From Candidatus Bartonella washoeensis Sb944nv (lineage in GTDB: Bacteria; Pseudomonadota; Alphaproteobacteria; Rhizobiales; Rhizobiaceae), in contig NZ_JH725022.1 in the NCBI RefSeq assembly GCF_000278135.1, forward strand, positions 256,186 through 320,185: 64,000 bases of DNA, read 5' to 3'. Both the position numbers and the translations under genes were made by a program. The notes beneath the pieces are model-generated. The model worked only from the letters and a program-made list of their open reading frames with translations, was not told the origin of the DNA and did no database searches. The stretch's first letter is position 1; every line of letters begins with the position of its first letter. Positions 1-64,000 of this stretch are shown here, piece after piece.

Positions 1-723
1 GAAGCACGTCGATATAATCTGCTATATCTTGATGCAACATGTCCTTTGGTTTCTAAGGTTCATAAACAAGCGATAAGACATCAACGACATGGCCGTCATG
101 TCATATTGATTGGTCATTCTGGTCATCCAGAGGTCATAGGAACAATGGGACAGCTTGAAAAAGGGGCTGTTACATTAATTGAGACAGTAAAGGATGCTTT
201 ATATTATCAACCAGATGATCCGCAAAAATTGGGATTTGTCACGCAAACAACACTTTCTGTTGAAGATACAGCGGAGATTCTTGATGTATTGCAACGGCGT
301 TTTCCTATGTTAGAATCACCGGCAGCTGAATCAATTTGCTATGCTACTACGAATCGGCAAGAAGCTGTTAAAGCGGCAGCGCTGGGAAGTGATCTATTTT
401 TAATTGTCGGTGCACCAAATTCTTCTAATTCACGACGTTTGGTAGAAGTTGCTGAGAGATTTGGTGCGCGCCAAGCTATTTTAGTGCAAGGTGTTAACGA
501 AATTGATTTTGATCGTCTTGGAGCTCTTTCGGTCGTAAGTCTCTCAGCTGGTGCATCCGCTCCTGAAGTTATTGTTAATGAAATTATTACAGCTTTTCGT
601 AAGCGTTATGACGTTAGAATAGAATTAACTGAAACTGCAGTAGAAACGGAGACATTTTTAGTTAATAGGGAATTGCGTGATGTCATTTTGACCCCTAAAG
701 ATATGGCTTTCGTTAATGGTTGA
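1..723 (+). CDS. ispH: 4-hydroxy-3-methylbut-2-enyl diphosphate reductase (IspH/LytB), 3' part
   Basis: The reading frame is open from base 1, so the 5' end lies outside the window; the ATG at 46 is internal. IspH is the last enzyme of the MEP pathway and reduces HMBPP to IPP and DMAPP with a [4Fe-4S] cluster. The visible part opens with the family motif DATCPLV, whose Cys is a cluster ligand. A second ligand lies in ICYATTNRQ, and NSSNSRRL and SAGASAPE further on are substrate-pocket signatures. It is followed by thrB and rnhA on the same strand, a common rhizobial order. Identification is secure; only the N-terminal quarter or so is missing. Confidence 0.96.
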   Translation, partial: EARRYNLLYLDATCPLVSKVHKQAIRHQRHGRHVILIGHSGHPEVIGTMGQLEKGAVTLIETVKDALYYQPDDPQKLGFVTQTTLSVEDTAEILDVLQRRFPMLESPAAESICYATTNRQEAVKAAALGSDLFLIVGAPNSSNSRRLVEVAERFGARQAILVQGVNEIDFDRLGALSVVSLSAGASAPEVIVNEIITAFRKRYDVRIELTETAVETETFLVNRELRDVILTPKDMAFVNG

Positions 724-783
724 GCTAAGTCGTTAACAAATGAAAATGATGAGACATAAAGGGGTAAAAACGAAAGCAAAATA

Positions 784-1743
784 ATGGCAGTTTATACTGA
801 TATTCATCAGAATGATTTGAAGAAATTTTTAACACGTTATTCGATAGGTTCACTTCTGTCCTATCAAGGCATAGCGGAGGGTATCGAGAATTCTAATTTT
901 ATGCTTTATACAACTGAAGGGAAGTTTATTTTAACGCTTTATGAAAAACGTATTTCAAAAGGTGATTTGCCTTTTTTTTGTAGTCTTATGCAACATTTAG
1001 GGCGGCGTGGAATTCCTTGCCCTCAACCGGTAATTCAAAGTGATGGGACAATAATCGGAGAATTAGCAGGACGTCCTGCTGCTATTATTACTTTTCTGGA
1101 AGGAATGTGGGTTCGTCAAGCCGATGTATATCATTGCTGTAAAGTGGGTAGTAGTTTAGCGCAATTGCATTTAGCAGGACAGGATTTTTCGCTTAACCGT
1201 AGGAATACTCTTTCTCTTGTCGATTGGAAACTATTATGGGAAAATTGTCAAACAAAGGAAGATATGTTGCTGAAAGAGTTTGGAAGAAAAATTGATACCG
1301 AGTTGGCTTTTTTAGAAAAAAATTGGCCGTCGAATTTGCCAACAGGTATTATTCATGCCGATTTATTTAATGATAATGTATTTTTTTTGAATCGTCGTCT
1401 TTCTGGTATTATAGACTTCTATTTTGCTTGTACTGATTTTTGGGCCTATGATTTAGCTATCTGTTTGAATGCTTGGTGTTTTGAACAGGACCATTCCTAT
1501 AATCTTGCTAAAGCACGTGGGCTATTGGAAAATTATCAAAAGATAAGGTCATTGACGCCTTTAGAATTGAACGCAATTGTTTTTTTGGTGCGTGGTGCAG
1601 CTTTACGCTTTTTACTCACGCGTCTTTATGATTGGTTTAATACACCGCCCGGTAGTTTTGTTGTTAAGAAAGATCCGTGGGAATATTGGCACAAGCTTTG
1701 TTTTTTCAGTAATGTAAGTTCGCTGAGTGAATTAGGTTTTTGA
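784..1743 (+). CDS. thrB: homoserine kinase, ThrB type II (aminoglycoside phosphotransferase fold)
   Basis: Phosphorylates homoserine to O-phosphohomoserine for threonine synthesis in the cytoplasm; the product feeds ThrC, encoded at 8511-9908. The 319-residue length matches the alphaproteobacterial enzyme, which is related to choline/aminoglycoside kinases and not to the GHMP-type ThrB of enterics. The catalytic loop reads [14 protein letters not shown] and the metal-binding segment reads GIIDFYFAC. The gene starts 60 bases after ispH and its stop overlaps a possible TTG start of rnhA, which suggests one ispH-thrB-rnhA transcript. Confidence 0.95.
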
Positions 1744-1748
1744 ATTTT

Positions 1749-2216
1749 ATGTTAAATAAGCAAAAAATCGTCGAAATTTATACAGATGGTGCTTGCTCAG
1801 GTAATCCTGGAGTTGGAGGGTGGGGAGCAATTTTACGCTGGAATAGTCATGAACGTGAGCTTTATGGTGGAGAAGCACAAACAACCAACAATCAAATGGA
1901 ACTGATGGCAGCAATTTGTGCATTGAAGGCACTTAAAGAATCTTGTTTTGTCGATCTTTATACGGACTCAGTTTATGTGCGCAACGGTATATCTTTATGG
2001 CTTGAAGGATGGAAGAAGAATAATTGGCGTACTGTATCAAAAAAAGCTGTTAAAAATAGAGAGTTATGGCAAACTCTTGAGGAGGTTTGTTCGCGTCATA
2101 CTGTCAGATGGCACTGGATAAAAGGCCATGCTGGCCACCCAGATAATGAACGTGCAGACACGCTTGCACGTAAAGCAATTGCAGAATATCGTGAAAACGG
2201 ATATTTTTTAGTATAG
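1749..2216 (+). CDS. rnhA: ribonuclease HI
   Basis: Cleaves RNA in RNA-DNA hybrids (R-loops, replication primers). The first active-site Asp is in [12 protein letters not shown], the Glu in NNQMELMAA, the next Asp in LYTDSVYV, and the His and last Asp in [15 protein letters not shown]. The four acidic residues and the His are therefore all present, and the length of about 155 residues is normal. I chose ATG 1749. A TTG at 1740 in the same frame overlaps the thrB stop and would add three residues; either is possible because translational coupling with thrB is likely. Confidence 0.95.
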
Positions 2217-2243
2217 TTTTTGTTTGGAAAGTTTGCTCTTTTA

Positions 2244-3122
2244 TCACGGAGTAGCAGGAGGATTTGATTTCTTAAGGAGTTTGAATGTACCACTTAATGC
2301 GTGATCTTTAAAGGAAACTGTATAAAAAACTGTTTGGTTTTTTTCATCTGGTATGAAATAAATCGGGGCGCTAAAAACTGTACACTCAACCTTATCACTT
2401 ACTTTTTTTGCTGGTCCAATTTGCATTTCTCCTCCATCTAAAAAGAGAGAGATAGGTGTAATTTTACTATTATTTTGTATTTTGATGAAAAGGGTTTTGT
2501 TATTTTTTTCAGCATTTATTTTTAATGCATGATTGGTTGTGCGGGGTAAGGTATCTTGAGCCTTCTGTAACAAGGATGAAGGGAGACGTTTGTTTTTTTC
2601 AATCGATGAAGAAAAATTAAAGTTAACAGTAAATGGAAGACAGATTTCATTACATAATCCAAGAGTTAAAGAACCAGTTAAATTATTGTGTGCGTTGGAA
2701 ATAGTAAAAGGCAATAAAACCTTATTTTTATAACCTATTGACCAATCATTTTCTGTTTCATAAAGTTGTGGTGTAGGATAAAATATTTCATAAGAAACCT
2801 GTTGCTCGAAATTAAAAAATGGTGCCATACCTGAATTTCCTGGATTACGCCAGTACGTTTTCCATCCAGGTTTAAGTGTAATTTCAATAATACCGTTTCT
2901 TATTCCAGAGAGAGATGGGGTGGTGATAGCTATTCTGATGCGGCCACCATCTGATTCATACCAAGGTGTTGCAAGAAGATATGATTTTTGTTTTGTTTGA
3001 GCGCTTAAAGAGAAGCTAAGTAATCCTAAAAATACGAATATTAAATTTAGAGTAATTAAGAGTTTTTTATGAAAGAAAGTTGATATACTTTGTAAGTTTA
3101 GAAATATTTGAATTTTTTTCAT
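2244..3122 (-). CDS. secreted protein with a DsbD N-terminal-like domain
   Basis: A 292-residue protein with a long hydrophobic N-terminal segment (about residues 24-42, ending near SLSAQT) that should act as a signal peptide or anchor. The mature part resembles the periplasmic alpha domain of thiol:disulfide interchange protein DsbD: the segment around GWKTYWRNPGNSG and the later LCNEICLPF, with two cysteines, are typical. It lacks the transmembrane core and thioredoxin domain of full DsbD, so it is a stand-alone domain as found in many rhizobia. A role in periplasmic thiol or metal chemistry is an inference. It runs convergently towards rnhA. Confidence 0.8.
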   Translation of the reverse strand: MKKIQIFLNLQSISTFFHKKLLITLNLIFVFLGLLSFSLSAQTKQKSYLLATPWYESDGGRIRIAITTPSLSGIRNGIIEITLKPGWKTYWRNPGNSGMAPFFNFEQQVSYEIFYPTPQLYETENDWSIGYKNKVLLPFTISNAHNNLTGSLTLGLCNEICLPFTVNFNFSSSIEKNKRLPSSLLQKAQDTLPRTTNHALKINAEKNNKTLFIKIQNNSKITPISLFLDGGEMQIGPAKKVSDKVECTVFSAPIYFIPDEKNQTVFYTVSFKDHALSGTFKLLKKSNPPATP

Positions 3123-3175
3123 TGGAGATTTATTTTCTTATTTTATGAATTGAATTCAGTTTTAACATGTAAATT

Positions 3176-3778
3176 ATGGAGAATGACAGATTGATGAAGC
3201 AGTGTAATGGCTTTTTAGGTGGGCAGTTACTCATAGCAATGCCTGGGATGAATGACAAACGCTTTATTCGTTCTGTTATTTATGTTTGTGCACATTCTGA
3301 TGCTGGTGCTATGGGCATTATTCTCAATCAATTGCACCATATTAATTTTCCTGAGCTTTTGCTTCATCTTGGGATAATAAACAGTGCCCAAAAAAAACAT
3401 CTTTCTGAACCGATAAAAAATTTTCCCGTACGCTATGGTGGCCCTGTTGATCTTTCCCGTGGTTTTGTGCTCCATTCAGATGATTATGCTTGTGAAGAAA
3501 CTGTTCTTGTTGCAGATAAGATCTGCTTTACTGCAACGATTGATATATTAAAAGCGATCAGTTGCGAAAAAGGCCCTCAACATGCCTTGATAGCACTAGG
3601 TTATGCTGGATGGAAAGCAGGACAGCTCGAGGCAGAAATTTCCACAAACGGTTGGTTAATCAGCCCTACATCGCCTAGTTTTCTTTTTGAAAGCAATTTA
3701 AGTTGCAAGTATGATGAAAGTTTAATTCGCATGGGAATTAATCCGACTTATCTTGCTTCTGAAATGGGTCATGCGTAA
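3176..3778 (+). CDS. YqgE/AlgH family protein (UPF0301)
   Basis: A 200-residue cytoplasmic protein of the YqgE/AlgH family. Recognisable elements are the N-terminal [13 protein letters not shown], then [19 protein letters not shown], the [15 protein letters not shown] segment and the C-terminal [12 protein letters not shown]. The biochemical role is unsettled; AlgH was named from alginate regulation in Pseudomonas. The start is uncertain: ATG 3194 has a GGAG 12 bases upstream and gives a start closer to family members. It is transcribed divergently from the DsbD-like gene, with about 50 bases between them. Confidence 0.9.
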
Positions 3779-3838
3779 AGAGTTTCACTATTTCACAAAT
3801 TTAGTATTAAACAGTGTCCTATCTACGAGGTCTTAATT

Positions 3839-6712
3839 TTAATAAGGGAAGTGATTTTGAACGAGAGTAATTAATTCTTCGATGGCAATTGGCTTAGTAA
3901 CGAGTGTGCTTTGAACATATTTACAGCCTTCTTGACGTAGGAATATCGCTTCTTTTTCATTTTCAACGCCTTCTGCGATGATTTGCAAATTAAGGTCAGT
4001 CGCTATGTTGATAATGGACTTGAGAACCAGTTTTTTCTTGAGAGAATCGATTGCGATAAGCGAACGATCCAATTTAACCATGTCGAATGGATAACGGACG
4101 AGATAGGCAAGTGATGAATAACCTGTTCCAAAATTATCCAATGCGAGATTCATTCCTAGTGCTTTAATTTGTTCAAGAAAGTGTGCTGATTGTTCAGGAT
4201 TTTTTCTCAAGACAAACTCAGATATTTCTATCATCAAGCTTCCTTTATTGAGTGGGTAGCGAAGCAGAGTGGAACGCAATTGACTTATAAAGCGAGGATG
4301 AACCATTTCGGCGCTTGGTAAATTGATTGAAATAAAAAAAGATTTTTGGAAAAATTTTTCTTGTATATTTGTAAGATCAATAACGGCATTATCAATAATA
4401 AATTGTGCCAAATCCATAACGATTTGTTCGTTTTCTACGATCTTGATAAAATCAGAGACATTTAAATTTCCATAATTTGGATGATGCCATTCTACAATTG
4501 TCTCAAAACCAATAATGTGTCCGTCTGATAAATTAAGAATAGGATGATAGAGGATTTTTATTTCATTACGTTTTATGGCATGATGAATGTCTTGCACCAT
4601 AGTGTTATGCTCGAGGCCTAAAGTGCGAAAATTAGGGCGAAAAGGTTCAATATGGTTGCCACCCATTTGTTTTGCACGGATCATTGCGAGTTCGCTATCA
4701 TTTAAAATATCTTTAGCAGTCGACCTACTTTCACTCCACGTGACCAGTCCAATTGATGTTGAAAGCGTTATTTTTCTTTCTGTAAGTGAAATAGGGGCTG
4801 AGATTGTTTTGTGCAAATGATCGGCAAATGCTGCAATTTTCTGTGGTTCAGTTTCACTGAGTAAAATGATTGCAAAACGATCTGCGGAAAGACGTGACAA
4901 GGTATCTTGAAAGTTAATAAGACGACTCAAACGGCGCGCTATAATGAGCAGTACAGTATCACCAACAGCTATACCTAGTTTGCGATTAATTTGACGGAAA
5001 TTGTCAAAGTCAATCATAAAGACGGTTGGTTTAATTTTGATATTTGCTTTAGCCAACGAAGTGTAGTTTTGTAGTCTATCGAAAAAAATTTGTTGGTTAG
5101 GGAGTCCCGTTAAGCTGTCGTAAATTGCATCATGCAATAAGCGTTCTTCGGCTTTTTTGTGGTTAGTAATATTGACAATGGTCCCAATGACACGCGTGAT
5201 TTTTCCATCTTTTTGCATAGCTGGGCGTGCACGGAGAGAAAACCAATGATAATAGCCACCACCGGAAGAAAGTCGAAAAATTTGATCAATGCGTCCCTTT
5301 TTATTTTTAAGAATGATATCCAATATGGCTTGAAAGCGTTCACGGTCATCATGGTGCAAAGCTGAAATCCAGTTACGCATAGGTCCATTAAGTTTGTGGG
5401 TTCCGGTACCAAAGAGGGATGCCATCTCTGGATGAACAACAATATGATCACGTTCGACATTCCAGTCCCAGATAATATTTCCAGCTCCCTTTGCTGCTAG
5501 CACTTGTTGTTCAAGGTCAGAAAATATTCCTTCATGGAAAGCATCATTGGAAAAAGTTTGTTGCATGACAGTAAAGCTAATGAGAAGAACAATGAGCACC
5601 AATCCGCCTGCTAGAGCTGGTTGTATAATATCATTGTCTAAATGTCCCGCTATGCAGGTATAAGCTCCAAAACACCAAAAACTAATAAGCAACCATGTTG
5701 GGATAAGCATGATTGCACGGTCATAGCTTCTGATCGAAAAATAGCTAATTAAGAGTGTACCAATCACGGTGGTGAGTGCAAATGACAAACGGGCGATTCC
5801 AGCTGCTCTGGTTGGATCATAAATAGCAAAGGTTCCCAGACCACAAAGAGCTATGGTCCAAGCGATTGCGCCATAACTAAAATGATAGTGCCAGCGATTA
5901 AGACATAAGTAGGTGAAGAGAAAAATGAAAAGTGTAGCAGCAAGCGCTACTTCTGTTCCAGCACGCCAGATTGGTTGCGTTGTTAATGTAACGGCAAAGA
6001 ATTTATTTAAAAAGTTAAAGTCAATACCAATATAAAAAAGGACCGCCCAAGCAACAGCAGCTGTTGCAGGAAAGAGTCCTGTTCCACGAACGACGAAGAG
6101 AACAGTTAATAAGAGCGCTAAAAGACCTGATATACCAAGAAGAATACCATGATAAAGCGTATAAGAATTGATTGCATCCTTGTAAGCTTCAGGTTGCCAT
6201 AAATAGATTTGTGGTAGATTTGCAGAGTTAAGCTCGGCAACAAATGTAACGACAGTGCCAGGATTGAGTGTAATCCGAAAGATATCTGAGTTTGTACTGG
6301 CTTGGCGATCAAGGGAAAAGCCTTCGCTTGGAGTAATGGATTGAATCCGCGCTGATCCAAGATCAGGCCAAAGAAAACCTGAATGTGCCATGCGATAATG
6401 GGGGGCAACGATAAGGCGATCAATTTGTTCATCTGTTGGATTTGCAAGAGAAAATACTGCCCAGTTTCCAGAAAAATTTTCACTTTTTGCTTGGACCTCA
6501 ATGCGCCATACAATACCATCTGGTCCTGGTGCTGTACTTGTTTGAAAGATAGGGCTGTTTGTATGGTGAATTTCGATTGCTTTTGAGAGATCAAGAGCAG
6601 CATCTTGAGAAGAAATTTTAACTGGCTCAATTGCTTGTGCTGACGTCAAGTGGACAAAAGAGCTGACTATTAAAACAAAAATGATATAAATTATTTTACG
6701 CAAACTCGTCAC
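3839..6712 (-). CDS. 7TM sensor protein with PAS, degenerate GGDEF and EAL domains
   Basis: A 957-residue membrane signalling protein. Order: signal peptide (about 1-26), periplasmic sensory domain (about 30-180) and seven hydrophobic helices (about 185-390), resembling 7TMR-DISM. These are followed by PAS with PAC (about 405-520), GGDEF (about 528-690) and EAL (about 705-950). The GGDEF signature reads SADRF at 609-613 and lacks the catalytic glycines and Glu, so cyclase activity is doubtful. In the EAL domain the name motif reads ETI (737-739), the DDFGTG motif reads DNFGTG (859-864), and the C-terminal QG motif reads QS. AEGVE is retained. It may bind c-di-GMP or have weak phosphodiesterase activity instead of making the nucleotide. 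No partner gene lies beside it. Confidence 0.9.
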   Translation of the reverse strand: MTSLRKIIYIIFVLIVSSFVHLTSAQAIEPVKISSQDAALDLSKAIEIHHTNSPIFQTSTAPGPDGIVWRIEVQAKSENFSGNWAVFSLANPTDEQIDRLIVAPHYRMAHSGFLWPDLGSARIQSITPSEGFSLDRQASTNSDIFRITLNPGTVVTFVAELNSANLPQIYLWQPEAYKDAINSYTLYHGILLGISGLLALLLTVLFVVRGTGLFPATAAVAWAVLFYIGIDFNFLNKFFAVTLTTQPIWRAGTEVALAATLFIFLFTYLCLNRWHYHFSYGAIAWTIALCGLGTFAIYDPTRAAGIARLSFALTTVIGTLLISYFSIRSYDRAIMLIPTWLLISFWCFGAYTCIAGHLDNDIIQPALAGGLVLIVLLISFTVMQQTFSNDAFHEGIFSDLEQQVLAAKGAGNIIWDWNVERDHIVVHPEMASLFGTGTHKLNGPMRNWISALHHDDRERFQAILDIILKNKKGRIDQIFRLSSGGGYYHWFSLRARPAMQKDGKITRVIGTIVNITNHKKAEERLLHDAIYDSLTGLPNQQIFFDRLQNYTSLAKANIKIKPTVFMIDFDNFRQINRKLGIAVGDTVLLIIARRLSRLINFQDTLSRLSADRFAIILLSETEPQKIAAFADHLHKTISAPISLTERKITLSTSIGLVTWSESRSTAKDILNDSELAMIRAKQMGGNHIEPFRPNFRTLGLEHNTMVQDIHHAIKRNEIKILYHPILNLSDGHIIGFETIVEWHHPNYGNLNVSDFIKIVENEQIVMDLAQFIIDNAVIDLTNIQEKFFQKSFFISINLPSAEMVHPRFISQLRSTLLRYPLNKGSLMIEISEFVLRKNPEQSAHFLEQIKALGMNLALDNFGTGYSSLAYLVRYPFDMVKLDRSLIAIDSLKKKLVLKSIINIATDLNLQIIAEGVENEKEAIFLRQEGCKYVQSTLVTKPIAIEELITLVQNHFPY

Positions 6713-7152
6713 AATGTCTTACTCTCAATTTTTTTTGATGTTTAATTTTAACTTAGATTTTAAAAAAAATACGTCCACCTTTTACAATTTGTTTTACATA
6801 ACAAGCGGCTATCATTTTCTTTTGAAAAAGTTACACGATTTTACACAAAGATAAATCAGATATCTGTTTTCTTCAGCAGGCTTTTAAATTTATGAGACTT
6901 TATATTTTTGGAGAGAAAAATTAAGCCATTAGTTTTCAGATCTCGCGTTACATCTTCATTTATTAGATTCTTTAGCACATGGAGCGTAAATTGAGTAGTT
7001 TTGTATACCTCTTTGATAAATATTTCCCAAACTTATTAAGTTGTGATGAATTTTAGCATAAGACATGTGCATGTCATGACGCCGTTATTTTTAAAAATAC
7101 TTTTTTATATCCCAATATACTCTAAAGTGTTTGGAAAAAACTATATTGAATC
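6713..7152. other. intergenic region, 440 bases
   Basis: AT-rich spacer between the start of the GGDEF/EAL gene and the end of the M16 peptidase gene, both leftward. It should contain the GGDEF/EAL promoter near its left edge. I see no recognisable gene, RNA or strong terminator. Confidence 0.6.
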
Positions 7153-8427
7153 TTACTTTATATTATATAAAAGAGTTGATGTTAAATCATCAAAATTCAT
7201 GAGAGGACCAACAGGCCCGACAGCTGCTAATGTCGGAGTGGAATTAATAAAAAGACGATCAGCTAAATCAGTTAATCTTTGGGTGGTAATGAGTTCTAAG
7301 CGTTCAATTGTTTCAGATATGGGAATTGGTCGACCATAAAGAAGCATTTGGCGAGCAATGAGCTGCGCCTGACTGGATGGATTTTCCTGTGACATTGTGA
7401 GGTTAGCACGATATTGTGCTTGTGCTCGTTGAAGTTCATTAGCATGAATGTTTTTGCTTGCCTTAGAGAGTTCATCAAGAATCACAGGAAGCAACTCCTT
7501 TAATCCCTCTTGTCCGGTGGCGGCGTGAATGCCAAAAAGTCCAATATCTGAAAAGCCCCAATGAAAAGCATAAATAGAATAACATAATCCACGTTTTTCT
7601 CTTACTTCTTGGAAAAGACGTGATGACATGCCTCCACCAAGAATAATTGAAAGAATTTGGGCAGCATAAAAGTCACGAGCATGATAGGCACGCCCTTCAA
7701 AACCAAGAACAATTTGTGTGTCCATTAAATCGCGATATTCACGAAAATCGCCACCGACATAATTCGCAAGGTTTGTAAGAGGAGCTGTTGAATGAGAACG
7801 AAAAGTGCTAAGACGGCTTTCGACTTCTTGCAGGAAATTTTCGTGTTGTACAGCTCCTGCCGCAACCACAATCATACGGTCTGCGCTATATTGTTTATTC
7901 ATGAAATTATGAAGATCAGCAGATGTAAATGATTGAATTGTTTTGGGGGTCCCTAAAATAGAGCGACCAAGCGACTGATGGCGAAAGGCTGTTTCAGTAA
8001 AGTGATCAAAAACAACATCATCAGGAACATCGCGAGCAGCACCAATTTCCTGAAAAATCACTTGTTTTTCTCGTTCTAATTCATCTTCATCAAATTTTGA
8101 AAACATCAAAATATCGGCTAGAATATCAATAGCCAGTGGGATATCATCTTTAAGTACGCGTGCGAAATAGGCAGTGGTTTCAGTACTGGTGGTAGCATTG
8201 ATTTCGCCGCCAACATCTTCAATATCAGTTGCAATCTGAAAAGCTGTGCGGTTTTCGGTTCCTTTGAAAGCCATGTGTTCAAGGAGATGTGCGATGCCAT
8301 GTTGTGTAAAGGTTTCGTTGCGTGAGCCTACTTTAACCCATATTCCGAGCGCTACACTATCAATTTGTTGCATTGTCTGTGTGGCAATAGTCAAACCGTT
8401 ACTCAGGCGACTGATATCTACACCCAT
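7153..8427 (-). CDS. M16 family zinc peptidase (mitochondrial processing peptidase-like)
   Basis: A 424-residue pitrilysin/insulinase-family metallopeptidase of the processing-peptidase type common in alphaproteobacteria. The inverted zinc motif HxxEH is seen in HLLEHMAFKG (about residues 44-53). The distal Glu ligand lies in the segment rich in acidic residues around EREKQVIFQEI. The C-terminal half has the typical second M16 domain, including GGGMSSRLFQEVREKRGLCYS. No signal peptide is evident. It lies just downstream of thrC on the same strand, a frequent rhizobial pairing, and is probably co-transcribed with it. The natural substrate is unknown. Confidence 0.93.
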   Translation of the reverse strand: MGVDISRLSNGLTIATQTMQQIDSVALGIWVKVGSRNETFTQHGIAHLLEHMAFKGTENRTAFQIATDIEDVGGEINATTSTETTAYFARVLKDDIPLAIDILADILMFSKFDEDELEREKQVIFQEIGAARDVPDDVVFDHFTETAFRHQSLGRSILGTPKTIQSFTSADLHNFMNKQYSADRMIVVAAGAVQHENFLQEVESRLSTFRSHSTAPLTNLANYVGGDFREYRDLMDTQIVLGFEGRAYHARDFYAAQILSIILGGGMSSRLFQEVREKRGLCYSIYAFHWGFSDIGLFGIHAATGQEGLKELLPVILDELSKASKNIHANELQRAQAQYRANLTMSQENPSSQAQLIARQMLLYGRPIPISETIERLELITTQRLTDLADRLFINSTPTLAAVGPVGPLMNFDDLTSTLLYNIK

Positions 8428-8510
8428 GTGCTTACGACTCCATTAAACAAGCCAAATACCTCTTTGAAAAGGCATTGGAATATTTGTGATTTAAATCAAT
8501 GCACCTAAGC

Positions 8511-9908
8511 TTAATAAGATGCATGTGATTTTAAAGAAATGTAATTTTTTACTATTTTTTCATCATTAGCAAGACTTGTAAAGTGCTCTTCGCATTCCAT
8601 CAATCCATTCAAGCAAGATATCCATGGTGGATTAATACCACAGGCATTTTGGATTGCATCAGGAAATTTAGCAGGATGAGCGGTGGCAAGAATGATCATT
8701 GGAATATGCGTTTTTTTGTGTTCGCGCGCTACTTTGAGTGCAACGGCTGTATGTGGATCAGCGAGATAGCCACTTTCTCTATAAACACTGTCAATTGTTT
8801 GTGCTGTTTCAGCCATGCTACTTTTCCCAGCACAAAACATGGAACGAATATTTTGGAGTCGTGTTTCATCAAGAGTAAAACGTCCTGATTGTTGCAAGTT
8901 TTCCATCGCATTGCGAATCCATACTGGATCACGATTACCACTTTCAAACAGCAAGCGTTCAAAATTAGAAGAAATTTGAATGTCCATAGAAGGTGATGTT
9001 GTATGGGTTATAGGTCGTGTTTCGTAAGTACCACTGGTTAATGTGCGTGCAAGGATATCATTATCATTTGTCGCAATGACCAATTGTGCAATAGGTAATC
9101 CCATACGAGCGGCGACATACCCTGCAAAAATATCACCGAAATTTCCAGTAGGAACAGTAAATGAAACAGATCTATCAGGGGCTCCTAGGGAAAGTGCGGA
9201 TGAAAAATAATAAACAATTTGCGCCATAATACGAGCCCAGTTTATAGAATTAACTCCTGAAAGGGCTCTCTTTTGACAAAAATTTTGGTCATTAAATATC
9301 GCTTTGACGAGTGCTTGGCAATCATCAAAGTTTCCTTCAATGGCTATAGCATGAACATTATCACTTTGATTGGTGGTCATTTGCCGTTGCTGAATGGGTG
9401 ATACGCGTCCTTTAGGGAACAAAATAAAAACATCTGCATTTTTTCTTCCAGCAAAGGCTTGTATCGCAGCACCACCTGTATCACCTGATGTAGCACCAAT
9501 AATTGTTGCTCGTTTATTTTGTTTAGTTAAAAAATAGTCCATTAACCTAGAAAGAAACTGCATTGCAACATCTTTAAATGCCAAAGTAGGACCGTGAAAA
9601 AGTTCAAGGATAAACTCATCTTGACCAGTTTGCAGTAATGGGCAGGTTGCTGGATGGCGAAAGGTAGCATAAGATTCGACAATCATCTTCTCAAAGGATA
9701 CGTATTCGATTTCGTTATTCACAAAGGGCCAAAGAATGGTTTTAGCAATTGTCGTATAGGATTGTCCGCGCAGAGTCCGTAATATATCGGGTGATAATTG
9801 AGGAAATTTTTCTGGAAGGTAAAGACCACCATCACTGGCGAGACCAGTCATAACCGTTTCGGTAAAGCCTAAAATAGGGGCTTCACCTCTCGTGCTGATA
9901 TATTTCAT
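8511..9908 (-). CDS. thrC: threonine synthase
   Basis: Converts O-phosphohomoserine to threonine with pyridoxal phosphate and completes the pathway started by ThrB at 784-1743. It is the 465-residue long form with the N-terminal MKYISTRGEAP typical of the family. The PLP lysine is in the motif GPTLAFKDVAMQF (about residues 104-116). A phosphate-binding segment reads ATSGDTGGAA. It precedes the M16 peptidase gene by about 80 bases. A GAAAGAAAAG stretch just upstream of the ATG can serve as the ribosome-binding site. Confidence 0.96.
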   Translation of the reverse strand: MKYISTRGEAPILGFTETVMTGLASDGGLYLPEKFPQLSPDILRTLRGQSYTTIAKTILWPFVNNEIEYVSFEKMIVESYATFRHPATCPLLQTGQDEFILELFHGPTLAFKDVAMQFLSRLMDYFLTKQNKRATIIGATSGDTGGAAIQAFAGRKNADVFILFPKGRVSPIQQRQMTTNQSDNVHAIAIEGNFDDCQALVKAIFNDQNFCQKRALSGVNSINWARIMAQIVYYFSSALSLGAPDRSVSFTVPTGNFGDIFAGYVAARMGLPIAQLVIATNDNDILARTLTSGTYETRPITHTTSPSMDIQISSNFERLLFESGNRDPVWIRNAMENLQQSGRFTLDETRLQNIRSMFCAGKSSMAETAQTIDSVYRESGYLADPHTAVALKVAREHKKTHIPMIILATAHPAKFPDAIQNACGINPPWISCLNGLMECEEHFTSLANDEKIVKNYISLKSHASY

Positions 9909-10440
9909 GAATCTTTTCTTTCATTTATTTTCGGTGAACGAATGAAGTTGTATATTTCACGTTTTTAATAATATTTAAATCGTTAAATAAATGGAAGTTT
10001 GTTTGATTATGCTTATAAATAACGGAAAATCAATGGTATTGTTTTTTCGAATATTGAGATGTAATAAATTGAATATTAAAGATTTTTTGTTTATGTTGGA
10101 AGGGATAATTTATTTTTAACTTCTGCTTCTTTATTCAATTACTTGAATATTGTAAACGAGGAGAGAGGGTAGTATCTGCGAGGAATTTTTAGTAGATTTA
10201 ATTTCTTATGCCTGTTTTTCTACTCTTATTTGTATAATCAAAGACTCATATCACAATCAAGTTCTTCCAGCTTAGACTCATCTTAGAGAGTTTATCGAGA
10301 AATTTTATAGCGTTGTAACACCCATATTATGCATCTGGAATATTTTTTCAGTATAAATTATCAATTTTTATACCGGTCGCTATTGTACTGTTTTGCATAG
10401 TATTTTGGCTATTTTTAGCAAAATGCTTCATAGAAAGCAC
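9909..10440. other. intergenic region upstream of thrC
   Basis: About 530 bases of AT-rich DNA with many stops in all frames. The right part of this region should hold nothing but the leader of thrC near 9909-10000. No gene or RNA is recognised. Confidence 0.5.
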
Positions 10441-10473
10441 AAAAAAATCCCTCCTAATTAATTAAGGCGGGAT
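10441..10473 (-). terminator. rho-independent terminator (leftward)
   Basis: Read on the minus strand, ATCCCGCCT and AGGAGGGAT pair with one mismatch around an AT loop, followed at once by seven T residues. It sits just downstream of the decayed small-protein gene at 10566-10890, so it was probably that gene's terminator and has outlived it. Confidence 0.7.
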
Positions 10474-10565
10474 GCAATTGAAAAAATACTTCTTTAACAG
10501 AAGAAAAATAGCCGAATAATTTTAAATTATTTGACTTTTTTATTTGTTTGAACTTTACCTGTTGC

Positions 10566-10890
10566 TCATCCGAGTATTTCAGTAAATATGCCCAGAATAG
10601 ATTCAGTCAAGAAGCCAAAACCTAGAGCTCCTATTGTAGTAAAGAATCTTATTGTAATAGGTTCAAATACCTTTTCAATTTTTCCTTCAATGATAGCATC
10701 ATTTTCCATTCCATAATTTAAGTTTGGAAGATAGAGAACTGCTAGGCCAGTCTCTTGATTTTTTCCTTATTTTATTACGGAAATAAAAACCTCCTCTTTT
10801 TGAGGGTTATTTCTCTAATGATTGGCCACAACTTGTGAAAGGAAAATAGCAAAAAATATAGTAATATTTAATACATAATTTTAAAATACT
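10566..10890 (-). pseudogene. decayed paralogue of the small secreted protein encoded at 11061-11408
   Basis: Translation of the minus strand gives a sequence that aligns along its length with the intact 115-residue neighbour. A hydrophobic leader ends in VVANH (VNANH in the intact copy). A segment ending VIK-GKN matches VVKKEEN, and AIIEGKIEKVFEPIT matches AITEGKIEKVAGPLT. Two in-frame stops interrupt it: TAG at the Leu after ANH, and TAA at the second Lys of the VVKK equivalent. The C-terminal hydrophobic helix is retained but diverged. No usable start is seen. The terminator at 10441-10473 lies behind it. Confidence 0.75.
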
Positions 10891-10990
10891 TTTTTATTTA
10901 ATATAAAGAAGCAGCGACATCCAAAAAGCCAATAAAGCAGAGAAGTTTGGGTGTTTGATGGGCTTTTATTGTGTGTAATAAATGAAATGC

Positions 10991-11031
10991 GCTTCATTAT
11001 GTGTTTTAATTATTCTAGCACATAATGAAGC
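10991..11031. repeat. 13-bp perfect inverted repeat (hairpin)
   Basis: GCTTCATTATGTG at 10991-11003 is the exact inverse complement of 11019-11031, with a 15-base loop. It begins 30 bases beyond the stop of the leftward small-protein gene. It is likely a transcript-end hairpin, although no clear T run follows on that strand. Confidence 0.6.
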
Positions 11032-11060
11032 TGTCTCTTAAAAAATAACACTAAACGGCT

Positions 11061-11408
11061 TTATCTGAAGAATGCTATTATTTGCGTTATCCATCCTATT
11101 ATTGTGCTTATTGCACTCATTGCATATCCAGCAACCATAACCCCTACTCCCAATGTGAGCGGTCCAGCTACCTTTTCAATTTTTCCTTCAGTGATAGCTT
11201 CTTGTCTCACTTCACTTTTTAAACTTGGGATAGAGAGGGAAGCTGTACTGATTACTGTATTCTCTTCCTTTTTTACTACAGAAGCAGAGTAATATTCTTG
11301 TTGAAAACTATTTTTTAAATGATTTGCATTAACATTCACAATTTGCAAAAAAGAAAAAGCAGCTGTTAAAAAAATACTTAGCATCTTATTTTTAAATAAT
11401 TTCACCAT
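11061..11408 (-). CDS. small secreted or membrane-anchored protein of unknown function
   Basis: A 115-residue protein that I cannot assign to a named family. Residues 1-28 form a clear signal peptide (basic start, hydrophobic core, VNANH after it). The centre is polar and charged (KKEEN, GKIEKVAG). Residues from about 78 to 115 are strongly hydrophobic with small residues and end in WITQIIAFFR, like a membrane-inserting tail. A GGTGAATTA-like stretch precedes the ATG. The next-door pseudogene at 10566-10890 is a paralogue, so this was a tandem family. It stands in an eroded accessory region, which makes a host-interaction or toxin-like role conceivable but unproven. Confidence 0.7.
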   Translation of the reverse strand: MVKLFKNKMLSIFLTAAFSFLQIVNVNANHLKNSFQQEYYSASVVKKEENTVISTASLSIPSLKSEVRQEAITEGKIEKVAGPLTLGVGVMVAGYAMSAISTIIGWITQIIAFFR

Positions 11409-12637
11409 AATTCACCTCAAATAATTTATATTGTTAAATTATGTAAATAGATACATTTGCTTATAAAATAAATATAATAAAAAATACAAATTGCATCTAT
11501 AACTTATGCCGGCGAAAAAAATATAGATTATTATGTATTTTTTTGTCAAGTATAAAAATACTTTTTGATATAATTAAATTTTAATATATTCATGTTATGT
11601 GATTTTAAAGAAATCATATATTTAAAAATAATGAAGAATATTTTTTATAATTTTTGATTTGTTTTTTTTACAATATTTTATTTAATAATTATAGGAAAAC
11701 ATATTATGCTCTACGTGAGTAGATAATTCTATTAAATAATAAAATTATTAAAAAATTTGTAATTATTCATTTTAAAGAGAATGAAAATAAATAATACTAT
11801 TTTTATCTAAGTTATGAATATTTATCTTATTTAAATAGATTGTATATGTAGAGAGAATATTCTCGGTTATATGCATTAAAAAAACATTCAGCTATAAAAT
11901 GGATTTTATAAATTTTCTTTCAAAATCATGATAAGATAATTTAATGAATGTTCTATTTGGAATTCAGTATGCAATAACAAGTTGGCACTATCATTGTATT
12001 TGCGAGCTTCCAATGTTGCTACAGCTTTTGCATTGAGACGGTTAATAAGAGGTATATTACTGCTTTCTTAAATGGTTTTTATTGATTCAATATAAAAAGG
12101 GGTGGAATGAGGGAATCTTACTGCCTTTGGGGCTCTCATTCAAATTGCAAAACGATAAATTATTATTATAAATTAGTTTTTTATTGTAAAATGGCGATAT
12201 GGAAATTGTCATGGACTCATTAATCAATAGATTATAACAAATCACATACTAGGTGTATTGATGAAATTTGTCTGTGTATGACAATGATTTTGTGGGTTAT
12301 ATGTTCGGATCATATTTCAATTTTATTCGAGTATTGTGTTGACTTGTGTCATTATTCCTGAAAGGAGAGCATGTTTTTTTCCAATTGTATTAATTTCAGG
12401 TTATATTATGGCATGGATACGAAACGAAATTATAATTTTTGCAAAATAGTTAGCATCAAATTGGATAAAGTTAAAGGTTTCATTGGTTGTGACAATGAAG
12501 CAGAGAGTTTATTTATTATACGCTACCAATGCAGATAGATATATCTTAGCTCTTAGAGATATGGTTGTTGAGGGTAAGGATATCTTCGTAAAAATGTTAC
12601 TAAGAGATTGTTGGTTGATATTCTTCTAAGGTATTTT
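11409..12637. other. eroded intergenic region, 1.2 kb
   Basis: Very AT-rich DNA. The first 200 bases carry the promoter side of the small-protein gene at 11061-11408. At 11960-12055 there is an integrase remnant (separate entry), and similarity to the DNA next to the second remnant continues to about 12190. A 44-codon open stretch at 12495-12629 on the plus strand has no recognisable homology and no good ribosome-binding site. Confidence 0.5.
11960..12055 (-). pseudogene. remnant of a phage-type tyrosine integrase, N-terminal end
   Basis: On the minus strand the translation PLINRLNAKAVATLEARKYN, continuing DSANLLLH, matches the arm-binding N-terminus of P4-type/DUF4102 integrases. In that family the motif is of the form LNARAVATLKxxKYxDGxGLxL. 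The expected ATG is changed to ATA, and homology stops after about 30 residues, so the gene is dead. A second copy with different damage lies at 20440-20636; the upstream flanks of the two copies are also similar. Confidence 0.6.
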
Positions 12638-13339
12638 TTATGATAAATCTTTCCAGACTGCCATTGCCTCTAAGACTTCTATTAAATGGGCATGTTTAGC
12701 AATAGATGTTTCGGCACCCGCTTCTGCAAGTGCATTAGAGTGGCCAAGATAGCTGTGTGATCCTCCCGTGAATCCGATGACGCGCATGCCTGCTGCTGTT
12801 GCAGCGTGGACGCCATGAACAGAATCTTCTATAACAATAGTATTTGTTGGCTTTGCATGTAATTGTTGTGCGGCAAAAAGAAAAACATCTGGGGCAGGTT
12901 TAGTTTTTTTTGTTCCAACTTCAGGTGCAGAAAATATTTTCTCTTTATCATCAAAAAGATCATAGAGATCGACGGTGGTGAGCATCTCTTTTATATCCGT
13001 ACTGGCTGCATTGGAGCAAATACAATAAGAATAGCGGGATTGGATGACTTTTATTGCTTTTCTTATGCCATCAATAGCACGGAGTTCAGTTTTTATTTGT
13101 GCCCGAAAAAGATCTGACATTTGATCTATGAGATGAGCAGAAATTGCTTTTCCTGTTTCCTGTTCAACTTTTTTAAGAATATCAAGAAAGATTAGTCCTG
13201 CGTAACGCTCACTTAATTCTTCGGGTGATATTTCATATCCTGTTTGTTTAAGTAATTGAGATCCAATTTTTGCTGCAAGATATTCAGAATCTACCAGAAC
13301 TCCATCACAATCAAAAATAATGAGATCTATTTGAGGCAT
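12638..13339 (-). CDS. HAD superfamily hydrolase (beta-phosphoglucomutase/phosphatase-like)
   Basis: A 233-residue haloacid dehalogenase-family phosphatase. Motif I is IFDCDGVLVDSE with the nucleophilic Asp (about residues 9-20). Motif II Ser/Asn lies in CICSNAAS, motif III Lys in TKPAPDVF, and motif IV acids in VIEDSVHGVHAA. The cap domain of about 65 residues after motif I places it with small sugar-phosphate phosphatases; the substrate cannot be read from sequence. I chose the ATG at 13339 because AAGGAA lies just upstream and residues from there match the family; the longer frame up to 13573 adds an unrelated hydrophobic leader. It is divergent from ccrM. Confidence 0.88.
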   Translation of the reverse strand: MPQIDLIIFDCDGVLVDSEYLAAKIGSQLLKQTGYEISPEELSERYAGLIFLDILKKVEQETGKAISAHLIDQMSDLFRAQIKTELRAIDGIRKAIKVIQSRYSYCICSNAASTDIKEMLTTVDLYDLFDDKEKIFSAPEVGTKKTKPAPDVFLFAAQQLHAKPTNTIVIEDSVHGVHAATAAGMRVIGFTGGSHSYLGHSNALAEAGAETSIAKHAHLIEVLEAMAVWKDLS

Positions 13340-13566
13340 GAGATATTCCTTCACGTGTTTCTTCTTAGCTTGAGCCCTTGCCTGACAATGATATTGAAAA
13401 GACTTTATTTCATAAAAATATGCTTTGAAAATGATTCTTATTGTTTTGATGAAGCAAAGGATATGTGAACAGAGCATAGAAGAAAAGAAAAATAACGATT
13501 TATCAGTCAACATTGCTTTATTCTTCATTAAAAGAGCCAAAACAAATATAAATTTTGCAAAAATGA

Positions 13567-14823
<1,257 letters not shown>

Positions 14824-14876
14824 GAAATAAATTAGTTCGCGCTGAACTGAATATTTCATTTCTTCAGTGAGAAGCG

Positions 14877-15947
14877 TTATTTTAACTTGAAAGAATTGGG
14901 AATTGCTACGGCAATAGCTTTTTTCATAACAGTAGGAAGAGCTTCTTCGGCAAGACGATTAATGTCACACCACCAGCCATTTTTTCCCTTCATTTCGCAA
15001 ACACCACTAATAGAGTAAACGTCAAGTTTCAGAGAAAAATGGGTAAAAACATGTGTAATTTGCCCTTTGAATTGCCAATCGGCAGTAAAGGGAGCGTTTT
15101 CGAGTCTTTTTTGTTCATTTATTCCGATATTGTTAGGGATTTGGGTCATCCCACCGAGTAGTTTTTTACCCTGTCGTTTTTCTAGATAAATTTGCTTATT
15201 TTCATTAAGGACAACAAAAGCGGCACCAATTTTAAAGGGGCGTTCTTTTTTAGGGGCTTTGTTTGGAAAAGACTCTGCTATTTGCATCTTTTCTGCCTGG
15301 CATAAACTTTGAAGAGGACAAAGGTAACAAGATGGTTTGCGTGGTGTACAGATTGTTGCTCCCAGATCCATCATGGCTTGAGCAAAGTCGCCAGGGCGAT
15401 TTAAATCAGTGACTTTTTGTGTTTTTTCTTTAATTTCAGCTTTTGCTTTGGGCAATAGTGAGGTGATAGCAAATAGCCGTGTTACAACACGTTCAACATT
15501 ACTATCAACAACAGCTACAGGATGGTTAAAAGCAATTGCAGCGATGGCTGCAGCAGTATAGTCCCCAATACCGGATAGAGTACGCAATGCTTTTACGGAC
15601 TGTGGAAATTGTCCCCCATAGTTTTCAACAAGCTGTTGAGCGCAATTTTTAAGATTGCGTGCGCGTGAATAGTAACCAAGGCCAGCCCACGCTTTCAAGA
15701 TATCATCTTGTGAGGCTTTTGCTAAAGAAGAGAGATTAGGCCAAAATTTCAGAAATTTTTTAAAATAAGGCTTAACAGCTTTGACAGTTGTTTGTTGAAG
15801 CATAATCTCAGAGAGCCAAACGCGATAGGGATCAGGGCGAATACCTTGCATTTGTTCTTTGGGGGTAATACGCCATGGTAAATGCCGGTGATTTTTATCA
15901 TACCAAGAAAGAAGGCGCGAAGAAATTTCATGCATGATTGTTGTCAA
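14877..15947 (-). CDS. mutY: A/G-specific adenine DNA glycosylase
   Basis: Removes adenine mispaired with 8-oxoguanine. The 356-residue protein has the catalytic Glu in SEIMLQQTTVKAV (about residues 46-58). The HhH motif is around LSGIGDYTAAAIAA and the catalytic Asp is in AVVDSNVERV. The [4Fe-4S] ligands have the standard spacing C-x6-C-x2-C-x5-C in CTPRKPSCYLCPLQSLC. The C-terminal NUDIX-like domain that checks 8-oxoG includes GGMTQIP. It is convergent with ccrM and divergent from the DUF721 gene. Confidence 0.96.
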   Translation of the reverse strand: MTTIMHEISSRLLSWYDKNHRHLPWRITPKEQMQGIRPDPYRVWLSEIMLQQTTVKAVKPYFKKFLKFWPNLSSLAKASQDDILKAWAGLGYYSRARNLKNCAQQLVENYGGQFPQSVKALRTLSGIGDYTAAAIAAIAFNHPVAVVDSNVERVVTRLFAITSLLPKAKAEIKEKTQKVTDLNRPGDFAQAMMDLGATICTPRKPSCYLCPLQSLCQAEKMQIAESFPNKAPKKERPFKIGAAFVVLNENKQIYLEKRQGKKLLGGMTQIPNNIGINEQKRLENAPFTADWQFKGQITHVFTHFSLKLDVYSISGVCEMKGKNGWWCDINRLAEEALPTVMKKAIAVAIPNSFKLK

Positions 15948-16144
15948 TCACAGGGAGATATAAAATGCAAAAGAAAAAAGCATTTATTTTGCAATTTATG
16001 GTTCGTTTTTGATCATTTATTAGAGGGATTCTCTTTAGATAATATCGTTTTTTTTGATATTTGATTATTTTTGAGGGTAATCGCTCTTAGATGAAAGAAA
16101 AAACTGTTATAATTTAGTAAATGTTTTGATGATGATTTAGAAAC

Positions 16145-16660
16145 ATGAGCAAACAATTTCAAAAGCGCCATTTTTATTCTCTTGCTGAAACGGTATCTAA
16201 AATGCTTGATCCAGTTTTACGCAAGCGGACGGGACTTAATATGGCACTTATAGAGCATTGGTCACAGATTGTAGGCCATGATATCAGTGAATATGCAATG
16301 CCACTCAAAATTATTTGGAAACGTCGCGCAGATCAAGATGAAATTTTCCAACCTGCAACACTTATTGTGGCTTGTGAAGGGTTTGCTGCGTTAAAATTGA
16401 TGCATGAAACAGATGAATTGCTTCACAGAATTAATGTTTTTTTTGGATATGTTGCTCTTGACCGCATCAAGATTGAGCAAAAGCGCATCTTTGTTCTTAA
16501 CAATCACTTGCAGACGAAGCTAGCTTTGAGTGAACTAGCTCTGAATGAAAAAGACAAAAAATGCGTGGAAAAAATGCTTGAGAGCGTTGAAGATAAAAGT
16601 TTGCGACAATCACTTTATGAACTTGGCTGTTGCATTTTTGCAGAAAAAAATAATAAATAG
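16145..16660 (+). CDS. DUF721 (DciA-like) protein
   Basis: A 171-residue protein with the DUF721 core (about residues 10-110), including LIEHWSQIVGHDISEYAMP and LIVACEGFAALKLMHE. Members related to DciA help load the replicative helicase in bacteria that lack DnaC/DnaI; that function is not proven for the short rhizobial form. It is divergent from mutY and followed on the same strand by the DsbA-like gene, a conserved rhizobial neighbourhood. Start ATG 16145 is the only good candidate. Confidence 0.8.
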   Translation: MSKQFQKRHFYSLAETVSKMLDPVLRKRTGLNMALIEHWSQIVGHDISEYAMPLKIIWKRRADQDEIFQPATLIVACEGFAALKLMHETDELLHRINVFFGYVALDRIKIEQKRIFVLNNHLQTKLALSELALNEKDKKCVEKMLESVEDKSLRQSLYELGCCIFAEKNNK

Positions 16661-16745
16661 AGCGAGGTGTTTTATATATTTTTCGTTAGTATATGAAAAA
16701 GTGTTGAGTTCTTATTCGTTTAATCACAACAGAAAAGTATTATTT

Positions 16746-17402
16746 ATGATAAACTGTCGTTCTTTTTTGTCTTTCGCGGTAATTTTTGCCTTAATGGCAA
16801 CTCTACAAATCAGTGCAACCACCACTTTAGCTGGTGAAGTTAAACCAGTTTCAACTGTTGATATGGTCAAGCTCCTTCAATCGGGCAAAGTTAAGGATAG
16901 AGTTGAAGGAGAGGAGAATGCACCAGTAACAATTATTGAATATGCTTCATTGACGTGTGCGCATTGTGCGCATTTTTATAATGATGTACTTCCGCAAATT
17001 CGTAAAAAATATATCAAAACAGGAAAAGTAAAACTTATTTTCCGAGATTTTGCTTTTGATCCTCGTGCAACGGCAGGCTTTATGTTAGCACGGTGTGTAC
17101 CAGAAGATCGCTATTTTCCTTTGATAGAGGTTCTCTTTCAGAAACAGAATGAATGGGTTTGGGGGCAAGACGCTCTAACACCGTTAAAGAAAATTGGCTT
17201 AATGGCAGGTTTTACGGATGAAAGTTTTAACGCTTGCCTGAAAAATCAGTCGATTTTAGATGAAGTAAATGCATCCTTTGAGCGTGGTAAAGAGCTTGGT
17301 GTTACAGCAACACCTACATTCTTTATTAATGGTAATAAGTATGAAGGTGTTATGTCAGTAGAATACTTTTTTTCGGTGATTGATAGTTTTCTTAAAAACT
17401 AA
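16746..17402 (+). CDS. periplasmic DsbA-family thiol:disulfide oxidoreductase
   Basis: A 218-residue exported thioredoxin-fold protein. Residues 1-31 form a signal peptide ending near TTLAGE. The catalytic motif is CAHC in ASLTCAHCAHFYND, and the cis-Pro loop is GVTATPTFFINGNKYEG. Helical insertion in between matches the DsbA/BdbD-like thioredoxin_4 group. It probably introduces or shuffles disulfides in exported proteins. ATG 16746 is used because the signal peptide begins there; the same frame extends back to 16545 but overlaps the DUF721 gene. Confidence 0.9.
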   Translation: MINCRSFLSFAVIFALMATLQISATTTLAGEVKPVSTVDMVKLLQSGKVKDRVEGEENAPVTIIEYASLTCAHCAHFYNDVLPQIRKKYIKTGKVKLIFRDFAFDPRATAGFMLARCVPEDRYFPLIEVLFQKQNEWVWGQDALTPLKKIGLMAGFTDESFNACLKNQSILDEVNASFERGKELGVTATPTFFINGNKYEGVMSVEYFFSVIDSFLKN

Positions 17403-17587
17403 ATTTTTTCTTTAAGAAGATGGGTATTGATATTTGTGGTCATGCCCTTCTTTCGGTGGGGAATAAGTTTTACGGATTTCTGAAGCAATATTTTCTTTGG
17501 TTTAGCCAATTTTAAATTAAAGCATTGCTTTTAATCATTAGCCCGGATCAAATGATGTTTTGATGCTGATATGGGAGGATTTTTAGG

Positions 17588-20260
17588 ATGACAAAATGGG
17601 TTTATAGTTTTGGTGATGGCAATGCAGAAGGAAGTGCAAGTGAGCGCAATCTTCTCGGTGGCAAAGGGGCTAATTTGGCAGAAATGAGTAATCTTGGTCT
17701 GCCAGTACCTCCTGGATTTACTCTTACGACAGAAGTTTGTAATTTTTATTATGCACATGGCAAGTCATATCCAAAAGAATTACAGGAAGTTGTTAAACAG
17801 GCGCTTAAGCACATTAGTGAACAAACAGGACGTGAATTTGGTAACGAAAGAAGGCCGCTTTTACTCTCTGTTCGCTCTGGAGCTCGTGCTTCTATGCCGG
17901 GAATGATGGATACGGTCCTTAATCTTGGTATGAATGATGAGACTGTGCAAGCAATTGCTTTACAGACCAATAATGAACGCTTTGCTTATGACAGTTATCG
18001 TCGTTTTATCCAAATGTATTCTAATGTTGTTCTGGGATTAGATCATTCATATTTTGAAGAGATTCTTGATGATGCAAAAGTACACAATGGTTATGCTGTC
18101 GATACAGAAATGACAGCGGCTGATTGGAAAGATGTTATTGTTTCTTATAAAGCATACGTTGAAGAAAAGTTAGGGAAACCTTTCCCGCAAGATCCTGAAC
18201 AACAATTGTGGGGAGCAATTGGAGCAGTTTTTTCAAGTTGGATGACAGCACGTGCAGTTACGTATCGTCATTTACATAATATTCCTGAAAGTTGGGGAAC
18301 AGCAGTTAATGTACAGGCGATGGTATTTGGCAATATGGGTGAGGATTCGGCAACGGGCGTTGCTTTTACCCGCAATCCATCAACAGGGGAGAAAGAGCTT
18401 TACGGTGAGTTTTTGGTCAATGCACAGGGTGAAGATGTTGTGGCAGGTATTCGAACTCCACAAAACATCACAGAAAATGCGCGTATTGCTGCAGGTTCAA
18501 ATAAAGCATCCTTGGAAAAAATCATGCCGGAGGTTTTTTTGAAGTTATGTCAGATCGCACAGAAGCTTGAACAGCATTATCGCGATATGCAAGACCTTGA
18601 ATTTACAATTGAAAAGGGTAAATTGTGGATGCTGCAGACTCGTTCAGGAAAACGAACGGCACGTGCGGCTTTAAAAATGGCTATTGAAATGGTTGAGGAA
18701 GGGTTGATAAGCCGTGAAGAAGCGGTAATGCGAATTGATGCAAAATCACTAGACCAACTTCTACATCCAACACTTGACCCGAAAGCTGATCGTTTTGTTA
18801 TTGCACGTGGTTTACCTGCTTCTCCGGGTGCAGCAACGGGTGAAATTATTTTTACTTCGGAAGAGGCAGAAACTGCAGCGAAAGAAGGCCGTAAAGTTAT
18901 TTTGGTCCGCGTAGAGACAAGTCCAGAAGATATTCATGGTATGCACGCAGCAGAAGGGATTTTAACGACGCGTGGTGGTATGACAAGTCATGCTGCTGTT
19001 GTAGCGCGTGGTATGGGAAAGCCATGTATTTCTGGTGCAGGGAGTGTACGGATTGATTATAACACAAACACAATGTTTGCTTCAGAGCAAAGCTTTAAAA
19101 AAGGCGATGTTATTACGATTGATGGTGGAAGCGGAGAAATTTTTAAAGGGGAGGTTGCGATGTTGCAACCTGAGCTTTGCGGAGATTTTGCAAAATTGAT
19201 GGAGTGGGCTGATGGGATGCGGCGTCTCAAAATTCGCGCTAATGCTGAAACACCGTCTGATGCGCGTATGGGGCATTCCTTTGGGGCTGAAGGTATTGGT
19301 CTGTGCCGCACAGAGCACATGTTTTTTTCTGGGGATCGTATTGTTGCTATGCGTGAAATGATTTTAAGCAATGATGAAAGCGGGCGTCGCAAAGCCTTGG
19401 ATAAGCTTTTACCAATGCAGCGTTCAGACTTTGCTGAATTGTTTGAAATTATGTCTGGTTTGCCTGTTACTATCCGTTTATTAGATCCACCACTCCATGA
19501 ATTTTTGCCAAAAACAGATGCAGAAATTCTTGATGTTGCAACGGCTATGGGAGTTTCTACTGAAGTTCTTGCTGAACGCGCGCAGCAGCTGCACGAATTT
19601 AATCCTATGCTTGGATTAAGGGGATGCCGTTTAGCTATTACTTATCCCGAAATTGTGGAGATGCAGGCGCGGGCCATTTTTGAAGCAGCAGCAGAAGCTG
19701 ATCAAGAATCTGGCTCTCCTGTTATGCTTGAAATTATGGTGCCGCTTGTTGCACTTAAATCTGAACTTGATTTTGTAAAAGCCCGTATTGATCAGGTCGC
19801 TCGTGAAGTGATGAAGGAAAAGGGAAGCACTATTCAGTACATGGTTGGGACGATGATTGAGCTTCCAAGGGCAGCTCTTCGAGCAGATGAAATTGCTGGA
19901 ACGGCTGAATTTTTTTCATTTGGAACAAATGATTTGACGCAAACTACTTTTGGAATTTCTCGTGATGATGCGGCTCCCTTTTTAGCAACTTATTTTCAAA
20001 AAGGACTTTTAGAACAAGATCCTTTTATATCGATTGACCGTGATGGAGTAGGGGAGCTTATTTCTATTGCTGCACAGCGGGGCCGTTCACGACGTGAAAA
20101 AATTAAACTGGGAATTTGTGGTGAACACGGAGGCGATCCTTTGTCTATTGCTTTATGTGAAGAAAATGGTTTGGATTATGTTTCATGTTCTCCTTTTCGG
20201 GTGCCAATTGCGCGCTTAGCAGCAGCACAGTCAGCAATTACAAAAAGACATAAAGGATAA
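17588..20260 (+). CDS. ppdK: pyruvate, phosphate dikinase
   Basis: Interconverts pyruvate, ATP and phosphate with phosphoenolpyruvate, AMP and pyrophosphate. The 890-residue length is standard. The N-terminal ATP-grasp domain starts WVYSFGDGNAEG and includes LLGGKGANLAEM. The phosphohistidine domain has GGMTSHAAVVARGMGKPC with the transferred-phosphate His near residue 463. The C-terminal PEP/pyruvate barrel contains GLCRTEHMFF and the CGEHGGDP loop. GGGAGGA at 17574-17580 upstream is a good ribosome-binding site. In Bartonella this enzyme may serve gluconeogenic carbon use from amino acids, which is inference. Confidence 0.97.
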   Translation: MTKWVYSFGDGNAEGSASERNLLGGKGANLAEMSNLGLPVPPGFTLTTEVCNFYYAHGKSYPKELQEVVKQALKHISEQTGREFGNERRPLLLSVRSGARASMPGMMDTVLNLGMNDETVQAIALQTNNERFAYDSYRRFIQMYSNVVLGLDHSYFEEILDDAKVHNGYAVDTEMTAADWKDVIVSYKAYVEEKLGKPFPQDPEQQLWGAIGAVFSSWMTARAVTYRHLHNIPESWGTAVNVQAMVFGNMGEDSATGVAFTRNPSTGEKELYGEFLVNAQGEDVVAGIRTPQNITENARIAAGSNKASLEKIMPEVFLKLCQIAQKLEQHYRDMQDLEFTIEKGKLWMLQTRSGKRTARAALKMAIEMVEEGLISREEAVMRIDAKSLDQLLHPTLDPKADRFVIARGLPASPGAATGEIIFTSEEAETAAKEGRKVILVRVETSPEDIHGMHAAEGILTTRGGMTSHAAVVARGMGKPCISGAGSVRIDYNTNTMFASEQSFKKGDVITIDGGSGEIFKGEVAMLQPELCGDFAKLMEWADGMRRLKIRANAETPSDARMGHSFGAEGIGLCRTEHMFFSGDRIVAMREMILSNDESGRRKALDKLLPMQRSDFAELFEIMSGLPVTIRLLDPPLHEFLPKTDAEILDVATAMGVSTEVLAERAQQLHEFNPMLGLRGCRLAITYPEIVEMQARAIFEAAAEADQESGSPVMLEIMVPLVALKSELDFVKARIDQVAREVMKEKGSTIQYMVGTMIELPRAALRADEIAGTAEFFSFGTNDLTQTTFGISRDDAAPFLATYFQKGLLEQDPFISIDRDGVGELISIAAQRGRSRREKIKLGICGEHGGDPLSIALCEENGLDYVSCSPFRVPIARLAAAQSAITKRHKG

Positions 20261-20439
20261 AATGTTGTAGGCTCCTATGGTACTATAAAAAAATTATTCT
20301 CATTGCTTTATTTCTTTCATTGAAGAAAAAAACAAACTTTTCGGATAGACTATGGCTTGTGTGTGTGAGAGAAGAGAGAAAGCATGTCTTTGAGAAGTGT
20401 ATGAAAAAATTTATAATGTGGGATAGCGCACTACCTTTA

Positions 20440-20636
20440 TGCTTTCAGTGTTTATTTAACAGATACATCTCTCAATATTTCCAAGTCCATTTTACGGCCA
20501 GCTCCGTGAAGGGTATAATGCAAAATCTATTGTTGACACTATCTTTACACTTGTAAAGGTGCAAGCTGGCGCCATCATACTATTTTAGCTTTCAATGTTG
20601 CGTTACTCTTGCATTGAGACAGTTTGTAAGAGGCAT
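20440..20636 (-). pseudogene. second remnant of a phage-type tyrosine integrase
   Basis: From an intact ATG at 20636 the minus strand reads MPLTNCLNARV. It then needs a frameshift to continue as YDGASLHLYK and another to give HYTLHGAGRKMDLEILRDVS. This is the familiar integrase N-terminal pattern (RYTxHGRRREMGLGxxxDVSL). Stops follow immediately. Homology to the copy at 11960-12055 includes the upstream flank to about 20790, with roughly 40 bases inserted here. The rest of the 20261-20833 gap shows no gene. Confidence 0.65.
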
Positions 20637-20833
20637 ATTCACTTCTTTCTTGAACGATTTTTATTCATACGCCAATTCCGCTTGTGATATGCAACGAAAC
20701 GGTTGCTATTGATTTAATATAAGACGGGTTAAAATAAGAAAAACTTGCTGTATTTACGGGCTAATTCAATATGAAAAATAATGAATCATCGTTATAAATA
20801 AATGTATTACCTTGATAAGATAAACGGTTCTCT

Positions 20834-21658
20834 TCAATTTAACAGACCAACTTCACGCATTTTCATCAAAACTGAATGATTAATTTTACCTGTTATGGGA
20901 AGATCAAACATTTTTTGAAACTGTTTTAAGGCTTCACCTGTCTTTTGATCTTCCACACCTGTGACAATAATCTCGTGATTACCAAAAATACGTAAAGCTT
21001 TTTGTACTTGTATAATATCTGCAACAGGAGGTTCTAAAACAGTTTCTTTTGAGCGAGTCATATCTCTAGTCTTTATTGTCTCATTTACCATCTCCATTTC
21101 GCTACGCTCAATTAATGCCGCAATTTCATCTGTTATGGGCTTGGATAAAACACTATTTTGCATTCTGTCAGCATTTTGTTGTTTCCATAATGCTATGGCA
21201 CGACGTGTTTTAGGTCCCTCTAATCCATCTAAAGGACCATCATAAAGTCCTAGTTTTGCGAGCTTTTTTTGCATTTTTAGTGTGCTTTCTGCTAAAGAAC
21301 TCGAAGATGAATTTTTGTTTAAGTGACTCGGAAGTAATACAGAAGTAACACGTGTATTTTCTTGAAATTTTGCTTTTGGGGTGGGAAAAATCGAATTTTG
21401 TTCTATATTTACAACCGATGTAAATTTCATTTGAGGCATTTGCGAAAATAAAGCATTAAATGAAATAAATCCAAAAGTAATTATAAAAAGAAGAGATCCA
21501 ATAAAAAACAAAGTATTTTTTCGAGTATAGAAATAAATTAATTTTGCTATCCAAAAAATAAAACGACCGCTTATAAGAAGAATTGTTATAAAAATACTAC
21601 TATAGTATTTACGCTGTTTTTCAGTTTTTTTTCTGCGTGTCTTTCGTTTATTTTTCAT
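20834..21658 (-). CDS. membrane-anchored peptidoglycan-binding domain protein
   Basis: A 274-residue protein with a very basic cytoplasmic start (residues 1-17, rich in Lys/Arg). Two hydrophobic helices follow (about 20-45 and 50-72). Outside the membrane there are two PG_binding_1-like repeats: MQKKLAKLGLYDGPLDGLEG with KTRRAIALWKQQ (about 128-165), and VQKALRIFGNHEI with KTGEALKQFQKMFDLPITG (about 215-265). This suggests a cell-wall-tethered inner membrane protein; no catalytic domain is present. Similar genes occur in rhizobia without a known function. Confidence 0.75.
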   Translation of the reverse strand: MKNKRKTRRKKTEKQRKYYSSIFITILLISGRFIFWIAKLIYFYTRKNTLFFIGSLLFIITFGFISFNALFSQMPQMKFTSVVNIEQNSIFPTPKAKFQENTRVTSVLLPSHLNKNSSSSSLAESTLKMQKKLAKLGLYDGPLDGLEGPKTRRAIALWKQQNADRMQNSVLSKPITDEIAALIERSEMEMVNETIKTRDMTRSKETVLEPPVADIIQVQKALRIFGNHEIIVTGVEDQKTGEALKQFQKMFDLPITGKINHSVLMKMREVGLLN

Positions 21659-23407
21659 TACTTTTATTTTTAATTTCCAATAACGATTATTTATTCACGG
21701 AAACAAACATAAATTACTTCACATTTTTAGTGATAGGGAGAAATGCACCTACGTTGTTATTCTCCAACCTTTCAAATCATTAAAATAAATAAAATCGCAA
21801 TATGAGAAGTATCATTTATAAATCAACAATAGCCTTTATCCACTTCTCTCCATCTCATCATCGTATAAATTTATTTTCTATGATTATCTAAACGACAGTC
21901 TATACATCATCTCATGACATCCTTTTTACATATATCTTTGATAGCATTTGAAATTAAGTTGAGATACCATAGAATGCTGGAAAGTTAATGGCAGTCTCTC
22001 TCTCAAATGTCTGCATACTTGAACTTACGTTTGCGTTTAACGGTGGATTAGCCCAGTTACTACAAATCATGTGCCGATATAAATCTATTCTACTAATATT
22101 CGATAAATTTCGTAAACTTTAGCTAAAGTTATTTTCAAAAAATATCTGCAGGAATAGGTACACAGCTTGCTTACATCTCTCAATTTTATATTGGGGCTTC
22201 CTTGTAGCAACAGAAAATGATAAAAGAAGCTAGAAAGTATTCTAAGCTTCGCCTATTACCCTATATACCTTATTATTTTCTCTATCACAGTGTATTTGCC
22301 TCCATTATAGTGTGATAAAAGTGCAAGCCCATATATCTCCAATAATTTCTCTTTGACTGTGCAAATTTGATATTAAGGTGCCTATTGTGTACACCTCAAT
22401 AGATTTGAAATAAAAGGTTGAGTGATAGGTAACGTCCTATTTCTAAAAAACGGACATATTATTATAGATTAGTATGACATCAAGTGTGTGGAATGGTGAA
22501 GAATTTACCGTTTAGTAAGGTAATTTTCTGGGATGCACGTGAGAACTGAAAACCATCCTCATCATTCTGTTAAAGACATTCATTTTATTTTAAAAGTGTA
22601 AAAGCTTTCACTTTCCTTAGAGGTATAGTGCGGTATCAATAAACGTTATGATCTTGGTTTCAGAAAGAGGGTTGGCAGCCGTTTTAGAAACGCTTACCAA
22701 GAACTATTGGTTATGATGGTAAATCTGTGAGGATCGAGGCTATCTTTATCCAACGTCGTCTCTGTTCTAAGCTATAGATAAGGTTAGCATGCAGAGGTAA
22801 GCATTGGGAAAAAGAAAGAGAAGATGGACTGCGAGAATCATGCTGGGATGGATGCTTTGCAAGCTTTGTATTTTCTCTTCATGCTGCGAAACTGGAACGA
22901 TATGACTCAAACCCTTCAGCTTGTTAAAGGGGGTGAAAATACATAAGTTATTATTATAAAGGTTATTTTCAGATGCATAAAGAGATGAGATAAGGAAACA
23001 AAATTGCATCGCTGTTCTTCTTTTTCACTCAAACAAGAAGGCACTGTAGAACAATGATGGACACCTTTACAAAAAATGTTACCTTCTGAAATTCTGCTTC
23101 AATAAACTCTGCTACTTTGGATGTATCTTCTGGTGATTCGATAAAAGCTTTCGTTTATGAGAATACTGGTTTATGCTTGCATTATTCTCTCACTTAAAGC
23201 GTTAGATGTACAGAACCTAATAAAAAGATAATGTATTATGTCTGTGAATAGCTGCATCATTTAATGATTATAACATAGTTAATAATACAGATTTGATAAA
23301 CGAATGCTCAATTCCATGAATGCAAATTTTATAAATTTTTTATAAATAAAAAAAAGTATAAACTGTTGCTTTTGTTTCTATTTCCAACTGTGGTACACTA
23401 GTTGCCC
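21659..23407. other. eroded intergenic region, 1.75 kb
   Basis: No intact gene is recognised. Short coding-looking stretches remain on the minus strand. One, around 21965-22070, reads NWANPPLNANVSSSMQTFER and ends at a stop. Another, around 23032-23155, reads AFIESPEDTSKVAEFIEAEF and continues to a stop. Both lack starts. They look like ends of dead genes, but their families cannot be named. The right end carries the promoter of the DUF5330 gene. Confidence 0.4.
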
Positions 23408-23713
23408 ATGATACGTTTTTTAATCAAATTATCATTTTTTTTGTTTTTTGTTTTTGTTGTCATTTCATTTTTTGCAGCAAAGCCAAGTAACAATCATTTC
23501 TCTACCCAAAGAGAAAGTGAGACAACAACGAGCGATGTTATGACTGCTTTTAAAGAGACTCTAAATGATGTAGGAACATTTTGTGAACGGAATATAGAAG
23601 CCTGTAAAGTCGGCAAATCTTTTCTAAGTTCACTGAGTGAACGTGCACGTTATGGTGCAAAAGCAGCTTACGAGTATTTCGGAAGTATATTAGCTGACAA
23701 GAATGTACCTTAA
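23408..23713 (+). CDS. DUF5330 domain protein, small exported protein
   Basis: A 101-residue protein with an N-terminal hydrophobic helix (about residues 3-26) that acts as signal or anchor. A polar part carrying two cysteines in FCERNIEACKVG follows, and the tail SSLSERARYGAKAAYEYF matches the rhizobial DUF5330 pattern. It lies immediately upstream of sufE, as in other rhizobia, which supports the assignment. Function is unknown. An in-frame TTG at 23402 is an alternative start; ATG 23408 is preferred. Confidence 0.7.
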   Translation: MIRFLIKLSFFLFFVFVVISFFAAKPSNNHFSTQRESETTTSDVMTAFKETLNDVGTFCERNIEACKVGKSFLSSLSERARYGAKAAYEYFGSILADKNVP

Positions 23714-23905
23714 CCTGAAGACATTTCTCCCAAAGCCGATGTACAAAAGTCAACACAAAAATAGAATCATCTAGCACTCCCTTGAAACAAAACTTTTTAA
23801 TACTCACTATTGGTTTCATGCTAAAAGGAATAAAGACTTATTTTCTTAGGAAATACATTAGCATCATCATCAAAAAATAAAACATGGCAGGACAGGATTG
23901 AGGTT

Positions 23906-24316
23906 ATGGTAGAAACGATCGATGATATTATAGAAAATTTTTCTCTTCTAGATAACTGGGAAGATCGTTATCGTTATGTGATTGAACTTGGCAAAGAATT
24001 ACCGCCTTTTCCAGAAAGTGCTCGAAACGATGGCCACAAAGTCCCTGGTTGTGTAAGCCAAGTGTGGCTTTTATCTTCGCGTGATAATTCCGAAAATCCA
24101 ACATTAACGTTTCAAGGTGATTCTGATGCTCACATTGTGCGTGGACTTATCTATATTCTTCTCGCCTTCTATTCAGGAAAAAAAGCCTCTGAAGTTCGCG
24201 ATGCTAATGCTGAAGGGCTCTTTGAAAAACTTGGTTTAAGTGAAAACCTTACACCACAACGCTCAAATGGCCTCAAATCGATGATTCAACGAATTCGTAA
24301 TGAGGGTTACGTATAA
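23906..24316 (+). CDS. sufE: SufE family cysteine desulfuration protein
   Basis: SufE takes persulfide sulfur from the cysteine desulfurase SufS and stimulates Fe-S cluster assembly. The 136-residue protein carries the active Cys in KVPGCVSQVWL (about residue 51), and the helix DAHIVRGLIYILLAFYSGK is typical. The C-terminal LTPQRSNGLKSMIQRIR matches family members. No other suf genes are in the window, so it is a stand-alone copy. Confidence 0.94.
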   Translation: MVETIDDIIENFSLLDNWEDRYRYVIELGKELPPFPESARNDGHKVPGCVSQVWLLSSRDNSENPTLTFQGDSDAHIVRGLIYILLAFYSGKKASEVRDANAEGLFEKLGLSENLTPQRSNGLKSMIQRIRNEGYV

Positions 24317-24416
24317 GAACCGAACTTTCAGAGTAACAACTTGACAAAACTCTCACGGAAAACACAGCCCCGCAAAAGCACGTTTACATACTAGAGGCAT
24401 CATTTTTAAAATCCGA

Positions 24417-24854
24417 TTATTTGTTTTTTCTCCGTTTGCTTTTACGTCCAAGTCCCATTTCTTTGGCTAAAGCTGAACGTGCCTTTGCATAATTGGGTGC
24501 AACCATAGGATAAGAACTATCCAATTGCCACTTTTCACGATATTCTTCTGGCAACATTCCATAATGTGTCATGAGATGGCGCTTCAAAGATTTAAATTTC
24601 TTCCCGTCTTCGAGGCAAATGAGATAATCGGGAAAGATCGAACGTTTTGGGTTAACGGCAGGTCTTTGCTTTTCGACTTCGACTTCTGTTAACTCTACGT
24701 TCCCTGCTTTACGAAAAGCAGCATGAACATCAGCAATCAAACTTGGCACTTCAGTCGGTCGGATTGAATTATTACTGACGTAAGCAGCAACAATATCAGC
24801 AACTAATGTAATAACTAAATTGCTTTCAGTCTCTAAGACTGGACGATGTTCCAT
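24417..24854 (-). CDS. mucR: MucR/Ros family zinc-finger transcriptional regulator
   Basis: A 145-residue DNA-binding regulator of the Ros/MucR family, which in rhizobia and Brucella controls surface polysaccharide, virulence and cell-cycle genes. The prokaryotic zinc finger is visible in CLEDGKKFKSLKRHLMTHYG: one Cys and two His, with an Asp as the other usual ligand. The following PEEYREKWQLDSSYPMVAPNYA is the family signature. The N-terminal part is the helical oligomerisation domain. It is convergent with sufE. The AT-rich upstream region would suit MucR autoregulation, which is known in the family but not shown here. Confidence 0.93.
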   Translation of the reverse strand: MEHRPVLETESNLVITLVADIVAAYVSNNSIRPTEVPSLIADVHAAFRKAGNVELTEVEVEKQRPAVNPKRSIFPDYLICLEDGKKFKSLKRHLMTHYGMLPEEYREKWQLDSSYPMVAPNYAKARSALAKEMGLGRKSKRRKNK

Positions 24855-25778
24855 TCTTTTTTCCTTTAATTTAAGATTGAGATTTCATTGGCACTTATAC
24901 TCCAATACAGAGATCCCATGCACGTAGGTTTCATATTGTACAAAAATCTTTTTTGTCAATTCAATTATTTTATAAAATCGCCAAAACACAAAAAAATCAA
25001 ATAAATACCTACTTTTTGTCATAATATAGGGTAAGAAGAAATAAATTCTTTCCTGTTAGAATATAGTACTTTCTATAAAAGATCATGCATAAAAGCCAAA
25101 TATATCATAAATTAAAAAAATAATATAGAATGAATTTATTTATTTTTAGAGAACATAGAAATAAAAATATTAAATTTAAAAATGTAATATATGATTTAAG
25201 ACTTTTATTTTATATATTTATATTATTACATTTTATTTTTTAGTTTTGTAAAATCAATTTTTGGTATTATAAGATGATCTTTTCTGAACATAATAAATTA
25301 GCTTAAATGATTTTTAAAATTCAAAAAAATACAGTGGATAAAATAAGAGATTGAAGTATATAAAGCGATGCGGAATATTATATGATAATGAACACTAGAA
25401 TAATATAAAATTACATTATCAGCATGGCATCGGGGGTTTTTTCCTCCCCAGCTTTGTAATATCAACATCTAAAATATGTTTTCTGTTCTAAAATAAATTT
25501 TATTGTGTATATCCAGAAACAAATTCTACTGTTTGAAGAAAAATTCAATTTCGCTACTGAATAGCTTCATTTTCTTAACTTATCTATCAAAGCAAGGTTG
25601 TCTTCTTAGAAGACAATACCTCTGAATATGTGATAAACAGAAGTGCATAGGTAATTGGGAAGTTACCACAGCTATACGTTTGCAAGTGAGCGGGACGTAT
25701 AGATTTACGCACTTGCATAAATTTTATGTTTCTAACATATAAACGAAATCATTGACATATTTTAACATAGGAACGTGT
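24855..25778. other. intergenic region between mucR and the oligopeptidase gene, 0.92 kb
   Basis: Extremely AT-rich, with no gene recognised. The two genes it separates are divergent, so both promoters lie inside. It contains a near-perfect palindrome at 25598-25616 (TTGTCTTCT-T-AGAAGACAA) and a hairpin at 25681-25717 listed separately. Confidence 0.5.
25681..25717 (+). promoter_or_regulatory. hairpin in the leader of the oligopeptidase gene
   Basis: TGCAAGTG at 25681-25688 pairs exactly with CACTTGCA at 25710-25717. The 21-base loop contains a second possible pairing, CGTA with TACG. It ends 61 bases before the start codon at 25779. This could be an mRNA leader structure or an operator; I do not recognise a known riboswitch class. 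Confidence 0.35.
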
Positions 25779-27872
25779 ATGACAAGCTCTTCCATACTTC
25801 CACCTAAAGCATCCAAAATGGTTTATAAAGACGTGCATCATGGTATTTGTCGCGAAGATCCTTACCACTGGTTGCGTGCATCTAATTGGCAAGATGTTTT
25901 TAAAACTCCTAGCTGTCTTGAAGAAAATATTAGGAATCATCTTGAAAAAGAAAATGCCTATCAGGCTGCACAAATGGCTGATACAAAGCCATTACAAGAT
26001 TTGCTTTTTGCCGAAATGAAAAGCCGCATTCTAGAGAATGATAGTTCCGTTCCTATAAAACATGGCCCTTTTGCTTATGGGGTTTCTTATGTTACTGGAG
26101 GCCAGCAACCACATTATTTTCGGACACCTAGGAATGGAGGAGAAAAAAACGTTTACCTTAATGGTGATGTTTTGGCCGAAGGTAAAGAATATTTTAATTT
26201 TGGTTTAGTTCAAGAGTCTCCTGATCATAGACATGTTGTATGGACTTATGATGACAAAGGATCAGAATTTTACGTCGCTAAAATTCGTAATTTAGAAACA
26301 TTGGCTGATTGCACGGATACAATTATTGATACATCTGGACATATTGTTTGGGATGCTAAATCTGAAGGTTTTTTCTATACTAAGATGGATGAAAACCACC
26401 GACCTTCGCAGCTTTATTATCACCGATTACACACAGATCAATCGCAAGATAAGCTTATTTTTTGTGAAGATAACCCAGGATTTTTCTTACACGTAAGTGG
26501 TTCTAAGCTTAATGACGTTATTTATATTAACATTCATGATCATGAAACGTCAGAAATTTGGCTGATCCCTGCTGAAGCGCCGTTCACTGCTCCTCAATGC
26601 GTACGGAAACGACAAAAAGGTATTGAATATTCACTTACAGAAGGTGGTGATGTCTTTTATATTCTTACCAATTTAGATAACGCAAAAGACTTCAAAATCA
26701 TGGTAGCGCCATACACATCTCCGCAATCAGAAAATTGGTCTGAGCTTGTACCCCATCAGCTGGGACGCTTGATACTATCCCATGATGCCTATCAAGATTT
26801 TCTTATTTGGCTTGAACGCTTTGAGGGGCTTCCTCGTATAAAAGTAATGGAGCGTACTACCCAGCAAATTCATTCCATTGCTTTTACAGAAGAAGCTTAT
26901 TCGTTAGGTTTACAAGGTGCGGCAGAATATAATAGCCAAACCATACGTTTTTCCTATTCATCTATGACAACACCTGATCAAGTTTTTGACTATGAGATGA
27001 AAAGTCGCAAACGAATGCTCTTAAAAACGCAAACAATTCCTTCAGGGCATAATAAAGATGAGTATGTAACACGACGTATTATGGCAATTGCAGATGATGG
27101 TGAAAAAATCCCTATCTCCGTTTTTTATCATAAAACTATTGCTCTTAATGGCAGTGCACCTTGTCTTCTCTACGGCTACGGTGCCTATGGCATATCCATT
27201 CCTGCGAGTTTCAATAGCAATGTACTTTCTTTGGTTAATAGAGGTTTTATTTATGCTATTGCTCATATTCGTGGAGGAAAAGAAAAAGGAGTTTCGTGGT
27301 ATGAGAAAGGAAAACACCTCTTTAAATACAATAGCTTTACAGATTTCATTGCCTGTGGACGCTATCTTGTAAACAATAAATTCACTGCTCATGACAGGCT
27401 TATCGCTTACGGTGCTTCGGCAGGAGGAATGTTAATGGGTGCTATCGCAAATATAGCGCCACAGGATTTTGCTGGGATTGTAGCAAATGTGCCTTTTGTT
27501 GATGTCTTAACAACTATGTTAGATGACTCACTGCCATTAACGCCTCCAGAATGGCCTGAATGGGGGAATCCCCTTGAATCGCGAGAGGATTATAATCTTA
27601 TAGCCTCTTATTCACCCTACGATAATGTCAAAGCACAAAGGTATCCCTCTATCCTTGCGATTGCAGGATTAACTGATCCTCGTGTAACTTACTGGGAGCC
27701 TGCAAAATGGGTGGCAAAACTGCGCGACTTAAAAACGGACGATAATGCGATTTTATTACGCATTAATATGGATTCAGGTCATGCAGGTGCAGCAGGGCGT
27801 TTTTCAAAGTTGGAAGAAGTTGCGTATATTTACGCATATATCCTAAAGATAGCGAGAAAAAATTTCTGTTAA
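25779..27872 (+). CDS. ptrB: S9 family serine peptidase, oligopeptidase B (protease II) type
   Basis: A 697-residue prolyl-oligopeptidase-family enzyme that cleaves short peptides after basic residues. The N-terminal beta-propeller (roughly residues 75-420) includes the early segment REDPYHWLRA. The C-terminal hydrolase domain has the nucleophile Ser in YGASAGGMLMG, the Asp in AGLTDPRV and the His in DSGHAGAAGRF. IRGGKEKGVSWYEKGK is a family signature. ATG 25779 is preferred because AGGAA precedes it; the frame extends to a TTG at 25752. It converges with sodB across the terminator at 27880-27914. Confidence 0.93.
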   Translation: MTSSSILPPKASKMVYKDVHHGICREDPYHWLRASNWQDVFKTPSCLEENIRNHLEKENAYQAAQMADTKPLQDLLFAEMKSRILENDSSVPIKHGPFAYGVSYVTGGQQPHYFRTPRNGGEKNVYLNGDVLAEGKEYFNFGLVQESPDHRHVVWTYDDKGSEFYVAKIRNLETLADCTDTIIDTSGHIVWDAKSEGFFYTKMDENHRPSQLYYHRLHTDQSQDKLIFCEDNPGFFLHVSGSKLNDVIYINIHDHETSEIWLIPAEAPFTAPQCVRKRQKGIEYSLTEGGDVFYILTNLDNAKDFKIMVAPYTSPQSENWSELVPHQLGRLILSHDAYQDFLIWLERFEGLPRIKVMERTTQQIHSIAFTEEAYSLGLQGAAEYNSQTIRFSYSSMTTPDQVFDYEMKSRKRMLLKTQTIPSGHNKDEYVTRRIMAIADDGEKIPISVFYHKTIALNGSAPCLLYGYGAYGISIPASFNSNVLSLVNRGFIYAIAHIRGGKEKGVSWYEKGKHLFKYNSFTDFIACGRYLVNNKFTAHDRLIAYGASAGGMLMGAIANIAPQDFAGIVANVPFVDVLTTMLDDSLPLTPPEWPEWGNPLESREDYNLIASYSPYDNVKAQRYPSILAIAGLTDPRVTYWEPAKWVAKLRDLKTDDNAILLRINMDSGHAGAAGRFSKLEEVAYIYAYILKIARKNFC

Positions 27873-27879
27873 CTTGCTA

Positions 27880-27914
27880 AAAAGCTCCATAACATGACGA
27901 GCTATGGAGCTTTT
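27880..27914. terminator. bidirectional rho-independent terminator between ptrB and sodB
   Basis: AAAAGCTCCATA at 27880-27891 is the exact inverse complement of TATGGAGCTTTT at 27903-27914, with an 11-base loop. The A and T ends make it work in both directions, fitting the convergent genes. Confidence 0.9.
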
Positions 27915-27942
27915 GACACAAGATTAAAACCGCGCAAAAAGC

Positions 27943-28545
27943 TTAAAGTTTGCAATCTTCATAAAGGTTTAAAACATAGTCCCAATTAATTAAATTATCC
28001 ACAAAAGCTTCAAGATATTTTGGGCGCGCATTGCGATAATCAATGTAATAGGAATGTTCCCATACATCAACACCTAGAATAGGTTGAGCATCATGGACCA
28101 AAGGATTTTCTCCATTAGGGGTTTTCATAATTTCAAGTTTGCCATCTTTAACAGCAACCCACGCCCATCCAGAACCAAATTGGGCACTAGCAGCAGCAAT
28201 AAAATCTGCGCGGAATTTATCATAACCGCCCAGATCAGATTCAATGGCTTTTGCTAATTTTTCAGGCAGCTTTTGACCACCACCACCTTTTTTCATCCAA
28301 TGCCAAAAATGGTTGTGATTGTAGTATTGCGCTGCGTTATTAAACAAACCAATATTCTGTCCAAAGCTTTTTTTTACAATATTTTCAAGGCTTTCATTTT
28401 CTAAGCCTAAATCTTTCACAAAATTGTTGGTATTCGTAAGATAAGCAAGGTGATGCTTATCATGATGATATTCAAGCGTTTCGCGTGACATATAAGGTGA
28501 AAGGGCATCATAATCATAAGGCAACTCGGCCAATTCAAAAGCCAT
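27943..28545 (-). CDS. sodB: superoxide dismutase, iron type
   Basis: Converts superoxide to oxygen and hydrogen peroxide in the cytoplasm. The 200-residue protein has metal ligands in EYHHDKHHLAYL, in YNHNHFWHWM and in DVWEHSYYIDYRN. The Gln in NAAQYYNHNHFW is at the position that usually marks iron enzymes rather than manganese ones, though cambialistic use cannot be excluded. No signal peptide is present. GGAG lies 6-9 bases upstream of the ATG on the coding strand. Confidence 0.96.
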   Translation of the reverse strand: MAFELAELPYDYDALSPYMSRETLEYHHDKHHLAYLTNTNNFVKDLGLENESLENIVKKSFGQNIGLFNNAAQYYNHNHFWHWMKKGGGGQKLPEKLAKAIESDLGGYDKFRADFIAAASAQFGSGWAWVAVKDGKLEIMKTPNGENPLVHDAQPILGVDVWEHSYYIDYRNARPKYLEAFVDNLINWDYVLNLYEDCKL

Positions 28546-29572
28546 TTAAAATCTCCTCATTTCTAATTGTTAAGCTCACTCCATAAATTTAATTTGGCAT
28601 TTACAGTGTTTAAAAGCAAATATTGAATATTGTGTGTACCAATTTAATTTTAATGATCATCTCTTCATAAAGCGCTTTTTCTGGATGTATGTGCTTAATC
28701 ATCAAAATTCATGGATTTATATAATCATGCCTCTACAGCAATTCACGGGCTCTTCACCTAACCAAAAACATCAATATCTCATTTTTAATGAATGAAAAGT
28801 AACTTAAACAGCACTCAGTTGATGTATATATTACCTAAAATATCTCTCTTCAACATTTAGCTCTATGTAAAATGTCTTCACTTACTTTTACAAAGTTTTT
28901 TTAGGCTATTCACCATAAAATCTGTCCTTATTTTGTCACAGTTTTTTTCAAAGGACTATTAGCCATTTCCTTTTGCAGATATCATTGATTTTTTGCATAA
29001 ACTGACAACATTTCATAAGCCAAATTATGATTGGCATTCTACACATATTAACCAAAAACCGCATTCGCTATGGTGATCTCATACGTTTGTCATGCATTAT
29101 CGGCCAAAGCTCTACTTTGTATGGGGAGAGGAAAGATGAATTTCGTGCAATGAATAACCGAAAATCAAGAATATGGTCAAGAAGACAAGATGATTAATAC
29201 ACAAAGCTTTAGATTTTCCTTATTTCATTTGAATAGCTTAGGTTTGAATGCATCAAAAAAGATACTATGATATGCCATAGTTGATGCTAGGCTATTAAAT
29301 GCGTTAGTGAAATATAAATTTAAATTTTTTTGCTATCAATGGAAAATAGTATAAGCAGAGAAAATGGCAAAATACAAAAGGCTGGAAGATAATCAGCTCT
29401 TGTTTGAGAGGTATGAATAAGTACGATTTTTGTTACGAATTTTGCATCAATGAGACACGAATAAGACTTAAAAACTTTATGATAAAAAATAAGAGCTTTG
29501 ATTTTCAGATATTGCACACCCTCACGGGAATCGCTATAAGGTAGGCGCGTGCATGTGAGTATGTTCTTTTTT
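28546..29572. other. intergenic region upstream of sodB and tRNA-Gln, 1.0 kb
   Basis: AT-rich, with no intact gene. The left end should hold the sodB promoter and the right end the tRNA promoter. A plus-strand open stretch around 29040-29200 (including IRYGDLIRLSCIIGQSSTLY) has no start signal or recognised family and may be a relic. Confidence 0.45.
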
Positions 29573-29647
29573 TGGGGTATAGCCAAGCGGTAAGGCACCG
29601 GTTTTTGGTACCGGCATTCCCTGGTTCGAATCCAGGTACCCCAGCCA
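29573..29647 (+). tRNA. tRNA-Gln (anticodon TTG)
   Basis: A complete 75-base cloverleaf including the encoded CCA. The acceptor stem is TGGGGTA with TACCCCA. The D stem is GCC/GGC. The anticodon stem CCGGT/ACCGG holds loop TTTTGGT, with anticodon TTG reading CAA. The T arm is CCTGG-TTCGAAT-CCAGG. A TGGGG 5' end is typical for tRNA-Gln. Accessory DNA begins directly downstream, so it may have been an integration site. Confidence 0.97.
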
Positions 29648-30715
29648 CAATCAGAGGCATTTAGGATCTTTGGCTCTTTTTGTTTTGTATTTATCCTAAA
29701 ATTGTAATTTTGATTGATGTGAGTCTTTTTATAGCAGCTTTTTTTGTATAGATTGGTGCTGTATTATTTTAACGAAGCTTGAAAAGCGCTTTGGTTGCTA
29801 AACTGTTGTTTCCAGATTTATGGACGAATTTTTGCTCATTTTTTCAATCAATCTATTTACTGTTTTTTAGTTCCCTTCGTGTTTTTTATTCACTCCAATA
29901 GGTCTCCATACAAGGAAGAAGCTGTACTAATTCAGTTTTACTATAGCCGTGATATCTTTAAGGGTGACTGAACTATCTTCATCGTATTATTTCTAAATCT
30001 TTGTTTCTTGCTTTTTTTCCCTAGAGTTCTCAGTCCGCATTGATTTGTTGATATTTTCGGCCTATTTACATAGTTCAAATTCGGATACTCCGTCAGTTTT
30101 TTGGGGGATCATTTTGAATGGAGAGATCTACCTTAATGTGTGCCAATGTCTCTTTTCAATATTTTCGGCTATAAAAGGCTTCTTATATCGTGATGACGGT
30201 TATCTAGAGAGCTTACTTTGCTGCTTAACAACTTCAAGTGGTCGAATGATAAGAATTCATTTTACGTATAAAAATGTTTTGGCAATGGTTAAAAAGTGGT
30301 TAGCAGCGATTAGACGAAAGATAGCGTGTGTTATGCGTAAATAAGAACGATTTTAAATCTATTGACTTATGAATCCTTATGTCAATCTGCTCCTTGTTTG
30401 ATAGGTTTGGGGGCATTATGGCCTCCAGATTTTCTCTTTGGGTTTTAGAATGTATGAAGTCCGATTAAGTAAAGCGACAAGGCCAATGGTTTCAACAGAT
30501 TTAAAAGGCATAACCAATGCGCCAACACTGATTATAACCATTCATATCAATCTGTTACGCTAAAAATATCACTCGTAGTCGTGACTTTAGACAGTAAAAC
30601 CAGCCTTGATTATAAACAAAGATCCTCAAAACAATCGATTTTCATAAGTCTTATTTATAAGAGCGTATGGGAGAGGAAGGTTCAAAATGATTCATGTTTA
30701 CTTCGTTTACAAAAG
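29648..30715. other. eroded region between tRNA-Gln and the acyltransferase pseudogene, 1.07 kb
   Basis: No intact gene is recognised. Coding-like scraps are visible. A minus-strand stretch around 29910-29960 reads EDSSVTLKDITAIVKLN before a stop. A 99-codon plus-strand frame at 30045-30344 shows no family or ribosome-binding site. The 41-residue minus-strand frame at 30416-30541 is listed separately. The region looks like decaying accessory DNA. Confidence 0.4.
30416..30541 (-). CDS. possible 41-residue hydrophobic peptide
   Basis: An ATG-to-TAA frame encodes a hydrophobic N-terminal half (MVIISVGALVMPFKSVETIG) and a basic tail (LKPKEKIW). It lies about 175 bases downstream of the acyltransferase pseudogene on the same strand. 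No clear ribosome-binding site or family is recognised. It may be a gene remnant; kept at low confidence. Confidence 0.2.
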   Translation of the reverse strand: MVIISVGALVMPFKSVETIGLVALLNRTSYILKPKEKIWRP

Positions 30716-31181
30716 TTATTTGGATGGAGTTTGCGTTCTATAGCAACACCAGCGGGTAATTTTTCGTATCCCACCGTCCTCATTGCGTCGGACAGCATAA
30801 CAATAATGCTGATTGGGAAAAACATGCCGTTGCATGTCGCGTACGATGCCAGTAGCGTTGTCCATAGGGCGCGACACAATCAATGAACCACATATACTTT
30901 CCACCTTGCCAATTGGCATTGGGTAAAAGTTCTCCCTTTTCAAGCATAGATTGATGATTTTTCTCATCTAAAAAAGCCCAAGTGATAAAAGCGCAAAATT
31001 CTCCGTGCTCGTTTTTATAGAGTTTGTACTGGCCAGTGCGTAAGGCTGGTCCTATATTGAATTCGATATCCCAAATTCGCCAACGGCGGTATAAGGGGGA
31101 TGTAAGCATTAAAATGACCATAGCTCCTAAAGCTGGAACAGGATCTATGGATGATGGTAAAGGATTTTCATTCACACACAT
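30716..31181 (-). pseudogene. HlyC-like toxin-activating lysine acyltransferase, frameshifted
   Basis: HlyC-family enzymes transfer fatty acyl chains from acyl-ACP to lysines of RTX toxins. The first frame (31181 to about 30865) matches well: ALGAMVILMLTSPLYRRW, QYKLYKNEHGEFCAFITWAF and GGKYMWFIDCVAPYG. The expected continuation, DNATGIVRDMQRHVFPNQHY and GGIRKITRW, is found in the next frame down to 30716. One base is therefore missing near 30863-30868. The catalytic His of HlyC (PLHRNW, His23) is Tyr here (PLYRRW, codon TAC), while the Asp of WFID is kept. It is the third gene after the transporter and HlyD genes, 6 bases from hlyD. Probably inactive. Confidence 0.8.
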
Positions 31182-31187
31182 TAATCT

Positions 31188-32513
31188 TTATCTTTCTTTT
31201 AGAGATTGTTCTAAAATTTTAGTAATAGGCTCAAAGAAATAGGAAATGAGACGCCGTTTTGCCGTGATGACATCAGCTGTTACGGTCATGCCTGGGATAA
31301 ATTTAAGCTGTTTACCATTCAAAGTGATATGATCTTGGTCGATTTTGATTAAAACGGCATAGGCACCATTAATTTCTTTATCATAGCGTGCTGTAGCGCC
31401 TACATTAACGACAGTGCCGTAAATAACGCCGAAACGTTCAGGCGGAAAGGCGGAAAATTTTACATAAACACGTTGGCCTTTTTCTAAAAAACCAATATCT
31501 CGATTATCAAAAAATGCTTCGACAATGAGGCCACCCGCAACAGGGACAATACGCATGAGAGTTTTACCAGCTTCTACAAAGCCACCCAAAGTGTGGATAG
31601 TTAAATCATCGATACGTCCATCAACGGGTGCATAGAGTGATAAGTGGTCAAGGCGGTATTGCGTGCTATCAAGCTTTGCTTTTAATCCTTGAAGATTCAG
31701 TTCTGTTTCACGCGAAAGTTGACGGTAGTGGGCGATTTCATCGGAAATGAGGCTTTGCTGTTGTTGGTGGAGGGTGTTTATTTCGGCGGCATTTTCTTCC
31801 AAACGTCTTTGATTGGTTAAAATGTCATGCTCAACATTTTTGAGGTCATGTAAACGCTCTAAGTAAAGTGCTTGGCTGATGACTTTTGTTTCCATCAGGC
31901 TTTTTGCAGCTTTTAGTTTTCCTTGGCTTAATTGACGATCATCTTCTAACCTATCTAATTGCGCATGTTGTGTAGCACCGTTGCGCACGATGCGATCAGA
32001 TTGGGCTTTTAGTGCTTTTAATTTATCTTGAAGAGATTGAAGGGTAGCGCTAATGAGTTTTTTCCCTTCCATTCTTGCAGTCGTATTGCTGGAGGAAGGG
32101 ATTTGCAGATAGGTAATCCCTTTGGTTACAAAGTCTTTATCCAAAGGATCGCTTTCCTTTAAAGCTGTTAAAATAGCTGTTGCGATTTGTGCTTGAAGGG
32201 TTTGTTGTGCGATATCTGCTTGAACACGTGCGCGCTCATTGAGGGCTTCACGTTGGTCCAATTGAATAAGAAGATCGCCTTGATGGACAAATTGACCTTC
32301 TTTGACCAGAATTTGCTCAATGCGACCTGTGTTTTGTGCTTGCACTAGCTGAACGTAAGCGGTGGGAATAACACTTCCTTGTCCTTGTGCAACAATCTCT
32401 GTTTTTGCGATAAAGCTCCCGATCACAATAAAGAGGAATAAGGCGATCAAAACAGCAACCACCATATGAAGCGTTGGCGATAAAGGGCGCAAATAGGGAG
32501 CTTTATCGGCCAT
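31188..32513 (-). CDS. HlyD family type I secretion adaptor (membrane fusion protein)
   Basis: A 441-residue periplasmic adaptor linking an ABC transporter to a TolC-like outer-membrane channel. There is a short cytoplasmic start, one membrane helix (about residues 16-37), then the first lipoyl half GRIEQILVKEGQFVHQGDLL (about 62-81). Long coiled-coil helices (about 90-290) follow, then the second lipoyl half LYAPVDGRIDDLTIHTLGG and a beta domain. The C-terminal part with GMTVTADVITAKRRLISYF fits the HlyD/PrtE group. Its start overlaps the transporter stop by 11 bases, showing one operon. This gene is intact. No TolC gene lies in the window. Confidence 0.92.
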   Translation of the reverse strand: MADKAPYLRPLSPTLHMVVAVLIALFLFIVIGSFIAKTEIVAQGQGSVIPTAYVQLVQAQNTGRIEQILVKEGQFVHQGDLLIQLDQREALNERARVQADIAQQTLQAQIATAILTALKESDPLDKDFVTKGITYLQIPSSSNTTARMEGKKLISATLQSLQDKLKALKAQSDRIVRNGATQHAQLDRLEDDRQLSQGKLKAAKSLMETKVISQALYLERLHDLKNVEHDILTNQRRLEENAAEINTLHQQQQSLISDEIAHYRQLSRETELNLQGLKAKLDSTQYRLDHLSLYAPVDGRIDDLTIHTLGGFVEAGKTLMRIVPVAGGLIVEAFFDNRDIGFLEKGQRVYVKFSAFPPERFGVIYGTVVNVGATARYDKEINGAYAVLIKIDQDHITLNGKQLKFIPGMTVTADVITAKRRLISYFFEPITKILEQSLKER

Positions 32514-34171
32514 TTTTTGCTTCCAGATCAGTGAAGTTTAAGACAGTTGCATGCTGGGGAAAAAGATCACGTTTGTGAGTAATGACGAGAACGATGCGTT
32601 CTTGCGAAAGTTGATATAAATGCTTAACAATCTGTGCACTGACTGTGTCATCTAATGCGGAAGTAGGTTCATCCAAAATGAGAATGCTTGGGTTTATCAG
32701 AAAGAAACAGGCCAAAGCCAAACGTTGGCGTTGACCACCTGATAAAAATCCACCTTGCTCTCCCACTTGAGTATTGAGTCCTAGAGGCAACTGAGCAATC
32801 AAATCTTGACAAGCACTAGCATACAGTGCAGCGTCTATTTCATCCTTTGTGGCATCGGGTTTGGCGAGAAGCATATTCTCAAGAATGGTTCCGGAAAAAA
32901 GGCAAGGATTTTGGGGAAAATATGCGATTGTTTTACGCACGCTACGGAAATCAAAATTCTGTAAAGGTTGTGCGTTAATCAATATCTTCCCGCTTGTTGG
33001 TGGATAGAGACCACAAAGGAGCTTCGCCAAGGTTGTTTTTCCGCACCCTGAAGGACCAAGTAACATAATCGGTTGCCCAGGTTGTAAATAGACATCAAGA
33101 TGATTGATAATGGGCTTCTCTCCATAAGAAAAACGGATATTTTGGGCTTCAAGATGAGGTATTGTGGTGAGCTGAAGGGGAGGCTTTTCATTTTCCCATT
33201 CTGAAGGGGCGTTAAGAATATCGCCCAAACGAAGACGAGAGATTTTTAAGTGCTGCCATTCTTCCCATAAAGAGGCAAGGCTTAAAATAGGACCAGAAAC
33301 ATTGCCGGCGAGGAGGTGAAAGGCAATAAGTTGCCCTAGTGTGATTTGGTTTTGAAGAACTGCTTGAGCACCAAAAAAGATAATAAAAATAATGAAAAGA
33401 TCACCAAAGATATGACTCATGGCTCCATTGAGAAGATGTAATTTATTGGTTGTAAGGCTTTGATCTAAACTACGGGCTAAAGTTTCTTGCATGCGTATCG
33501 TATGGGCTGGTTCCTTTACATGTGCTTTGATGGCTTCAAGATTAGTAAAACTTTCAATAAGGCGCGATTTATGGACAGCTTGCAGAGTGAAAGCACGGCG
33601 TAATTGGCGGCGCAAGAAGGGACCGACCAACGCTAAAGAACCCATTTGCAAGGGTAAAATGATAAGGACAATAAAGGTAAGTTTGGGACTAATGGAAAAG
33701 AGTGCAGCAATATAAATAATGGCAAAGAGAAAATTCAATACGATTGTGGCAATGGTTCCAGTTAAAAAAAACACGAATTGTATCAACTTCTCCAATACGC
33801 GTGAACAGTTCTCCTACTTGCCAAGTGCGTAAAATAGGCAAGGAGAGGCTTAACACATGGGTATAAATACGACTTACAAATTCTAGAGTTAGCCGATTGG
33901 CTAAGTAAGCTCCTAAATATCCTGAGAGAGAGCTAAGAGCCGTGCTAAACAGCATGATAGCAATCATAAGGACAACGATAGCATAGAGGCTTTCCGCACG
34001 CTGGAAGGGGAGAATACGGTCAATAATCGCTTGAAAAATAAAAGGATTTACCAAGCCCAGCAACCGCAAAACAACAGCAACGCAACAGAGTTCGATGACA
34101 TAATAAATATATTTCTTTGTCGTTCTTGTAAACCAAGAGAACGATACTAGCTTTTCTTGTGAGTGATTCAT
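32503..34171 (-). pseudogene. HlyB-like type I secretion ABC transporter, interrupted at an A8 tract
   Basis: Two overlapping frames together encode an HlyB-type exporter. The first (34171 to about 33771) has SWFTRTTKKYI, several membrane helices and GELFTRIGEVDTIR. The continuation (FFLTGTIATIVLNF onward) is one base out of frame. The junction is a run of eight A residues on the plus strand (33764-33771); seven would restore the frame. The nucleotide-binding domain is complete: Walker A GPSGCGKTT, Q loop FPQNPCLF, signature LSGGQRQRLAL, Walker B ILILDEPTSALDD and switch His in VITHKRD. The N-terminal peptidase-like domain of HlyB (about 130 residues) is absent. It could be a true pseudogene, phase-variable, or rescued by slippage. 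Confidence 0.85.
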
Positions 34172-34424
34172 TTGAATTTATGATTTTGTTTAAGAGAAAG
34201 AGCGATTGATGTCGCATATTTAAACAGTATTGTAAATAGTATTATTACTCAACAAAACATACGTTTTGTATAAATACAATATAAGCATAATGTATTTATT
34301 GTTTATAAATTATTTTTATTGTTATTTATACAAATTATATTTTACATTTGCTAAAATGAATAATAATAAAATTCCAGCTGTATTGTTCTGATACAGTTAT
34401 TTTAATAATATAAGGAGAATTTGT
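34172..34424. promoter_or_regulatory. divergent promoter region with two palindromes
   Basis: This 250-base AT-rich region separates the leftward secretion operon from the rightward glycine-zipper gene. It holds CAAAAC-ATAC-GTTTTG at 34253-34268, and ATAAATACA at 34270-34278 paired with TGTATTTAT at 34291-34299. These are plausible operators for a shared regulator. A strong ribosome-binding site AAGGAG at 34412-34417 serves the rightward gene. Confidence 0.45.
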
Positions 34425-34763
34425 ATGTTTGGTTGGCTTAGTGGTTGGTCTAATACTGGTTTGTCTCATAGTTCGTCTAATGCTTGGTCTGATATTTCAT
34501 CAATTAATTTTTCAAGTAGTGGATCACAGCCTGGGTGTACTGTCGGCGATTATCTCTCTACAGCAAATTCATACGGAGTGGTGGGAAGAGATATAGGAAG
34601 AACTGGTGGAGTATTTGTAGGCGGTATAGCCGGAGGTCTTTCATCAGGCGGATTGGGTATGATTTTAGGTGCAGGAACCGGTGGAGGAATCGGTGCAGGT
34701 CTTGGCTATGGGGTAGGAGCAGGTATAGGTTTAAATGCTCAGTATAACGCGTGCTATTATTAA
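34425..34763 (+). CDS. glycine-zipper bacteriocin-like protein, putative type I secretion substrate
   Basis: A 112-residue protein. The N-terminal third is Ser/Asn/Trp-rich without a Sec signal or an obvious double-glycine leader. Residues about 58-102 are an almost unbroken series of overlapping GxxxG motifs (from GRTGG to VGAGIG), a hydrophobic glycine zipper able to insert in or assemble on membranes. Cysteines at 38 and 110 could form a disulfide near the C-terminus ACYY. AAGGAG lies 7 bases before the ATG. It is divergent from the HlyB/HlyD/HlyC operon and followed by three small membrane proteins. Class II microcins and the Caulobacter CdzC/CdzD proteins share the small, glycine-zipper character and type I neighbours. 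Function is inferred. Confidence 0.7.
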   Translation: MFGWLSGWSNTGLSHSSSNAWSDISSINFSSSGSQPGCTVGDYLSTANSYGVVGRDIGRTGGVFVGGIAGGLSSGGLGMILGAGTGGGIGAGLGYGVGAGIGLNAQYNACYY

Positions 34764-34894
34764 TAATAAGTTTTTAAATTGTTAATGATATTGTAGATAT
34801 ATTTTAGTGAATATATCTACAAACATTTGTAACTAAAATATATTATTAGTAATAATTTAAATTATAATTATATTAAGTTGGAAATTTGTACATT

Positions 34895-35098
34895 ATGTAT
34901 ATTTTAAATATTATTAATGAATTATTTTTATTAGTTTGCTTTTTAAGTATATTTATATATTTATTTGAATTGTATTATAAATCTAAGGGATGTAATGAAA
35001 AAAACATTAAAATAAAATCATTAATAAGAATAATTTCATTTTTTATATTATTCTTTATATTATTTTCCCTATTTAAGTTTTATATTAATACAATTTAA
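34895..35098 (+). CDS. small two-helix membrane protein, candidate immunity protein 1
   Basis: 67 residues from ATG 34895 (an in-frame TTG at 34886 would add three). Hydrophobic helix about 8-27, a Lys-rich loop (YKSKGCNEKNIKIK), then a second helix about 43-62. Base composition is far more AT-rich than the core genes. It has the size and hairpin topology of microcin and bacteriocin immunity proteins such as Cvi, but no sequence family is recognised. First of three similar-sized genes after the glycine-zipper gene. Confidence 0.5.
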   Translation: MYILNIINELFLLVCFLSIFIYLFELYYKSKGCNEKNIKIKSLIRIISFFILFFILFSLFKFYINTI

Positions 35099-35150
35099 TT
35101 AAATATATTTTATATTTATTTATTTTATATAATTTTAAGTGGAATTTATT

Positions 35151-35330
35151 ATGGATGATATTTTATTTAATATTAAAAATGCGTTACTTGCAACAAATAT
35201 ATTTCTATTTTTAAGCATATTTTCCTCTAAATTAAAATTCCCTACTTGGAAAAATTCTATTAAATTAGGATTTGTTATAATTATCATATACTTTACAATA
35301 TATTTTGGACTTTATTATTTTATAAACTAA
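35151..35330 (+). CDS. small two-helix membrane protein, candidate immunity protein 2
   Basis: 59 residues from ATG 35151; a GTG at 35139 is an alternative start. Helix about 10-27, a short basic loop (SKLKFPTWKNSIK) and a second helix about 39-57. AAGTGGAA lies upstream as a weak ribosome-binding site. Very AT-rich, like its neighbours. No named family is recognised; the position in the cluster suggests the same role as the flanking genes. Confidence 0.45.
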   Translation: MDDILFNIKNALLATNIFLFLSIFSSKLKFPTWKNSIKLGFVIIIIYFTIYFGLYYFIN

Positions 35331-35393
35331 TATTATATAAAATATCTATGTATTTTATATTTTTATTGTCGATTATTGTAGTGGGTATTGTTA

Positions 35394-35627
35394 ATGTGGA
35401 CAGATTTTAGTAATTTTGTTGTAAATATGTTATTTTCAATAATAAGTGTAGTTACAATTATATATTATTTATTATTACTAAATAAATATAAAAATTATAA
35501 TACAAAAGAATACAAAAAAAATATATTATTGTTAGTGATAGGTTTAATTTTTGTAATTGTTTTTATAATAATTTTTATGAATATATACTATAAATTTAAT
35601 TTATTTAATAGCATATTAAATGTATAA
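35394..35627 (+). CDS. small two-helix membrane protein, candidate immunity protein 3
   Basis: 77 residues from ATG 35394; a TTG at 35388 is possible. Helix about 8-28 (MLFSIISVVTIIYYLLLL), a Lys/Tyr/Asn-rich loop and a long second helix (LLLVIGLIFVIVFIIIF). It shares size and layout, but not clear sequence identity, with the two genes before it. It ends the rightward cluster. Function unknown. Confidence 0.5.
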   Translation: MWTDFSNFVVNMLFSIISVVTIIYYLLLLNKYKNYNTKEYKKNILLLVIGLIFVIVFIIIFMNIYYKFNLFNSILNV

Positions 35628-35980
35628 AATAAATTATAACATTAATTTATATATTATTAATAAATATAAAAACTTATTTTTTATTATTGAGATATATTTG
35701 TTATAATAATTACATAGTTATTATTATACTATTCACCTTTAAAAAAATGTTTACTGATTACAGTAAGACAGTGTCTTTATAAATATCAAGCATTATCATC
35801 AAGAGTTCTGTTTTTTATTTCCTATTAATTATTTCAAGAATGAGTTATTTTGAGATTATTATCTTTTGTATAAGGATTATCAATTTATAGTTTTTGAAAA
35901 GTGATTATTTGCTTATGTATCATGTTTATTGAAAAATAGGCAATTGTTATGGACATAAAATGCCTTATCTCTCTTGATTG
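35628..35980. other. intergenic region, 353 bases
   Basis: Very AT-rich at its left side, becoming ordinary at the right. It lies between the ends of the rightward small-protein cluster and the leftward DUF1499 gene. No clear terminator hairpin with a T run, and no gene, is seen. Confidence 0.5.
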
Positions 35981-36766
35981 TTATTCATCATCTTGAGAAA
36001 GAGGGAGTGACGCGATTTCTGTATCAAGTGCATCCATAAAATCGATAATAAAAGCAGCATTCGTCCCCAAATCTCTTGGCAAATAACGTGAAGCAGAGCG
36101 CATATCAACAAAAGTTGTATTCCCTTCATCAGTTAAACGAATGACAATGTCCGAAATAAAGCCAAGGTAAAAAGTTTTTGCCATTGTTTGAATATACAGT
36201 TCATTCTCTTCAGCTTGAAACTCTCGTTGAGCCATAACAGGCCAATTATAAGCTGCTAAAACATTGAGAACAGATTCGCGAATACGATCAGGTGAACCAT
36301 CATAACGACGTCCGGACATTTCCGGCCATATCGACATCTGTAATGCCGCTTGTTCAACTAAAACACTTTTAAGCGGTAAAGCATCGCTGGGACGTATCGT
36401 GCGAAAAAAAGCGGGTGGGTTTTGCGTATCAGTGGAAACATCATGAAGCGCTGGAAAAGCAAACCAAAATCCCCAAAAGAGCACCAATGGTGTAGCAGTG
36501 ATCAAAGAATAAATGATCCCTCTTAAAGCTTTCATTCCACCCAAAGCACCATACATCCACAAGCTGTAAAGTGCTTTTTCAGCGAGAAAAAGAGAAACAA
36601 CAACACAGCAGGCAGAAATTATTATCAAAAGTATGAAATCAACTACGTTAATTGCGGAAAAGCGCTGTAAAAGGACTGAAAATAACAAAATCAAAAATGC
36701 CAATCCGCCAAAACGGGGGGACCATACTGCTGCCCTTGAGATTAACCGAACATATGTTTTTTTCAT
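35981..36766 (-). CDS. DUF1499 domain membrane protein
   Basis: 261 residues from the ATG at 36766, which gives the family-like start KKTYVRLISRAAVWSPRFGG; the frame extends 15 codons further without support. Three or four hydrophobic helices lie in residues 15-120. The periplasmic or cytoplasmic C-terminal DUF1499 domain includes YDGSPDRIRESVLNVLAAYNWP, GFISDIVIRL and VDMRSASRYLPRDLGTNAA. The family is widespread in rhizobia and unstudied. No operon partner is nearby. Confidence 0.82.
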   Translation of the reverse strand: MKKTYVRLISRAAVWSPRFGGLAFLILLFSVLLQRFSAINVVDFILLIIISACCVVVSLFLAEKALYSLWMYGALGGMKALRGIIYSLITATPLVLFWGFWFAFPALHDVSTDTQNPPAFFRTIRPSDALPLKSVLVEQAALQMSIWPEMSGRRYDGSPDRIRESVLNVLAAYNWPVMAQREFQAEENELYIQTMAKTFYLGFISDIVIRLTDEGNTTFVDMRSASRYLPRDLGTNAAFIIDFMDALDTEIASLPLSQDDE

Positions 36767-37389
36767 AAAGCTTTTTCCCCCCTCAACCATGGACCAAAAG
36801 CAAAATTTCATCAGATTTTTTATCTCACAAAGAGTTTCTAGTCATATCACAAAAGTAAAGCACTTATTTTTAAGATCAAGGATGCTCTGTCTCCTATCAA
36901 TTTCTTATAGCTATTCTCACCAATTCACGCCGGACACAGTCATGATCTCTATAGATTGATTAAATTTTTTGGAAAATGGCTATAACAACGTAAAAATTAA
37001 ACTCAAATCAAAAGTTTTGCGATGCGTGTGCTTATCGAAAATTTGGGCATTGTTATTCTCATTTATTCTCTTTTTGCTGAAGGTATATTCTCTATTGACC
37101 ATGATATGATTGAGGTGCAATAGAGATTGCATTTATTTCATAATTGTCATCGATATAGTTCATTCATGCCATATAGTTGTATAAGCAGACGAATGCTTAA
37201 AAAGAAGAGCATAATATAGCTCTTTTTTCTGATTTTTGACACAAGAGAAAATTATGTATTTAAAAAATTAGAATAAGGATTGCATTCTCATTCTGATATT
37301 TAGTTGATTACGTTTGAACTTGATTATTTGGGTATATTTTTGCCCAATTCACAAATAGTACTGTTGTCAGGCAGAGAGCGGTGTGATTT
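36767..37389. other. intergenic region, 623 bases
   Basis: No gene is recognised. The left end should carry the DUF1499 promoter. A hairpin at 37206-37229 near the right end is listed as the terminator of the PBP operon. Confidence 0.5.
37206..37229 (-). terminator. probable terminator of the PBP-DUF1214-DUF1254 operon
   Basis: AAGAGC-ATAATATA-GCTCTT with A and T runs on both sides, about 160 bases downstream of the DUF1254 stop. It could work in either direction, but only the leftward operon ends here. Confidence 0.6.
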
Positions 37390-37929
37390 TCATCCATGAA
37401 ACGTGCGGCAGCTTGCAGATGAAAAGAAGGCTTCACTTTCTTTCTCAGCAAGTAAAGAAGGGGCAAAGATGCGTAAGAGTGCAAAACCTTCGTTCAAATT
37501 TTGAGCGACTAAAACTGAGTTGGTATTTCTTTTAGATTTTGATTGTTTGAGTTCTATGATTTGTATAGGTTTTCCAATGATAAGATCAAGTGTCGCATCA
37601 GGGGCTGTTCGGTCATTAAGGTTATAGAAAATAATTCCATCGTGTGTGTAGGCAGCGAGTGACCAAAATTGTGTTGTCTTTGCAGCTTTTAAATGAACAG
37701 GGCCATTTTCGAGATTAAACCTACAGACTTTAAGAGGAAAGAGCGGATCAGTAGATTTTTGAATAGGATTATGAGCATCCAAGTCAACAAATTGATAAGG
37801 ATCTCCGGATTTTTGAAGCTGTGTCCATATATTATTTTGTGCCCAATAAGGTATTAACAATAAAACGCAAATATGGACAATGATAGCACCAATGATTGCA
37901 AGAAGTGCGGCGTGAATAAATCTAGTCAC
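37390..37929 (-). CDS. DUF1254 family exported or membrane-anchored protein
   Basis: 179 residues. One N-terminal helix (about 6-27) anchors or exports it. The rest carries the DUF1254 pattern with DPLFPLKVCRFNLENGPVHL and FWSLAAYTHDGIIFYNLNDR. The stand-alone short form next to a DUF1214 protein is normal in rhizobia. It overlaps the DUF1214 gene by 8 bases and is the last gene of the PBP operon. Role unknown; a link with cell-wall synthesis is only suggested by position. Confidence 0.75.
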   Translation of the reverse strand: MTRFIHAALLAIIGAIIVHICVLLLIPYWAQNNIWTQLQKSGDPYQFVDLDAHNPIQKSTDPLFPLKVCRFNLENGPVHLKAAKTTQFWSLAAYTHDGIIFYNLNDRTAPDATLDLIIGKPIQIIELKQSKSKRNTNSVLVAQNLNEGFALLRIFAPSLLAEKESEAFFSSASCRTFHG

Positions 37930-38518
37930 AGTTTTTTTGTCCTGTTGGAATTTGTTCTACAGAAGGCATCGTGAGTTTTTGTAATGCCGTTGCGGAAATG
38001 ATGGGGGTATCGTATAAGGTAAGAATAAGTCCGAATTCTTTTTGACTAACCGTTGCAAGCCAATTGCCAGTTTGCGGAAGGGGTGAGATGTTGATGCGCA
38101 ATGAGCCATCACTTTCATAGATAATATTGTCGGTATAAAGTTCGAAAGGTATTTTCTTGGATGAAGTATAAGGTTTGAGGGATTTGTCAGCTGTATAAAG
38201 GGTAAAGAGACGTGTTTCAGGGATGTGTCCTTTGAGCAAATAATGGCAATGAGGGCGTAGTGGACGCCCGTGGTTATCTTTCCAAATTTGGAAAATGAGC
38301 CCTTCTGTGCGCCCAATTGAAATTTCTCCTCTTTTGGCAGCGCGTGCACGCGTATAGGGATCGGTGTTGGCAGTTCCCACTTGAGGATAAGAACTCCAGC
38401 CTCCAATTGTGAATTGCCCAAATTTTTTAAAGGAATTGAGACCATAATCAACACTAAGTGTTCCACATAAAATGGAAAAAGCGAAGAGAAAAAAGGGAAT
38501 AATGATCTTAACAAACAT
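37922..38518 (-). CDS. DUF1214 family exported protein
   Basis: 198 residues from ATG 38518. An in-frame TTG at 38539 overlaps the PBP stop as TTGA and would add 7 residues, so coupled translation from there is possible. A signal-like helix spans about 4-24. Typical DUF1214 elements are DPYTRARAAKRGEI, GRPLRPHCHYLLKG and the tail TGNWLATVSQKEFGLILTLYD. It sits between the bifunctional PBP and DUF1254 genes and is clearly co-transcribed with them. Confidence 0.78.
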   Translation of the reverse strand: MFVKIIIPFFLFAFSILCGTLSVDYGLNSFKKFGQFTIGGWSSYPQVGTANTDPYTRARAAKRGEISIGRTEGLIFQIWKDNHGRPLRPHCHYLLKGHIPETRLFTLYTADKSLKPYTSSKKIPFELYTDNIIYESDGSLRINISPLPQTGNWLATVSQKEFGLILTLYDTPIISATALQKLTMPSVEQIPTGQKNCD

Positions 38519-38535
38519 TATAGAATATCTCGAAT

Positions 38536-40686
38536 TCAAAGTGTTGAATCTTCAGTATTTTTTATTTTCAAAGAGATTACAGGTGTTTTTTTCAGATCTC
38601 TGTTAATCACTCGCACAATATTCAATGTTTCAGGGGAGAGTGTAGAGGGAATTGGGGGAATAAACTCAGAATCATTGTGGGAAGGCAGGGTTGATGGTTG
38701 ATAAGGGAGGAGAGAATTTTCGACGCCGTAGAGCTGTTTGAGCATGATATTTTGGTGTGCAGAAAGCATAATGCGATGCCATATCATGGCAGGAACACCA
38801 CCACCAAAAGCCCGATTCATCGGTGAAAAATCATCATTTCCCATCCATACGGCTCCAGTATAATTACCAGTAAAACCGACAAACCAAGCATCACGATAGG
38901 ATTGTGATGTTCCAGTTTTTCCAGCAACAAGAGTCATAGGGAGGGCGGCACGTTTACCCGATCCTCGTGTTGTGACACCAACCAGCATTTGGTTCATATA
39001 GGCTGCTGATTGTCCACTGAGGACTCGATGTGGTTTATTACCATTGTGCTCGAAATCCCATACCACATGTCCATCTGTTGTTCTGATTTGCGTGAAAGCG
39101 TGGCGATTTCCAGCCATTCCTCCATTAGCAAAGACATTAAAACCAGTTGCTTGATCCAGGGGGGTCATATTGGAGGTGCCCAGAACCATAGTTTTATGTG
39201 ATAAAATATGCGCATGAATCCCCATATTTTTGATCAGATTGATAATGGGTTGGGTATCGCGGTTAAGATATTGATATGTAAGATAGACAGGTACTGTATT
39301 GATGGAAAAAGCTAAAGCAGTTGCCAAATCGATTCTACCAAGATAATGACCGGAATTATTTTTTGGTGACCAGCCTCCCCAATTGATAGGGGCATCTAAA
39401 ACGATTGTTGAGGGAGACAATCCACGTTCCATTGCGGCTGCGTAAACATAGGGTTTGAATGAAGAACCGGGTTGTCGACCACCTTGTGTGGCTCTGTTGA
39501 ATTGGCTTTTGTTATAATCCACTCCACCAACAATTGCACAGACAGCGCCGTTATTGTCGAGAATAGCAGTGGCGGCTTGTGTTACGCGATATTGTTGACC
39601 ATATTGCTGTAAATGATATGCAATTGATTCCTCTGCTGCTTTTTGAATATCAGGATCAAGAGTGGTTTGAATAATTAAACTATGGCTAGGAAGTTGATCA
39701 CGCATTTTTTTAACTTCGTCGAAGACCCAATCAAGAAAATAATCAGGCTGAGGATTTTTTATTTTTGTCAGTGCTCTTGCAGGATAACGATGGGCATTGA
39801 TAATTTCACTATCAGTCATGAAACCACTATTAACAAGATTAGAAAGGACCACATTGGCACGTGTTTGGGCGGCGAAGAGATGACTATGAGGAGCATATTT
39901 GGTTGGTGCTTTGAAGAGTCCTGCTAACATAGCGGATTCACTAAGGGATATATTGCGTATGTTTTTATCAAAATAAAATTTTGCAGCAGCTGTAATACCA
40001 AAATTGTTTCCACCCATATATGCACGATCAAGATAAAGTTGCAAAATTTGTTTTTTGCTGAAGTTTGCTTCTAACCAAAGGGCAAGATAAGCTTCTTTGA
40101 TTTTGCGTGTTATGGTTCTTTCATTTGTTAAAAATAAATTTTTAGCGAGTTGTTGTGTAAGAGTTGAGCCACCTTGAACTACACTTTTAGCTTGCATATT
40201 TTGTGAGATAGCTCGCGTGAGGCCTTGTAAATCAATACCCCAGTGATCAAAAAAACGACGGTCTTCTGTTGCGAGAACCGCTTTAATAACATAATCGGGC
40301 ATCTCTTCAACAGGAACAGACACAGTTGGTAGTGCACCACGGTGACCGATGGGATTTCCATATCGGTCGAGAAAAAGAATGGAAAAATTTTTAGGAAAAT
40401 ACCAATCTTTTTTTGTCAATTCGAAAATCGAAATGCCAAAAATGGTGAAAAGCGTAAACCCAATCAATCCTAATGTCAGTGTTTCATCGAGAAGTTCGAT
40501 GATAAATCGTTTCCATCCTCGGATATGGAAACACTGTGAGGCGATTTTTGCCTTGTTCCAGAAATAACTGTTCGCAGAGCAGATGCTATAAAGTGTTGTG
40601 TCAAATAACGCATCTAATTCAATAAGTACAGGACTTTGGAATGGTTTATTATGTTGTGCTTTCTTTTTTTTAAAAAAATGAAACAT
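38536..40686 (-). CDS. bifunctional penicillin-binding protein (transglycosylase/transpeptidase, class A)
   Basis: A 716-residue inner-membrane enzyme that polymerises glycan strands and cross-links peptides. A membrane helix lies at about 70-90. The GT51 domain shows ATEDRRFFDHWGID with the catalytic Glu, then GGSTLTQQLAKN and RKIKEAYLA. The transpeptidase domain has the nucleophile Ser in RQPGSSFKPYVY (SxxK type), SxN in SINTVP and KTG in AGKTGTSQSYRDAWFVG. It resembles the rhizobial PBP1A/1C group; the exact paralogue is not assigned. It heads the operon with DUF1214 and DUF1254. Confidence 0.92.
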   Translation of the reverse strand: MFHFFKKKKAQHNKPFQSPVLIELDALFDTTLYSICSANSYFWNKAKIASQCFHIRGWKRFIIELLDETLTLGLIGFTLFTIFGISIFELTKKDWYFPKNFSILFLDRYGNPIGHRGALPTVSVPVEEMPDYVIKAVLATEDRRFFDHWGIDLQGLTRAISQNMQAKSVVQGGSTLTQQLAKNLFLTNERTITRKIKEAYLALWLEANFSKKQILQLYLDRAYMGGNNFGITAAAKFYFDKNIRNISLSESAMLAGLFKAPTKYAPHSHLFAAQTRANVVLSNLVNSGFMTDSEIINAHRYPARALTKIKNPQPDYFLDWVFDEVKKMRDQLPSHSLIIQTTLDPDIQKAAEESIAYHLQQYGQQYRVTQAATAILDNNGAVCAIVGGVDYNKSQFNRATQGGRQPGSSFKPYVYAAAMERGLSPSTIVLDAPINWGGWSPKNNSGHYLGRIDLATALAFSINTVPVYLTYQYLNRDTQPIINLIKNMGIHAHILSHKTMVLGTSNMTPLDQATGFNVFANGGMAGNRHAFTQIRTTDGHVVWDFEHNGNKPHRVLSGQSAAYMNQMLVGVTTRGSGKRAALPMTLVAGKTGTSQSYRDAWFVGFTGNYTGAVWMGNDDFSPMNRAFGGGVPAMIWHRIMLSAHQNIMLKQLYGVENSLLPYQPSTLPSHNDSEFIPPIPSTLSPETLNIVRVINRDLKKTPVISLKIKNTEDSTL

Positions 40687-41030
40687 TTAAAAGAGAGTCT
40701 GTGAAAAAATGATACAATCAAAAAAATCTGTAATGATTATATGGAGTGACGGTAGTGTTTTGCTATAGTGTCAACAGAGAAAGAGTTTATTTTAGAATGA
40801 CGACAATTTATTTTTGTAGATTATTTTTTCGATTTTTATAATTTTTTTAAATTTTCTCTTTCAATTATTATGTAATTTTTTAAGAAGATTTTAGTTTGAA
40901 ATCATTAGAGTTTAGGGTATTATCAACGTGTTGTTATACAGAGGTTATGTTATTCTGCTTTTGTGATTTTTGAATAGATAAAAAGCAATTATTCATTTTA
41001 TATTCATTTACAGTAGATTATGAAATATCT
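40687..41030. other. divergent intergenic region between PBP and feuN
   Basis: 344 bases, AT-rich, containing promoters for both directions. No gene or clear hairpin is seen. Confidence 0.5.
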
Positions 41031-41267
41031 ATGATGAAAAGAATTTTCTTATTTATAATGATAGCAGTTCTTCTTGGTGCGGATTCTGTTTTGGCTGCCG
41101 AATGTACTGAAGTAGGTAGGAAAGTTGCTGTTCAACACAGTGGGGTATTAGTACGTTCCACACCCATTGTTCAGGATGGAAGAGATATGTGTGTGGTCGT
41201 GGTCGTTGTGCCTGCTCGTGAGGGTAAAAAGCTGCGCCGTGTTGAAGTTTCCGTTCCTACCGATTAG
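41031..41267 (+). CDS. feuN: FeuN-like small periplasmic regulator of the FeuQ kinase
   Basis: 78 residues: signal peptide 1-22 or 23 (core FLFIMIAVLLGA, cleavage near LAAE), then a small mature domain with two cysteines (25 and 54) that may form a disulfide. It lies 18 bases before feuP. In Sinorhizobium meliloti a protein of this size encoded directly upstream of feuP, FeuN, is an essential periplasmic inhibitor of FeuQ. Naming here rests on position, size and export signal. A second ATG at 41034 is possible. Confidence 0.7.
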   Translation: MMKRIFLFIMIAVLLGADSVLAAECTEVGRKVAVQHSGVLVRSTPIVQDGRDMCVVVVVVPAREGKKLRRVEVSVPTD

Positions 41268-41285
41268 TATTTAGCAGATGTTGTG

Positions 41286-41951
41286 ATGCGTATTTTAATT
41301 GTTGAAGATGATCACAATCTCAATCATCAATTAGCGGAAGCTGTGAAAAATGCGGGATATGTTTCGGATAGCGCTTTCGATGGTGAAGAGGCTTATTTTT
41401 TAGGCAGTACAGAGTCTTATGATGCGGTGATTCTTGATATAGGCTTGCCAGGTCTAGATGGAATTCGTGTGATTGAAAAATGGCGCAAAGAAGGGTATTT
41501 GATGCCTGTTTTAGTGCTGACGGCGCGAGATCGCTGGTCTGATAAGGTACTTGGCATTGATGCAGGTGCTGACGATTATGTTGTTAAACCATTTCATTTA
41601 GAGGAAGTGATGGCGCGGTTGCGGGCGTTAATTCGTCGAGCTACAGGCCATGCGACGAGCGCATTATGTTGTGGTCAGGTTTTATTAGATACCAAAACTT
41701 CTCGTGTTTTTGTTGATGGTCAGTTGATTAAATTAACTTCATATGAATTCAGACTTCTTTCGTATCTCATGCATCATTGTGATAGGGTTGTTTCAAGGAC
41801 TGAGCTTACCGAACATCTTTATGACCAGAATTTTGACAAGGATTCGAATACAGTTGAAGTTTTTGTAGGACGGTTGCGGAAAAAGCTTGGGGTGGATTTA
41901 ATTGAGACTATTCGTGGAATGGGCTATAGAGTGAAAAAGCCAGGTGATTAA
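41286..41951 (+). CDS. feuP: FeuP-like OmpR-family response regulator
   Basis: 222 residues from ATG 41286 (221 without the optional GTG at 41283). The receiver domain has the acidic pair in EDDHN, the phospho-acceptor Asp in VILDIGLPGLDG, Thr in VLTARD and Lys in YVVKPFH. The C-terminal winged helix includes LTSYEFRLLSYLMHH and NTVEVFVGRLRKKLG. In rhizobia FeuPQ controls periplasmic cyclic glucan export and other genes. Its stop shares a base with the feuQ start (TAATG), so the two are translationally coupled. Confidence 0.9.
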   Translation: MRILIVEDDHNLNHQLAEAVKNAGYVSDSAFDGEEAYFLGSTESYDAVILDIGLPGLDGIRVIEKWRKEGYLMPVLVLTARDRWSDKVLGIDAGADDYVVKPFHLEEVMARLRALIRRATGHATSALCCGQVLLDTKTSRVFVDGQLIKLTSYEFRLLSYLMHHCDRVVSRTELTEHLYDQNFDKDSNTVEVFVGRLRKKLGVDLIETIRGMGYRVKKPGD

Positions 41952-43363
41952 TGAGAGTTGTAAAGCATAAGGGCTGGCTTAGAGGTGTTTTTTTTCTTGT
42001 CGGTAGATCTCTCAGCTTACGTGTTATGATTTTGTCAACATTATGGGTTGTTATTTCGCTTTCATCGATTTCTGCAGTCAGTATTTTATTTTATCGGCGC
42101 TCAAGTGAACAAAGTCTAGAGCGTATCCTTTTTGCTCAGCTTTATAGTCTTATTGCAACAGTAACTGTGTCATCAGATGGTAATTTGAGAGGAAGTTTTG
42201 GGATTGATGATATTCGTTATTCAGATCCAACATCGGGTTGGTATTGGGAAGTTGTTGCTGTATCACCTAATCTACAAGGAAGACTGACATCTCCATCATT
42301 AGGAACTGGGAAAATATTTTCGCCCAGCAATGTCGATATACCTTTTGACAATAAATTCTTTCGCTCTTATCGGATAAAAGGAAGCAATGATCAGAATCTA
42401 CAAGTCATTGAAAGTGATGTTGTTCTTGATAATCAGAATCACATTGCTCGTTTTCGACTCGTTGGGAATATTGATGAGGCACATGCACAAGTGCAGGAAT
42501 TTAAGCGAACTTTGCAAATTTTTTTGTGGAGTTTTGGTATAGGCAGTGTTTTTATTAATATTGCTATTATTTTCTTTAGTTTTCAACCATTGAAGCTTAT
42601 CCGACAAGCATTGAATGATATTCGTGAAGGCAAAGTTAATTACGTGAATACGGATTTAGTAAGTGAAGTTATGCCGTTAGCACAAGAGATGAATGCTCTT
42701 ATTAATAACAATCAACGTATTATTGAACGGTTTCGCACACAGGTTGGTAATCTTGCTCATTCATTGAAGACGCCTTTATCAGTTATTATGAATGAGGTTG
42801 ATAAGATGTGTGGAGAACAGGCCATTTTATTGAGAGAGCAGTCTCAAATGATGCAGTCGCAAATAAACCATTATCTACAGCGTGCTCGAATTGCAGCACA
42901 ACGAGACAGTGTAGTTTATCACACATCTGTTCGCACAGTGATTGATCGTTTGGTGCGGGTTATGGAAAAGCTTAATCCTGAGAAACAGTTTCAATTTGTC
43001 ATGGAGGTCGATGATATTATTTTTTCTGGTGAGCGGGAAGATTTAGAGGAAGTTGTGGGGAATTTGATTGAGAATGCTGCTCAGTGGTCTCATACAAAAG
43101 TTCTGATTTCTTGTTGTTTAGAAGAAAATGTTGAAGAAGCAGAATTTTTTAGTATCCTCGTAGAAGATGATGGTTCTGGTTTAACAGAAAAACAAATTGA
43201 TGAAGCTTTTAAAAGAGGTTGGCGGTTTGATGAAAGTAAGCCAGGGACAGGTTTAGGATTAGCGATTGTTTCAGATATGGTTAACGAATATGGCGGAGAT
43301 CTTTTCTTATCGCGTTCTGATTTGGGCGGGTTATATGCAAAGGTTTTATTACCAAGACGGTAA
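41951..43363 (+). CDS. feuQ: FeuQ-like membrane sensor histidine kinase
   Basis: 470 residues: N-terminal helix about 24-50, periplasmic sensor domain about 55-175, second helix about 182-205, a linker, then HisKA with the phosphorylated His in GNLAHSLKTPLSVI. The ATPase domain has the N box NLIENAAQWSH and G boxes in VEDDGSGLT and GTGLGLAIV. The layout is PhoQ-like. It is cognate to FeuP just upstream and probably held in check by FeuN. The gene is followed after 260 bases by the ccm operon. Confidence 0.9.
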   Translation: MRVVKHKGWLRGVFFLVGRSLSLRVMILSTLWVVISLSSISAVSILFYRRSSEQSLERILFAQLYSLIATVTVSSDGNLRGSFGIDDIRYSDPTSGWYWEVVAVSPNLQGRLTSPSLGTGKIFSPSNVDIPFDNKFFRSYRIKGSNDQNLQVIESDVVLDNQNHIARFRLVGNIDEAHAQVQEFKRTLQIFLWSFGIGSVFINIAIIFFSFQPLKLIRQALNDIREGKVNYVNTDLVSEVMPLAQEMNALINNNQRIIERFRTQVGNLAHSLKTPLSVIMNEVDKMCGEQAILLREQSQMMQSQINHYLQRARIAAQRDSVVYHTSVRTVIDRLVRVMEKLNPEKQFQFVMEVDDIIFSGEREDLEEVVGNLIENAAQWSHTKVLISCCLEENVEEAEFFSILVEDDGSGLTEKQIDEAFKRGWRFDESKPGTGLGLAIVSDMVNEYGGDLFLSRSDLGGLYAKVLLPRR

Positions 43364-43623
43364 ACATATTTTCTTTCTGTTTCAGGGCATGTATGTATTA
43401 AAGTTTGTAAGAATGGGGTCATATTTGTGCGCATAATGCACAAAGTAGGGAATGATTTCAGAATTCTGAAGTTATATCTGTTTGTAAATAGCATAGAGAA
43501 ATAAACTTTATAATTCCATATGTGAAAAAATAGTATTCTATCTTTTACATCAATGTTCTAATGAATAGGAAGGTAGAATAATTGATGACGATTTTTTAAT
43601 TCTTGTTTTGGTAGCAAAATGAT

Positions 43624-44361
43624 ATGCTATTATTAATTTGGGTTGCACTTTTTTTTATTTTTTTGACGATTTCTCTTTTTTTCTCGTTGCATTCTAAGTG
43701 CGATTTCAAAAAAAATAAGAGTATTTCAGATACTAATATTTATAGAATTTGCACGTGTTTGGTTGGATCTGACAAGTCTTGCAAGCGTTATGAAAATATA
43801 CGATCTATTAGAGCTCTTAGTATTTTTTTTGTTCTTCTTATAACATGGAGCATTTACGGTTTAACAGGCAATCCAGAAGTTAAAAGTTATTTCTTTAGTG
43901 AGTTAATGGATAAGAATCCAAAGATGCTCAGTAAACGTGAACAGCTTGTTCGTTTACAAGTGCTGTTTCTTCGTGCACCTCATGATGGCAGGTTAGCGGA
44001 CGCGTTGGCAGTAGGATATCTCGAGGAAGGTCATTTCCAAGATGCTGTGAACATTTATTTAGATGCACTTCGCTTGAATGGAGAATCTGCTCCAAGACTT
44101 GTTGGGTATGGATTGGCATTGGTTGGTTATGAGGAGGGAGTGATTACGCAAGAAGCGCAAAATGCTTTTCAAAAGGCGGTGGATTTGGCGCCAAATGATT
44201 TTTATCCTCGTTTATTATTAGCTGAAGCACTTCGGCAAGCAGGTAAGTCTGTGCAGGCAATTCAGTTTTTAGAAAATTTTCTTGATAAAATGCCTAAGGA
44301 TTTTCCAGGGCGATTGCGTGTTGAAGCAAAGATAATTCAGTTGCGCGATTCATCTGATTAG
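43624..44361 (+). CDS. ccmI: cytochrome c biogenesis protein CcmI (CycH), short form
   Basis: 245 residues. The N-terminal helix (about 2-21), a cytoplasmic loop and a second helix (about 60-76) give the usual CcmI-1 membrane part. The following tetratricopeptide-like segment includes LADALAVGYLEEGHFQDAVNIY and AFQKAVDLAPNDFYPRLLLAEALRQ. Family members in other rhizobia are usually longer, with an extra C-terminal periplasmic region that binds apocytochrome; here the protein stops after the TPR part. It heads the ccmI-ccmE-ccmF-ccmH set. Confidence 0.88.
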   Translation: MLLLIWVALFFIFLTISLFFSLHSKCDFKKNKSISDTNIYRICTCLVGSDKSCKRYENIRSIRALSIFFVLLITWSIYGLTGNPEVKSYFFSELMDKNPKMLSKREQLVRLQVLFLRAPHDGRLADALAVGYLEEGHFQDAVNIYLDALRLNGESAPRLVGYGLALVGYEEGVITQEAQNAFQKAVDLAPNDFYPRLLLAEALRQAGKSVQAIQFLENFLDKMPKDFPGRLRVEAKIIQLRDSSD

Positions 44362-44552
44362 AATGCTCAGAAAGCGATTGTTATCAGTTTAAGAGTATTA
44401 AAATTGGGAAAGCATCATTCGAGAACAGAGATATTGGATAAGAAGTTGCACCCGTATACAAGATGTGCGAAGCTTTTTAAAAGATAAGGCTTATGAATGA
44501 TGAACGAATGTTTATACAACGCATTTATAAAAGTGTTTTTCGTAGAGTATCT

Positions 44553-45032
44553 ATGAACAGTCAATCCTTCAAGAATTCTCCTTCATTGAAAGTTATTTTA
44601 AAGCAGCGAAAAAAAAAGCGATTGCTGATGATTTTCTTATGCCTTTTTGTTGTGGGAGTTGCGACAAGTCTTATCATGTACGCAATGCGTAATACGGTGA
44701 GTTTTTTTCGAATGCCATCTGAAGTTACAACAGAAGATATTCTAATGGGGCGTTCTTTGCGCTTAGGCGGTTTTGTTGAAAAAGGGACGGTTCAATATCT
44801 TGGCAAGATGAAAGTTACTTTTTTCGTAACTGATAACGTAAAACACGAAAAAGTTATTTTCACTGGCATATTGCCGGATCTTTTTCGTGAAGGGCAGGGC
44901 GTTATCGTAGAAGGATATTTTAATAAACGAGGGCTTTTTATTGGTAAGCGTGTTTTGGCAAAACATGATGAGACTTATATGTCTAAAGAAGCAGCTGATC
45001 GTTTGAACAAATATCACAGTGTGGAGAAATAA
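44553..45032 (+). CDS. ccmE: heme chaperone CcmE (CycJ)
   Basis: 159 residues from ATG 44553. A basic cytoplasmic start (KQRKKKRL), one helix about 22-42, and an OB-fold periplasmic domain with RLGGFVEKG and [17 protein letters not shown]. The covalent heme-binding His is in [10 protein letters not shown]. It receives heme from CcmC (not in window) and passes it to CcmF/CcmH. The frame reaches back to ATG 44493, but the shorter start gives the normal length. It overlaps the earliest possible ccmF start. Confidence 0.93.
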
Positions 45033-45039
45033 TTCAATC

Positions 45040-47019
45040 GTGCTCGTTGAACTGGGTCATATTTTTTTAGCTGCAGCGTTTGCAGTGAGTTTATTGCAGG
45101 CGTTTTTATCTGCTTTGGGTGTTTGGTGGAAAGATCGTGTGTTGATGCAAACAGTAGTTCCCCTAACGTGTATTACTTTTGTATTATTACTCTCATCTTT
45201 TTTGATTATTGTTCACGCACATGCGGTATCTGATTTTTCTGTTTTGAATGTTATTGAGAACTCTCATTCGGAAAAACCGATGCTTTATAAAATCACTGGT
45301 GTTTGGGGTAATCACGAAGGATCTATGTTTTTATGGGTTTTAAGTCTAGCTGTTTTTAGTACATTGATGGCGTTGTTTAGCCAACACTTACCAGAACAGT
45401 TTAAAGCATTAGTTTTAAGCTGCCAAAGTTTTCTTACGAGCGCTTTTCTTCTATTTATTCTTTTTGTATCCAATCCATTTTTACGCGTTAATCCACCAGC
45501 ATTGCAGGGAAATGATCTCAATCCTCTTTTGCAGGATATCGCTTTAGCAATTCATCCACCGCTTCTTTATTTAGGCTATGTTGGTTTTTCTCTTTGTTTT
45601 TCTTTTGCAATAGCTGCATTGATTATGGGACATGTTGATGGGGATTGGGCGCGTTGGGTTCGTCCTTGGCTTCTTCTTTCTTGGTGTTTTTTAACTTTGG
45701 GTATTATGGTTGGGTCCTATTGGGCTTATTATGAGTTGGGATGGGGTGGTTATTGGTTTTGGGATCCAGTTGAAAACGTTTCATTTATGCCCTGGCTTTC
45801 AGGAACAGCTCTTTTGCATTCTGCTCTTGTTCTTGAAAGACGGGAAACATTGAAAAGTTGGACTTTATTTTTAGCACTTCTTACTTTTTCTCTTTCTCTT
45901 ATGGGAACTTTTCTTGTTCGTTCAGGCCTTTTAATATCTGTTCATAGTTTCGCTGTTGATCCAGCACGTGGTTGGGCAATTCTTGCACTTCTATCCTTCT
46001 TCACGGGAGGCGCTTTTCTTCTCTTTGCATTGCGCGTACCTGTTTTGAAAACAGGGAAATTATTTCAGCCAATTTCGCGTGAAGGTTTTATTATTTTAAA
46101 TAATTTATTGCTCACAACAATAACAGCGATAGTATTAATCGGTACACTCTACCCTTACTTGATTGAAGCTTTAACTGGGCAAAAAATTTCTGTAGGGGCT
46201 TCTTTTTTCAACCTTACCTGTGGGCCTTTAATGGTGTTATTGTTGTTGTTGGTTCCGTTTGGATCAATGATGGCATGGAAACGCGGTGATTTTCTTGCGG
46301 TTGTTGAGCGGTTGTGGTTTGTTTTTATATTAGTCTTTTTAATCTGTTTTATAACATTTTATGTAACATCTTTGCGTGATATTTTTGTAGTTTTAGGGGT
46401 TGGACTTGCAGTCTTTGTTTTCTTAAGCAGTTTAGTTGATCTGTGGGAAAAGAGTGGGCCTCGCAAGATAGCTTTTTCGGTGCGCGTTAAGAGATTTTTG
46501 GGATTGCCATGGTCAGTTTTTGGCGCTGCAATGGCGCATATGGGGTTAGGCATTACATTGTTCGGTATTGTCTGTGTTGCGAATTTCTCGCAAGAGCGTA
46601 TTCTAACTATGCATATAGGAGATATTGTTACAATAGCAGGTAGAACGATTTGCTTTGACAAGGTGCATGAAGGCACTGGCCCAAATTATTCTGCAATGGA
46701 GTTTAATTTTAAAATATATGAAAATGAAAACGTAGTACGTAATGTAACGGCGTCAAAGCGATTTTATTCAAGTCAGAATACGTCAACAACGGAAGTTGGT
46801 ATTCAAAGTCATGGCTTATCTCAGTTATATATTGTGCCAGGACGTATAGACGATCAGGGGCTTGTTGTGCATATATGGTGGAAGTCTTACGTAATTTGTA
46901 TTTGGTTAGGGGCATTGATGATGGCTATGGGTGGATGTTTTTCTCTTTTTGGTTATTGGTTCCGTATTGGGTTGCATCAACGTATAGCCTCTTGCTTTAA
47001 TTTATTAAAAAGGCATTGA
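45040..47019 (+). CDS. ccmF: cytochrome c heme lyase subunit CcmF (CycK)
   Basis: A 659-residue polytopic membrane protein that attaches heme to apocytochrome c. The tryptophan-rich WWD-type motif lies in GWGGYWFWDPVENVSFMPWL. GVWGNHEGSMFLW and the conserved His segments for heme are visible. More than a dozen hydrophobic helices span the length. I chose GTG 45040 because MLVELGH matches the usual CcmF start and GGAGA precedes it; an earlier GTG at 45019 lies inside ccmE. CcmH follows after one base. Confidence 0.95.
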   Translation: MLVELGHIFLAAAFAVSLLQAFLSALGVWWKDRVLMQTVVPLTCITFVLLLSSFLIIVHAHAVSDFSVLNVIENSHSEKPMLYKITGVWGNHEGSMFLWVLSLAVFSTLMALFSQHLPEQFKALVLSCQSFLTSAFLLFILFVSNPFLRVNPPALQGNDLNPLLQDIALAIHPPLLYLGYVGFSLCFSFAIAALIMGHVDGDWARWVRPWLLLSWCFLTLGIMVGSYWAYYELGWGGYWFWDPVENVSFMPWLSGTALLHSALVLERRETLKSWTLFLALLTFSLSLMGTFLVRSGLLISVHSFAVDPARGWAILALLSFFTGGAFLLFALRVPVLKTGKLFQPISREGFIILNNLLLTTITAIVLIGTLYPYLIEALTGQKISVGASFFNLTCGPLMVLLLLLVPFGSMMAWKRGDFLAVVERLWFVFILVFLICFITFYVTSLRDIFVVLGVGLAVFVFLSSLVDLWEKSGPRKIAFSVRVKRFLGLPWSVFGAAMAHMGLGITLFGIVCVANFSQERILTMHIGDIVTIAGRTICFDKVHEGTGPNYSAMEFNFKIYENENVVRNVTASKRFYSSQNTSTTEVGIQSHGLSQLYIVPGRIDDQGLVVHIWWKSYVICIWLGALMMAMGGCFSLFGYWFRIGLHQRIASCFNLLKRH

Positions 47020-47020
47020 G

Positions 47021-47479
47021 ATGAAAAAGGGAATGTTTTGGACTTTGCTTTTTTTTATAACTCTTTTTTCTCTGTCGTTAGCTATAGCAGTCGAGCCAGA
47101 TGAAATTTTACAGGATAAAGCTTTGGAATTGCGTGCGCGTGAGATTTCATTACATTTGCGTTGTCCAGTTTGCCAAAATCAATCAATTGATGATTCAAAT
47201 GCTGCATTGGCACGTGATTTACGGCTTTTGATTCGTGAACGATTGAAAATGGGTGAGAGCAATCAGCAGGTTATTGATTTTCTCGTTGGGCGATATGGTG
47301 GATTTATCCTTTTGAAACCACCATTTAATAAAACAACATGGTTTTTATGGTTGTCTCCTTTGATAATTATCATCATTGGTACAGCAATCATCTTTTTTCA
47401 AATAAGACGGTACAAACACGAAAAAATAATTACTTTAAATGTTGATAAAGCAAAACAGCCAAAAATACCGTTTCGTTAA
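47021..47479 (+). CDS. ccmH: cytochrome c maturation protein CcmH (CycL)
   Basis: 152 residues: signal peptide about 1-24, the redox motif RCPVCQNQSIDDSNA with the two cysteines, and a C-terminal helix about 106-127. It reduces the CxxCH cysteines of apocytochrome c before heme ligation. It lies one base after ccmF, so the two are co-translated. The ccm set here lacks ccmABCDG, which must be elsewhere. Confidence 0.94.
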   Translation: MKKGMFWTLLFFITLFSLSLAIAVEPDEILQDKALELRAREISLHLRCPVCQNQSIDDSNAALARDLRLLIRERLKMGESNQQVIDFLVGRYGGFILLKPPFNKTTWFLWLSPLIIIIIGTAIIFFQIRRYKHEKIITLNVDKAKQPKIPFR

Positions 47480-47665
47480 AAGAGATGTTACATAAAAAAA
47501 TCAGTGTTTTTTCAATTAGTAATACAGCTTTATTGATAATTATCCGTTGTTGTGACCGTAAATCTTACAAAACTTTAACAATTTAGACAGAAAACGGTAA
47601 GGTCTAGTGTTTTATAAGTGATCAGAATCTGGATAAAAATATGACTGAATAGGAGCATATAGCAA

Positions 47666-49183
47666 ATGGTTAAAAAAACTTTTTTCACAACACTAGCTGC
47701 AGTGAGTTTTTCTGCTGCTTTAGAAACTTCACTATTTTTGAGTGGGTGTGGATCAAGCTTGTGGGTAACAAAGGCTCATGCAAATTCTGTATTTACTTCA
47801 TTGGTGCAACAGCAGGGATTTGCAAATATTGTTTCTCAAGTTAAACCTGCTGTTGTTTCAGTGCAAGTGAAGAGCAATAAAAAGAAAAAGGATTGGGTTT
47901 TTAGTGATTTTTTTAGCGGTCCAGGTATTGATCAATTACCAGATCAACACCCGTTGAAAAGGTTTTTTGAAGAATTTCATGACCGTGATAAGTCTAAAAA
48001 CAAGTCTTCAAAACGTTGGAACAAACCCCGTCCTATAGCTTTTGGATCGGGCTTTTTTATTTCCTCTGATGGTTATATTGTCACTAATAATCATGTGATT
48101 TCTGATGGCACGAGTTACACTGTTGTTCTTGATGATGGCACGGAACTGAATGCAAAGCTCATTGGGACGGATAAGCGAACCGACCTTGCCGTCTTGAAAG
48201 TAGATGAAAAGAGAAAATTTTCATATGTTGATTTTGGTGATGATTCAAAGCTTCGCGTGGGTGACTGGGTTGTTGCTATCGGTAATCCTTTTGGTCTTGG
48301 TGGAACTGTAACAGCAGGTATTGTTTCGGCACGTGGACGCGATATTGGCACTGATGTTTATGATGATTTTATTCAAATTGATGCTGCTGTTAATCGAGGA
48401 AATTCGGGTGGTCCAACTTTTGATCTTGATGGGAAGGTTGTTGGGGTTAATACAGCAATTTTTTCTCCTTCTGGTTCTGGGGGTAATGTTGGAATTGCTT
48501 TTGCTATTCCGGCAGCAACAGCGAAACAGGTTGTGCAACAACTTATCGAAAAAGGTTCAGTTCAGCGTGGGTGGCTTGGGGTTCAGATTCAGCCTGTGAC
48601 CAAGGAAATTTCTGATTCAATTGGTTTAAAAGAAGCCAAAGGTGCTTTAGTTACTGATCCGTTAAAGGGACCAGCAGCAAAGGCTGGTATCAAGACAGGT
48701 GATGTAATTATTTCGGTGAATGGTGAAAGGATTAATGATGTCCGTGATCTAGCAAGGCGTATTGCAAATATTGGACCAGGAGAAACAGTGACCTTAGGTG
48801 TTTGGAAATCTGGTAAAGAGGAGAATATCAAGGTTAAACTCGATTCTATGCCTGAAGATGAAAGTGTAAAAGAGAGCTTAAAATATTCGAATGGGCGCAG
48901 TGATTCAGATGAAACACTAGAAGATTATGGTTTAATTGTTACTCCTTCTGATGATGGTTTAGGCTTGGTTGTAACTGATGTAGATTCGGATTCAGATGCT
49001 GCAGATAAAGGGATACGCCCTGGTGATGTGATTGTAACAGTTAATAATAAACCTGTTAAAAAGGCCTCTGATATTACCGATACAATCAAGAATGCTCAAA
49101 AGCTAGGACGCAAAGCTATACTTTTACAAGTGCGAACAAATGATCAAAATCGTTTTGTCGCTCTTCCAATTTTCAAAAAATAA
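47666..49183 (+). CDS. degP: periplasmic serine protease DegP/HtrA
   Basis: A 505-residue protease and chaperone of the periplasm. Signal peptide about 1-40 (ends KAHANS). The catalytic triad is visible: His143 in NNHVI, Asp173 in RTDLAVLKV and Ser247 in NRGNSGGPTF. A variable basic loop (KNKSSKRWNK) precedes the protease core. Two PDZ domains follow (about 290-385, with GWLGVQIQPV and AKAGIKTGDVI; and about 415-500, with ADKGIRPGDVI). HtrA is a known Bartonella antigen. It is followed closely by a two-component pair, as in other rhizobia. Confidence 0.96.
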   Translation: MVKKTFFTTLAAVSFSAALETSLFLSGCGSSLWVTKAHANSVFTSLVQQQGFANIVSQVKPAVVSVQVKSNKKKKDWVFSDFFSGPGIDQLPDQHPLKRFFEEFHDRDKSKNKSSKRWNKPRPIAFGSGFFISSDGYIVTNNHVISDGTSYTVVLDDGTELNAKLIGTDKRTDLAVLKVDEKRKFSYVDFGDDSKLRVGDWVVAIGNPFGLGGTVTAGIVSARGRDIGTDVYDDFIQIDAAVNRGNSGGPTFDLDGKVVGVNTAIFSPSGSGGNVGIAFAIPAATAKQVVQQLIEKGSVQRGWLGVQIQPVTKEISDSIGLKEAKGALVTDPLKGPAAKAGIKTGDVIISVNGERINDVRDLARRIANIGPGETVTLGVWKSGKEENIKVKLDSMPEDESVKESLKYSNGRSDSDETLEDYGLIVTPSDDGLGLVVTDVDSDSDAADKGIRPGDVIVTVNNKPVKKASDITDTIKNAQKLGRKAILLQVRTNDQNRFVALPIFKK

Positions 49184-49263
49184 CATTTCGTTAAGGGTAG
49201 GACAGAGGTTTTGTAGATTTCTGTTCTACAACACGATTTAATAAAATAACGGAGATGCGTTTT

Positions 49264-49950
49264 ATGAAGATACTCGTTATCGAAGATGATCATGAGACGG
49301 GGCGTTATCTCGAAAAAGCTTTTGGGGAAGCAGGGCATTCGGTTGATGTTGCATATGATGGGGATACTGGATATAGTTTAGCGGAGACGGAAAATTATGA
49401 TGTTATGGTTGTTGATCGGATGCTTTTACACCGTGATGGCCTTTCCATTATTGCGGAATTGCGTTCTAAAGGCAATGAAACACCAGTTCTTATTCTTTCA
49501 GCTTTAGGGCAAGTAAATGATCGTGTGATGGGTTTGCGTGCAGGGGGTGATGATTATTTAACAAAGCCTTATGCTTTTTCTGAACTTCTTGCTCGTGTTG
49601 AAGTATTGCAACGGCGGAAAAATCCTAAAGAGGCAGAAACTCTTTATTGCGTAGGCAATCTTGAGCTTGATCGGTTGGCACATACAGTGAAACGAGGTGA
49701 TAGAAATATCGTATTGCAACCACGTGAGTTTCGTTTGCTAGAATATTTAATGCGGTATGCTGGGCAGGTTGTTACACGTACTATGCTTTTAGAAAATGTT
49801 TGGGATTACCATTTTGATCCACAAACAAATGTCATTGATGTTCATATATCCCGTTTAAGAGCAAAAATTGAAAAAGATTTTGATGTGCCACTTCTCCATA
49901 CTGTGCGTGGAGCTGGATACATGTTGAAAGCACCAGATAATAAAAGATGA
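49264..49950 (+). CDS. OmpR-family response regulator
   Basis: 228 residues from ATG 49264 (ATG 49255 adds three). Receiver domain: acidic pair in IEDDHE, phospho-acceptor Asp in MVVDRMLLHRDG, Lys in YLTKPYAF. The winged-helix part includes LQPREFRLLEYLM and DVHISRLRAKI. It is cognate to the kinase whose ATG overlaps its stop by four bases (ATGA). The degP-regulator-kinase-glnE order is conserved in rhizobia. The signal and regulon are not known to me. Confidence 0.9.
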   Translation: MKILVIEDDHETGRYLEKAFGEAGHSVDVAYDGDTGYSLAETENYDVMVVDRMLLHRDGLSIIAELRSKGNETPVLILSALGQVNDRVMGLRAGGDDYLTKPYAFSELLARVEVLQRRKNPKEAETLYCVGNLELDRLAHTVKRGDRNIVLQPREFRLLEYLMRYAGQVVTRTMLLENVWDYHFDPQTNVIDVHISRLRAKIEKDFDVPLLHTVRGAGYMLKAPDNKR

Positions 49951-51329
49951 ATTGTTTAATCAATATGATGCGCACAACAGCGCTAAGACTTTCAGCACTT
50001 TATATTTTACTGTTTGGGTTAGTTGCAACAGGGCTTTCTATTTATATGACGGCGTTTTCTGTTTCATTGTTAACTGAACAAACCGAACAGGCTTTACGTG
50101 AAGAGTTAAAGCGTATCGAAAACGCTTATAACTATGGTGGGTTATCTTTACTGATACGCACTATTGATTACCGTTCACGACAGCCAGGAGCTTTTCTTTA
50201 TCTTGTTACTGACCCTATGGGGCGCATTTTAGCAGGTAATGTTGCGCGTATTGAATTAGGTCTTTTGAATCAGAATGGTTTTCTTTCGAATTCTTTTTTG
50301 TATTCACGTTTTGGAGAACATGGCAAAACAAGTGAACATCGCGCTTTGGCACTTATTGTTGATTTGCCCAATGCTATGAAGATTCTTGTGGGGCGAGATT
50401 TGGATGAACCAGAGCGTTTTGTAGCGGTTATTCGTAAAGCAGTCGTAATTGCTCTCGCAGCAATGGTTGGAGGGGCTTTACTTATATGGTTTTTTGTTGG
50501 TAGGCGCGCATTGCAAAGGATTGATCATGTAACAGCTGCATCACAGCGCCTGATGAATGGTGATTTCAGTGGGCGTTTACCTGTTTCTGGGGTAGGGGAT
50601 GAGTTTGATCGATTGTCAGCTAATCTTAATGTTATGTTAGACCGCATTGAAGAATTAAATATTGGTTTGCGTCAAGTATCGGATAATATTGCTCATGATC
50701 TAAAAACACCGCTGACGCGCCTTAGAAATCGTGCTGAAGCAGCCCTTTCGGGGCAAAAGACAAAGCTTGAGTATCGACAAGCACTTGATGGTATTATTAA
50801 TGAATCAGATCAACTTATTCGCACTTTTAATGCTATTTTAATGATTTCGCGCATTGAGGCTAGCAGTGCAATTGAGCATCTTGAGACAATGAATATGAAG
50901 CTAATCCTTGAAGATGCCGTTGAACTTTATGAACCTTTTGCGGAAGAGTCAGGTGTTTTGCTTCGATTAGGGGATACATTTGATAAAGAGCTTAAGTTGA
51001 ATCGTGAGCTTATTGCGCAATCGATTTTTAATCTTATTGATAATGCGATTAAATATGCATCTAAAGATGGAAGAAAGGCGAAAGTTTGCTTATCAATGGA
51101 ATATCGGGATGAACATGTGTTGGTTGTTGTTAGCGATAATGGTCCAGGAATTGCAGCGGATAAACGTGAAAAAGTAACAGAACGATTTTTTCGTCTTGAA
51201 GAAAGTCGTACACAGCCCGGGTTTGGTATTGGTTTAAGTATAGCAAAAGCTGTTATGAAACTTCATGGGGGTGAACTATTACTTGAAAATGCAAACCCAG
51301 GGCTTAGGGCTGTTTTATTATTTCCTTGA
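49947..51329 (+). CDS. membrane sensor histidine kinase
   Basis: 460 residues: helix about 9-35, periplasmic domain about 36-165, second helix about 168-190, HAMP about 190-245. HisKA follows with the phosphorylated His in NIAHDLKTPLTRLRNR, then the ATPase domain with NLIDNAIKYAS, DNGPGIA and GFGIGLSIAKAV. It starts inside the stop of the response regulator gene and forms a two-component system with it. Placement behind degP suggests envelope sensing; this is inference. Confidence 0.9.
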   Translation: MNCLINMMRTTALRLSALYILLFGLVATGLSIYMTAFSVSLLTEQTEQALREELKRIENAYNYGGLSLLIRTIDYRSRQPGAFLYLVTDPMGRILAGNVARIELGLLNQNGFLSNSFLYSRFGEHGKTSEHRALALIVDLPNAMKILVGRDLDEPERFVAVIRKAVVIALAAMVGGALLIWFFVGRRALQRIDHVTAASQRLMNGDFSGRLPVSGVGDEFDRLSANLNVMLDRIEELNIGLRQVSDNIAHDLKTPLTRLRNRAEAALSGQKTKLEYRQALDGIINESDQLIRTFNAILMISRIEASSAIEHLETMNMKLILEDAVELYEPFAEESGVLLRLGDTFDKELKLNRELIAQSIFNLIDNAIKYASKDGRKAKVCLSMEYRDEHVLVVVSDNGPGIAADKREKVTERFFRLEESRTQPGFGIGLSIAKAVMKLHGGELLLENANPGLRAVLLFP

Positions 51330-51430
51330 ATTTAGCTTTGCTTCATTTTTTTATTTTTACACGTAACGACTATTTTTTTTTGAATATAGTGTGATGAAAG
51401 AAAGGTGAAATGCTTTTCAAGGGAGTGCAG

Positions 51431-54355
51431 ATGAAAAATGCTTTTTTAAAAACACAGCTTCTTCCTTTATGTCCTCTTGATGAGAGTGGTTCTCAATGGC
51501 TCAAAGATATTGAAGAGCAAGCAAGGAAAGAAAATTTAGAACCCCTTGTTTCGTATATTTCAGACAAGGGAAAACAGATTGACTTCATAAGTGCGGTCAT
51601 GACCTTATCACCTTTTTTACGTGGGGTTTTAATCGCTAATCCATCATATCTCAGCCCCTTATTGAATGTTGATATAGAAACAAGGCTGAGCGAAATTATA
51701 GATGATATTACACTTATCGATAAGAATGAATCTATACATGAAACTTCATTGATGGCTGCTTTAAGACATAAAAAACGGGAAGCACATATTCTCATCGCTT
51801 TAGCTGATTTGAGCGGTGTTTTTACTTACGAAATTTCATGTGCTTGGTTGACGCGTTTGGGCGAAGTGATATTAGGTGTAGCTCTTCGTTTTCTTTTAAG
51901 AGAAGCCCATGATCACGGTAAGATCAGTTTGTCGAGTCGTGATGATCCAGAAAAAGACTGTGGTCTAATCATTTTAGGAATGGGAAAATTAGGGGCAGGA
52001 GAACTTAATTATTCTTCTGATATTGATCTTATTGTTTTCATTGATGAGACTTCACCGCATATTGGTAATCTTTCTGAAAGTATCGATATATTCTCTAAAA
52101 TGGTACGCCGATTAATCCGTATTATTCAAGAACGTACTGCCGAGGGATACGTTTTCCGTCTTGATTTTCGGCTTCGACCAGATCCAGGCTCAACCCCTTT
52201 AGCTTTACCGGTAAGGACTGCGTTGCGTTATTACGAGGGGCGTGGACAAAATTGGGAAAGAGCAGCTATGATTAAAGCACGTCCAGTCGCCGGTGATAAA
52301 AGGGCAGGCTTTAATTTTCTCAAAGAGCTTTTTCCTTATGTGTGGCGGAAATATTTAGATTATGCTGCGATTGCTGATATTCATTCGATTAAACGTCAAA
52401 TCCATGCGTATAAAAATTATGGTCAAATTGCTGCTTATGGTCATAATGTAAAGTTAGGACGGGGTGGTATTCGTGAGATTGAGTTTTTCGTCCAGACACA
52501 ACAACTCATTGCTGGGGGGCGCTTTCCTCAATTACGTGGACGTCAAACAGTTGCAATGTTAACAGAACTTCACACGCTTGGTTGGATTAGTGAGAAAACA
52601 AGAGATAGTCTTATAAAAAGTTATGCTTTTTTACGAAATGTGGAACACCGTATTCAGATGCTTGCAGATGAACAAACGCATTTCCTTCCAGATGATGTTT
52701 TGCAATTTACCAGTGTTGCATATTTGATGGGTTATCAAGAGAGTAGCGGTTTTATCCATGATTTATTAAAGACGCTTCAGGTCGTTGAAAAACATTATGC
52801 AGCGCTGTTTGAGAATGAGCAAGAACTTGGTTTAGAAATTGGCAATTTAGTTTTTACAGGTGAAAAAGATGATCCGGAGACATTAATAACATTGAGCCGT
52901 TTAGGTTTTGAAAGAGCGAGTGATATTTGTCGTATTATGCGTACACTTCATTGTGGGCGTTATAAAGCTACTCAATCTGCTGAAGCGCGTGAACGATTAA
53001 CAGAATTAACTCCAGCACTTTTGAAAGCTTTTGGCGCGACAAAACGAGCTGATGAAGCAATGTTGCGTTTTGATAGTTTTTTACAGGGATTACCTTCAGG
53101 GATACAGCTTTTTAGTTTATTGCAGTCTAATCCCTCTCTTTTGGATATGTTGGTGCTTATCATGGGAGCTGCTCCACGTCTTGCGGAAATTATTACACGC
53201 AAACCACATGTTTTTGATGGGATGCTGGATCCAAAAATTTTTTCAGAGTTGCCAACAAGAGCTTATTTAGAAAATCGGCTTGAATATTTTCTTGAAGGTG
53301 TAATTTCTTATGAACAAATTCTTGATCATTTCAGAGTTTTTGCTGATGAGCAACGTTTCTTGATTGGTATTCGGATTTTGAATGGTGCAATTACAGGAAA
53401 TAGAGCAGGTTTTGCATTTACGGCACTTGCTGATCTTATGATTGCAAAAACGTTTTCTGTTGTCCAAAAGGAGTTTTCTTCTCTTCATGGCAGTATTAAA
53501 GGGGGACGTGTTGGTATATTGGGTATGGGTAAGCTTGGAAGTCGTGAATTAACTGCTGGTTCTGATGTTGATCTTATTTTTCTTTATGAACATGATGAGG
53601 ATGCAGAAATATCTGATGGAGAAAAGCCTCTTTATGTCTCTCAATATTATATCCGTTTAGCACAACGCTTTGTTGCGGCTTTATCTACTCATACAAGCCA
53701 AGGTATCCTTTATCCTGTTGATTTAAGATTGCGTCCATTAGGTAATAAAGGGCCTGTTGCTGTTTCTTTTCAATTTTTTAGGAAATATTATCGTAAAGAA
53801 GCGTGGATATGGGAACATCTTGCTTTAACACGGGCGCGGGGTGTGGCTGGGGATTCTAATTTTTTGCAAGAATTAGAAAATGAAGTTTGTGCAATTATTG
53901 CTTTTTCTCGTGATAAGAAAAGTGTTGTAAAAGCGGTGCGCGATATGCGTACTTTGATTGAAAAAGAAAAACCACCGGAAAATCAATGGGATTTGAAAAA
54001 TATGCTTGGTGGTATCATGGATCTAGAATTTATTGCCCAATTTGCTGTTATTACTCACGTGATTGAGTTTAAAATTGGAGCGACGACAGCAGATATTTTA
54101 GCTCATTTGCCGAACAGTTTTCTTAATAAGTCATTTGTTTCTGACTTATGTCGTGCCTATAGTCTCTATACAAACGTGAGTCAAATTATACGCCTTTGCT
54201 TAAATGATACTCTTAATCCTCATGATGTGCCACTTGGATTACGCGACCTTTTGTTAACAAGTGTTGGAGAACCTGATTTGCTTCGCATTGAAAAATTAAT
54301 TGAGGAAACAGGGCAATCAGTACGTTCAATTTTTACACACGTGATGAAGGATTAA
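51431..54355 (+). CDS. glnE: bifunctional glutamine synthetase adenylyltransferase/deadenylase
   Basis: A 974-residue enzyme that turns glutamine synthetase off by adenylylation and on by the reverse. Two nucleotidyltransferase domains are clear: GKLGAGELNYSSDIDLIVF in the N-terminal half and GKLGSRELTAGSDVDLIFLY in the C-terminal half, each followed by a helical bundle. I chose ATG 51431 because AAGGGAG lies 5 bases upstream; ATG 51410 in the same frame adds seven residues. It lies about 100 bases after the kinase gene. Confidence 0.95.
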   Translation: MKNAFLKTQLLPLCPLDESGSQWLKDIEEQARKENLEPLVSYISDKGKQIDFISAVMTLSPFLRGVLIANPSYLSPLLNVDIETRLSEIIDDITLIDKNESIHETSLMAALRHKKREAHILIALADLSGVFTYEISCAWLTRLGEVILGVALRFLLREAHDHGKISLSSRDDPEKDCGLIILGMGKLGAGELNYSSDIDLIVFIDETSPHIGNLSESIDIFSKMVRRLIRIIQERTAEGYVFRLDFRLRPDPGSTPLALPVRTALRYYEGRGQNWERAAMIKARPVAGDKRAGFNFLKELFPYVWRKYLDYAAIADIHSIKRQIHAYKNYGQIAAYGHNVKLGRGGIREIEFFVQTQQLIAGGRFPQLRGRQTVAMLTELHTLGWISEKTRDSLIKSYAFLRNVEHRIQMLADEQTHFLPDDVLQFTSVAYLMGYQESSGFIHDLLKTLQVVEKHYAALFENEQELGLEIGNLVFTGEKDDPETLITLSRLGFERASDICRIMRTLHCGRYKATQSAEARERLTELTPALLKAFGATKRADEAMLRFDSFLQGLPSGIQLFSLLQSNPSLLDMLVLIMGAAPRLAEIITRKPHVFDGMLDPKIFSELPTRAYLENRLEYFLEGVISYEQILDHFRVFADEQRFLIGIRILNGAITGNRAGFAFTALADLMIAKTFSVVQKEFSSLHGSIKGGRVGILGMGKLGSRELTAGSDVDLIFLYEHDEDAEISDGEKPLYVSQYYIRLAQRFVAALSTHTSQGILYPVDLRLRPLGNKGPVAVSFQFFRKYYRKEAWIWEHLALTRARGVAGDSNFLQELENEVCAIIAFSRDKKSVVKAVRDMRTLIEKEKPPENQWDLKNMLGGIMDLEFIAQFAVITHVIEFKIGATTADILAHLPNSFLNKSFVSDLCRAYSLYTNVSQIIRLCLNDTLNPHDVPLGLRDLLLTSVGEPDLLRIEKLIEETGQSVRSIFTHVMKD

Positions 54356-55283
54356 AATATTTGGTGATAATTTTATGAGAAAAATGTATATGGTTGCTAG
54401 TTAGGATACCAACAATTATTATAACTAGAAATTATTATAACTAGATATAAAACAAAGGAATGTGCAGAATAAAAATGGTATTCATTCAAAATAAGAAATC
54501 AATTAAATTATTAAAAAAATGTTTTTTAAAAATATTTTGATTTTATAATTTTTTTGGTCTTTATTTAGAATTTTATATAAATTTTTACCAAATACTATTA
54601 TAATAACCCTGTCTTCTATTTTTGTTTCAAGAGTACTTTTTTTGACGAAAATCGAATTCTTACATGACTTGGTGTACTTCCATTTATTTTTTTAATCTCT
54701 ATGTTAATTTTTGATGTTTCATTTAGCTATCTGTTTTATTGGAACAAATAGTTAAAGTTAAAAAAATAGTTTAGAGCTATTCTCGGTTGGTTTTTCAAGC
54801 TGGTTAAGATAGGTTTCTATGTTAAATGATCTAGTTCTAATTGCTATGGTTCATTCAGAAAATTAAAATAAGCTTTTTTTACTTTTAAATGAAAATAATC
54901 TTAATTTATCGTTTTTTTTACCCATATTAGAAATGAAGATATATCAAGCAAAGCAGGACAAGAGGCTTTGTCGACTATGTTAGACCTCATTTTCTTTCAA
55001 AAGATGATATGAACACTATTCAAAATAGTTTCGAGTATTTTTAAAAGATACACGCGCTTACGAAAGCTTTATAATAAGACGAATTTCCATCAATATAGCC
55101 AATATACAATATTATATAGAAATTCTTATGCTAATTTCTATTATAGCATAGTCTGTTTAAGTCTGCTTACATTTTATCATTAAGGTTTTATTTTTTTTAT
55201 AACTGTGACATTTTTGCTACAGATTTTTTGAAAAAAATATGAAACCATCCACGTTATGTTCATTAGCTTTTAGGGGAGCAATT
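54356..55283. other. intergenic region upstream of the hemin-binding-type gene, 0.93 kb
   Basis: AT-rich and without a recognised gene. A 16-base unit is tandemly duplicated at 54414-54429 and 54430-54445. The right end carries the long leader and promoter of the outer-membrane protein gene. I could not identify a specific iron- or heme-responsive operator. Confidence 0.5.
54414..54445. repeat. 16-bp tandem duplication
   Basis: AATTATTATAACTAGA occurs twice head to tail in the spacer after glnE. Probably a neutral slippage product. Confidence 0.7.
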
Positions 55284-56111
55284 ATGACTAAAAAGTATTT
55301 AATCACAACATCTGCTTTGGCTTTGATTTCAGTTTCTGCAGTACGAGCAGCTGATATTGCAGTTCCTGAGCAGCGAGTACCTGTTGTTTCTGTTCCTACT
55401 TTTTCTTTTGCAGGGTTTTACCTTGGGGGCCAAATTGGTGGTTTTTCAAGTAAATCTACTTTAAGTTATTTAGAAAATGAGAGTGCAGGACAATTTGTTC
55501 CGATGAACAAGGAGTTTTTGCCTAAACCTTCTGGTTTCATAGGTGGCATTTATGCGGGTTCCAATATTGATATCGACAATGGCTTTATTATAGGTATTGA
55601 TACGGATATAATATTATCTGGTAAAAAAGATAGCAAAGATATCAAGTCGTTGGAAGAAAAGCAAAAAAAAGCAATGCGAGATACTCTAGAAGGAACGAGT
55701 CGAGGGATAGCGCATCGGGATGATGCAGCAACGTCTAGTGAAGTTGTGCATCATACTTTAAAACAAAAATGGTTTGGTGCTACAAGGGTGCGAGTTGGTT
55801 TTGCTGTTGATCGTATGATGCCTTATATTGCGGGGGGCGTTGCTTATACGCAGCTCCGGAACATCTTTGCAAAGGCAGCTGATACGACAAGTAAGCAAGC
55901 TGTTAATTTGTCTGATTTACTGCATGATGAAAAAAAGACTATGGTTGGTTATACCCTTGGCGGCGGTGTTGATTTTGCAATGGCTGATAATGTTATTGTG
56001 CGTGCAGAATATCGTTACTCAGATTTTGGTAAGAAGAAATTTGCAAATGAAAAAATTGAAATGGGCTACAAAACGAATGATTTTCGTGTTGGTGTAGCTT
56101 ACAAATTTTAA
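55284..56111 (+). CDS. Omp25/hemin-binding-type outer-membrane beta-barrel protein
   Basis: 275 residues from ATG 55284, which AGGGGAG precedes. Signal peptide 1-22 or 23 (ends VRAAD), then the family start FAGFYLGGQIGGFSS. Alternating beta strands follow, and the C-terminal strand FRVGVAYKF ends in Phe, the usual outer-membrane insertion signal. A central hydrophilic, Lys-rich stretch (about residues 110-170) would be an extracellular loop. Bartonella hemin-binding proteins (Hbp/Pap31) have this layout; which family member this is cannot be told. A strong terminator follows at 56139-56168. Confidence 0.85.
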   Translation: MTKKYLITTSALALISVSAVRAADIAVPEQRVPVVSVPTFSFAGFYLGGQIGGFSSKSTLSYLENESAGQFVPMNKEFLPKPSGFIGGIYAGSNIDIDNGFIIGIDTDIILSGKKDSKDIKSLEEKQKKAMRDTLEGTSRGIAHRDDAATSSEVVHHTLKQKWFGATRVRVGFAVDRMMPYIAGGVAYTQLRNIFAKAADTTSKQAVNLSDLLHDEKKTMVGYTLGGGVDFAMADNVIVRAEYRYSDFGKKKFANEKIEMGYKTNDFRVGVAYKF

Positions 56112-56138
56112 TTTAGTGCAAGGTTAAATATTTGAGAA

Positions 56139-56168
56139 AAGCCCTATCCACGAGATAGGGCTTTTTTT
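56139..56168 (+). terminator. rho-independent terminator of the outer-membrane protein gene
   Basis: AAGCCCTATC and GATAGGGCTT pair around a short loop and are followed by a run of T residues, 28 bases after the stop codon. Confidence 0.92.
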
Positions 56169-56553
56169 ATAAATTTTATAGTAAAGATATTCTAGGATGG
56201 AGAGGAGAGGTTGTCTGAGAGGCTTAAATTATCTATTTCAACCAATTTTTCTTTTTTAAGTATATTAACACTGCAGATATTTTACATATTTAAGCCAAAA
56301 GCAAGTATGGTTTTAGTAAATAATCCTATCTTACTGCTGCACAAGGACAAGTAGAGTTATTTTGCGTGTGTGCGAAATATTTAATGCCTGTGAAGAGATA
56401 TAAATTGAGAGAGTAGGTTTGCTTGATTATTTTCCCTGTAAAATTTTCAAAGATGCACTTCTACATCATTTTTATTTATAAGAAATAAAAGTGGGATAAT
56501 TTTATTCTTTTTGCTCTATTTGCGGTGTACACTGGAAATAGAGGTTTACCAGA
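56169..56553. other. intergenic region upstream of ogt
   Basis: 385 bases, AT-rich, with no gene recognised; the ogt promoter is expected in the right half. Confidence 0.5.
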
Positions 56554-57081
56554 ATGCTAAACGCTCCTTTAAAAAGAGTTCTGTATCTGAGAGAAACATC
56601 GATAGGGGGGCTTTTAGTGGCGAAGTCTCCTAAAGGGATTTGTAATGTATCGCTAGGAAACACTACTGAGCAACTACTACGCCAATTTATGGCGCGTTTT
56701 GATGATGTGCAAAAAGATGTTAATGACGATGTGTTTAACAGAGAGACCGCACATATTGTTGCAATGGTAGAAACGCCTCATTTGGTAAGGAATTATGATT
56801 TTCCCTTGGATATAAGAGGTACAGCCTTTCAGCAGAAAGTCTGGGCTGCATTATGTAAAATACAATGTGGTGAAACAATTTCTTATGAAGAGTTAGCGCA
56901 ACATATTGGTATGCCGAAAGCTTTCCGTGCCGTTGCTAATGCTTGTGCGCGTAACGAATTGGCGTTGGTTATTCCTTGTCATCGTGTAGTACGCAAAAAT
57001 GGTTTTATTTCAGGTTATCGCTGGGGGATGCAACGGAAAAAAATTTTGTTGCAACGAGAACGAAAAGGATACTGTTTTTAA
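56554..57081 (+). CDS. ogt: methylated-DNA-[protein]-cysteine S-methyltransferase
   Basis: A 175-residue suicide repair protein that removes methyl groups from O6-methylguanine. The acceptor Cys is in VIPCHRVVRKNG. The DNA-binding helix-turn-helix includes ISYEELAQHIGMPKAFRAVANACARN. The C-terminal ISGYRWGMQRKKILLQRE is standard. The length and the lack of an AraC/Ada domain fit the constitutive Ogt form. It converges on the PleC-like gene with a 3-base gap. Confidence 0.94.
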   Translation: MLNAPLKRVLYLRETSIGGLLVAKSPKGICNVSLGNTTEQLLRQFMARFDDVQKDVNDDVFNRETAHIVAMVETPHLVRNYDFPLDIRGTAFQQKVWAALCKIQCGETISYEELAQHIGMPKAFRAVANACARNELALVIPCHRVVRKNGFISGYRWGMQRKKILLQRERKGYCF

Positions 57082-57084
57082 AAT

Positions 57085-59406
57085 TTAATTTTGCTGAATT
57101 GGCATTGTAATGGTTACAGTCGTACCTTTCATTTCTTTAGAAGTAATTTCAAGCTTTCCTTTATGGAGTTCTAACAGAGAGCGTGAGATGGCCAATCCAA
57201 GTCCTGATCCAGTGTGGGTTTTTGTAAATTGATTTTCAACTTGTTCAAAAGGTTGCCCAAGTTTTTTTATTGCGGATTGAGGAATACCAACTCCTGTATC
57301 TTTAATTCTGAAAACAAGATTGGTTTTTTTCTGGAAAGCATAGACATCAATACTACCACCAGAAGGTGTAAATTTAACAGCATTAGAGATAAGATTAAGG
57401 AAAATCTGTCTCATGGCACGGCAGTCAACCTCAGCATGAAGTTCTGGAGCAATATTCGTTGTAACAGAAATATTTTTTTCTTGGGCTTGTGGTGTGAGTG
57501 TTCGCACTGCTTCACTGATAATGGGCTCAAGATTGGTATTTTTACAATCAAGGGTAAATCTTCCAGCTTCGATTTTAGACATATCAAGGATATCATTAAT
57601 AAGGGTTAGAAGATGGGTTCCTGAATTGTAAATATCATGCATATATTCCTCATAGCGTTGTGAACCAAGAGGGCCAAAGGTAGATTGCAACATGATGTCT
57701 GAAAAGCCGAGAATAGCATTAAGTGGAGTACGCAATTCATGAGACATATTGGCTAAAAATTCTGATTTAGCTTTGTTAGCACTTTCTGCGCGTTCTTTTT
57801 CTGCTTGCAGACTTTTATTAAGTTTTTCAACTTCTGTTGCACGTTGTTGAGCATTTCCTCGTGCACGTTTGAGTTCTTGAATGAAAGAAAAAAGGCGCCT
57901 TTCACTGTCTTCAAATTTTTCTTGTTGTTGTTTAAGCTCAGAAATGTCTGTACCAATACAAACAAGTCCTCCGTCTTGGGTACGTCGTTCATTAATTTTG
58001 AGCCAACAGCCATCTGCTGTTTGGCGAATACTGGTTAAGTTACCAGTACCATCATCTTTGAGGGGATATTCACTGATTGCAGGGCGTGCCATGGCTTCGA
58101 CTGTTGCACGTTGGATGCCTGATTGTAGAATCTGTTTAGGGATAGCGGCATATTCGCAAAATTTGCTGTTGGACATGACTAAACGTCCTTCTGAATCCCA
58201 CAATACAAAAGATTCTGAAATATTTTCAATAGCATCGCGGATACGAAGGTCGGCTTGCGCTGTTTGTTCAGCGAATTGACGTTGTTCACTAATATCGTAG
58301 GAAATACCAACCAAATGGGGCTCTTCTTCTTCAGTAACTTCGGCACGAATGCGCATCCATACATAATGACCATCAGCATGACGCATGGGGACGTTAATGT
58401 CGATATGCTTTTTTTTACCGCTCATTAATTCCTGAGCAAGATCAAAAAAATTTGCATCATTTGGATTAATAATGGCGGTGATTTGGGAAATTGAGAGCAG
58501 TGCATCTTGAGGCACATAGCCGAGCATTTCATACATTGCTCGTGACCAGTAAACACGTCCACTTGCCATATTCCAGTCCCACAGTCCACAGCGTCCACGC
58601 ATCATTGCCATATCAATGCGGTTTTGAATTTTTTCTGAAGCTAGATCTGTATTACGTGCTCGTATAATTTGATTATAATAAGCATAGAGGAGAGCCAGGA
58701 TAATGCCTGTAGTTCCTATGAACAGAGTTATGTTTAATGAAAAAAATTTGCGCCATTCTACGTAAGTATGTTGCATTTTTTCACTGATGAATACACCATA
58801 TTGTCTATTTTCTGTTTGATTGAAGGAAGCGAGAGCAGGGGTATCTTTTCCTATCGTGATTTTCATGATTCCAGCATCTTGTCCGAGAGACCGTAAAGCA
58901 GTACTCTCAGAGGTAAAATCTTGTAAGGGTTTTCCTAAAATTATTTCGGAACTGGATGAGGCTAGAACATCGCCTTTTTGATCGACAATAGCAATAACAG
59001 TGTTGGTTTTGATAAGACCTTTGTTACGAAAATTGGTAAGAATATTTTGTAAATGATTATGAGAAAGAACAGCGTTTTTTTCTTGCTGAGTAGCTGAAAG
59101 TAAGTCACGATCAATTATATTGGTAATATGAGAAGCTAAGAGAGTGAGGGTCGAACGTGTACTTTTATCAATTGTATCGCGCCAATCATAGATTGAAACA
59201 AAACGAATTGCTGCTAGCAAAACGAGGAATACAACAATTATGATAGGAATAAAACGCCGTAGCCAAGGCTCAATAAAGAGAAGTTTTTGATAAGTGGAGC
59301 CAGAAAGCAGGTTGATATGCGCTGTCCGTGCCTTGCAACTTTGAGCGCTGGGTTTTGAAGTGGCGTGCATATCTGTTGGCGCGTTATATGCGTCCAATTT
59401 AGCCAT
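57085..59406 (-). CDS. pleC: PAS-domain sensor histidine kinase, PleC-like
   Basis: 773 residues. Membrane helix about 51-70, an extracytoplasmic sensor domain about 75-225 and a second helix about 227-247. Two PAS domains follow (about 265-380 with CGLWDWNMASGRVYW, and about 390-490 with SFVLWDSEGRL), then a coiled coil about 490-545. HisKA has SHELRTPLNAILGFSDIM, the extended H-box shared by PleC, DivJ and PdhS kinases that act on DivK. The ATPase domain has NLISNAVKFTP, DTGVGIP and GSGLGLAIS. The two-helix, PAS-containing layout and its length fit rhizobial PleC, so it probably controls cell-cycle polarity; a DivJ paralogue is not fully excluded. Confidence 0.8.
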   Translation of the reverse strand: MAKLDAYNAPTDMHATSKPSAQSCKARTAHINLLSGSTYQKLLFIEPWLRRFIPIIIVVFLVLLAAIRFVSIYDWRDTIDKSTRSTLTLLASHITNIIDRDLLSATQQEKNAVLSHNHLQNILTNFRNKGLIKTNTVIAIVDQKGDVLASSSSEIILGKPLQDFTSESTALRSLGQDAGIMKITIGKDTPALASFNQTENRQYGVFISEKMQHTYVEWRKFFSLNITLFIGTTGIILALLYAYYNQIIRARNTDLASEKIQNRIDMAMMRGRCGLWDWNMASGRVYWSRAMYEMLGYVPQDALLSISQITAIINPNDANFFDLAQELMSGKKKHIDINVPMRHADGHYVWMRIRAEVTEEEEPHLVGISYDISEQRQFAEQTAQADLRIRDAIENISESFVLWDSEGRLVMSNSKFCEYAAIPKQILQSGIQRATVEAMARPAISEYPLKDDGTGNLTSIRQTADGCWLKINERRTQDGGLVCIGTDISELKQQQEKFEDSERRLFSFIQELKRARGNAQQRATEVEKLNKSLQAEKERAESANKAKSEFLANMSHELRTPLNAILGFSDIMLQSTFGPLGSQRYEEYMHDIYNSGTHLLTLINDILDMSKIEAGRFTLDCKNTNLEPIISEAVRTLTPQAQEKNISVTTNIAPELHAEVDCRAMRQIFLNLISNAVKFTPSGGSIDVYAFQKKTNLVFRIKDTGVGIPQSAIKKLGQPFEQVENQFTKTHTGSGLGLAISRSLLELHKGKLEITSKEMKGTTVTITMPIQQN

Positions 59407-59692
59407 TTCTAGTTCCTCTAATTATGGAATAATGTGATTGAAAAATTGTTTCTGTATTCATAGTTAACCCCATAAATACAATGAATCAAAACACGAGTCC
59501 TCTGTCCAGTCTTTTTTTTTAAAAAAAAGTAATTTTATTCTTATGAGCATGGAATATGGAAATAAAAAAGAACCCTAACATTCTCCATAAAAAGGTTTAA
59601 ATTGCTTGTTTATGGGGTTGCAGTTACAAAGAGATAATTTATTTTCTTTCATAAGAAATATTATAATATATTGATTTAAAATCGTTTTTCTT

Positions 59693-62320
59693 TTAAGCGA
59701 GTATGCGATTGATGATATCTGCTACATCGCTTGACAATTTCGGAGCTATTGCAATTGTTTTTAATGCGATTTCAAGTTTCTTTTGCCGAATTGGCTCTAA
59801 TTGTCGCCAAGAACGCATCATTGTTAATAATCGGGAAGCGAGCTGTGGATTTTTTTTGTCAATTTCAAGAATGATTTGACAAAGAAATTGATAGGATGCG
59901 CCATCAACTCTATTAAAACCTGTTAAGTTGTTAGATGCGAAGACACCAATCAAAGCTCCTACACGATTGGGATTATCTTGTGAAAAGAGCGGATGCTGCA
60001 TGAGTTTTTGAACGTGATCAAGTGTTGATGTTCCCGCAACTATTGCTTGAATGGAAAACCATTTATCCATGACCAAAGGGTCATGCCGATAGCGGTTTTC
60101 AAAATCATTTAAGGCATTTTGTGCCTGCTCACTTTCTTTAAAACGCTGCACTAAAATGGTTATACTGGCCATGCGATCAGTCATATTATTAGCTGTTGCA
60201 TATTGTGTGGCAGCACGGGTTGGTTGGGCTTCAGCGATGGAAAGATAGTCTAGTATAATATTACGTAATGCTCGTTTCCCAGCTTGTACAGTGTTTGGTG
60301 AATAGGGCTCATTGGTTTGCATTTGCACATAAAGTTTTGTGAAGAGTTCTTGATACGTATGTGCGAGTGAAGCCAAAAACTGATTGCGCACATGGTGAAT
60401 ACACTCTGGATCAACATTTTTACCGATTGTGTGGGCAAGCTCAACTTCGCTCGGTAAACTTAAACAAAATGCGCGAAATTCGGGTTCAAGACTTTCGTCT
60501 GTAATGATAGTTTCAATCAATTTTAGCAAGGCAGAGGGCATACCCTCTTTTGCTCGTGTTTCATCTTGAATAGCTTGAATCAAGGCTTGCGTCATCAAAT
60601 GATTCAACGACTGCCAACGATTGAATTGATTACTATCGTTTTGTGCAAGAAATATGAGTTCGCTTTCATTGAATGGGGTTTGTAGAATGATAGGTGCAGA
60701 AAAGTCTCTGAGCAGTGATAAAACAGGTTTTGCATTTAATCCCCTTAATGTGAACGTTTGGTTTTCCTTGGAGAGAAGCATAACATCTGATTGAATATTT
60801 GCATCAGCTTCATAAGCTAGAGATTCTCCCTGGTGTCCTAAGAGTCCAAAAGCGATAGGGATGAGCATAGGTTTTTTTATATTTTGTTGTGGTGTTTCTG
60901 GACTGTGTTGCTTTGCATGAATTGTGAGAACACCATCACTATAATGGTGTTCAATTTCTACATGGGGCGTGCCTGTTTGTTCGTACCACAGCATGAATTG
61001 TGAGAAATCTCTACCAGAGACTTCAGCAAAACAGGTGATAAAGTCTTCAATTGTGCAAGCTTGTCCGTCATGACGTTGAAAATAGAGATCCATCCCTTTA
61101 CGAAAGAGAACAGGGCCTAAAATAGTATGCACCATGCGAACGACTTCTGCACCTTTTTCATAGACGGTTGCGGTATAAAAATTGTTGATTTGGCTATATT
61201 GACGAGGCCGTACAGGATGGGCGAGTGGACCGGAATCTTCGGTAAATTGCTTAGCTTTCAATGTTTTTATATTTTCAATTCGCTGGAGACTACGCACATT
61301 TTGATCTGAAGAAAATTCCTGATCACGGTAAACTGTTAATCCTTCTTTTAGGCAGAGCTGAAACCAATCACGGCAGGTAATGCGATTACCGGTCCAATTA
61401 TGGAAATATTCATGGGCAATGATGCGTTCAATATTTCTATAGTCATAGTCGGTTGCTGTTTCAGGATCTGCAAGAACATATTTATCATTAAAGATATTAA
61501 GCCCTTTGTTTTCCATTGCCCCCATGTTAAAGTCAGAAACAGCAACAATATTGAAAACATCAAGATCATATTCGCGTCCGAAATATTGTTCATCCCAATG
61601 CATAGAGCGTTTGAGCGCATCCATTGCATAAATTGCGCGTTCAGTTTTTCCTTTTTCTACATAGATGCCGAGTTTAATACGTCGACCAGACATAGTGGTA
61701 AAATAATCTTCTAGTTTATCAAGGTTACCACCAACTAAAGCAAAGAGATAAGATGGTTTGGGATAGGGATCTTCCCAAACGGCAAAGTGGCGATTGCCCT
61801 CAAGAATTCCTGATTCTACAAGGTTGCCATTGGAAAGCAAGATGGGGATTTTCTGAGAATCTGCCTCAATTTTTACTGTATAGGTAGAAAGAACATCTGG
61901 GCGATCATAAAAATAAGTAATACGACGAAATCCTTCTGCTTCGCATTGTGTACAATAAACACCGTTTGAAAGATAAAGCCCCATGAGTTGGCGGTTTGTT
62001 TCAGGATTCAGTTTAGTGACTAATTGCAATGTAAAAGGAGCGGTTGGTGGCGTTATAATTTCTAAACATGAAGGAGTGACGTTATAAGTGTTTTTGGCCA
62101 ATGTTTCGCCATTAATAGCAACAGAAATTAATGTAAGATCATCTCCAGAAAGCACAAGAGGCATTCTCTCTTTTGTATTTTGGCGCGCCTCAATGAACAA
62201 TGTTGCTGTCACAAAGGTTTTTTGTGGTTCTAAACAAAAGGAAAGCTGTGTTTTAGAGATAGTGTAGGGGGTTGGTTGGTAATCTTCCAAACGATAAATC
62301 GGCGTTGTTGGCTGTTCCAT
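59693..62320 (-). CDS. pepN: aminopeptidase N (M1 family)
   Basis: An 875-residue zinc aminopeptidase of the gammaproteobacterial/alphaproteobacterial PepN type. The substrate N-terminus recognition motif GAMEN is at 267-271. The zinc site is HEYFH at 303-307 with the third ligand Glu at 326 in LCLKEGLTV. A long helical C-terminal domain completes it. Cytoplasmic; no signal peptide. It lies about 290 bases upstream of the PleC-like gene on the same strand and follows the uracil-DNA glycosylase gene by about 80 bases. Confidence 0.96.
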   Translation of the reverse strand: MEQPTTPIYRLEDYQPTPYTISKTQLSFCLEPQKTFVTATLFIEARQNTKERMPLVLSGDDLTLISVAINGETLAKNTYNVTPSCLEIITPPTAPFTLQLVTKLNPETNRQLMGLYLSNGVYCTQCEAEGFRRITYFYDRPDVLSTYTVKIEADSQKIPILLSNGNLVESGILEGNRHFAVWEDPYPKPSYLFALVGGNLDKLEDYFTTMSGRRIKLGIYVEKGKTERAIYAMDALKRSMHWDEQYFGREYDLDVFNIVAVSDFNMGAMENKGLNIFNDKYVLADPETATDYDYRNIERIIAHEYFHNWTGNRITCRDWFQLCLKEGLTVYRDQEFSSDQNVRSLQRIENIKTLKAKQFTEDSGPLAHPVRPRQYSQINNFYTATVYEKGAEVVRMVHTILGPVLFRKGMDLYFQRHDGQACTIEDFITCFAEVSGRDFSQFMLWYEQTGTPHVEIEHHYSDGVLTIHAKQHSPETPQQNIKKPMLIPIAFGLLGHQGESLAYEADANIQSDVMLLSKENQTFTLRGLNAKPVLSLLRDFSAPIILQTPFNESELIFLAQNDSNQFNRWQSLNHLMTQALIQAIQDETRAKEGMPSALLKLIETIITDESLEPEFRAFCLSLPSEVELAHTIGKNVDPECIHHVRNQFLASLAHTYQELFTKLYVQMQTNEPYSPNTVQAGKRALRNIILDYLSIAEAQPTRAATQYATANNMTDRMASITILVQRFKESEQAQNALNDFENRYRHDPLVMDKWFSIQAIVAGTSTLDHVQKLMQHPLFSQDNPNRVGALIGVFASNNLTGFNRVDGASYQFLCQIILEIDKKNPQLASRLLTMMRSWRQLEPIRQKKLEIALKTIAIAPKLSSDVADIINRILA

Positions 62321-62399
62321 AATTTTTTCCTGAGTGTATTTTAAAAATGCAAATGAGCGAAAGACTATTTATATTGTTGTGCAAGGTAAGCTGAAGGAA

Positions 62400-63218
62400 T
62401 TACGAGAGGTTATTTAAGCGATTTTTTACTTCTAAAAAGTCCATCCATGTAAGCTTTTTTTGACTTGGTGTTCGTAAAAGATAGGCAGGGTGAAAGGTTG
62501 GCATAACAGGTATTTTTACTTCACCTTCTCCTACATAAGTGTGCCATTTTCCCCTTGATCGGATGATTCCATTTTGAATTCCGGTAAGAAATTGTGCAGC
62601 AACTCCTCCTAGTGCTATGAGGATACGAGGTTTAGCAAGTTGAATATGTCGTTCAACAAAAGGGCGGCATAATGCAACTTCTCTCGGTGTTGGTGTGCGA
62701 TTGCCTGGTGGACGCCAAGGAATCGTGTTCGTTATGTAAACATTTTGTCTTGTGAGGCCAATTGCTTCGAGAATTCTGTTAAGCAACATTCCCGCTTTTC
62801 CAACAAAAGGAATTCCTTGTATATCTTCTTCGCGTCCTGGTGCTTCTCCAATGAGCATAAGTGGGCTTCCTGCTGTTCCATCCGCAAAACATGTATTTTT
62901 CGCTGTCAGTTTTAAGGAGCAGCCATTAAAAGCGAGGAGAGCAGACTTTAATTCATCAAGTGTATTGGCCTTTTCTGCCATCTCTATAGCTGAGAGTGCG
63001 TATTGTGCGGTATCGGAGTTAGGTAGTGGATAGTTATGCTGTTTTATGGTTGCTGGTATTTGTTGGTGATGGGAAGTGTCGATTACCTGCTTTACATTTT
63101 TCTCTGATTGACTAAAGCGGTCAATAGGCGCATCAGCCAGCACGGCATCAGCACCACTTTCTTTGTAAAAACTTAGAAGCTCTTCATATGAGATTGAGCA
63201 CTGAGTTTGGTTTAACAT
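62400..63218 (-). CDS. uracil-DNA glycosylase, family 4-like
   Basis: A 272-residue base-excision repair enzyme. Motif A is LIGEAPGREEDIQGIPFVG (about residues 127-145) and motif B is MPTFHPAYLLR near the C-terminus. The N-terminal 70 residues are a poorly conserved extension, as in other alphaproteobacterial members. Classical family 4 enzymes bind a [4Fe-4S] cluster through four Cys. Here the position in the RPPGNR loop that is Cys in Thermotoga UDG is Trp (NTIPWRPPGNRTPTP), although a later Cys (ALCRPF) is kept. The cluster may therefore be absent or altered. Confidence 0.85.
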   Translation of the reverse strand: MLNQTQCSISYEELLSFYKESGADAVLADAPIDRFSQSEKNVKQVIDTSHHQQIPATIKQHNYPLPNSDTAQYALSAIEMAEKANTLDELKSALLAFNGCSLKLTAKNTCFADGTAGSPLMLIGEAPGREEDIQGIPFVGKAGMLLNRILEAIGLTRQNVYITNTIPWRPPGNRTPTPREVALCRPFVERHIQLAKPRILIALGGVAAQFLTGIQNGIIRSRGKWHTYVGEGEVKIPVMPTFHPAYLLRTPSQKKLTWMDFLEVKNRLNNLS

Positions 63219-63295
63219 TGTATTTTTCTTACCTATAGATATATTAATGAATAGACCAGATAGAATTATTCTTCAAGCTGTATGATATTTTCGTT

Positions 63296-63325
63296 GCTAA
63301 TCTGATTATAGCTAATCTGATTATA
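63296..63325. repeat. 15-bp tandem duplication
   Basis: GCTAATCTGATTATA occurs twice head to tail in the spacer between thiD and the uracil-DNA glycosylase gene, upstream of the latter. Confidence 0.75.
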
Positions 63326-63360
63326 AGAATACCGATAAAGCATGATTAAGACGTTTAAGT

Positions 63361-64000
63361 CTAGAGCTCTTTTTGGTGGTGGTTTAAAAGCAATGTGTGG
63401 GTATATATTTTTGCTTTTTTTACGGCTTCAATGAGAGATTCATTTAATGCCAAATGTGCAGCAATAGCGCTTGATAGGATGCAACCAGTTCCACGCATTG
63501 TTCCTGTTACGCGGGGAGTAGAAATATTCATTATCTCAGTTTTGTTAACTAAGCTATCAATTGCAAGAGGACCATTTGCATGTCCACCTTTTATCAATAT
63601 AGAGTGTGGACCAAATGATAGAAGTTTTTTTGCTTGTTGTATTGTTTGCTTATGATAAGAAGCCAATGGGCTTTGGCTCAGAAGAGCGAGTTCTTCTCTA
63701 TTAGGTGTTAAAAGATCAACGTGAGGAAGCAGTTTATTGATCATAGTTTCGATGATTGCTTCCGTTGTTAGTTTTCCTCCTGATGAGGCGACAAGTACAG
63801 GATCCAGAATAACTGGAACATGAGGATAGTCTTCCAATACATTACAGATTGCTTCTATAATTGCTTGTGTTCCCGTCATACCGATTTTTATTGCGCTTAT
63901 GGGATTGGCCTCTAGAGCACTGCGCATTTGCGCGGCGATCAGTTTGCCATCCATTGGAACAATTTCAACAACCTGATTATCATCTTGTACGTTAACACAG
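63361..64000 (-). CDS. thiD: hydroxymethylpyrimidine/phosphomethylpyrimidine kinase, 5' end beyond window
   Basis: Phosphorylates HMP and HMP-phosphate for thiamine synthesis. The frame stays open past the ATG at 63954 to the window edge, and the extra codons (CVNVQDDNQVVEIVP) match family sequence, so the gene is truncated by the window. Ribokinase-fold motifs are visible: AIKIGMTGTQ, VILDPVLVASSGG and the anion-hole region MRGTGCILSSAIAAHLA with the catalytic Cys/GTGC. About the first 65 residues are missing. Confidence 0.93.
   Translation of the reverse strand, partial: CVNVQDDNQVVEIVPMDGKLIAAQMRSALEANPISAIKIGMTGTQAIIEAICNVLEDYPHVPVILDPVLVASSGGKLTTEAIIETMINKLLPHVDLLTPNREELALLSQSPLASYHKQTIQQAKKLLSFGPHSILIKGGHANGPLAIDSLVNKTEIMNISTPRVTGTMRGTGCILSSAIAAHLALNESLIEAVKKAKIYTHTLLLNHHQKEL

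What the first reader, a model, noticed from the sequence alone, without database searches (positions are those of the whole stretch)
34425..35627. Glycine-zipper protein gene with three tiny membrane-protein genes, divergent from a type I secretion operon
Seen: a 112-residue protein whose residues about 58-102 are a chain of overlapping GxxxG motifs, with a strong ribosome-binding site. It is followed by three 59-77 residue two-helix proteins, and opposite it lies an HlyB/HlyD/HlyC-type operon. Known: class II microcins and the Caulobacter Cdz contact-killing system use small glycine-zipper proteins, type I exporters and small membrane immunity proteins. Inference: this is a surface- or contact-type bacteriocin locus in a Bartonella-like organism, not obviously of a described family.
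Basis: partly seen in the sequence, partly recalled or inferred. Interest (0 to 1): 0.85.

Follow-up and report, generated by a model that had tools for sequence, protein, structure and literature searches.

The report
Decayed HlyC-linked Bartonella bacteriocin locus
The window holds one copy of a secretion locus, shared with many related bacteria and apparently undescribed, in which a tiny, fast-changing glycine-rich peptide takes the place of a haemolysin toxin beside a haemolysin-type exporter and lipid-attaching enzyme, probably a weapon against rival bacteria, and in this strain the exporter and enzyme genes look broken.

Summary
In detail: a 112-aa Gly-zipper ORF with a strong RBS, three two-helix ORFs (67, 59, 77 aa), and opposite them hlyB-hlyD-hlyC. 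In this genome hlyB is split by a frameshift and hlyC is shortened; relatives have intact copies.

The link to the exporter holds. In 71 Bartonella genomes all 18 with a peptide match also have HlyC or its remnants (29 of 71), and none of the 29 has RTX repeats. A divergent Gly-rich ORF flanks 26 of 33 hlyB 5' ends. All 25 exact copies of a palindrome in the fetched loci precede such peptides. Exporter genes are under purifying selection and the peptide evolves fast. The membrane genes track the peptide type.

Rhizobium, Ensifer and other Hyphomicrobiales carry the same compact HlyB, HlyD and HlyC with a small peptide beside them.

I read it as a polymorphic bacteriocin locus. It is not shown to be a Cdz or class II microcin member. 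Killing, contact dependence and acylation are untested.

The parts
34425..34763 (+). Gly-zipper peptide gene, 112 aa, no Lys, Cys38 and Cys110; proposed exported bacteriocin
34412..34417 (+). ribosome-binding site AAGGAG
34380..34394 (.). imperfect palindrome GTATT-N5-GATAC, mostly GTATC-N5-GATAC upstream of relatives' peptides; proposed operator
34895..35098 (+). m1, 67 aa, two hydrophobic stretches; proposed immunity gene
35151..35330 (+). m2, 59 aa, two hydrophobic stretches; proposed immunity gene
35394..35627 (+). m3, 77 aa, two hydrophobic stretches; proposed immunity gene
33689..34171 (-). hlyB, N-terminal piece (frame interrupted near codon 136)
32503..33795 (-). hlyB, remaining piece in another frame (rest of membrane domain and ATPase)
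31188..32513 (-). hlyD, 441 aa, intact; TIGR01843 over cut-off
30780..31181 (-). hlyC, PF02794, shortened frame; Tyr at the position of the catalytic His
30719..30868 (-). remainder of the hlyC homology in another frame

Best explanation
This is a polymorphic bacteriocin locus of the T1SS kind. A small peptide is made from one arm of a divergent promoter region. A compact HlyB (no C39-like domain), HlyD and a TolC-type channel would export it in one step. A HlyC-type acyltransferase encoded last in the operon probably lipidates the cargo or otherwise matures it. The Gly-zipper hairpin, probably closed by a Cys-Cys bridge, would insert into the membrane of related competitors, and the small two-helix proteins would give immunity. 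New peptide/immunity cassettes appear to be added beside hlyB, leaving older ones behind with truncated hlyB 5' ends. In the window's strain the exporter and acyltransferase frames are interrupted, so it is probably a non-producer that keeps the peptide and immunity genes. Shown: genes, co-occurrence, conserved spacing and palindrome, selection pattern, membrane-gene/peptide pairing, absence of RTX repeats, frame breaks. Inferred: export, lipidation, killing, immunity, disulfide, cassette addition.
For: All 18 peptide-bearing genomes are among the 29 of 71 with HlyC or remnants (Fisher p 1e-9, not corrected for kinship). RTX repeats occur in 12 of 71 and in 0 of the 29. A divergent Gly-rich ORF flanks 26 of 33 hlyB 5' ends; in 17 of the 22 full-length positives it starts 244-263 bp away as listed. 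Several misses hold other small peptides near the same spot. 25 of 25 exact palindromes in 35 loci (585 kb) lie 20-47 bp before such peptides. Median dN/dS: hlyB 0.10, hlyD 0.10, hlyC 0.17; peptide 0.62, m2 0.41, m3 0.59. m1-m3 homologues in 16 of 20 loci with window-type or CSPSG-type peptide, 0 of 12 loci with only other types. Same gene set in rhizobia and other Hyphomicrobiales, in one genus in the order hlyC-peptide-hlyB-hlyD. Rce1-like/CPBP ORF next to the Rhizobium peptide. TolC-type genes in the genome.
Against: No killing, export or lipidation data. hlyB and hlyC are interrupted in this genome, and operons in several other genomes are interrupted or decayed too. Six of 20 aligned peptides, the window's included, have no Lys, the residue HlyC enzymes acylate, and the catalytic His is Tyr in 9 of 23 Bartonella HlyC, the window's included. 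Eleven of the 29 HlyC genomes gave no peptide match by sequence; in 8 of these 11 one search found a Gly-rich ORF beside hlyB. One of 15 comparable loci outside Bartonella (L200) showed no peptide. The structure prediction is of low confidence (pLDDT 46).
Confidence: 0.6

Rival explanations
1. The exported peptides are small membrane-active effectors aimed at host cells (blood-borne, rodent-associated Bartonella), using haemolysin-type machinery; the membrane genes protect the producer.
For: HlyC/HlyB/HlyD relatives serve cytolysins; most named Bartonella carriers are rodent-associated species (recalled).
Against: The same gene set occurs in Rhizobium, Ensifer/Sinorhizobium and Hyphomicrobiales MAGs. 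Rapid peptide change with type-matched small membrane genes fits rivalry between strains.
Confidence: 0.15
2. Exported structural or surface peptides (aggregating adhesin, biofilm or envelope component) rather than toxins.
For: Gly zippers also build aggregates; CdzC forms surface aggregates (PMC5380434 passages).
Against: Great cargo diversity, including non-zipper cargo at the same site, and type-matched membrane genes. The window peptide has no hit to Gly-zipper lipoprotein families at E up to 1.
Confidence: 0.1
3. A relic of an RTX operon whose toxin was lost; peptide and tiny ORFs are unrelated neighbours.
For: hlyB and hlyC are interrupted here and interrupted or decayed in several other genomes.
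Against: Intact and under purifying selection in many relatives; fixed spacing, shared palindrome and co-occurrence; peptide-linked HlyC fall apart from RTX HlyC in a tree.
Confidence: 0.05
4. Membrane toxin-antitoxin or small-hydrophobic stress module of the cell itself, whose nearness to an exporter is incidental.
For: Tiny hydrophobic ORFs in an AT-rich stretch.
Against: Exporter association across genera.
Confidence: 0.05

Closest known systems
Caulobacter Cdz system (CdzABCDI; PMC5380434)
   Same: Small Gly-zipper proteins, type I exporter, small membrane immunity protein, divergent operons; an alphaproteobacterium.
   Different: Cdz-like proteins have a leader ending in G[G/A/S] and CdzC a cleaved, mature form (passages read). 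Here the exporter lacks the C39-like domain, an RTX-type acyltransferase is part of the operon (words beginning with 'acyl': 0 occurrences in the text held of the Cdz paper), cargo types vary and cassettes pile up.
RTX haemolysin operon (hlyCABD / rtxCABD)
   Same: HlyC, HlyB and HlyD homologues; in one rhizobial genus the order C-peptide-B-D mirrors C-A-B-D (the RTX order is recalled).
   Different: No RTX repeats in any of the 29 Bartonella genomes with HlyC or remnants; HlyB about 150-200 aa shorter, without the CLD; HlyC apart from RTX HlyC in the tree.
Class IV CDI with CdiC acyltransferase (PMC8510554)
   Same: A HlyC-family acyltransferase serving an antibacterial weapon (passages read).
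   Different: There the cargo is CdiA, a giant two-partner-secreted protein (size and route recalled); here a roughly 100-aa peptide and a type I exporter.
Class II microcins
   Same: Small Gly-rich peptides, type I export, small immunity proteins (recalled).
   Different: Microcins use a C39-peptidase exporter and a double-Gly leader (recalled); HlyB here lacks that domain.

Membership tests
Cdz-like system | protein 60-151 residues | tested here: met
   112 aa; criterion from PMC5380434
Cdz-like system | uninterrupted glycine zipper | tested here: met
   residues 58-102; judged by eye for interruption
Cdz-like system | secretion leader ending in G[G/A/S] | tested here: inconclusive
   none apparent by eye; no leader predictor was run; exporter lacks a C39-like domain
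Cdz-like system | contact-dependent killing, surface aggregates | not testable with these tools
   -
Class II microcin | C39-peptidase exporter (feature recalled) | tested here: not met
   HlyB of a relative aligns from residue 139 of E. coli HlyB; 551-573 aa in nearly all relatives
RTX (hlyCABD) operon | RTX toxin with PF00353 repeats | tested here: not met
   0 of 29 HlyC-bearing Bartonella genomes, own included
RTX (hlyCABD) operon | HlyB/HlyD exporter | tested here: met
   HlyD 325.8 bits against TIGR01843 cut-off 208.65; the two HlyB pieces match TIGR01846 best (335.4 and 79.5 bits), each alone below its full-length cut-off of 725.55
HlyC / toxin-activating acyltransferase | PF02794 over gathering score | tested here: met
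   88 bits against cut-off 25; ApxC 4whn E 5e-17 for a relative
HlyC / toxin-activating acyltransferase | catalytic His/Asp dyad | tested here: not met
   window: Tyr and Asp; 14 of 23 Bartonella HlyC found by the search pattern keep His; the pattern itself required the Asp and one of H, Y, F, N, Q. Dyad from PMC8510554 passages
Gly-zipper outer-membrane lipoprotein (PF13488 and kin) | Pfam match | tested here: not met
   none for the window peptide; sub-threshold PF13488 for two rhizobial peptides, 19.7 and 20.3 bits against cut-off 25

The most novel reading that the evidence does not exclude
A separate class of lipid-modified bacteriocins in Hyphomicrobiales. A HlyC enzyme freed from RTX toxins would acylate the N-terminus (often Met-Gly-Ser/Gly-Ser, so an N-terminal Gly after Met removal) of small hypervariable peptides, a bacterial counterpart of N-myristoylation. 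The HlyC active-site His and the need for Lys would be relaxed, and whole peptide/immunity cassettes would be swapped at one palindrome-marked, hlyB-anchored site.
Probability: 0.2. Interest if true: 0.88.

Novelty: new variant of a known kind. Interest (0 to 1): 0.72.

Why it matters
Peptide bacteriocins and RTX toxin lipidation are usually treated as separate subjects. This locus joins them in plant-associated rhizobia and blood-borne Bartonella, and offers a natural experiment: what does a HlyC enzyme acylate when there is no RTX toxin and, in some strains, no lysine in the cargo? It also gives a naturally variable set of peptide/immunity pairs marked by a shared palindrome, which makes further members easy to find.

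Tried and rejected
Rejected: Gly-zipper lipoprotein (no Pfam hit at E up to 1; no signal-peptide-like start by eye, no predictor run). Phage origin (no tblastn match of the peptide or a relative's HlyC in 50,697 phage records; only weak PHROG hits). RTX relic. Led nowhere: AlphaFold2 of the peptide (pLDDT 46, pTM 0.25; it draws two helices, 40-74 and 77-111, between the two Cys, but is too weak to use; no fold search was run). The promoter scan gave about as many sites as shuffles (8 against 6.1, sd 1.8). The NCBIfam matches of m1 and m3 to a pilin-like family are far below cut-off and taken as chance. Literature: in searches I saw only the listed papers (2 of 2, 20 of 34, 20 of 108, 20 of 55, 20 of 57, 8 of 8, 12 of 13, 12 of 78,266) with the starts of their abstracts; none of those listings describes this locus. 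I read passages only of PMC5380434, PMC8510554 and PMC8339906, and term searches of PMC3610622 (0 for type I secretion, hemolysin, HlyD, bacteriocin, T1SS) and PMC9336547 (one bacteriocin mention, in its reference list). Subscription papers and preprints are not in that library, so 'undescribed' is limited to this.

Limits: genomes are related, so Fisher values overstate independence, and the pairing count is of loci, several from one genome; it used an E cut of 1e-8, and at 1e-3 shows weaker m hits in L044 and L050. Some loci hold several peptide types, so a membrane gene cannot always be tied to one. Labels 'small peptide' and 'RTX' outside Bartonella were set by eye and by a repeat pattern. 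The N-terminal motif was noticed first and then used to place or accept starts. Three of 54 HlyC rows were dropped as duplicates before the tree, which also warned of long branches.

Full report
1. What is there. The 112-aa ORF, its ribosome-binding site and the three two-helix ORFs are at the stated coordinates and exceed chance. The opposite strand carries hlyB, hlyD and hlyC homologues. The genome is 1.97 Mb in 11 contigs. The genus searches covered 71 genomes, and a separate scan of named genomes with a HlyC alignment returned 32 loci, 23 of them titled Bartonella, so Bartonella is the likely genus; the window's own record is not named. hlyB is interrupted near codon 136 and hlyC near codon 107, while many relatives have single frames. 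The hlyB break lies in a homopolymer run, at the same place in one other genome; assembly error is not excluded. A second, stop-containing copy of the peptide gene lies elsewhere in the genome beside a truncated hlyB 5' end.

2. Does the peptide belong with the exporter? Peptide matches: 18 of 71 genomes. HlyC: 29 of 71, 28 over cut-off, some of them remnants. All 18 lie within the 29. RTX repeats: 12 of 71, none within the 29. Of 33 hlyB 5' ends (26 full-length by DNA alignment, interrupted ones included, and 7 fragments), 26 have a divergent Gly-rich ORF within 700 bp: 22 of the 26 and 4 of the 7. In 17 of the 22 it starts 244-263 bp away as listed; where the alignment began late, as in the window, the listed value is up to 9 too large. 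Eight of the 11 HlyC genomes without a sequence match have such an ORF. The same filter finds one ORF in the whole window. The seven misses and one further locus were read: two have an 85-aa MGSSSSS-type peptide without a Gly zipper at 252 bp, one a Pro/Cys-rich 75-aa ORF at 240 bp, one fragment an MGSSSSS ORF at 413 bp, two are decayed, one is masked; the further locus (L093) is truncated. So the site, not the zipper, is the constant.

3. Anatomy of the family. Twenty Bartonella peptides align with a Ser-rich N-terminus, a Cys, a Gly-zipper body and a Cys near the C-terminus. Twelve of 20 start Met-Gly or Met-Ala (the window type starts Met-Phe-Gly), 17 of 20 have two or more Cys, 6 of 20 have no Lys; one alignment column near the C-terminus has Lys in 11 of 20. 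Some are tandem-repeated to about 280 aa. A palindrome GTATC-N5-GATAC occurs exactly in 17 of 23 intergenic regions aligned. All 25 exact copies in 35 loci (585 kb) lie 20-47 bp before a peptide start; starts were accepted by an N-terminal pattern. The window has GTATT-N5-GATAC, and TGTATY-N5-GATACA occurs once in its genome.

4. Cassettes. Truncated hlyB 5' copies lie beside extra peptide genes; 7 of 12 such pieces end at hlyB nucleotides 409-415, and in about four of these the adjoining sequence is visibly alike. Two chromosomal sites host the locus. The small membrane genes m1-m3 are found in 16 of 20 loci with window-type or CSPSG-type peptides and in 0 of 12 loci with only other types; four loci with no hit to any tested peptide also have none. 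This pairing is what immunity genes would show.

5. Selection. Median pairwise dN/dS: hlyB 0.10 (55 pairs), hlyD 0.10 (36), hlyC 0.17 (45), window-type peptide 0.62 (21; range 0.45-3.08), m2 0.41 (10), m3 0.59 (10). Only chosen, mostly intact copies were used.

6. Beyond Bartonella. HlyC neighbourhoods were read in 45 loci outside Bartonella, some of them the same genome twice. By my count, of 15 distinct loci whose HlyB is 39% or more identical to Bartonella HlyB, 14 have a small ORF with a Gly/Ser-rich start or body beside the operon (L200: none found; L195: read in frame because no usual start codon was listed) and none shows RTX repeats by my pattern. Of 10 whose nearby HlyB is 34% or less, 8 have an RTX-repeat protein (L137 and L182 do not). 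The other loci show no HlyB near HlyC and are not counted; among them L134 (same genome as L177) has HlyC, a piece of HlyD and a peptide-like ORF, and L198 has HlyC and a peptide at a contig end. Not all the peptides are zippers (L181, L190, L191, L192). HlyB is 551-573 aa in nearly all the first group (599 in L192, probably an upstream start) and 728-764 aa in three RTX loci. Rhizobium peptides start MGGSS behind a ribosome-binding site; one genus has hlyC-peptide-hlyB-hlyD (L194-L197). In a HlyC tree of 51 rows the 24 peptide-linked HlyC need 3 label changes against 17.4 in shuffles; the deep branches are weakly supported. Two Rhizobium-type loci carry an Rce1-like ORF beside the peptide; that this family includes bacteriocin immunity proteins is recalled. 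A named Sinorhizobium meliloti record annotates the three genes but no peptide; it calls the 566-aa ABC protein 'peptidase domain-containing', a name I did not test. A short unannotated ORF there resembles only the C-terminus of the Rhizobium peptides.

7. Mechanism. Export by HlyB/HlyD and a TolC-type channel (two candidate genes) is the likeliest route. HlyC relatives lipidate RTX toxins and, in class IV CDI, an antibacterial CdiA (PMC8510554, passages), so lipidation of the peptide or an aid to its maturation is plausible. Against simple Lys acylation: no Lys in 6 of 20 peptides, and Tyr in place of the catalytic His in 9 of 23 Bartonella HlyC, a residue PMC8339906 calls conserved throughout RtxC proteins (passage). 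PMC8510554 reports residual activity without that His.

8. Verdict. A polymorphic, HlyC-linked, probably antibacterial T1SS peptide locus, not described in any paper listed or passage read here. It works like Cdz in outline but is not shown to be a member. In this strain it is probably no longer productive.

Noticed in passing
G000 contig 1, 532442-532777 (L032:9043-9378): Second copy of the peptide gene, 77% identical, with three stops, beside a truncated hlyB 5' end at a different chromosomal site whose flanks are shared by several relatives' loci.
   Followed up: partly
L038, L045, L087, L089, L097: Orphan hlyB 5' fragments end at nearly the same nucleotide (409-415), some joined to similar sequence; a cassette boundary of unknown mechanism.
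   Followed up: partly
window 32503-34171 and L039: The hlyB frame break lies in a homopolymer run and recurs at the same place in another genome; slippage, shared descent or assembly error not separated.
   Followed up: partly
Bartonella HlyC loci: The residue aligned with the catalytic His of HlyC is Tyr in 9 of 23 sequences, also in Ensifer and Hyphomicrobiales MAGs.
   Followed up: partly
G003, G004, G014, G044-G046, G057, G059-G063: Twelve other Bartonella genomes carry RTX-repeat proteins, several with open frames over 6,000 aa, and lack this HlyC.
   Followed up: no
L194-L198: Rhizobiaceae genus with hlyC-peptide-hlyB-hlyD and, in most of its peptides, a SFGGG motif that resembles a leader end.
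   Followed up: partly
L207 (Sinorhizobium meliloti Ak57 pSymB record): hlyB-hlyD-hlyC operon with a short unannotated divergent ORF whose C-terminus resembles the Rhizobium peptides; N-terminal part not recognised.
   Followed up: partly
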